A DNA stretch of 25,550 nucleotides. Source: a virus. Below, piece by piece: positions 1 through 25,550 of this stretch. The position numbers were made by a program, and so were the translations under genes. Where the stretch lies: IMG/VR virus record IMGVR_UViG_3300042291_001036, positions 1-25,550 of that record; one strand, given 5' to 3'. Numbering within the stretch: position 1 is the stretch's first letter; each line of letters begins with the position of its first letter. Below the pieces are notes generated by a model. It saw only the letters and a program-made list of their open reading frames with translations. It was not told the origin of the DNA and made no database searches.

Positions 1-709
1 GAAAGGTTGGCACATCCACATGGTTTATTTTGCTCTTGGACTTTGTTAGCTTCATAACATGATTTACAACATCAATGAGCTTATGGCTGTTCTGTGCTCC
101 GATATTATAAATTTCGTTTATATTTCCATTGGATGTGACCAGATTGATTGCTTCACACACATCTTCGACATGCAGAAAGTTTCTATAGTTGTCTCCTTTG
201 TATATATCAATCGGTTCGTTGTTTATGATCTTACCAATCAAAAACTCCAATGCGTTTTTCTTTTTACCAGCATCAACATCGCCGCCAATTACATTACACA
301 AACGCAGTATGCGATATTCTTTGTTGAATGTTTTGCAATATGACACCATCAAATCTTCAGCGGCTTTCTTTGTTATGGAATAAAATCCCTGTGGTCGGCA
401 ATCAGAATGTTCAAAGGCTGGTGTGGAGTTTGTACCATAACCATCTCCATAAGCAAACCAACTAGAAATAAAATTGAATGTGCCTTTTGTATTGGGCAAT
501 ACATTCAGCAACTTGGTTAGGTTCGTATTTACATCAAGATGAACATCGCTGAATACATGATAGTTGTGAGTTGTACTTATCAAATACAACACATCACGAT
601 CAACTGGAACATTATTCTCTCGTTCTATGACATTACATTTGTTTGAATACAACTTCACAAAGTTACTGCCCACAAACCCAGTTCCGCCAAATATGCTTAA
701 TTTACCCAT
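1..709 (-). CDS. NAD-dependent sugar epimerase/reductase (extended SDR), 3' end cut off by window
   Basis: About 236 codons are visible from an ATG at 707-709; the C-terminus lies beyond base 1. The protein opens with a Rossmann nucleotide-binding loop (GGTGFVGSNF, residues about 8-17), has a conserved serine stretch (ISSWFAYG) and the catalytic YxxxK (YSITKK), then a segment typical of nucleotide-sugar epimerases (YRNFLHVEDVCEAI). These mark an extended short-chain dehydrogenase acting on a nucleotide-linked sugar in the cytoplasm. The gene overlaps the 3' end of the RfbH-type dehydrase by 13 bp. In bacterial 3,6-dideoxyhexose pathways the SDR next to RfbH is a CDP-paratose/abequose synthase or tyvelose epimerase, so that is the best guess, but the substrate cannot be read from sequence. 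The start is favoured because the Rossmann strand follows it directly. Confidence 0.85.
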   Translation of the reverse strand, partial: MGKLSIFGGTGFVGSNFVKLYSNKCNVIERENNVPVDRDVLYLISTTHNYHVFSDVHLDVNTNLTKLLNVLPNTKGTFNFISSWFAYGDGYGTNSTPAFEHSDCRPQGFYSITKKAAEDLMVSYCKTFNKEYRILRLCNVIGGDVDAGKKKNALEFLIGKIINNEPIDIYKGDNYRNFLHVEDVCEAINLVTSNGNINEIYNIGAQNSHKLIDVVNHVMKLTKSKSKINHVDVPTF

Positions 710-2007
710 GTTTTTAGAACCTCTTCGATATATTGAAGGTTTTCTTTGCTGATTGTTGGAGCACATCCCACAAAGAACACAAGGTCCAACACTTTGTTTG
801 ACTCTGGATAATCCAAGTAATTGCCCAAATGTTTGTATCCACGATGCATGAGTAGATTGCCAGCAAAATAGTTTCGTGTTTGTATTCCATTCTTTTCCAA
901 GAAATCAACCAAACGACGTTTTTGTTGCTTGTCTTTACAAATCACTGGAACACCAAATGGAACCCATTCACAATGTTCATACACTTTGGGAAACTTCACA
1001 CCATCCACATTTTGGAAAAACAATGTTGAAATAGCAGCTTGATTTTTACTTCTGGTGCTGCAAATGAATTTGAGTTTCTTTAGCTGCTCCAATCCAATGG
1101 CTCCTTGCAAATCCAATGGTTTCAAATTGTATCCAATACGATTGAACACATACTTGTGGTCAATAATAAGGTCGGGAAACTCCGGAATCCAGTTAGAGAA
1201 TCGTTTGCTACACGAACCATTACACAATAGATTGGCTGCTCCAACACAATAACAATCTCTGCCCCATGTGCCATAACTTCTGGCCAAATCAACGATTTCT
1301 TGTATGTCGGATGACACCATACCACCTTCCAGTGTGGTGATTTCATGAGCAGGATAAAAAGAACAACTGGATGCGATAGAGTATTCATTTAGAAATTTTC
1401 CTCTCCATTTTGATCCAAGCGAGTCGCAGTTGTCGAGCAACAATCTTATATCATGCTTCTTTACAATCGCAAGCATTTCATCCATATCTGGTGGATTCCC
1501 AAGAACCGGACTCAAAAATACTGCTTTTGTTTTGCTGGTAATCTTTTGTTCTATGGCAGACAAATCAAAGTTGAGAGTTTCCCATTCAATGTCAATAAAC
1601 ACTGGCACCAGTCCATTCTGAACCAATGCTGATACCGTGGTTGGAAATCCTACAGCGGATACAATCACTTCATCGCCATCTTGCCACTTGAAATATTCTT
1701 TGCATGCAGCAATGAGCAACAAGTTTGCACTTGAACCGCTGTTACAGAAGAATGAATTTTTAGTGTTGATGTGCTTACCAAATTCACGCTCAAATTTTGC
1801 ACAAACTTCACCAGAAGAAGACCATTTGCCAAACAGCAATGTTTCAATCGCAGCCGATATTTCACTGCCATCAAAATATGGACCGGAGTAGTATACTTTC
1901 TTTGGGTCTTTTCCAACCATGTTGTGAGCAAACTTTGGTAATACACCGTACTTGCTTGTCATTTTATCAATGAATTCTTTTATATCTTGTGCGTAATTTG
2001 TTTCCAT
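697..2007 (-). CDS. rfbH: RfbH/E1-type CDP-4-keto-6-deoxyglucose 3-dehydrase (DegT fold, PMP and [2Fe-2S])
   Basis: This 436-residue DegT/DnrJ/EryC1/StrS-family protein has the PLP-binding lysine replaced by histidine in SFYPAHEITTLEGG (His at about residue 221), the hallmark of sugar 3-dehydrases rather than aminotransferases. Cysteines at about 194, 252, 254 and 262 reproduce the C-x57-C-x-C-x7-C [2Fe-2S] ligand spacing of the E1 enzyme (AscC/DdhC/RfbH). The predicted step is C3 deoxygenation of CDP-4-keto-6-deoxyglucose toward 3,6-dideoxyhexoses. It needs a partner reductase (E3/RfbI), not present here. The reading frame runs up to 2052, but that start would overlap the upstream gene. The ATG at 2007, 5 bp after the upstream stop, gives the normal N-terminus and E1-like residue numbering. 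The 3' end overlaps the SDR gene, suggesting translational coupling. Confidence 0.9.
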   Translation of the reverse strand: METNYAQDIKEFIDKMTSKYGVLPKFAHNMVGKDPKKVYYSGPYFDGSEISAAIETLLFGKWSSSGEVCAKFEREFGKHINTKNSFFCNSGSSANLLLIAACKEYFKWQDGDEVIVSAVGFPTTVSALVQNGLVPVFIDIEWETLNFDLSAIEQKITSKTKAVFLSPVLGNPPDMDEMLAIVKKHDIRLLLDNCDSLGSKWRGKFLNEYSIASSCSFYPAHEITTLEGGMVSSDIQEIVDLARSYGTWGRDCYCVGAANLLCNGSCSKRFSNWIPEFPDLIIDHKYVFNRIGYNLKPLDLQGAIGLEQLKKLKFICSTRSKNQAAISTLFFQNVDGVKFPKVYEHCEWVPFGVPVICKDKQQKRRLVDFLEKNGIQTRNYFAGNLLMHRGYKHLGNYLDYPESNKVLDLVFFVGCAPTISKENLQYIEEVLKTWVN

Positions 2008-2012
2008 AATTT

Positions 2013-2618
2013 TTATAATGTTTTTACCCAATTGACGAACTCTCTGGCCCAAGGCTCCAAGTTTAATCCTTTAATATGCTTCTGAGTTGACACCTTTATG
2101 CTGACGTGCTCGTCGTTAAAATCTTGTTGATTCTTATTACAGTGAGGGCACTGTAAAAATAAATTTATCCGAAACTTTAAATTCGGATACTTTGAAATAA
2201 GAATATCTTTAAGTAACATGATGTCCTTGACATCGTCGATGTCTTCCATTGGAAGGCATCCGCAGTTTGCCATTTCCATGTGATGTTCTTCGCCGTGCGA
2301 TCTTCTGATGAATATCAGTTCTTTATCCGAGTCTTCGAGAAATTTGAGCAGTCTATCAACTCTTCTTTGCAGAGTCACATCGTAGTCCTTTATTAGTTCT
2401 CGGTGGAAAAATTTTATAGCATACTTTGGATTTACTTCGTGAGATCGCACCATTACTCTATCCGCCAAAAATCCCTTAAAGTTGTGTTGAAATGGCAGAT
2501 GTGCAGAATGAAAGCACACCAACCAATCGAACGGAAACGAAAACGTTTTATTGCCAGCCTCTCGCAATGCACCGGCCCCACCACAGTCCGCTCCTAATGA
2601 TACATACACTTTCTCCAT
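2013..2618 (-). CDS. DUF1796-family putative papain-like cysteine peptidase
   Basis: The 201-residue protein starts with a SLGADCGGAGALR stretch followed by SFPFDWL, the signature of the DUF1796 / putative papain-like cysteine peptidase family. The conserved Cys at about residue 12 would be the nucleophile; candidate histidines occur in FFHRE and GEEHHMEMA. A second cysteine pair near the C-terminus (CPHC) could bind metal. Members of this family are often found in glycan or capsule loci with glycosyltransferases and FkbM methyltransferases, exactly the neighbourhood here, but their biochemical role is not established. It is in the same operon as its neighbours, 3 bp after the upstream glycosyltransferase. 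Function beyond the family name is not claimed. Confidence 0.72.
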   Translation of the reverse strand: MEKVYVSLGADCGGAGALREAGNKTFSFPFDWLVCFHSAHLPFQHNFKGFLADRVMVRSHEVNPKYAIKFFHRELIKDYDVTLQRRVDRLLKFLEDSDKELIFIRRSHGEEHHMEMANCGCLPMEDIDDVKDIMLLKDILISKYPNLKFRINLFLQCPHCNKNQQDFNDEHVSIKVSTQKHIKGLNLEPWAREFVNWVKTL

Positions 2619-2621
2619 AGT

Positions 2622-3392
2622 TTAATTTGTTTTTAGATTTATATACGGCTCCACAATATCATATTCTCTATCTGAAAATATTACATCTTTTCCTCTGAAT
2701 GGCAACTCAAATTCTTTATGAACCAAAGAAATCCAGTCCTTGTCTTTGTTGTGACTCCAACAACTGACTTTTTTTAGCATTGCTTCTTTTGAACGCACCC
2801 ATGAGTAATGATGTACAAATGGACTACCATTGTATGTTGTCATTGCCCTGCGACGATTCATTGGCACAAACCAAAACATTCCTTTGCGTTCTTCTTGATG
2901 AAAGATAAAGTCGTCATTTTCTGTGATTGGACCCTTCTTCACAAACACCGTGTTGTCTTCCCATGTTCGGCTGCGAAACTTAAAGTCTCTGAAATACCAG
3001 TAATGGGCAATTTTATAACTATCTAGCATACCCGATTTTTCTTCTTCATTAACCCAATCAATAAACTTGTTGGACTCAACGATTTCATCAGTGTCCAGAA
3101 AAAGAAAATACTCTGTGTCTGTTGGTGCCAACTCAATACCAATTTTACGAGAAATGTTACAATGCCAACGCGAAGACTTGGTGCTGTCATAAGCAAATTC
3201 TACAAATTGAACACCTGTGTTTTCCAGCACAGACTTTTCTTGCAGTGCCTTGTTTTCTTCTGTGCCATCATGAAAATGGTCGCAGTATGGTATGATTATT
3301 TCATGTGAAAATGGTCGAACATTGTCAATGCAAGACTTCAAAAAGATATAATCATTCGTACAATAGTTTATGATGGTAGTAATTTTCTTCAT
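2622..3392 (-). CDS. GT2-like glycosyltransferase (GT-A fold)
   Basis: The 256-residue protein begins with a beta strand (ITTIINYCTNDYIF) and has the metal- and nucleotide-sugar-binding DxD-type motif LFLDTDEI near residues 113-120, as in family 2 glycosyltransferases. The sequence in between is less conserved than in classical GT2 enzymes, so this may be a divergent subfamily. It likely transfers a sugar from a nucleotide donor to a phage glycan, virion protein or modified base; donor and acceptor cannot be inferred. It lies 2 bp after the FkbM gene and 3 bp before the DUF1796 gene in one operon. No membrane segment is seen, so it should be cytoplasmic. No Shine-Dalgarno sequence precedes the ATG. 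Confidence 0.78.
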   Translation of the reverse strand: MKKITTIINYCTNDYIFLKSCIDNVRPFSHEIIIPYCDHFHDGTEENKALQEKSVLENTGVQFVEFAYDSTKSSRWHCNISRKIGIELAPTDTEYFLFLDTDEIVESNKFIDWVNEEEKSGMLDSYKIAHYWYFRDFKFRSRTWEDNTVFVKKGPITENDDFIFHQEERKGMFWFVPMNRRRAMTTYNGSPFVHHYSWVRSKEAMLKKVSCWSHNKDKDWISLVHKEFELPFRGKDVIFSDREYDIVEPYINLKTN

Positions 3393-3394
3393 AT

Positions 3395-4207
3395 TTAATT
3401 TACTGTGTAGCTTCCATAAAGTATGTTGGAGTGGGATTGTCTGTTGAAGTGTATTTGTATGGATTTTCCATCTATGATATCAATTGGATATCCAGCATCT
3501 TTCATGATGATATCAAGCATGTGCTTTTTTTCTCTGGGAATAGCAACATGATCGCAAGGATAATCGGTATTGATTCTGGCCAGAATGTAGTCCAGAGACA
3601 ATAGCTTGTTCAACAAGCTTTCTGAGCTTTCGTTGAAGCAACGCAACCAATTATTCTCTACCTCAACAAACATTATTGGTCTTGAATTCTTGATCAAAGT
3701 TTCCGCACCAGCCAACAATAGTAATTCGGAACCTTGTACATCAACTTTCATGAATGATACGCCATTTGATATTATGTCATCAATCCGTACCATTTCAACA
3801 ACGTCGCCACCAACACCAACTTTTGTTGCTCCAATGTTTATTTGCGTGGCATCCACATCCACATAATCCATCTGAATCAACTTTCGCTCGTTACCAACAG
3901 CCGCATTGAGGCAATATACATTTCTCAAATCGTTCAAAAACACATTACCATTCAATTGTTGATAAATTATTCTCAATGGCTCAAACGAAATTACTTTTCC
4001 AGTACGCCCAACTAACTTTGACAATGTCACGGTATGATATCCAAGATTGGCTCCACAATCCAAACAAGTGTCTCCGTCTTTCACTATATTCTTGACCACA
4101 TTGTAAAAGTGAGGTTCAAAGTCACGATTTTCAATCAAAGCTTTGCCCAGTGAGTCGTTGGGAAGCACTAAGAATTTTCCATGTTTTGCTTCTATTATAT
4201 TTGGCAT
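3395..4207 (-). CDS. FkbM-family SAM-dependent methyltransferase
   Basis: The 270-residue protein carries the FkbM pattern: a SAM-binding loop (CLDCGANLGYHTVTLSKLVG, about residues 48-67), an acidic motif with FEP (VISFEP), and the family-typical FMKVDVQGSELLLLAGAE followed by IMFVEVE. FkbM enzymes O-methylate sugars or polyketides, and in phage and bacterial surface-glycan clusters they probably cap or decorate glycan chains. Here it sits between two glycosyltransferases with no gap to the upstream gene (that gene's stop is at 4208-4210), so sugar O-methylation is the likely role. The start is chosen because it is contiguous with the upstream stop and leaves the normal short N-terminus before the fold. 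Confidence 0.88.
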   Translation of the reverse strand: MPNIIEAKHGKFLVLPNDSLGKALIENRDFEPHFYNVVKNIVKDGDTCLDCGANLGYHTVTLSKLVGRTGKVISFEPLRIIYQQLNGNVFLNDLRNVYCLNAAVGNERKLIQMDYVDVDATQINIGATKVGVGGDVVEMVRIDDIISNGVSFMKVDVQGSELLLLAGAETLIKNSRPIMFVEVENNWLRCFNESSESLLNKLLSLDYILARINTDYPCDHVAIPREKKHMLDIIMKDAGYPIDIIDGKSIQIHFNRQSHSNILYGSYTVN

Positions 4208-5149
4208 TTATTTTATATACACCGCGTCGAATTTGTTTATAACATTCTGTGGTGAGAATTTGATTGAATAACAATCCCAGTCTACATCATTGACATACTG
4301 TTTGTCAATTTGTAATAAATACGAAAGCAGCTCTTCTTTATTTTTATATGTCAAAGCCTTGTCTCCGAGCATATCAATGTGTGCTCGCATATACCACCAA
4401 TATGGTGCATCATAAGTGAATACAGGCTTGTTGAATGATGAAAATTCTCCAATCGCCAATCCAAAAGTTTCTCCGTCCGAACGTGCGTGTATCATGGCAT
4501 CGCATGTGTTGATAAACTTACTTTTGTATAAATTACTTGGATTGAATGGTATGAATAATGCGCGTGGATGTTCCACAAATGGCTTGGTATTTAAGAAAAT
4601 TGCCCACAAATCATTTCTGGCGACGAGTGCGCGCTGAACCGCCACCTGCGCATCTTTCACATCGAATTGATTATAACCGCCCACTCTACCAATCACAAAG
4701 GCACTTTTAGGTACACCTAAATCATCATGTAGAGTTTCATTTGTTTTTGGTAGATTTATGATATGAGGAACCCACAGTTCCTTTTTGAAATATTTAGCCA
4801 ACCATTCGCTCACTCCTGCATACACTGTTCCATGCGGTTCCTGCATACTAAACACACAATGTATTGCGGTTTTACAGTTGGTGGGAAAAAATTCATTTCC
4901 ACCGGCACGAGTCATGTAAAGTACATCAATCTTTTCTTTGTCTACTATGTTCGGTATTTCCGCCGACATATTTTCATATAGACAACATTTAAATTCGGAA
5001 AATCTAGATTCTACGTGTGTGGATTTTGCCGCTGAACTTATTATTACGGGTTCGTACCCCAACACATTTCTCAGTGCATGCGCATAATCATACATTACAG
5101 TACCATTGCCACGGTCATCTATTGCTGGTGCGTGCAGTCCAATTTTCAT
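4208..5149 (-). CDS. GT4-like glycosyltransferase (GT-B fold)
   Basis: From the ATG at 5147-5149 the protein has 313 residues. The N-terminal Rossmann strand (MKIGLHAPAIDDRGNG) is followed by a GT-B C-terminal domain with the E-x7-E type motif in SDGETFGLAIGEF that binds the donor nucleotide sugar in GT4 enzymes. The open frame extends 16 codons upstream, but that part lies within the GIY-YIG gene. The TAATG stop-start overlap with that gene and the beginning of the first beta strand decide for 5149. It is part of the glycan operon; the homing endonuclease gene now separates it from the GT2 gene at 6322, although neither glycosyltransferase looks damaged. Confidence 0.82.
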   Translation of the reverse strand: MKIGLHAPAIDDRGNGTVMYDYAHALRNVLGYEPVIISSAAKSTHVESRFSEFKCCLYENMSAEIPNIVDKEKIDVLYMTRAGGNEFFPTNCKTAIHCVFSMQEPHGTVYAGVSEWLAKYFKKELWVPHIINLPKTNETLHDDLGVPKSAFVIGRVGGYNQFDVKDAQVAVQRALVARNDLWAIFLNTKPFVEHPRALFIPFNPSNLYKSKFINTCDAMIHARSDGETFGLAIGEFSSFNKPVFTYDAPYWWYMRAHIDMLGDKALTYKNKEELLSYLLQIDKQYVNDVDWDCYSIKFSPQNVINKFDAVYIK

Positions 5150-6129
5150 TATCCTTGTCCCATATTGGCTTTTATTGACCAATTTTTGTTTCCCCATCGC
5201 GCGGCTGACACTTTGGTCATCCTAATTCTCATTGCTTCCCGACAGTCTTCTTCGTTTTTATATTTTCCTTTTTCCTTTTTCCAGAATAATGTTGTAGCGG
5301 TTGACAAAGATTTTTTATGATCATCATTAAATGACATTCCCGTTCTTCCATTAGATATATTTGTTTTCCATTCGTCTGGAAGTCTCTTTCCTAATCGGGA
5401 GACTGACATTTTAGATTTAGTTTCATTTGAACGTTTCTTTCCCGTATTTATAATTGATAATTTTATGCGTGTTTCTTTACTATGCGTTTTTCCGGTGTTT
5501 GCGATTGATAATTTTTTTCTAGTCTCATCTCCTTCGTCAGTAGCAAATAAATGTTTTTTTGATTGTGATATAAGTTCACACTGAGCAATCGGCAATTTTC
5601 TTCCTTTAGATGCATTGGATATTTTTTCTTTTGCCACTCTCCCACGGTCACTTGCAAAAAACTTCAATGCCGTATTTGACATTTTTTCTCTTTCCAAATC
5701 TCCCGTTACCGACTCAAACCTTTTCTTGCGAGACTTTGATATTTTTTCCTTTGTCTGTTCGGAAACATTTGCTCCCTGCCCACCTACGGTTAGGTTATAT
5801 CCCCACTCGGGGTTTGTGTCAACCAATGTATTATATTTTTTGATGTAGAACGTTTCCAGTCGTAATAATTCGCTATAATCGTCATTCTTATCTATAATAT
5901 AACATTTGAAGTTTACAGGATTATTTCGTAATTTTTCTTGAAACAGGAATAATTTTGGAATACACGTTGTTAAATGATCATTTATTCTTTCATGGATAAG
6001 ATTTTTTGTTATTCCAACGTAACATGGATTGTCTAAACACGTCCACAAATATACAACGTTTCTTTCAGCGTTACCACAAAACTTATCGCCGTCAAAACAG
6101 GGGATAGAATTAAATGAGCATATGTTCAT
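5149..6129 (-). CDS. GIY-YIG homing endonuclease with NUMOD3-type repeats
   Basis: The 326-residue protein has an N-terminal GIY-YIG nuclease domain (VYLWTCLDNPCYVGITKN, about residues 26-43, with an Arg in the HERINDH helix and a later Glu/Asn pair). It is followed by a series of short basic repeats of the form KEKISxSxKGRK / SxETRxKLSxxNTGK from about residue 130 onward. These match nuclease-associated modular DNA-binding (NUMOD3-like) segments. Such genes are selfish elements that cut an intronless allele and spread by repair. The gene shares one base with the following glycosyltransferase start and has its own small companion ORF upstream. No group I intron core was recognised around it, so a free-standing homing endonuclease is the best reading. 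Confidence 0.88.
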   Translation of the reverse strand: MNICSFNSIPCFDGDKFCGNAERNVVYLWTCLDNPCYVGITKNLIHERINDHLTTCIPKLFLFQEKLRNNPVNFKCYIIDKNDDYSELLRLETFYIKKYNTLVDTNPEWGYNLTVGGQGANVSEQTKEKISKSRKKRFESVTGDLEREKMSNTALKFFASDRGRVAKEKISNASKGRKLPIAQCELISQSKKHLFATDEGDETRKKLSIANTGKTHSKETRIKLSIINTGKKRSNETKSKMSVSRLGKRLPDEWKTNISNGRTGMSFNDDHKKSLSTATTLFWKKEKGKYKNEEDCREAMRIRMTKVSAARWGNKNWSIKANMGQG

Positions 6130-6130
6130 A

Positions 6131-6280
6131 TTATTTCAGCGATTCCATTTTTAATTGTTGATATTTCTTTCTGCGTTTTTCGTTGATAACATCTCTATTA
6201 TTCTTGTAGTAAGAAAGAGCCAATTGTCTCTTAATTTCAAGAACCTGCCCATATGTTCTATTTAATGATTTTCTGCCCAT
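6131..6280 (-). CDS. Small basic protein (49 aa) paired with the GIY-YIG gene
   Basis: This ORF encodes 49 residues starting MGRKSLNRTYGQ and including YYKNNRDVINEKRRKKYQQ. The latter resembles the basic helical segments found in phage HNH/GIY-YIG nucleases and their remnants. It ends one base before the endonuclease ATG, so the two are probably co-translated. It may be a DNA-binding accessory of the homing endonuclease or the relic of a further nuclease. The whole insert (5150-6280) would then be a two-gene module. Coding status is supported mainly by tight packing and charge pattern. Confidence 0.55.
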   Translation of the reverse strand: MGRKSLNRTYGQVLEIKRQLALSYYKNNRDVINEKRRKKYQQLKMESLK

Positions 6281-6292
6281 ATCAATAAATAT

Positions 6293-6317
6293 AAACGATA
6301 AACACCAAACGATAAAC
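6293..6317. repeat. 11-bp direct repeat (AAACGATAAAC, two copies)
   Basis: The sequence AAACGATAAAC occurs at 6293-6303 and again at 6307-6317, separated by CAC. It lies in the short gap between the GT2 stop and the small ORF beside the GIY-YIG gene, at the edge of the homing-endonuclease insert. It may be a by-product of insertion or a protein-binding site; nothing decides between these. Confidence 0.5.
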
Positions 6318-6321
6318 TATT

Positions 6322-7002
6322 TTAGCCAATCCCACGATTTTCTTTTTCGCTCCACTCTGTATTATATCTAATATTTTGTGCTCTCTGCCTGTCAATCGTT
6401 TTGTCATGAATAATGGCATAATCAACTTCTTTTGGAAGATGTGCCACAATAGATGCTCCTATGATTGTTTCGTGCAATGGCTTGTGCCATTGTATTCTTA
6501 AACTATTTTTATAAATACGAGATTGATAATCTCCTGAATTCCAATTTATAATAGGCAAGTCACCAAATTCCGGTAATTTTGATATATGCCATCCCCAGTT
6601 TCTGGCATCATTGTCTGTGGCACCTCGTACAATATTGACTCTTGGAACTCTATACAATTCAACCGTTGGATTTGAATCAATGATTTCGTGCATATTGTTC
6701 AACAGATTTGGAAACAAATATTCATCAGCGTCGATTTGACATACGAAGTCGCCCACACAACGCTTGCTGCCATAATTTTTATGTTCAGCAAAATTTTTGT
6801 TTAGTGCATGTTGAACAACAGTGAACCCATAACTTTTTGCTTTGGCAAGAATTTTCTTGGTGTCTTCATTATCCGAAAAATCGTCCAATACAACAACTTC
6901 ATCGTTTGGGGCAACAAAATCTATATGAGTCTTGAGCTTCTCAATCAGTTGCAGAAGCTCAAGTGTCTCATTCTTGCAAGTTACTAAATAACTGATTTTC
7001 AT
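6322..7002 (-). CDS. Family 2 glycosyltransferase
   Basis: The 226-residue protein has the full GT2 N-terminal pattern: a first strand followed by KNE (ISYLVTCKNETLEL), a VVVLDDFSDNEDT nucleotide-binding segment, NFAEHKNYG, and the DxD-type metal motif in VCQIDADEYLFP near residue 95. It ends with a short helical tail. GT2 enzymes use nucleotide-diphospho sugars and invert the anomeric configuration. The gene overlaps the upstream GT4 gene by 4 bp (ATGA), which points to coupled translation and supports this start. The acceptor is unknown; the operon context suggests a phage-encoded glycan. Confidence 0.88.
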   Translation of the reverse strand: MKISYLVTCKNETLELLQLIEKLKTHIDFVAPNDEVVVLDDFSDNEDTKKILAKAKSYGFTVVQHALNKNFAEHKNYGSKRCVGDFVCQIDADEYLFPNLLNNMHEIIDSNPTVELYRVPRVNIVRGATDNDARNWGWHISKLPEFGDLPIINWNSGDYQSRIYKNSLRIQWHKPLHETIIGASIVAHLPKEVDYAIIHDKTIDRQRAQNIRYNTEWSEKENRGIG

Positions 7003-8300
7003 CCTGCGACCGGTGTTGGTGCTGTTATCTTCTTGAACTTTGGTAGAGTGATTGCCACTTTCTTTTCAAACACTGGCAAGTTCTTGTCCAATATGTCCAT
7101 GAACACTTTATTTCCCGCTTCAAGTGTGAACTTTTCGCTGTTTTGCTGACGCAGTTTTTCTGCATTTGGAATATACTTGATATAGTTATCAAAAATATCT
7201 TCCAGTTTTTGAGCAGCAACACTGTAGTTTACATTGAACCATTGTGCTTCTTTGATTAGCCAATCGTTGCATGCACTTGGTGGAATATTGACCAATGTGC
7301 CGGGCAACAGGTTTGCAAGATCGGCTGACAAAAAGTCAACATGACCGCTCCAACCACTGGTGAGCAATGGCTTTCCGCTCAGTGTTGCTTCAAGCAATGG
7401 ACGACCAAATCCTTCACCGTGAGTAAAGCTTACATGTGCTTTGACTTTTGGATGGTTGTATAGTCTATTCAATTCCTTTGGTTCCAACTCACCATGCACA
7501 AGATAAATGTTTGGCAAGTCTCCAGTCAATGGAGTTCTGATTTCATTGATTTTCTTCAACAAGTCAGTTTTATCCATCTTGCTGAATGTTGCACCACTGG
7601 TCTTGAGAATAAGAGCAGGCTTCTTTTTCTTGTTCTTGAACACTTCACTGAATACTTTTATAAGCATTCCAACATCTTTACGATCCGCACCCAAGTCTCC
7701 TTGTAGCCAATGACCAACAAACAAATAACAGAAGTCTTCTGCAATGGCATCAATGGCAGTGTCAATTTCAGCGGAAGGTTCGCTTGTCTTTTTGTAGATA
7801 TTTACATCAACACCCTCAAACGCAACTTCGATTGGCTTGTTTAGTACAACCTTTTCTTCTGTACCATTTTCATGTTTCTTTGTATAATTTGCCTTCACAA
7901 AACCTTCTTTGGCGAAGTTGGATGGAACAATGTTTAGATTCATTCTGTTCATTCCTTCAATCCATTCAGCCTTTGGAATTGTACTTTCAATACCAGCAGT
8001 TACGCCAATATTATACTTACCAATTGGTCTGAATTCATTGGGAATAGATACTTGAATAAACAACTCTGGCTGTGCTGATAGTTGATTGATTATTCTGCTC
8101 TTGATTTCTTTCACCATTGGAGCATTTTCATCATCAAGCATGGTGTTTGGACATACACCCCAACGCATAGGAATGATCTTTACATCAAACTTGTTACTGT
8201 TGATTAGTGCATCACAAATTTGTCTCATGTGATCGCCATAGCCACTTCGAGATGCTACTGGTCCTTGGATTACACATACAGGTTTTATTTCATTACTCAT
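6999..8300 (-). CDS. GT4-like glycosyltransferase (GT-B fold)
   Basis: The 433-residue protein has an N-terminal domain opening with VCVIQGPVASRSGYGDHMR, a glycine-rich acceptor-side loop typical of GT4-like enzymes, and a C-terminal donor-binding domain with SFTHGEGFGRPLLEATLSGKP, a clear E-x7-E motif. The sequence between about residues 100 and 200 includes a VPSNFAKEGF segment and an inserted charged stretch before the linker. It is expected to be a cytoplasmic retaining glycosyltransferase. It is preceded by AAAGG 7 nt before the ATG, one of very few convincing Shine-Dalgarno sequences in the window. Its last 4 bp overlap the next GT2 gene. Confidence 0.85.
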   Translation of the reverse strand: MSNEIKPVCVIQGPVASRSGYGDHMRQICDALINSNKFDVKIIPMRWGVCPNTMLDDENAPMVKEIKSRIINQLSAQPELFIQVSIPNEFRPIGKYNIGVTAGIESTIPKAEWIEGMNRMNLNIVPSNFAKEGFVKANYTKKHENGTEEKVVLNKPIEVAFEGVDVNIYKKTSEPSAEIDTAIDAIAEDFCYLFVGHWLQGDLGADRKDVGMLIKVFSEVFKNKKKKPALILKTSGATFSKMDKTDLLKKINEIRTPLTGDLPNIYLVHGELEPKELNRLYNHPKVKAHVSFTHGEGFGRPLLEATLSGKPLLTSGWSGHVDFLSADLANLLPGTLVNIPPSACNDWLIKEAQWFNVNYSVAAQKLEDIFDNYIKYIPNAEKLRQQNSEKFTLEAGNKVFMDILDKNLPVFEKKVAITLPKFKKITAPTPVAG

Positions 8301-8307
8301 TATATAA

Positions 8308-8312
8308 CCTTT
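8308..8312 (-). promoter_or_regulatory. Shine-Dalgarno AAAGG before the 8300 start
   Basis: AAAGG lies 7 nt upstream of the ATG at 8300. It stands out because most starts in the window have no recognisable ribosome-binding site. Confidence 0.6.
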
Positions 8313-8321
8313 ATTTTATTA

Positions 8322-8513
8322 TTACGGAGTTGTTCCAGCCGTATTCTGGTCTTCTTGTTCAGCAATGATTGCTTCAATTTCATTTTCTACATCATTGATG
8401 CGGTCTTTGAAATCAACATTTGCAGACTTCTTCTCCTTCTTGATTTCAGCGAGCTGTTTTGTTAGCTCGTATACTTTTGCTTTTGCTTCTTCTTTAGTTA
8501 GTGGTTTAGCCAT
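8322..8513 (-). CDS. Short coiled-coil protein (63 aa)
   Basis: The protein begins MAKPLTKEEAKAK and is almost entirely charged helix (ELTKQLAEIKKEKKSANVD...INDVENEIEAIIAEQ), a predicted coiled coil ending in a polar TAGTTP tail. The frame is open upstream to 8696 but that part lies inside the glycosyltransferase gene, so the ATG at 8513, 13 bp after the upstream stop, is preferred. Nothing identifies a function. It could be a small oligomerising partner of the flanking glycosyltransferases. Confidence 0.7.
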   Translation of the reverse strand: MAKPLTKEEAKAKVYELTKQLAEIKKEKKSANVDFKDRINDVENEIEAIIAEQEDQNTAGTTP

Positions 8514-8526
8514 AATATTTTTTAGT

Positions 8527-9486
8527 TTAGTTGAATTTATTTTTTGCTTCTGTTCTGTCAATCTTTGGTAGAATGAATCCAAGACTCTTGTTTGGCATGT
8601 TGTGCCCAACATATTCATCTTGGCGATGAATGTTGAAGCGTTCTCTGCCTTTCCAGTTTGACAACATATTGTCGATACCAACTGCCATAGTTTCACACAT
8701 TCTATCGGAACTCAATCCTTCTGGACTCATGAGCCATTCACGACCTTTGAGACCACGATCTTTGCGATTTTCACGACCAACTTCATACCAGTGCATCATT
8801 GCTACAGCAGCATCTTCCCAACGAGCATAATCTGCGAGAATATATGGAGTTGGAATACTGCCTTGTACCATTCTTGCACCGGGAAATATTGGAGTAACCC
8901 AAGTTCCGTGGTTCTTGTATCTACCATCCGCATTGGTTCCCCAGTTTGTATCAAACTCCACAGGATTACCATTTTCATCTGTAAATCCACATTGATCTTG
9001 CAAACCGCCGGTTACTGTTACGATAATGGGTGTGCCAGCGGCGATACTTTCCGCCGTTCCAAGTCCAAATCCCTCATTATCAGAAAGATTGATTGTAACA
9101 TCGGAAATATTATAGTACTGATTTAGACGATCTGGCATGATCTTGTCAGTACTGAAAACGACATCATAATCGGGACAGAAAGCGGTCTTACATGCCAACA
9201 AGTCGGTACCCGCATCATCCAGTGGAGGAGTATGCATAAACAATACACATTTGGATGCTTCTTCTTTGGTTAAATTATCGCAGAAGTTTCTATAAGCAAG
9301 CATGATTGTGCTGGTTTGCTTGCGACGAATGTTACGATTGTTATAAAAAATAACATAGTTATAATCTTTCTTGAATAATTGCTTTTTTACCACATTCAGT
9401 TCTTTTAGTTCAGACTCACTTGTCAATGGCTTGAACGTTTTTGTATTGATGCCATGTGGCACATAGTGTATTAGAGTTTTAGTCAT
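8527..9486 (-). CDS. C-terminal half of a split GT-B glycosyltransferase
   Basis: The 319-residue protein starts abruptly at the interdomain linker of a GT4 enzyme (MTKTLIHYVPHGINTKTFKP) and then contains a complete donor-binding domain with DNEGFGLGTAESIAAGTP (E138-x7-E146). The N-terminal Rossmann domain is missing here but is encoded by the separate ORF at 10479-11054, about 1 kb upstream. Together they give about 510 residues, a normal GT-B length. The intervening DNA carries a homing endonuclease and a ribbon-helix-helix gene. The ATG overlaps the stop of the latter (ATGA), so translation by coupling is plausible. The two halves may assemble as subunits. Confidence 0.85.
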   Translation of the reverse strand: MTKTLIHYVPHGINTKTFKPLTSESELKELNVVKKQLFKKDYNYVIFYNNRNIRRKQTSTIMLAYRNFCDNLTKEEASKCVLFMHTPPLDDAGTDLLACKTAFCPDYDVVFSTDKIMPDRLNQYYNISDVTINLSDNEGFGLGTAESIAAGTPIIVTVTGGLQDQCGFTDENGNPVEFDTNWGTNADGRYKNHGTWVTPIFPGARMVQGSIPTPYILADYARWEDAAVAMMHWYEVGRENRKDRGLKGREWLMSPEGLSSDRMCETMAVGIDNMLSNWKGRERFNIHRQDEYVGHNMPNKSLGFILPKIDRTEAKNKFN

Positions 9487-9641
9487 TTTGTATATTTGGA
9501 TTCTTTTATTATGAAATCAATTGCAAGTTTTGTCAACCATTTTGGCATATTTAAAGCATTTTCTTGACAATATTTTTTTATGATATTGAATTCATCATGG
9601 GGTATATTTACAACCCGCCGTTCACTTTTTATAGTTTTCAT
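9483..9641 (-). CDS. Small ribbon-helix-helix-like protein (52 aa)
   Basis: The ORF encodes 52 residues: a basic N-terminus, a short beta strand (RRVVNIPHDEF), a helix (NIIKKYCQEN), a turn and a second helix (MPKWLTKLAIDFIIKE). This strand-helix-helix order is that of MetJ/Arc-type DNA-binding proteins. It overlaps the 3' end of the homing endonuclease gene by 20 bp and the start of the glycosyltransferase C-half by 4 bp. It therefore belongs to the inserted module. It could repress the endonuclease or assist target binding. No homologue can be named from sequence alone. Confidence 0.65.
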   Translation of the reverse strand: MKTIKSERRVVNIPHDEFNIIKKYCQENALNMPKWLTKLAIDFIIKESKYTK

Positions 9642-10419
9642 TTAGAATATCTCCTATTTCATTTGTAAAATTTTCAGGTAACGTATCAATTTTTGATACA
9701 CTTTTTGTTTTTTGACGAATTCTGTAAAATTTACAGTTTATTTCTTCCATGATTCGAGTTTGTCGTTTTATATCCTTATCAATTAGATTACCCGCTTTAT
9801 AGTGTTTTTCTTCATCCCATTCAATTACTAAATTTTTTGAAGTATCGTAATAATCAACCGAGTAACCGCATATACGCAACTCTCCTCCGTTTAGTGCGTG
9901 TTTTCCAGTCATGTTTAATTTTTCATTAAGAATGTTAAAAAACTCACAAGCAGTTTTATTATATGCGGGATAGGTGTTTGATTTTTCCAATTGACCAAGT
10001 CTGTGGTTTCTCAGATTTTCTCGTTGGTTTGGATCTTTCATTCTATTTTTGGTAGCAACTCTTATTTTTTCCAACGACAGTTCGTCATGTTTTTTTCCAA
10101 ACATATAATTATTTTTTCCAGATTTTGTTTCACTTTGACGATTCTTGTATTCCACAGTGTTCATAGAACTGATCCATACTTCCGATTTTTTGTGAGATTC
10201 TGCACATTTTTTTTTAGATTCATCTCGCGACCAACTCCAAGTTCTACCTTTTATTTTTTCCGCCATTTGCAGAGTTCTACATTTTTTACATTTAGAATTT
10301 TGTTTATGAGAACAATATAATGTTAATTTTTTTCTATAATTTATACGTTTGCCACAAGATGGACATGATTTAAAAAATTCGGTTTTAATATCTTCGTCAA
10401 ATTTTGGTCGTCTTTTCAT
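9622..10419 (-). CDS. Homing endonuclease with zinc finger, NUMOD3 and Vsr/EDxHD-like nuclease domain
   Basis: The 265-residue protein has an N-terminal treble-clef-like CPSCGK...CKKCR zinc site, a basic middle, a NUMOD3-like segment (SGKNNYMFGKKHDELSLEKI) and a C-terminal nuclease domain with DYYDTSKNLVIEWDEEKHY and FYRIRQ. That C-terminal pattern (acidic residue, then E-W-D...H, followed by a conserved R) resembles Vsr/DUF559-like endonucleases used by the EDxHD homing enzymes such as I-Bth0305I. It sits exactly between the two halves of a glycosyltransferase gene, which is the position expected for a selfish insertion. Which catalytic subfamily it belongs to is less sure than its being a homing nuclease. 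Confidence 0.8.
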   Translation of the reverse strand: MKRRPKFDEDIKTEFFKSCPSCGKRINYRKKLTLYCSHKQNSKCKKCRTLQMAEKIKGRTWSWSRDESKKKCAESHKKSEVWISSMNTVEYKNRQSETKSGKNNYMFGKKHDELSLEKIRVATKNRMKDPNQRENLRNHRLGQLEKSNTYPAYNKTACEFFNILNEKLNMTGKHALNGGELRICGYSVDYYDTSKNLVIEWDEEKHYKAGNLIDKDIKRQTRIMEEINCKFYRIRQKTKSVSKIDTLPENFTNEIGDILNENYKK

Positions 10420-10440
10420 ACAAATAAATATGAAACAATG

Positions 10441-10476
10441 TGAATAAAAATGAATAAAAATGAATAAAAATGAATA
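10441..10476. repeat. Tandem TGAATAAAAA repeat (3.6 copies)
   Basis: Three full 10-bp units TGAATAAAAA and a partial fourth lie directly between the homing-endonuclease start and the stop codon of the glycosyltransferase N-half. On the transcribed strand this reads as repeated TTTTTATTCA. It marks the upstream edge of the insert. Confidence 0.85.
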
Positions 10477-10478
10477 AT

Positions 10479-11054
10479 TTACTTTTTATATTGAACAAAT
10501 GTGCCGTCTTTTAGAAATTCTCCGTCAACCGTGCGACAATTTTCCGGTCCCATTACCCATTTATTTATGTTATATGTCTGCTTGCTGATGGCCATCAGCA
10601 AATCGCACGATTCATAAAATGCTCTATTATACATTGGGTATGGTACGTCATCCCATATATTTAGGTATGCGATTGGCATCTTTTGACGAAGCTCACGTTC
10701 CATTTGATACAACCAGCCCCAAAAACGAGGATCAGTAAAATGCATCAATGCATCTGGCTTTTCAAGTTTGATGACTTCGTTCAATATTTCGGGATTGCCA
10801 TAGCCATCCACTGGATATAAACGAACATATGCATCGCTGATACCAGCACTGTTATTTACTGCACCGTCCAAATTTATTATCTTTCCCTTTTCTGGATGTT
10901 GAACAGAGCCAGCGATTTGAACCCAATTATACTTACCAGCTAATCCCGTCACGAACTCACGTGCAACGGTGGCCACACCCGAATGCATACGCAAATCATC
11001 GCAAAGTAGTATAATTTTCTTTCTGTCTTTTTGAGGAATATAACCATTATTCAT
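10479..11054 (-). CDS. N-terminal half of a split GT-B glycosyltransferase
   Basis: The 191-residue protein has the acceptor-side Rossmann domain of a GT4 enzyme: KIILLCDDLRMHSGVATVAREF at the start, then KPDALMHFTDPRFWGW, YLNIWDDVPYP and CDLLMAISKQTYNI. It stops just where the linker to the donor domain should begin, and the missing part is encoded at 8527-9486. No frameshift or decay is visible, so both pieces appear to be kept. It is the first gene of the long glycan operon, with a strong promoter (TTGACA, 16 bp, CATACT) ending 11 nt before its ATG. Confidence 0.85.
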   Translation of the reverse strand: MNNGYIPQKDRKKIILLCDDLRMHSGVATVAREFVTGLAGKYNWVQIAGSVQHPEKGKIINLDGAVNNSAGISDAYVRLYPVDGYGNPEILNEVIKLEKPDALMHFTDPRFWGWLYQMERELRQKMPIAYLNIWDDVPYPMYNRAFYESCDLLMAISKQTYNINKWVMGPENCRTVDGEFLKDGTFVQYKK

Positions 11055-11065
11055 ATATAAAATTT

Positions 11066-11093
11066 AGTATGTTTTAAATTTGATTATTGTCAA
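11066..11093 (-). promoter_or_regulatory. Promoter of the glycan operon (TTGACA-N16-CATACT)
   Basis: The -35 box is at 11088-11093 and the -10 box at 11066-11071, read on the minus strand, with a 16-bp spacer. The ATG of the first glycosyltransferase half follows 11 nt after the -10 box, leaving a leader of about 5 nt. No other clear promoter is seen down to base 1. Confidence 0.75.
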
Positions 11094-11097
11094 ATTA

Positions 11098-11307
11098 TTA
11101 AAATGCACTGCCGCTAATTTGTAAAGCATTTGTGTCGTCAATTTTCTTTTTGAAATCAGCATCATTGGTGTATAGATATACACAACGATTGACTAACTTT
11201 TGCAGTGTCATGCCGCTACTTACACCAGCTTCTTTGAATGAAGTATATTTGTCTTTAAAAATGTGAATTGAGGTAAAAGATGTTTCGTGATTTGATTTTA
11301 GTTTCAT
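11098..11307 (-). CDS. Small ribbon-helix-helix-like protein (69 aa)
   Basis: The 69-residue protein has a short strand (FTSIHIFKDKYTSF), a helix, a turn with SSGMTL and a second helix (LQKLVNRCVYLYTND), the general order of ribbon-helix-helix DNA-binding proteins, followed by a charged tail. An AGGA lies about 12 nt before the ATG. Its stop is within 5 bp of the glycan-operon promoter, so it could be a regulator of that operon, but no operator is identified. The family call is from pattern only. Confidence 0.6.
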   Translation of the reverse strand: MKLKSNHETSFTSIHIFKDKYTSFKEAGVSSGMTLQKLVNRCVYLYTNDADFKKKIDDTNALQISGSAF

Positions 11308-11392
11308 ATGTTGTTGTTTTTCCTATATACATATATATGAAAATAACATTCCGTATATATAAGAAATCAAATTAATATATAAAAACTACTTT
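11308..11392. other. Short AT-rich gap
   Basis: The 85-bp spacer is almost pure A/T with alternating TATATA stretches. It holds an AGGA before the 11307 start and no confident terminator. A TTGATT/TGTTAT pair is a possible weak promoter for the small gene. Confidence 0.4.
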
Positions 11393-12406
11393 TTATATTT
11401 TATCTTCTTTTCCATTACAATACAAATTACCGTTTGGATCTTTCATAGTTTTAAATTGACAATATTTGCATGATTTTTTATTTTTACCTGGAGTTTTTAG
11501 AAAAACTCCACTTGTATTATACTCCCCACTAGCAGTAAATCCGTTATTTATAAATTCTAAAAATGAAGTTTCAACTTCCTTGACACTCATTTTTCCATCA
11601 GCGGGACTAAATCTTTCAATCCTACTTTGCGGAAAACTCACGTCTTCCAAGAGTTTCCTCTTCATAATAAAAAACTCAATTTCAATATCACTCATAGGAA
11701 CCTTGAACATTTGATTATAAAATCGTTTATACAGAATGAGTTGATCAATCTTGGTTCGGTCTTGCTTTCCCCATTTACCCCAGCCTCTGGTTGATGTCTT
11801 GAAATCTAAAATAAGTACCTTCTTGGTCAGTTTGTCTTTTAGCACAATGTCAAGAAAGCCTTTGTATAATATTGTGCCGCCTTTTAATGGAATTTCCAAT
11901 GGCAGTTCAATACCAACAAGTTCATATTTTTTACTTGGAAAATGCTTGCTGCGTTGAGCATATGCTAATGTATGATCCAGAATAACTTTACCATCATTCT
12001 CAAACTCTTTGACTGTATCTTGAGTAATCAAGCCCAATACATCTCTTTCATCTTCAGTCAACTTGAGCTGTTCATCTGTAGCAATCTTGAGGTCTTTTAA
12101 GCCTTCTTCATATTCTTTCTTGAACAAACCAAATGCATCCAAAGCATCTGCTTCGGCAGTTCCTACTGTATATAACAACCGAAGATATTCTTGTAATGCA
12201 GCATGAATAGCTGTACCAAATGTGGTATGTATGCTTGCTTCATATGGAGCCAACTTGTCAATATATGAAAGTTTCCAATCCATTGGACATTTTAGCCATT
12301 TGCTATATTGACTGAAACTCACATTCTTGAGTTTTTTTACTGGCTGAGTGGGTTCGGTTATAACCGACACAGGATCGGGAGTTTCTACAAGAAATTGATT
12401 GGACAT
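11393..12406 (-). CDS. PD-(D/E)XK exonuclease of the RecB/Cas4 type with a four-cysteine cluster
   Basis: The 337-residue protein shows the RecB-nuclease motif series: SFSQYSKWLKCP near residues 30-41, FGTAIHAALQEY with His68, GFLDIVL with Asp186, LILDFKTS with Asp201 and Lys203, and DQLILYK with Gln222. Cysteines at 40, 313, 316 and 330 have the arrangement (one N-terminal, three near the C-terminus) that holds a [4Fe-4S] cluster in AddB and Cas4. Such phage enzymes act in DNA recombination, repair or processing of host DNA. The start is 8 nt after a TATAGT -10 box, so the mRNA should be almost leaderless. Confidence 0.85.
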   Translation of the reverse strand: MSNQFLVETPDPVSVITEPTQPVKKLKNVSFSQYSKWLKCPMDWKLSYIDKLAPYEASIHTTFGTAIHAALQEYLRLLYTVGTAEADALDAFGLFKKEYEEGLKDLKIATDEQLKLTEDERDVLGLITQDTVKEFENDGKVILDHTLAYAQRSKHFPSKKYELVGIELPLEIPLKGGTILYKGFLDIVLKDKLTKKVLILDFKTSTRGWGKWGKQDRTKIDQLILYKRFYNQMFKVPMSDIEIEFFIMKRKLLEDVSFPQSRIERFSPADGKMSVKEVETSFLEFINNGFTASGEYNTSGVFLKTPGKNKKSCKYCQFKTMKDPNGNLYCNGKEDKI

Positions 12407-12414
12407 ATAATACT

Positions 12415-12442
12415 ACTATACATAAAAAAAACTATCTGTCAA
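12415..12442 (-). promoter_or_regulatory. Promoter for the RecB-like nuclease (TTGACA-N16-TATAGT)
   Basis: The -35 box is at 12437-12442 and the -10 box at 12415-12420 on the minus strand. The start codon is 8 nt past the -10 box. The region also separates two divergent genes; a plus-strand promoter for the 12472 gene is less clear (a weak TTGATT at 12395 and TATACA at 12417). Confidence 0.75.
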
Positions 12443-12471
12443 TGTTAATGACTGTATATTTATTAATAACG

Positions 12472-12945
12472 ATGCAAAATAAATCTTTCACGCACATATT
12501 ACAAAAAACGGGTGTGCTAAAAACATTCACAGTTGCAAAAATTGTCAAGAAACAAGACATCGACGAGCTAAAAGCATTGGTAAAAAGCGTGGCTTCGGAT
12601 GAAAATGAATATAAAAAAATGTTGAAGGAAGAAATGTCTAAAATCTCCAATATGCATGACCAAAGCAATCCAATACCTGGCATCATTTATCCTGTACCAG
12701 ATGATGATAGAAAAAAATTATTGGTTGCCATCACCACAAAATTTTGCAAAGGAATAAAAACTCAAAAATTTAGCAAGCGAGAACTTGCATTTTTGATTTC
12801 GGCAATCATCAATGAACTTGGGTTGACACAAGAAGATTTTATTACTCTAAAAAAAGAATTGGAAAATCAAACTGATGATGACGAAGACGATGATGATGAT
12901 GATGATGATGGCGACGAAGATGATGAAGAAAGTCAGAAGTTCTGA
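12472..12945 (+). CDS. Unknown protein with a poly-aspartate C-terminal tail
   Basis: From the ATG at 12472 the protein has 157 residues. The body is helical and lysine-rich with a small IPGIIYPVPDDDRKKLL segment in the middle. The last 25 residues are almost all Asp/Glu, encoded by a GAT/GAC/GAA run, and end in ESQKF. Acidic tails of this kind occur in single-stranded DNA-binding proteins and DNA mimics, but the body has no recognised OB fold, so no function is assigned. It is the only plus-strand gene between 1 and 22780. An earlier in-frame ATG at 12442 would add ten hydrophobic residues. Its 3' end overlaps the convergent dNMP kinase gene by 13 bp. Confidence 0.7.
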   Translation: MQNKSFTHILQKTGVLKTFTVAKIVKKQDIDELKALVKSVASDENEYKKMLKEEMSKISNMHDQSNPIPGIIYPVPDDDRKKLLVAITTKFCKGIKTQKFSKRELAFLISAIINELGLTQEDFITLKKELENQTDDDEDDDDDDDDGDEDDEESQKF

Positions 12946-13562
12946 ACCCAAATATTCATAAACTTGTCTACGTGAGCATTTAGTTGAGTGTCAAGCAACA
13001 AATCTTCTGGTAGTTTGCATTCTACATGTTCCCATTTAATGGCACGATGTGCAGCAGCTTCAATCTTTGGATCATTTTCTTGTTCATGTTCATTGGCGGG
13101 TTTAACAAATACTTTGTGTCCCCATTGAATATCCCAAGTATATTTGCTGATATGACACAATACTCCATTTACTTCATTCTTTAAAAAGTATAGCTCGTCT
13201 TTTTCATATACATCATAGCGAATATCTGTGATGATATAATAATCATAATTGGTTTCATCAATGGTCTTCTTGGCAATATCAACCCAATATCTACCATCTG
13301 TGCGCTTGCGTTGAGCATCGCCATACCATACAAGCATGGGACGAATAATTAATTTTTCTTCTGGAATAGTTGTGAATGCAGAAATGCCAAGATTCTTCAT
13401 CAAGAAATTATCAACATCCGCTTTTAATGGATCAGCCAGTGCAATTCTTTTTACAGATTTACCCGCCTGTTGAAGTTTATATGTAAGAATGGAAGCAAAT
13501 GTATCTTTACCCGATCTTGCCACGCCACTTAGCCCCACCACTTTTTTATTTGATGTTTGCAT
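12933..13562 (-). CDS. Deoxynucleoside monophosphate kinase
   Basis: The 209-residue protein opens with a P-loop (VVGLSGVARSGKDTFASIL; Gly-x4-Gly-Lys-Asp-Thr) and continues with ALADPLKADVDNF and RYWVDIAKK, the pattern of phage dNMP kinases such as T4 gp1. It converts dNMPs, including modified ones in some phages, to dNDPs for phage DNA synthesis. A YYIITDIRYDVYEKDEL segment holds the conserved D-x-R. It lies 3 bp downstream of the clamp-loader gene and is transcribed with it, a replication pairing. The start is set by the P-loop directly after the N-terminus. Confidence 0.85.
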   Translation of the reverse strand: MQTSNKKVVGLSGVARSGKDTFASILTYKLQQAGKSVKRIALADPLKADVDNFLMKNLGISAFTTIPEEKLIIRPMLVWYGDAQRKRTDGRYWVDIAKKTIDETNYDYYIITDIRYDVYEKDELYFLKNEVNGVLCHISKYTWDIQWGHKVFVKPANEHEQENDPKIEAAAHRAIKWEHVECKLPEDLLLDTQLNAHVDKFMNIWVQNF

Positions 13563-13565
13563 ATT

Positions 13566-14039
13566 TTATCGTTTACTCTTTTCCAATAACTCTTCAATTT
13601 GCTCTGTGTCATACCCATAATTTTGCACAATACTGCGAATGTCATCGTTGGTCATGATACTCATATATTCAACAACATTGCGTTCACTGTCTTTGAAATG
13701 CATACACAACAAAGTCAACAAAGTTTTATTATATTTCTCTCCGCTGTTTTTTATATATGGCACAAATACTTTGGCTTTTGGTACAATGTCAATACAAACT
13801 CTATAAAACTGCTCTGGAGTTAGTTTATCTTGATAATATTGTAAATCATTGATGCTGTCAACAAAGTCCATCTGCATACTCAAAAATCTGCATACCATAT
13901 AATTACTCCAAGTCTTTTTATCCGCATCAGACAATGTATCAAAGTATTTAGGATTTTTTCCCACACGCACTTCATTGATGTGATCAAATAAACTTTTAGT
14001 CTTTGGCTTTTTATCAACTTCGTTTTTTATTTTTGCCAT
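13566..14039 (-). CDS. Sliding-clamp loader small subunit (T4 gp62-like)
   Basis: The 157-residue protein has the pattern SLFDHINEV...YFDTLSDADKKTWSNYMVCRFLSM...LTPEQFYRVCIDIVPKAKVFVPYIK. This corresponds to T4-type clamp-loader subunit gp62, in which a YxxFMV..ALS segment is followed by a VP+GK...WAK segment. The protein would join a gp44-like ATPase, not in this window, to load the sliding clamp on DNA. It is 30 residues shorter than T4 gp62. Promoter TTGACA-N16-TATAGT ends 11 nt before the ATG, and dNMP kinase follows in the same transcript. The assignment rests on recalled family pattern. Confidence 0.72.
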   Translation of the reverse strand: MAKIKNEVDKKPKTKSLFDHINEVRVGKNPKYFDTLSDADKKTWSNYMVCRFLSMQMDFVDSINDLQYYQDKLTPEQFYRVCIDIVPKAKVFVPYIKNSGEKYNKTLLTLLCMHFKDSERNVVEYMSIMTNDDIRSIVQNYGYDTEQIEELLEKSKR

Positions 14040-14050
14040 GTTAGTTTTTA

Positions 14051-14078
14051 ACTATACAATAGTATGGATATATGTCAA
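14051..14078 (-). promoter_or_regulatory. Promoter of the clamp-loader/dNMP kinase unit (TTGACA-N16-TATAGT)
   Basis: The -35 box is at 14073-14078 and the -10 box at 14051-14056 on the minus strand. The ATG at 14039 lies 11 nt downstream, leaving a leader of about 5 nt. Confidence 0.78.
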
Positions 14079-14083
14079 CAACA

Positions 14084-14290
14084 TCATACAATTTTAGTAA
14101 ACCCGTCGTTTATACGATTTTTTAAAATAATGTTGGCGGCTTTTTCTAAAGCTTCTTCTTTAATTTTTAAATAATCTTCCACAGTAGCAGTTGAAGCATA
14201 CTCCATTATCATATGATTATCATATGCTTGTTGAGCTTCTTCAAATGTTGCTTTGTCTAAATCAAGTTGAGTTACGCCCATTTGCTTCAT
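14084..14290 (-). CDS. Hypothetical small helical protein (68 aa)
   Basis: The protein (MKQMGVTQLDLDKATFEEA...) is acidic and helical, with a VEDYLKIKEEALEKAANIIL segment. A GTG at 14305 is in frame, but it would overlap the upstream gene more; the ATG at 14290, 5 bp after the upstream stop, is preferred. It is the last gene of a five-gene run of small proteins (15424 to 14084). No family is recognised. Confidence 0.65.
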   Translation of the reverse strand: MKQMGVTQLDLDKATFEEAQQAYDNHMIMEYASTATVEDYLKIKEEALEKAANIILKNRINDGFTKIV

Positions 14291-14295
14291 ATATT

Positions 14296-14571
14296 TTAAT
14301 CCCACTTTCTGTGTTTTTCAGCCACCCATTCATTACCATCATATTCTTCAATCTGCCATTGAACATCATCAGGAATATCTACAACTTTAAGTTCGGCAAA
14401 GCCCCCGTCAGCAGCTTCTCCTAGTTGCTCCACAATTTCTACTAGAATAGGATTGTTTCGCTCGATGTCACGCTCATATGTATTGACTGTACCAGATCGT
14501 TCATTAAACAGAGCAAGAGCTTCTTTAGAAAGCCCAAAGCCACCATAACAAGTATTGATTATAATTTTCAT
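14296..14571 (-). CDS. Conserved phage-type hypothetical protein (91 aa)
   Basis: The protein starts MKIIINTCYGGFGLSKEAL and ends QIEEYDGNEWVAEKHRKWD. These two blocks recur together in small hypothetical proteins of phages and some bacteria, where GGFGLS near the start and EEYDGxEWxxExHRxW near the end are constant. Its function is unknown. The ATG overlaps the upstream stop (ATGA), which fixes the start against an in-frame codon 13 residues earlier. A central acidic segment (VEIVEQLGEAADGGFAELK) links the blocks. Confidence 0.75.
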   Translation of the reverse strand: MKIIINTCYGGFGLSKEALALFNERSGTVNTYERDIERNNPILVEIVEQLGEAADGGFAELKVVDIPDDVQWQIEEYDGNEWVAEKHRKWD

Positions 14572-14867
14572 TTTTTTATAGATAAGCGAACATCCAACGC
14601 AGCAGCACAAGGAAATTGTTCCCCAATTTTGAACTTAAATGTATTTAAACTAAATGGTTTGAGCACTTTGTCACCGTTGACCCAACTTCTTTCTGTGCTA
14701 ATATAGCCTTGTTGTTCCAACATATCACGCAACTTTGTGAACTCTGGGTGATCAATTGTGCCATGCGACATTCCAGATATGGTAGAACCATCATACATAT
14801 TCAATGTCATGTATTTGGTGTCTGTCACATCAGAAATATATTCACGTTTTAGCACAAACTTTTTCAT
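14568..14867 (-). CDS. Hypothetical protein (99 aa)
   Basis: From the ATG at 14867 the protein runs MKKFVLKREYISDVTDTKY...DVRLSIKK. It is a mixed alpha/beta sequence with a RDMLEQQGYISTERSW helix-turn segment. The open frame goes on to 14951 but that part overlaps the preceding gene; the ATG 1 bp past the upstream stop is preferred. It overlaps the following gene by 4 bp. No family recognised. Confidence 0.65.
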   Translation of the reverse strand: MKKFVLKREYISDVTDTKYMTLNMYDGSTISGMSHGTIDHPEFTKLRDMLEQQGYISTERSWVNGDKVLKPFSLNTFKFKIGEQFPCAAALDVRLSIKK

Positions 14868-14868
14868 T

Positions 14869-15084
14869 TTATTTCTTCCATACCCTTTTGTCGTATTGTA
14901 CGAATGTAACAAGACCAAATGCGTTCTTGGCATTGGCCCATTTACCTTCATTGTTCTTTTGGCTGACTATTTTTGTGTATGCAGCGTTTTCAGTTAGTAT
15001 ATCTGGGTTTCCAAGAAAAAACTTGTTTCCAAGTTCCAACTTGCCAAATTCTACCATACGCGGTCCTTCATTATTTGTTTTCAT
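14869..15084 (-). CDS. Hypothetical small beta-rich protein (71 aa)
   Basis: The protein contains MVEFGKLELGNKFFLGNP...YTKIVSQKNNEGKWANAKNAFGLVTFV. The pattern of a glycine-bounded F-x2-L-x2-G-x-x-F followed by Y-x-K is shared by many short phage proteins with an SH3-like barrel. Function is unknown. It begins inside the 3' end of the upstream membrane-coil gene (14-bp overlap) and is followed by a 1-bp gap to the next gene. Confidence 0.65.
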   Translation of the reverse strand: MKTNNEGPRMVEFGKLELGNKFFLGNPDILTENAAYTKIVSQKNNEGKWANAKNAFGLVTFVQYDKRVWKK

Positions 15085-15424
15085 TTTCTTCTGTATATTG
15101 TAAATTCATCTTTTGTTTTAAACCGTCTTTCACAGATCGGTTCATGTTTTGCTCTAAACGATGTATTCTTGAGTTATATTCCGTCAATTTACTATTTATT
15201 TTAACGTGGTCTGAGTTATTTTTCTTTAGTTGCTCAAATGCAACTTTTAGTGTATCTGTGATTGCATTTCCTGCTGTTGCAAGTGCTCTTTTATGTGTAG
15301 CATCTTGTTCAATTATTTTTGCATCTTGTTCAATTATTTTTTGCTGCAATTTCTTTATTTGATAATAAGAACGAACGGAATATGCAATCAGCAAAGCGCA
15401 TAGTGTCAATGTAAAATAGTCCAT
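15071..15424 (-). CDS. Small membrane-anchored coiled-coil protein (117 aa)
   Basis: Residues 2-18 (DYFTLTLCALLIAYSVR) form a likely membrane segment near the N-terminus. It is followed by a long coiled coil with a repeated heptad-like KIIEQDA unit (two copies at about 29-42) and later HRLEQNMNRSV. The topology suggests an inner-membrane anchor with a cytoplasmic or periplasmic coil, as seen in some phage lysis or superinfection proteins, but there is no proof of such a role. The ATG lies only 6 nt after a strong stem-loop and no Shine-Dalgarno is present, so initiation is unusual. Confidence 0.65.
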   Translation of the reverse strand: MDYFTLTLCALLIAYSVRSYYQIKKLQQKIIEQDAKIIEQDATHKRALATAGNAITDTLKVAFEQLKKNNSDHVKINSKLTEYNSRIHRLEQNMNRSVKDGLKQKMNLQYTEENENK

Positions 15425-15430
15425 AAATAA

Positions 15431-15459
15431 AAGGATGTATCAGATTATGATACATCCTT
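15431..15459 (-). terminator. Stem-loop terminator after the HNH gene, overlapping a promoter
   Basis: A perfect 12-bp stem (15431-15442 with 15448-15459) encloses a 5-nt loop. On the minus strand it is followed by TTTTATTT, as in an intrinsic terminator for the HNH gene. The next start codon is only 6 nt beyond it. Confidence 0.75.
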
Positions 15460-15470
15460 ATGTTTGTCAA
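15444..15470 (-). promoter_or_regulatory. Probable promoter of the 15424 gene cluster
   Basis: TTGACA at 15465-15470 is followed by CATAAT (15444-15449, spacer 15) or TAATCT (15442-15447, spacer 17) on the minus strand. The -10 region lies inside the terminator stem-loop. The first nine bases after the -35 T (TTGACAAACAT) match those of the UvdE promoter. Confidence 0.5.
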
Positions 15471-15477
15471 TGCTGTT

Positions 15478-16134
15478 CTATGCTACAACTTCTTTCACAT
15501 GCGTTACATTGTCCAAGAAGTGTACCCAACTTGGATGATGTGCTACATTGATTGTGGAACTGATGGGCAATGATTTGGGAGCAAATGGCTTACGAATAAG
15601 TGTCAAACCTGCTTGCTTTGGTGTCTTGTCTGCCTTTTTGCTGTTGATATCTTTATGACACCACACCATGTTTTCAAATGTGTTTCTGCCACCTTGAGCA
15701 CGAGGAGTAACATGGTCAATATTACCTTCTTTCCAAGACAAAACTTGACCAGTGTATTGACAAATGCCGCCGTCACGCTTTCGGATTGCTTCCTTGGTTG
15801 GACGAGGTTGCACGGTCGGCATCTTGCTATAGTTGGGCTGAATAATAACCCGTGGAGCACGAATAACCATGTTGGAGGTGTGAATCGCCAAGTCATAGTC
15901 CCTAACTGGCAGCTTTCGCCATTCCTCCCAGCCAACAGGTTGGGTGTATTCGGGGCTGTTCCAATCAACATTTCCGTCATCATCAATTGGAAATACCATG
16001 TCAATAGCCATAGCAGCGGGAGAATTTCCCCTTTCTCCGCCTAGCATAGATATAAGAGATTCTTTCACGGTTTTAGTACCGAGGGCTTGCCAAACGCCGT
16101 TTAGACATAATACTGGTTGGTTTATAACATTCAT
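15478..16134 (-). CDS. HNH endonuclease
   Basis: The 218-residue protein has a C-terminal HNH domain: CQYTGQVLSWKEGNIDHVTP, then RAQGGRNTFENMVWCHKDIN and KKADKTP. This gives the D-H, N and N/H catalytic and structural positions, with Cys residues likely contributing to a zinc site. The N-terminal 110 residues (LNGVWQALGTKTVKESL..., VGWEEWRKLP) are typical of a large family of phage and bacterial HNH proteins often annotated simply as HNH endonuclease. It may be a homing nuclease or act in packaging or host DNA degradation; context does not decide. It is followed by a strong terminator. Confidence 0.85.
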   Translation of the reverse strand: MNVINQPVLCLNGVWQALGTKTVKESLISMLGGERGNSPAAMAIDMVFPIDDDGNVDWNSPEYTQPVGWEEWRKLPVRDYDLAIHTSNMVIRAPRVIIQPNYSKMPTVQPRPTKEAIRKRDGGICQYTGQVLSWKEGNIDHVTPRAQGGRNTFENMVWCHKDINSKKADKTPKQAGLTLIRKPFAPKSLPISSTINVAHHPSWVHFLDNVTHVKEVVA

Positions 16135-16161
16135 TTTTATAACATTCTTTATATACCTATA

Positions 16162-16190
16162 ACTATGATATGCTTTTTATAAAAAGTCAA
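16162..16190 (-). promoter_or_regulatory. Possible promoter of the HNH gene
   Basis: TTGACT at 16185-16190 and CATAGT at 16162-16167 with a 17-bp spacer, minus strand. The -10 box is poor and the leader would be about 20 nt, longer than for most promoters here. Confidence 0.4.
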
Positions 16191-16193
16191 TAC

Positions 16194-17021
16194 TTAATTC
16201 AAGAAAAATGAGTGGTTTTCTGCAAGTTTTGCCTGTAGAGTATAATTTGATATAACCAAATGTTTTACTTCCAGTTGTTGTTTTGACACTCTCTGTTTTG
16301 TTATTCTGAACCTATAAGCTTTATCATACTCGTGAGTGATGCATCCTTCGTACAAGGAGGTAATAAAATCAGTCTTTGCGATCACCATCATACAGCTGCA
16401 CTTGCTTGTCTTGAAAGTTTCGGCTAGTTTTGTATGCTCTTCTCTGCCAAACGGCAAATAATAGTTTTTGAACTCGGAATCATATGGAGGATCAAAGAAT
16501 GCAAAACTGTCATCGGTTGCTAATTCCATTGCTTTTGTATAATCTCCAGAAATTATAGTGCTTGATTTGAGCAGATTTGCGTGATCTGGAGAAATAATGT
16601 CTTGAAAATTAACGTTTTTATATCTTCCCCAGGGGATATTAAACTTTCCTTTCTTGTTATATCGCGTCATTCCTCTATAACAGGTCTTCAGAATGTAAAA
16701 GTATTTAGCAGATCTCTCCAAGTCATTCTTGGGAACATAATCGTCTCGCATATGATAATAATTATCTTCCGTTTCACCAAACGATTTGCAGAGTTTTACT
16801 ATTTCTTCGGCGTTCCCGTCCGCCAATTGTTTATAAAAATTGATAAGTTCAATATTATTGTCGCAAATAACAGACCCAGCCTTGTTTATATGAAAAAATA
16901 CAGATCCTCCACCCACGAATGGTTCAATATATTTGTCAAATTTAGTTGGAAAGTATTCAGAAAATAAAGGTATTTCTGAATTCTTAGATCCGGCCCACTT
17001 AAACATCGGTTTCAATTTCAT
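16194..17021 (-). CDS. DNA adenine-N6 methyltransferase (Dam/D12 class)
   Basis: The 275-residue protein shows the D12-class order: motif X KWAGSK at the N-terminus, motif I FVGGGSVFF (about residues 36-44), a CYRGMTRYNKKGKFNIPWG segment near the target-recognition region, and motif IV FFDPPYDSEF with the catalytic DPPY. Enzymes of this class (T4 Dam, DpnIIA) methylate adenine in short palindromes such as GATC. The specificity cannot be read here. It lies just downstream of a probable restriction endonuclease and has its own promoter whose -35 box overlaps the stop codon of that gene. That fits the need to express the modification enzyme independently. Confidence 0.92.
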   Translation of the reverse strand: MKLKPMFKWAGSKNSEIPLFSEYFPTKFDKYIEPFVGGGSVFFHINKAGSVICDNNIELINFYKQLADGNAEEIVKLCKSFGETEDNYYHMRDDYVPKNDLERSAKYFYILKTCYRGMTRYNKKGKFNIPWGRYKNVNFQDIISPDHANLLKSSTIISGDYTKAMELATDDSFAFFDPPYDSEFKNYYLPFGREEHTKLAETFKTSKCSCMMVIAKTDFITSLYEGCITHEYDKAYRFRITKQRVSKQQLEVKHLVISNYTLQAKLAENHSFFLN

Positions 17022-17030
17022 AAGATATCT

Positions 17031-17058
17031 ATGCTAGAGTATAAGCATCAAATGTCAA
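17031..17058 (-). promoter_or_regulatory. Promoter of the adenine methylase (TTGACA-N16-TAGCAT)
   Basis: The -35 box (17053-17058) overlaps the stop codon of the probable restriction gene; the -10 box is at 17031-17036. The methylase ATG follows 9 nt after the -10 box. Confidence 0.65.
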
Positions 17059-17741
17059 GTCGATATAATTTTGTTGTATTCCGCAGACCAAACTTTTATA
17101 CTCTCAAATATGATTTCTCTATAGTTATTAGGTATACCAAATTGTGTAAATGCCTCTTCCCCCAAATAACAAGGAATATTATGGTTTTTACAGTTATTTT
17201 TTATATTAGATAAACCCGTGTGTTTCTTATCTGGGAATAGTACGACTGCGGCGGGAATGATATTTGAGTTTGGGTGTTTTCGTTTCAATTCTAAGGATTT
17301 TTCCATCAACGCTTCAATATCCTTTTTAGCTTTATTTTTATCCAATTTTCCGCCCGTCTTCATCTCGAACACATAAATTTTTGAAATATTATCTTCAATG
17401 CATTCATAGCAACAGTCGTTATCTTTCTTTTCTTTTAAGACTTTTCCGTTTTTTCCCAACTTTTGGTCATATATTCTGCCAAAGAAGTTTCTAGAAGGAT
17501 GTAAAATTTTAATAGTGCCGCAAATAATGTCCTCACAAGTAAAGCCTAGCTTAGACATTAGACTTCTTTCCAAGCTCATCACCTTCGTGACGTTGGGAGA
17601 AAATCCAGACAGAAAAGGGTTTTGGCTTCTGTCGGATGCTTCATCTGCTTGAAGAGTAGCAGTGAGTTTGTTCAACTTGGTTTTTACCACAAGTTTGATT
17701 TGATCTTCTAATGTGGTTATATTGGTTGTTTGCATACTCAA
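17055..17741 (-). CDS. Probable type II restriction endonuclease (PD-(D/E)XK)
   Basis: The 228-residue protein has a candidate nuclease centre in the second half: an acidic stretch (KKDNDCCYECIEDN) followed by KIYVFEMKTGGKLDKNKAK, i.e. a hydrophobic strand ending E-x-K with TGG and a basic helix, as in several restriction enzymes (TdeIII-like families have the same strand-KT-G arrangement). The N-terminal NPFLSGFSP...LERSLMSKLG is also reminiscent of that group. It overlaps the upstream 64-aa gene by 4 bp and is followed by the Dam-type methylase, so a restriction-modification pair is the simplest reading. Sequence specificity is unknown. Resemblance to TdeIII is from memory and should be treated as tentative. 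Confidence 0.65.
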   Translation of the reverse strand: MSMQTTNITTLEDQIKLVVKTKLNKLTATLQADEASDRSQNPFLSGFSPNVTKVMSLERSLMSKLGFTCEDIICGTIKILHPSRNFFGRIYDQKLGKNGKVLKEKKDNDCCYECIEDNISKIYVFEMKTGGKLDKNKAKKDIEALMEKSLELKRKHPNSNIIPAAVVLFPDKKHTGLSNIKNNCKNHNIPCYLGEEAFTQFGIPNNYREIIFESIKVWSAEYNKIIST

Positions 17742-17932
17742 GATACAACAACTTTGAGTTGAAGATACGGATCAACATCAACTTCCATATCGCCGTCAAA
17801 CAGAATAATAGTTTTATTTCCTTTATTCACAACAAGTGATACTATCAGTGTTTTGCCCGACGCACTCAACACTTTGTCTCCGATCACCAATCGCTTTGCT
17901 GCTTTTTCAATGTAATTTTTTGTTTTTGTCAT
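17738..17932 (-). CDS. Small beta-barrel-like hypothetical protein (64 aa)
   Basis: The protein contains AAKRLVIGDKVLSASGKTLIVSLV...TIILFDGDMEVDVDPYLQLKVV, an alternating pattern of a small SH3-like barrel common in short phage proteins. It overlaps the start of the probable restriction gene by 4 bp and lies 7 bp after the 169-aa gene, so it is co-transcribed with both. Function unknown; an accessory of the restriction gene is possible but unsupported. Confidence 0.65.
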   Translation of the reverse strand: MTKTKNYIEKAAKRLVIGDKVLSASGKTLIVSLVVNKGNKTIILFDGDMEVDVDPYLQLKVVVS

Positions 17933-17939
17933 ATATTGT

Positions 17940-18449
17940 TTATTTTATAATATCTTCAACTGCGGCGAGTTTTTCTTCTTCACTTCTGTATGTGAACAAT
18001 GTGACTTCTTCCGCTCTAATAATTTTTGTTAGTGTTTCATTCATTAGTGTCAATTTCATGCGATCAATTGATCTAATATTGTCAATCGCAATTACAAATA
18101 TAGCATCTTTGATTTTTTTATGAAACTTTGAGGACAATCCTTCAATGGTAATAGTCCCACTATTGTATTCATAATTGACGCGAAAAAATCCTTTCTTCAA
18201 TGCGGCAACGCGCACAGGTTGTTCTTCATCTGGCAACGACTTAACATCCAATCCATGTTTCAATGCAATTTTTGGATTGTTTTGCAACCATCTGTAATGC
18301 CATTGATCCAAAGACACAGGCTTGCCATCTGGTAAAATCCACATTTTGGATGTAAGAAGATCTGTCTTATGTGAAGCCACTGCCTTCAGTTCAGAAAACA
18401 ATTTACTTTCTCTTAGCAATTCATATTTCTCTCTTAGTAGTTTAATCAT
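17940..18449 (-). CDS. Hypothetical protein (169 aa)
   Basis: The N-terminal 40 residues are a basic helix (LLREKYELLRESKLFSELKAV). They are followed by a segment with SKMWILPDGKPVSLDQWHYRWLQNNP, then a beta-rich half (FFRVNYEYNSGTITIEGL) and a C-terminal SEEEKLAAVEDIIK helix. The WILPDGKxxxLxxxHxxWL block recurs in phage and bacterial hypothetical proteins, but the role is not known. It is the first gene of the unit that includes the restriction gene. Its promoter lies within a stem-loop at 18480-18515. Confidence 0.7.
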   Translation of the reverse strand: MIKLLREKYELLRESKLFSELKAVASHKTDLLTSKMWILPDGKPVSLDQWHYRWLQNNPKIALKHGLDVKSLPDEEQPVRVAALKKGFFRVNYEYNSGTITIEGLSSKFHKKIKDAIFVIAIDNIRSIDRMKLTLMNETLTKIIRAEEVTLFTYRSEEEKLAAVEDIIK

Positions 18450-18479
18450 ATATTAATAAGTATATTTCCAATATGCAAT

Positions 18480-18515
18480 AGTATAGGGCTTGAACTATAT
18501 AAAGTCAAGCCCTAT
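18480..18515 (-). promoter_or_regulatory. Promoter embedded in an 11-bp stem-loop
   Basis: A perfect 11-bp stem (18483-18493 with 18505-18515) contains on the minus strand the -35 box TTGACT (18503-18508) and most of the -10 box TATACT (18480-18485), spacer 17. The leader to the 18449 ATG is about 24 nt. The stem follows the RNA ligase stop codon within 5 bp, but no T-run follows it on that strand, so termination is doubtful. Confidence 0.6.
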
Positions 18516-18519
18516 GTTT

Positions 18520-19635
18520 TTACTTCAATACTTGATATAGCAGTTTTTTATAATCATCAGTGCTGATGGTCTTGCGATCTAGCATCTTGAATATAATTGC
18601 ACTTCTGCCCGTGCTGCCATATGCTTGTAAGATTTCTTTGGCGGCAATATTACGAGCAATGTTCATACGCTCAGACGCAAACTCAAACAGTGCAGTCATG
18701 ATCTTGTGAACTTCTTTCATAGCATCACAGATGCGCGAAGCGTGTCCAGTTGCCATTGTAGCAATCTCAAAGTCAAACTTTTCGGTAAGATACTCAAAGA
18801 ATTCTACATAACCAGTTGGTTCGTGTGATAATGTGTTACGTGGTATAAACCAATCAATATACACATCAATTATTTTTTCTATGCTAGAAATTTCACTTTT
18901 TGCACGATGTAAAAAAAGATAGCTTGCGGCTTTTACTTTACGAATTTGTTGTTCGTTTCCATAATATACACACAAACCTTCTTGGTCTTTCAACACTTCA
19001 ACCGCCGACTTCATTTCTTCAACAGAGTTGTAAGAGAATGTGCGGGGACGTGGTAAATCCCAACTCTTTGCATACAAGTCCAATACACTCTGCGGAGTAA
19101 GTGTATAATCTGCGTGTCCGATTGCAGCAATCAACTTCATTTCTGGTTCATCGCCATAATTTAGTACAATTCTATTTGTCGGACTCAACCACTCACATAT
19201 AAACGATTGATCGTATGTGTCGGCTTGATTCAACATATCTGCAAACTTTGGATACTTTTGAAGCAAATAGTCAATCTCATACCCATTTGCTTGCTTACGA
19301 GCATCAACAGTTCCGCGTGTACGAATAACAGTATGACCCTTATAGCGAGAAAAGATTAAAGTAGAACCGTCCAACTTTTCCATCAACTTCGCATTTTTTA
19401 GATCAGAAGGTGCTGGAAAAATATCAGGCTTTTCATCATAATTGAAAAATTTCTTGAACGACAGTGAAACAGGATGTCCATCTTTATCCCACAATGAAGA
19501 ACGATAAATAAGGTTCTCTTTATTCCAAGTAGCACCAATATGAATTGGCTGAACCAAAAAACATTCATGTCCACCAACAAAGTGTTGATGAACCATAAAC
19601 GACTCTTTGTCGATGGATTGTAAGTCAATTTTCAC
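18520..19635 (-). CDS. T4 Rnl1-type RNA ligase
   Basis: The 371-residue protein (T4 Rnl1 has 374) carries the nucleotidyltransferase motif I MEKLDGS (Lys87 would be adenylylated), FICEWLSPTNRIVLNY (counterpart of the FEFVAPTNRIVLAY block in T4 Rnl1), motif IV EGLCVYY and motif V IRKVKAASYLFLH. It joins 5'-phosphate to 3'-OH RNA ends, and in T4 it repairs tRNA cut by host anticodon nucleases. The start is GTG at 19635, exactly 6 nt past a CATACT -10 box, so this mRNA should be leaderless. No polynucleotide kinase is in the window. Confidence 0.9.
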   Translation of the reverse strand: MKIDLQSIDKESFMVHQHFVGGHECFLVQPIHIGATWNKENLIYRSSLWDKDGHPVSLSFKKFFNYDEKPDIFPAPSDLKNAKLMEKLDGSTLIFSRYKGHTVIRTRGTVDARKQANGYEIDYLLQKYPKFADMLNQADTYDQSFICEWLSPTNRIVLNYGDEPEMKLIAAIGHADYTLTPQSVLDLYAKSWDLPRPRTFSYNSVEEMKSAVEVLKDQEGLCVYYGNEQQIRKVKAASYLFLHRAKSEISSIEKIIDVYIDWFIPRNTLSHEPTGYVEFFEYLTEKFDFEIATMATGHASRICDAMKEVHKIMTALFEFASERMNIARNIAAKEILQAYGSTGRSAIIFKMLDRKTISTDDYKKLLYQVLK

Positions 19636-19641
19636 TACTTT

Positions 19642-19669
19642 AGTATGAAACTTTTTTATAAAATGTCAA
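19642..19669 (-). promoter_or_regulatory. Promoter of the RNA ligase (TTGACA-N16-CATACT)
   Basis: The -35 box is at 19664-19669 and the -10 box at 19642-19647 on the minus strand. The GTG start lies 6 nt after the -10 box, where transcription should begin. Confidence 0.75.
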
Positions 19670-19675
19670 GGATTA

Positions 19676-19882
19676 TTAACACAAATCGGAGTCATCAACG
19701 TTCTTTATAACCGAATCAAGGAGTTCATATATGTCTTTGGCATAACTATGTGGGTCAAATTTAACACCGAAATTTTCAGGCTTCGTCTTGTAATCTTTTA
19801 GATATGCACATAAACTATGCATTCCTGCCCAAGCATTAATCAAATCTTTGCGTTGTTTTTTTGTAAGTGGTTTATTTTTCAT
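19676..19882 (-). CDS. Hypothetical protein (68 aa)
   Basis: The protein reads MKNKPLTKKQRKDLINAWAG...YLKDYKTKPENFGVKFDP...ELLDSVIKNVDD, a basic N-terminal helix followed by an acidic helical end. No family recognised. Its ATG comes directly after a transcription terminator (6 nt from the stem), with no room for a Shine-Dalgarno sequence. It may depend on read-through or a promoter not seen. Confidence 0.6.
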   Translation of the reverse strand: MKNKPLTKKQRKDLINAWAGMHSLCAYLKDYKTKPENFGVKFDPHSYAKDIYELLDSVIKNVDDSDLC

Positions 19883-19888
19883 ATAGAA

Positions 19889-19917
19889 AAAATCCCACGG
19901 GTTTAGCGTGGGATTTT
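19889..19917 (-). terminator. Intrinsic terminator after the 71-aa gene
   Basis: A stem of 9-11 bp (19889-19899 with 19907-19917) has a 7-nt loop and is followed on the minus strand by TTTTTT. It should end transcripts from the 20159 gene. Confidence 0.8.
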
Positions 19918-19943
19918 GATTTATAACCTTTGATTGCTAGTTA

Positions 19944-20159
19944 TTATTTAGCAAGAATCTTGCGAAGGTTGGCAACGGCACGTCCATCAAGGCGAACCTT
20001 GTTGACTTCACCAGTGGTAGGATTGAATCCCGTAACATTTAGATGAGTGCTTTCGCTCTTGACGCCCTTGACGGGACGAGAAAAAGAAAGTTCATAAGTA
20101 GAACCCTTGACGAGTGTGGAGACCTTGCGGCCATTGTTTGTTTTATTTGTCTTAGTCAT
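19944..20159 (-). CDS. Hypothetical basic protein (71 aa)
   Basis: The protein (MTKTNKTNNGRKVSTLVKG...LAK) is lysine/arginine-rich with a beta-strand pattern (STYELSFSRP, THLNVTGFNPTTGEVNKVRL) and ends in a short helix (VANLRKILAK). The composition suggests a small nucleic-acid-binding protein, but no family is recognised. It has its own promoter and terminator, so it forms a one-gene unit. Unlike most genes here it has a real 5' leader of about 33 nt, which can fold a TGTAAT/ATTACA hairpin. Confidence 0.65.
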   Translation of the reverse strand: MTKTNKTNNGRKVSTLVKGSTYELSFSRPVKGVKSESTHLNVTGFNPTTGEVNKVRLDGRAVANLRKILAK

Positions 20160-20199
20160 ATTAGTTGTTATTTGTTAATGTAATTTTTATTACACAGTT

Positions 20200-20227
20200 A
20201 GTATGTCAATTATTTATCAAATGTCAA
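20200..20227 (-). promoter_or_regulatory. Promoter of the 71-aa gene (TTGACA-N16-CATACT)
   Basis: The -35 box is at 20222-20227, inside the end of the UvdE gene, and the -10 box at 20200-20205. The ATG is 40 nt past the -10 box, one of only two units with a clear leader. Confidence 0.7.
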
Positions 20228-21160
20228 TAAGTTTTGACGAGAAATCTTATTTATAGCAGATTCTTTATGCTTAAACTCAAAATCAAGATGCAAATCTTTT
20301 GTATATGTAGAATATACCATAGGTACAAATGTAGGAAAGTCGGCATGAGCACGAGGATTTTTACCAGCAAGTGATTCGCTGAAATGAAACAATGGAACAA
20401 TATTATCTGGCCAAGTAGATACAGATAAATCAAATGCTTGTTGTTCAGTTAGATTTCCGGGATTGCATTTATGGTGCAAATTGTCATAAGTGATTGGAAT
20501 ACCTGTACGCTCGTGGAGATACTCGTGTAGATTATATACAGTCCAACTCTTTAGTTTATCTTCGCACTCGAAGACCAATCTGCTTGTTACAGATTTTGAC
20601 ATGCGTTTGATAACTTTTTCCAATCTATCAATAACTTCACTAAAATTGCCATCATTATAACAATTCATGTGAATATTGATTGGTGCTTCATATGATTGTG
20701 GTAGTTGAAGTAAATCCATAATTATAGCATGTTGTTCAAGGTCGCGAATAGAGTTTTCAGCAACACCATTTTTTGGACTTGCAGGAACCACAAACTGGTC
20801 TGGGTGCATACTGCAACGCACTTTGTTTTGTTTAATAGTAGTAGCACATGCGCTAAACTCTGATATAATATCTGAGAAATTATAAAAATCATCTATGCCA
20901 AATTTCAAATCGGGATGTGTCATCAATGGAAACACATTGCTGCCAATTCTATAATTCCATTTGTTTTTGGCACACTCTTTTATAATAGAGTGAATGGTCT
21001 TGATATTATTGAACGAGCGGTCTGCTAGAATCTTCATTGCTGTGTCCTTGCCCAATTTCTTGTATTGAGCATAAGTCATGGTGTTGAATTTAACACCTTG
21101 GTCTTTTAGACCATTGTGAATACAACAAAGTGAAGGAACTATATTATGTGATAGAATCAT
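20210..21160 (-). CDS. UV-damage endonuclease (UvdE/UvsE family)
   Basis: From the ATG at 21160 the protein has 316 residues and the UvdE TIM-barrel pattern: NIVPSLCCIHNGLKDQGVKF, MTYAQYKKLG, NYRIGSNVFPLMTHP, RCSMHPDQFVVPASP, LVFECEDKLKSW and TYDNLHHKCNP. The His, Glu and Asp residues in these blocks bind the three metal ions of the family. The enzyme nicks 5' to UV photoproducts and starts an excision repair route. An earlier in-frame ATG exists at 21178, but the promoter predicts transcription from about 21161, immediately before the chosen ATG. UvdE is uncommon in phages. Confidence 0.9.
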   Translation of the reverse strand: MILSHNIVPSLCCIHNGLKDQGVKFNTMTYAQYKKLGKDTAMKILADRSFNNIKTIHSIIKECAKNKWNYRIGSNVFPLMTHPDLKFGIDDFYNFSDIISEFSACATTIKQNKVRCSMHPDQFVVPASPKNGVAENSIRDLEQHAIIMDLLQLPQSYEAPINIHMNCYNDGNFSEVIDRLEKVIKRMSKSVTSRLVFECEDKLKSWTVYNLHEYLHERTGIPITYDNLHHKCNPGNLTEQQAFDLSVSTWPDNIVPLFHFSESLAGKNPRAHADFPTFVPMVYSTYTKDLHLDFEFKHKESAINKISRQNLLTFDK

Positions 21161-21167
21161 AATAGTG

Positions 21168-21195
21168 ATATTACACATATGTTGATGTTTGTCAA
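21168..21195 (-). promoter_or_regulatory. Promoter of the UV endonuclease (TTGACA-N16-TAATAT)
   Basis: The -35 box is at 21190-21195 and the -10 box at 21168-21173 on the minus strand. The ATG lies 7 nt beyond, predicting a leaderless mRNA and ruling out the earlier in-frame ATG. Confidence 0.7.
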
Positions 21196-21204
21196 CAATA
21201 CAAT

Positions 21205-21237
21205 AAAAAAAGGACACCATTTACGGTGTCCTTTTTT
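21205..21237 (-). terminator. Intrinsic terminator after the secreted-protein gene
   Basis: A GGACACC/GGTGTCC stem with a 6-nt loop (21212-21231) is flanked by A-run and T-run and is followed by seven T on the minus strand. The flanking A/T pairs make it work in both directions. Confidence 0.85.
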
Positions 21238-21256
21238 GATAAAAACTAACTGATTA

Positions 21257-21970
21257 TTAGAACTTTACAGCCAAACCACCAGACACTCCACTGCTGGTAT
21301 TTCCGGCAGTAAATAGCGTGTCACGGGATTGATATACACCAATATTCAATGTGGCATATTTGGTGTAATATCCAACACCAACTCCAACCAATGCATATTG
21401 CTTTGCATTCTTCAATGCAGCAATTGTGGCGGCACCGGGATCATTGAATCCGTATCCAACGGAAGGAACAATCTTTAGGTGTTGAAAACCAAAAGGAAGT
21501 TTAACATTTGTTTCTACATTATTGGTGTGTAGCTTCAGATCTGAACGACCTGTAATATCCCATACACTATTCTTCCACAACTTACCATCTAGCTTAACAA
21601 ATGGTTCGTTTGTGCTGGCAATGTTGGAAATGCTCTTGCTATAAGAGGAATAAACCGAACCCAAGGTCAAGTTTGCCAAAGGAGCGGTAAACTTATAACC
21701 AACGGTTGTGTCAATTCGCTTTAGTAGTCCAGAACTTACTACGTTCTTTCCCACAGCATTTGCTTGAATAGTATTGAAGGTGCTTGCACCCAATACGAAA
21801 CCTGCAACCTCAACATTTGCACCAACGACTGCAACGTCATTATATGCAACAACACCACGGTCCAAAAACTTGGTGTAATATGTTGCGTCCGCTGTGACGG
21901 TCACAGGCGATGCAGTTAGTGTGAGTGCGGCACATGCTGCCGTAATCATTAATAGTATTTTCTTTGTCAT
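21257..21970 (-). CDS. Secreted protein, probable outer-membrane beta-barrel
   Basis: The 237-residue protein has a signal peptide (basic MTKK, a hydrophobic ILLMITAACAALTL core, then small residues; cleavage probably between 22 and 29). The rest is a series of alternating amphipathic strands (ANVEVAGFVLGAS, TTVGYKFTAPLANLTLGSVY, ALVGVGVGYYTKYATLNIGVY) and ends GGLAVKF with a C-terminal Phe, the usual signal for insertion by the Bam machinery. It should be in the host outer membrane. A phage-made outer-membrane protein could block re-infection or alter uptake. The gene has its own promoter, a 38-nt leader and its own terminator. Confidence 0.75.
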   Translation of the reverse strand: MTKKILLMITAACAALTLTASPVTVTADATYYTKFLDRGVVAYNDVAVVGANVEVAGFVLGASTFNTIQANAVGKNVVSSGLLKRIDTTVGYKFTAPLANLTLGSVYSSYSKSISNIASTNEPFVKLDGKLWKNSVWDITGRSDLKLHTNNVETNVKLPFGFQHLKIVPSVGYGFNDPGAATIAALKNAKQYALVGVGVGYYTKYATLNIGVYQSRDTLFTAGNTSSGVSGGLAVKF

Positions 21971-22014
21971 ATATATTATTGTTTTAATACTTCACAGTTT
22001 GTAAAGTACGAATA

Positions 22015-22042
22015 ACTATACACCAGAAAAGCTTTCGGTCAA
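22015..22042 (-). promoter_or_regulatory. Promoter of the secreted-protein gene (TTGACC-N16-TATAGT)
   Basis: The -35 box is at 22037-22042 and the -10 box at 22015-22020, minus strand. A leader of about 38 nt follows that can form a TACTTTAC/GTGAAGTA hairpin before the ATG at 21970. Confidence 0.75.
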
Positions 22043-22072
22043 GAAAATTTCCTACGTATATATGTTATAAAA

Positions 22073-22464
22073 TGGTGGACTCGCCGGAAGTTGCATCCGG
22101 GTGCTATATAAAAAGCTTACAAACATATACAAGCTTATCTCTTATAATACATCAATGTTTGGTAGAGCACCACATTGAAGTTGAAGTTTAGTATTTGATT
22201 TGTGCTACCATCTTCTATCTCGCACAAACGGCCAGATGATGAACGTTGTTGACTTGTTATCTGTGTCACAAGGACAACGGACAGCCTATTTTATTAGGCT
22301 GCGACAAGTGTCTCGGCTCCGCTGTTCTTGCGAACAGAAAGAAAAGACACCTTTGCAAGATTTCTCTTAGCATTTATGTTTTCCAACGGGTATTATACAG
22401 AGACATTAGACTCTGTGCTTGCGGCTTGTACTCATTTCATAGAGTAGAATCTAAAAACGAGCCC
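22073..22464 (-). ncRNA. ssrA: tmRNA (transfer-messenger RNA, ssrA)
   Basis: The minus strand gives a 392-nt RNA. Its acceptor stem pairs GGGCTCG (22458-22464) with CGAGTCC (22077-22083), including the G3-U70 wobble that identifies alanine acceptors, followed by discriminator A and an encoded CCA. A T-arm (22084-22100: 5-bp stem, 7-nt loop TGCAACT) precedes it, and AGATTCTAC (22444-22452) matches the conserved D-loop block of tmRNAs. A tag frame ends GTC GCA GCC TAA TAA (...LVAA), with the stops in a hairpin loop (22282-22301) as in E. coli helix 5. Downstream helices with complementary loops (CAGAT/ATCTG, TGGTA/TACCA) look like pseudoknots. It would rescue stalled ribosomes with SmpB and tag proteins for proteolysis. 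The resume codon is GCT (nt 94) or GCA (nt 109). Confidence 0.92.
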
Positions 22465-22473
22465 ATGAAAAGA

Positions 22474-22645
22474 AAACATGTAGGGACCAGAGTTCGGGCA
22501 TCTGATACCGGAGTTCCATTCGGGGAATTCGTCCTATCTTCACGACTTCGGCTTTTAAACAAGAAACTTGATGCCTACTATGTTGTCTTGGAAGAATGAC
22601 CGCGAGTTTCTTAAACAGCGGTCCTTTAAACTACCCTACATGTTT
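22474..22645 (-). ncRNA. Structured RNA element upstream of the tmRNA, class unknown
   Basis: A perfect 12-bp helix (22634-22645 with 22474-22485) closes a 172-nt segment. Inside it are a GACCGC/GCGGTC hairpin (22598-22603 with 22618-22623) with an inner GTTT/AAAC stem, a CAAG/CTTG hairpin within a GGC/GCC pair, and a near-perfect hairpin in the middle. No tRNA, 6S RNA or RNase P pattern was recognised. It could be the processed 5' leader of the tmRNA, as it ends 9 nt before the mature 5' end, or a separate RNA. The strand is inferred from the tmRNA. Confidence 0.5.
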
Positions 22646-22669
22646 CAAAATTGATATCAAAGAACTGCT

Positions 22670-22701
22670 ACTATAAGTATCACATTATATGCCGTTGTCA
22701 A
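22670..22701 (-). promoter_or_regulatory. Possible promoter for the tmRNA transcript
   Basis: A perfect TTGACA -35 box lies at 22696-22701 on the minus strand. The nearest good -10 box, TATAGT, is at 22670-22675 with a 20-bp spacer, longer than the 16 bp used elsewhere. So this is a candidate only. Confidence 0.35.
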
Positions 22702-22743
22702 TGTTTTTTATTTTAAACAATTTTTAAAAAATGTCTTTTTCAC

Positions 22744-22771
22744 TTGACTTTTTATATACTTACTCTATTAT
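22744..22771 (+). promoter_or_regulatory. Promoter of the plus-strand gene cluster (TTGACT-N16-TATTAT)
   Basis: The -35 box is at 22744-22749 and the -10 box at 22766-22771. The ATG at 22781 lies 9 nt later. It drives the genes 22781-23695. Confidence 0.75.
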
Positions 22772-22780
22772 TTTCGGTAT

Positions 22781-23059
22781 ATGAATGGTTTTACTCTATA
22801 TAAAAATCCTTGCAGTTGCTGCTCTGAATCTATTGAAGATGCTCGTGCCGAACTTGGTTTGCGAGTATGTTTGCGATGTGCTAAACGAGGTGTATCTCAG
22901 TCAAAATATATGGGTGCTCAAGTATATGAGCACAAAACGGCTGGATTTCTGCAAGTTATGTTACCAGACACATTTGCCGATTTTAAAGCCAAGACATCCC
23001 GCAAGGGACAGTCTAGCACACTTAGAAATGTATTGGTTGGTGGAGGAAGACTACAATGA
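22781..23059 (+). CDS. Small zinc-finger-like protein (92 aa)
   Basis: The N-terminal part contains CSCCSESIEDARAELGLRVC followed by LRCAKRG: two Cys pairs about 17 residues apart, bracketing an ARAELG helix. This resembles short phage proteins with C-x2-C...ARxELG...C-x2-C and a later HKTG turn (here EHKTAGF). It probably binds zinc; whether it contacts nucleic acid or protein is unknown. The ATG is 9 nt after the -10 box. The stop overlaps the next ATG (ATGA), so both genes are translated together. Confidence 0.75.
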   Translation: MNGFTLYKNPCSCCSESIEDARAELGLRVCLRCAKRGVSQSKYMGAQVYEHKTAGFLQVMLPDTFADFKAKTSRKGQSSTLRNVLVGGGRLQ

Positions 23060-23538
23060 AAACAATGAAAACATTTAAATTGCCCACTTGGGCAGAAACA
23101 AACAATGTGACCACTTATATGGACATGTTGAAACACAACATGTCGCGAAAAGACGCGATTGCCAGAGTGAAGGCAAACAACAAAGTTGCCAAATTCTTGA
23201 ACAAGAATGGTTGGACCTTCACCGAAGGTGGGTGTATCGTGGAACATGGTTATGTGCTCAACTTTCGCAAACCAACTGGAATTGTAGCTGACAACAAGGC
23301 TGCTCATCCATATCTTCATTTTGGTTGGTATTGGGACAACTGCGGTGGTCCAGATTTTTGGCGAGGCGACCTTTGGGTTTCGTATAGTTATGATCGCGAG
23401 TTCAAATATCTTGGTCCAGTTGGCTTTTTTAAGATTCATGATATTTTGCGAGGCAACTTGAAAGATTTATATCAGTATGAAAGTCAACTTGTACATGCAC
23501 TGATTTATCAAAACCCTATTATCAATGGAAACAGATAA
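23056..23538 (+). CDS. Hypothetical protein (160 aa)
   Basis: The N-terminus has a short repeat (MKTMKTFKLPTW) and a helix (DMLKHNMSRKDAIARVKANN). The central part is rich in Trp, Tyr and Gly (YLHFGWYWDNCGGPDFWRGDLW) and the end is helical. The many aromatic residues suggest a compact beta domain. No family recognised. It overlaps its upstream partner by 4 bp and the next small gene by 14 bp. A second Met at codon 4 is an alternative start. Confidence 0.7.
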   Translation: MKTMKTFKLPTWAETNNVTTYMDMLKHNMSRKDAIARVKANNKVAKFLNKNGWTFTEGGCIVEHGYVLNFRKPTGIVADNKAAHPYLHFGWYWDNCGGPDFWRGDLWVSYSYDREFKYLGPVGFFKIHDILRGNLKDLYQYESQLVHALIYQNPIINGNR

Positions 23539-23695
23539 CACTATATCTTATACCAAAGAACAAATCAAAAAAGATTTGGAGTATTGGAGTAAAAAGAAAG
23601 AGCACTTTGAGAAGACCAATAATAAAGCTGGTACAAGAGTAGCAAATCTGATGATAGACAAATACTTGGATATTTACAACGACGCAATCATATAA
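23525..23695 (+). CDS. Hypothetical charged helical protein (56 aa)
   Basis: A 56-codon ORF starts inside the end of the preceding gene and encodes METDNTISYTKEQIKKD...LEYWSKKKEHFEK...RVANLMIDKYLDIYNDAII. It is almost wholly helical and charged, a possible small coiled coil. Coding is supported by the 14-bp overlap typical of this region and by the fact that its stop comes just before the next promoter. Confidence 0.6.
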   Translation: METDNTISYTKEQIKKDLEYWSKKKEHFEKTNNKAGTRVANLMIDKYLDIYNDAII

Positions 23696-23699
23696 ACTC

Positions 23700-23727
23700 T
23701 TGACATTGTATAGAATTTATATACAAT
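23700..23727 (+). promoter_or_regulatory. Promoter of the cREC/phosphoesterase unit (TTGACA-N16-TACAAT)
   Basis: The -35 box is at 23700-23705 and the -10 box at 23722-23727. The ATG at 23734 is 6 nt past the -10 box, exactly at the predicted transcription start. Confidence 0.8.
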
Positions 23728-23733
23728 GAAATG

Positions 23734-24093
23734 ATGTATAAATTATTTATTGATGATGAACGTCTGCCAAAAAATGTTAATTGGGTAGAAATGCCACTTG
23801 GTCCTTGGATTATAGCAAGAAATTATGATGATTTTGTAAAATATATCATGCAAAATGGGTTGCCGTCGTTTGTGAGTTTTGACCATGATTTGGGAATTGA
23901 ACATTATATTGTTGGTGCTCCAAAATATAACGAATATAAAGAAAAAACGGGGTATGATTGTGCCAAATGGTTGGTAGAATATTGTATGAACAATAATCTT
24001 GAATTTCCCGATTATCAAGTTCACAGTATGAATCCTATTGGCAGAGAGAACATTCGTAGTTATATTGAATCATACAAGAAAAGCAGAAAATGA
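23734..24093 (+). CDS. Cyclic-phosphate-processing receiver-domain (cREC) protein
   Basis: The 119-residue protein has the cREC pattern: MYKLFIDDERLP at the start (acidic pair of a receiver fold), WIIARNYDDFVKYI, PSFVSFDHDLG with a DHDLG block, TGYDCAKWLVEYC and VHSMNPIGRENI. The His residues in DHD and HS distinguish cREC from response-regulator receivers; the family is predicted to process cyclic phosphates on RNA or nucleotides. A Met one codon upstream (23731) is possible, but the promoter places +1 at 23734. It overlaps the phosphoesterase gene by 4 bp, so the two enzymes probably work on the same substrate. Confidence 0.82.
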   Translation: MYKLFIDDERLPKNVNWVEMPLGPWIIARNYDDFVKYIMQNGLPSFVSFDHDLGIEHYIVGAPKYNEYKEKTGYDCAKWLVEYCMNNNLEFPDYQVHSMNPIGRENIRSYIESYKKSRK

Positions 24094-24740
24094 AGAAAAT
24101 TAGTTTAAAATCAATTGACCAAAAGATTTGGTTTGTGAGTGATCTGCATTTGGGTCATGACAAACCATTTATTCTCGGTCCTCGTAAATATACAAATGTT
24201 AGTGAAGCATATTCTCATACACATCAAATGTTGAATGAGCATATTGGACCAAATGATATTGTGTTCAATCTTGGCGATGCCGTGATTGGTGCTGGACCAA
24301 ATTCTATGGAATATGCTAAACGCATTGTGCATCTGCCTTGCAAGCATCAATATTTTATTTGGGGCAATCATAATGCTGGTATTCATCAATTATATGATGA
24401 CTGCCGCAAAGACATTGGATTGTTGGCAGATGATATAGAAATGTATCCATTGAATTATCCAAACAGTCCATTCACATTTCTTGGTCATTATGCAGAAATT
24501 ACAATTGATGGCAGAGTAGTTGTGTTGACTCATTATCCAATTGCTTCATGGAATCATATCAGCAAAGGCGCGTATCATATTCACGGTCATTGTCACCGCA
24601 ATCTAAAAGAAGATACAACCCTACAAAGATTGGATGTTGGTTGGGAGTGGAAACGTCGTCCAGTTGAATGGAATGAAATTGTGCGCGAATTGAGTCCGCG
24701 CAGCACAATTGCGCCAGATCATCACGGCAAAGATACATAA
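24090..24740 (+). CDS. Calcineurin-like metallophosphoesterase
   Basis: The 216-residue protein shows all five metal-binding blocks in order: DLHLGH (Asp18, His20), NLGDAV (Asp63), WGNHN (Asn93, His94), LTHYP and HGHCH. It is a phosphodiesterase or phosphatase with two metals. The small size and single domain fit phage and bacterial enzymes acting on nucleotides or RNA ends. Translational coupling with the cREC protein and the RNA ligase and macro-domain genes nearby favour a role in RNA end repair, though the substrate is not proven. It is followed by a strong terminator. Confidence 0.88.
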   Translation: MKKISLKSIDQKIWFVSDLHLGHDKPFILGPRKYTNVSEAYSHTHQMLNEHIGPNDIVFNLGDAVIGAGPNSMEYAKRIVHLPCKHQYFIWGNHNAGIHQLYDDCRKDIGLLADDIEMYPLNYPNSPFTFLGHYAEITIDGRVVVLTHYPIASWNHISKGAYHIHGHCHRNLKEDTTLQRLDVGWEWKRRPVEWNEIVRELSPRSTIAPDHHGKDT

Positions 24741-24743
24741 AAG

Positions 24744-24767
24744 AAAACCCACCTTTTGGTGGGTTTT
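24744..24767. terminator. Bidirectional intrinsic terminator
   Basis: A perfect 10-bp stem (AAAACCCACC with its complement) and a TTTT loop have a T-run on both strands. It ends the plus-strand phosphoesterase transcript and the convergent fibre-like gene. Confidence 0.9.
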
Positions 24768-24770
24768 TTG

Positions 24771-25223
24771 TTATACTCGACTCAATTCAGTCAAGATAAA
24801 GTTTGGGCTGGAGGCTTCTCCAAAATCGGTGTTTCCACCACCCATTGCATTTACTTTCATATAATATGTATATGTACCGGCTGAAACGGGATCTATGCAA
24901 CTGATGTTATATGGAACATTCTCGTTTGCATCAGAGCTTTCATATTGAATAGTTTGGCATAATGCCGTTGTGTCTCTGTATAATTGAATAATACCATACG
25001 TGCCAACGGCGGATGGATTTGCATCACCTGAGCATATAATCAATACAGGATTGCCGTATGTAGTGATGCTGCCACTTACAACAGTCTTTGGAAATGTACC
25101 TCCGGTAGCTATTGTTTTTTTACCTTGTGTACCTTGATAATAGTTTGCAGTACTGCCATAAGCAGGTGCGATTGATGCTGTCATCATTTCATTGTTTGGG
25201 CCGGGTATCATTGTCATATACAT
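24771..25223 (-). CDS. Virion fibre/decoration-like beta-sandwich protein
   Basis: The 150-residue protein has a low-complexity Gly/Ser/Thr/Asn head (about residues 1-45). It is followed by one beta-sandwich-like domain with SGSITTYGNPVLIICSGDANP, IIQLYRDTTALCQTI, ENVPYNISCIDPVSAGTYTY and NTDFGEASSPNFILTEL. This repeating pattern occurs at the ends of phage tail fibres and decoration proteins. It probably sits on the particle and may contact the host or other subunits. The start at 25223 is 6 nt after a TATAAT box. Confidence 0.7.
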   Translation of the reverse strand: MYMTMIPGPNNEMMTASIAPAYGSTANYYQGTQGKKTIATGGTFPKTVVSGSITTYGNPVLIICSGDANPSAVGTYGIIQLYRDTTALCQTIQYESSDANENVPYNISCIDPVSAGTYTYYMKVNAMGGGNTDFGEASSPNFILTELSRV

Positions 25224-25229
25224 ATAAGT

Positions 25230-25235
25230 ATTATA
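25230..25235 (-). promoter_or_regulatory. -10 box (TATAAT) of the fibre-like gene
   Basis: A perfect TATAAT on the minus strand lies 6 nt before the ATG at 25223. No good -35 box is found at 16-17 bp (TTATAG at best), so this late-type gene may use a different mode of activation. Confidence 0.55.
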
Positions 25236-25265
25236 AAATCTAACAAAAGTGCTATAAAAAAAGTC

Positions 25266-25293
25266 TTGACTTTTTTATTTTTTTAGCAAGAAT
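25266..25293 (+). promoter_or_regulatory. Promoter of the macro-domain gene (TTGACT-N16-AAGAAT)
   Basis: The -35 box is at 25266-25271 and the -10 box at 25288-25293. The ATG at 25300 lies 6 nt beyond the -10 box, again leaderless. Confidence 0.65.
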
Positions 25294-25299
25294 GTTGTG

Positions 25300-25550
25300 A
25301 TGAAAAAACTAATTTATAGAGAGGGTAATCTATTGCTTGCTAAAGATGTTGCAGTAATTGGACACCAAGCAAATTGTCAAAACACATTTGGTAGTGGCAT
25401 TGCTCGCAGCATTAGAGAAATGTATCCAGTTGCATATGAAGCAGATTGCAGTGCCGCAAGGGTAAACGTGAACACTCTTGGTAATTTTTCCGTAGGTTAT
25501 ATTCCAACAGATAACAATATCAGTTCTATTTCTCGTATCTATAACTTGTA
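25300..25550 (+). CDS. Macro-domain (Appr-1''-P processing) protein, 3' end cut off
   Basis: The visible 83 residues contain the macro-domain core: DVAVIGHQANCQNTFGSGIA (Asn25 and the glycine-rich GSGIA ADP-ribose loop), IREMYPVAYEAD and a following strand VNTLGNFSVGYIP. Phage and bacterial members dephosphorylate ADP-ribose-1''-phosphate, a by-product of tRNA splicing or repair, or remove ADP-ribose from macromolecules. The gene runs off the end of the window. It lies near the cREC and phosphoesterase genes and is read in the same direction. Confidence 0.88.
   Translation, partial: MKKLIYREGNLLLAKDVAVIGHQANCQNTFGSGIARSIREMYPVAYEADCSAARVNVNTLGNFSVGYIPTDNNISSISRIYNL

Follow-up and report, generated by a model that had tools for sequence, protein, structure and literature searches.

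A complete tmRNA gene behind a promoter-like site, a boxA-like element and a conserved leader RNA in a lineage of phages

The window analysed here is a whole viral record of 25,550 nt (IMG/VR IMGVR_UViG_3300042291_001036). Searching it with the Rfam model of tmRNA (RF00023), the RNA that frees stuck ribosomes, gave a minus-strand match from 22464 to 22073 of 68.2 bits (E 8.2e-25; cut-off 47 bits) that covers model positions 1–374 of 374; no other Rfam family matched the window above its cut-off. A sequence-only reading had proposed a phage-encoded tmRNA (ssrA) at 22073–22464, and the Infernal match coincides exactly with that interval. The 7-bp acceptor stem with G3-U70, A73 and encoded CCA, the 5-7-5 T-arm, the total length of 392 nt and the tag frame followed by TAATAA in helix 5 on which that reading relied are all legible in the sequence (Table 1), and the pseudoknot complementarity that it described is backed by covariation among 23 distinct sequences. 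The linear, one-piece order across the whole model rules out a two-piece (permuted) tmRNA. The minus-strand fold was more stable than 100 of 100 shuffled sequences (z −4.89). The CCA end is encoded in the window, but not in the relatives L145 and L196.

Table 1 Features of the tmRNA locus in the window, with the evidence for each
Feature	Position	Strand	Basis
tmRNA (ssrA), one-piece, 392 nt	22073..22464	-	RF00023 full model; covariation, 71 pairs, 23 distinct sequences
Acceptor stem, 5′ strand GGGCUCG	22458..22464	-	Partner 22083-22077
Acceptor stem, 3′ strand (CGAGUCC), A73 and encoded CCA	22073..22083	-	Sequence; covariation
T-arm, UGCAACU loop	22084..22100	-	Both-side changes in 5/5 stem pairs
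Pseudoknot 1	22382..22415	-	Both-side changes in 1/5 (helix 2) and 3/7 (helix 3) pairs
Resume codon GCU	22371	-	Sequence
Tag reading frame AKRNLAKVSFLSVRKNSGAETLVAA	22297..22371	-	Sequence; ARAGORN calls the same tag in relative L121
Possible short hairpin around resume codon (GCUAAGAGAAAUCUUGC)	22355..22371	-	Predicted pairs
Hairpin within tag frame, GCAA apical loop (moderate support)	22306..22352	-	Folding, synonymous controls, covariation
Helix 5 with TAATAA stop codons (22296-22291)	22282..22301	-	Covariation (helix 4)
Pseudoknots 2, 3 and 4	22139..22279	-	Covariation (helices 5-11)
Leader RNA, about 170 nt, structured	22476..22647	-	Covariation; model R1; no Rfam match
GTTCTTTGA, boxA-like element	22657..22665	-	Upstream of 23/26 distinct tmRNAs
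Promoter-like TTGACA-N16-TACTTAT	22673..22701	-	Pattern TTGACN{14,19}ATANTTAT

We gathered 75 related viral records by way of two neighbouring genes, encoding an RNA ligase (18520–19635) and UvdE (20210–21220). RF00023 passed its cut-off in 42 of these (32 of 50 and 10 of 25), which with the window makes 43 records and 24 distinct sequences; two more from a scan for the tag pattern (L194 and L196, see below) brought the distinct tmRNAs to 26. Those with a tag beginning AKRNLAK (23 of the 26; 54.6 to 99.7% identical) were aligned. RNAalifold predicted 77 pairs on this alignment, 54 of them with compensatory change. We also wrote out 71 pairs, pseudoknots included, from the window sequence after the alignment had been seen. 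Across the 23 sequences 96.1% of cells were paired, as against 35.8–45.1% for slid versions of the structure, and both sides had changed in 46 of the 71 pairs. The covariation score was 0.467, compared with 0.175 in shuffles (0 of 500 reached it) and at most 0.095 in slides. The four pseudoknots correspond to helices 2–3, 5–7, 8–9 and 10–11; in pseudoknot 2 the inner helix shows no variation, and each of the remaining helices 5–11 contains pairs that change on both sides. Both-side changes were found in five of the seven acceptor-stem pairs, and G3-U70 in 23 of 23 sequences. In one relative (L135, record G041) the acceptor stem has been exchanged at four of its seven pairs, to GUGGCCG/CGGCUAC, with G3-U70 kept. 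Given the covariation of the 71 pairs, and given that G3-U70 stays constant while neighbouring pairs switch, we conclude that selection maintains the gene as a complete tmRNA.

The elbow formed by the D-loop and T-loop departs from this picture of constancy in part of the lineage. The conserved D-loop block named by the sequence-only reading is present, but reads AG in the window and GG in relatives. D-loop GG and T-loop UUC, which are the general tmRNA consensus and are usual but not defining, occur together in 23 of the 26 distinct tmRNAs; the other three (the window, L043 and L140) combine AG with UGC, and no sequence has a single change. In tRNA numbering the T-loop difference is a U to G change at position 55, and a G18-U55 contact is swapped for A18-G55. 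The three sequences form one clade, and the change possibly arose once. Membership of the Rfam family does not hang on these letters, and the window is therefore still filed as a tmRNA. ARAGORN, suggested earlier as a check, called no gene anywhere in the window. The program called a tmRNA in 15 of the 18 relatives given to it and missed 4 of the 19 copies in all: the window, L140, L132, which has a T-stem mismatch, and L135, with its exchanged acceptor stem. The elbow change may explain the misses of the window and L140. We did not count the ARAGORN miss as a refutation, since Infernal detects the gene and ARAGORN itself recognises an orthologue, L121, with an identical tag peptide. With 4 of 19 copies missed, counts of phage tmRNAs made with ARAGORN alone may be low.

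The tag encoded in the window is 25 amino acids long and ends in LVAA; tags across the lineage have 22–28 residues. This length is not exceptional, since known tmRNA tags span 8–35 residues (PMC8012679). AKRNLAK forms the first seven residues in 23 of the 26 distinct sequences, and codons 2–4 are identical in all 23, wobble positions included. The ends are more varied, with LVAA in nine of the 23, LAAA in eight, VAVA in three, AVAA in two and LSVA in one. A scan for the AKRNLAK pattern in a collection spanning 84,980 species of bacteria and archaea matched two stretches; neither has a tmRNA match, and we read both as chance and rejected them as a bacterial source of the tag. The same scan of viral contigs returned 45 stretches, 38 of them from records in which the tmRNA had already been found, judging by eye from the contig names. 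Rfam tmRNA matches were found in L194, L196 and L205, and L175 holds a tmRNA copy cut off at the end of the stretch; L179, L182 and L207, with no tmRNA match, were read as chance. Since tmRNAs with the AKRNLAK tag were found in viral records only, the lineage looks phage-specific rather than recently copied from a host.

The tag frame also appears to be folded. Compared with GC-matched synonymous controls, the tag core of the window had a z of −3.13 (mean −1.94 for 16 distinct cores), and with codons pooled from tags a z of −3.42 (mean −1.72); 16 of 16 distinct cores were more stable than the control mean. Several lay near zero, namely L146 (−0.51), L113 (−0.55) and L119 (−0.96) with GC-matched controls, and L146 (−0.14) and L113 (−0.55) with pooled codons. 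When the hairpin structure of the window was applied to ten distinct 25-residue cores, 75.8% of cells were paired, compared with 71.2% in shuffles. None of 500 shuffles attained its covariation score of 0.281, nor did any slide (at most 0.207); the sequences are related, however, and a structure taken from the window has an advantage over its slid versions. Pairs changing on both sides numbered five, against 3.3 in shuffles, and 77 of 500 shuffles did as well. RNAalifold on the whole tmRNA alignment, which is poor here because of indels in the tag, did not predict the hairpin. Tags of outgroups tested with the same kind of controls gave z of −1.21 (L143), −1.63 (L144) and −1.83 (L145), so that tag frames outside the AKRNLAK type also show folding, of a milder degree. 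We conclude that a hairpin within the tag frame is moderately supported. The possible hairpin around the resume codon has no covariation, because its predicted pairs are invariant. By comparison, a published account presents the mRNA-like region as an open reading frame that precedes helix 5; a helix close to the resume codon has weak support in E. coli (PMC1168896).

Upstream of the tmRNA lies a promoter-like site. The pattern TTGAC-N14-19-ATANTTAT was observed three times in the window, with 0.09 expected: before the tmRNA unit, before the gene that follows the tmRNA and before an HNH endonuclease gene. The second of these sites (22012–22042, minus) lies between the tmRNA and gene 21970–21257, whose product has a signal-peptide-like start and matched neither PHROG nor Pfam families at E 0.001; the third (16159–16190, minus) is directly upstream of the endonuclease gene, 16134–15478. 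The promoter pattern precedes 24 of the 26 distinct tmRNAs. In 23 of the 26, comprising all 23 of the AKRNLAK type, it is followed by GTTCTTTGA at 35–36 nt, start to start, and in the related record G015 the promoter and GTTCTTTGA also stand directly before a tRNA-Leu. GTTCTTTGA resembles a boxA. Leaders of rRNA operons carry boxA, and we looked for 16S rRNA in seven genomes, of which six belong to the Flavobacterium phylum; in the only one where 16S was found, a member of that phylum, the 9-mer starts about 75 nt before it. The phage locus thus resembles an rRNA operon leader in placing a promoter and then GTTCTTTGA before an untranslated RNA; it differs in having a phage tmRNA downstream. 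By analogy, we propose that the phage unit may use rRNA-style antitermination of untranslated RNA. We found no boxA reports with GTTCTTTGA in the open-access literature.

Directly before the tmRNA is a structured leader RNA. In an alignment of 12 sequences, the 36 pairs predicted for it, in six helices, were paired in 97.7% of cells and changed on both sides in 25 cases. The covariation score was 0.488, whereas shuffles gave 0.260 and slides no more than 0.125; over slides the structure is favoured, since it was derived from the same alignment. The motifs AGUAGG, CCGAA and GAUAGG are invariant across the 12 sequences. The single sequence showed only weak folding, with a z of −1.83, and 8 of 200 shuffles matched its stability. 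An Rfam search of 22000–22800 returned nothing overlapping the leader up to E 5, riboswitches included. AGUAGG...CCGAAG has what we take to be a short resemblance to the glnA glutamine riboswitch; we rejected that identity because no Rfam model matched up to E 5. A U-rich run after the closing helix looks terminator-like to the eye, and a terminator scan of 21900–22900 gave no terminator-like site.

A model of the leader (R1) matched 39 of the 43 tmRNA-bearing records, among which those that supplied the 12 aligned sequences match by construction; five matches were weak, at 31–39 bits (G017, G019, G023, G051 and G066). All 39 lie no more than 17 nt before the tmRNA. Of nine records in which the gap was measured, eight have 9–17 nt and one, G066, has none, so that the two touch. 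R1 was not found in G064, where the promoter adjoins the tmRNA, nor in G068, G073 and G075. In locus L146 the leader is missing, and the promoter, GTTCTTTGA and the tmRNA remain. In L145 (G073) the space between promoter and tmRNA holds another RNA-like sequence, about 80 nt long, with no Rfam match above cut-off. Ten further records in the R1 search gave no credible match; the marginal one among them, in Microcystis phage Mel-JY01 (E 0.0099), was judged chance once the region was read. Among 99 genomes of the Flavobacterium phylum the leader was found in none (27 candidates per genome scored, with strict filters and no positive control). A wider scan of viral contigs for the leader motifs returned 36 stretches, 33 of them in known tmRNA records (contig names compared); the other three (L274, L276 and L278) matched neither R1 nor Rfam.

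The position of the unit is fixed. We examined loci with a UvdE of at least 60% identity and at least 1,500 nt of upstream sequence, 61 loci in 38 distinct records. With HMMs made from the alignments, the tmRNA was found in 38 of the 38 eligible records and the leader in 37. The distance from the end of the tmRNA to uvdE was 0.83–0.89 kb in 29 records and 1.6–2.2 kb in nine. Among ten loci with more distant UvdE (38–50%), only L096 has a tmRNA within the stretch covered; of the nine remaining records, three (G068, G073 and G075) carry one elsewhere.

The attribution of the gene to a phage was borne out by G015, a related record of 297 kb with a phage large terminase. Among the matches listed, this terminase is 55.9% identical to that of Mel-JY01, recorded on a cyanobacterium, and 51.1% to that of Flavobacterium phage immuto. 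The tmRNA model had no match in immuto or RM378, and only a 17-nt piece below cut-off in Mel-JY01. G001 (60,999 bases), a longer record from almost the same phage, whose tmRNA, RNA ligase and UvdE are identical to those of the window, has 36 tRNAs for 20 amino acids in its first 40 kb, and G015 has 30 tRNAs in the 40 kb examined. A small protein of the window (23731–24093, plus) matches Pfam cREC_REC, a cyclic-phosphate processing receiver domain; together with the RNA ligase it could provide RNA repair functions. SmpB (PF01668) was found in 0 of the 43 tmRNA-bearing records, a set with many fragments and no record listed as near-complete; the control search was positive in 10 of 14 genomes, the four others being archaea. 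The phage may thus not supply the whole rescue system. Shine-Dalgarno-like motifs preceded few open reading frames of at least 150 amino acids (2 of 27 in the window, 1 of 26 in G015 and 3 of 30 in G001; the background was 4.1% in the window and about 4% across the three stretches). Cleavage of mRNA or leaderless initiation had been raised earlier as a possible cause of stalling; a scarcity of these motifs is no sign of leaderless messages and would also be expected of a Bacteroidota host. We infer that the host probably belongs to the Bacteroidota.

Several known systems resemble parts of this locus. Phage-borne tmRNA copies, which the sequence-only reading had called known, are indeed reported in 402 of 18,146 phages (PMC9004378), and ten tmRNA-bearing phages had been listed in 2014 (PMC4131195). 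Mycobacteriophage Bxz1 and other phages likewise carry a complete tmRNA in a tailed phage; the accessible text of these two sources describes no leader RNA, which is present here (PMC4131195, PMC9004378). OM43 phage Melnitz also has a structured RNA, a glutamine riboswitch, with its tmRNA, but that tmRNA is two-piece whereas the one in the window is one-piece, and the leader here has no Rfam match to E 5 (PMC9004378). Huge phages likewise encode tmRNA among translation genes; they are described as having SmpB with it (PMC7162821), in contrast to 0 of 43 records, many of them fragments, here. Compared with the RF00023 family at large, the window has the same architecture from acceptor G3-U70 through four pseudoknots, and differs in its lower score (68.2 bits versus 105–198 bits in 60 of 61 Flavobacterium-phylum genomes), tags of 22–28 residues, a seemingly folded tag frame and, in one clade, an altered elbow. 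Region 21200–24800 had no nucleotide match at E 1e-5 among 50,697 phage records, and against named phages the tmRNA at E 10 gave only 28–33-nt pieces in cyanophages. In the open-access literature we found no report of a folded tag frame or of an RNA preceding a phage tmRNA. As far as these literature searches show, what is new is the AKRNLAK lineage with its apparently folded tag frame, its elbow swap and above all the leader RNA and the arrangement of its promoter. The sequence-only reading had mentioned neither the leader nor the promoter nor a fold within the tag frame.

We met other tmRNA-like RNAs in a 484-kb phage, LR756508.1 (W03). One is a 112-nt match to the tmRNA model (58.2 bits) at 414804–414915 (locus L229, 1501–1612), by eye a tRNA-like domain alone with G3-U70, resembling the domain-only RNA of phage DS6A. 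The same phage has a full-length tmRNA match; at 92434–92880 (locus L227) ARAGORN gives a tag of 8 amino acids, and by eye a 32-residue tag ending in KPAAV fits better.

Taken together, the data make it likely that the locus is a unit of a large Bacteroidota phage, dedicated to untranslated RNA and consisting of promoter, boxA-like GTTCTTTGA, leader and tmRNA, that belongs to a phage kit of translation RNAs and serves ribosome rescue. Transcription would start at the promoter and run through GTTCTTTGA, the leader and the tmRNA, and processing of the transcript would yield the 392-nt RNA. The host would alanylate it by way of G3-U70. Once charged, the tmRNA would associate with host SmpB, move into stalled ribosomes and append the 25-residue tag ending in LVAA, and host proteases would degrade the tagged protein. 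The company of a near-full tRNA set suggests a purpose, namely that translation is kept running with phage-made RNAs; tmRNA and tRNAs would form a phage-supplied kit that keeps ribosomes in service as host RNAs disappear or come under attack.

Other readings of the gene itself fare poorly. Prophages integrate at ssrA and carry ssrA fragments (PMC9004378), and the tmRNA might on that account be a host copy or attachment-site remnant without phage function. We regard this as very improbable: the gene is full-length, with four pseudoknots under pair-by-pair selection, it occupies one fixed place in every eligible record, and neither of the two matches to its tag start in bacteria and archaea has a tmRNA match. 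Somewhat less remote, though still improbable, is the idea of a decoy RNA that would bind SmpB and so block trans-translation by the host, in the manner reported for the domain-only RNA of DS6A; a short RNA of the DS6A type inhibits tmRNA (PMC4131195, PMC11915505). The altered elbow of the window's clade would fit a decoy, as would the lack of SmpB in the 43 records, many of them fragmentary; a decoy, however, needs no tag frame, no stops in helix 5 and no four pseudoknots, all of which have been kept.

The alternatives for the two additional structures are stronger competitors, and we judge each of them unlikely rather than implausible. The tag-frame hairpin might be an unselected by-product of amino-acid and codon composition, as the cores near zero (L146, L113 and L119), the unexceptional count of both-side changes, the RNAalifold result and the use of related sequences with a window-derived structure would allow. 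Against this, all 16 cores lie below the control mean with both types of control, and no shuffle or slide reached the covariation score. With about the same probability, the leader is just a 5′ stretch of the tmRNA precursor that maturation cuts away, without a role of its own; its close abutment on the tmRNA fits this idea, as does the survival of promoter, GTTCTTTGA and tmRNA without it in L146. However, both-side changes in 25 of 36 pairs and three invariant motifs exceed what a discarded spacer needs. We continue to favour a rescue unit with a structured leader as part of the phage's translation kit. A bolder version can be held only tentatively: that this is an undescribed two-RNA module in which a leader of a new family, fixed ahead of a tmRNA lineage confined to phages and transcribed from an rRNA-like promoter and boxA, governs the timing of a phage takeover of ribosome rescue, the folded tag frame and re-wired elbow perhaps conferring RNase resistance or marking a separate SmpB-partnered version beside the host tmRNA.

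Phage tmRNAs are listed in databases. Here is a lineage with a tmRNA in every record able to show it, its own promoter-like site, a near-full tRNA set and a conserved RNA alongside. It makes several ideas testable: that phages replace host translation RNAs wholesale, that they borrow rRNA-style antitermination for untranslated RNA, and that a tag message may fold.
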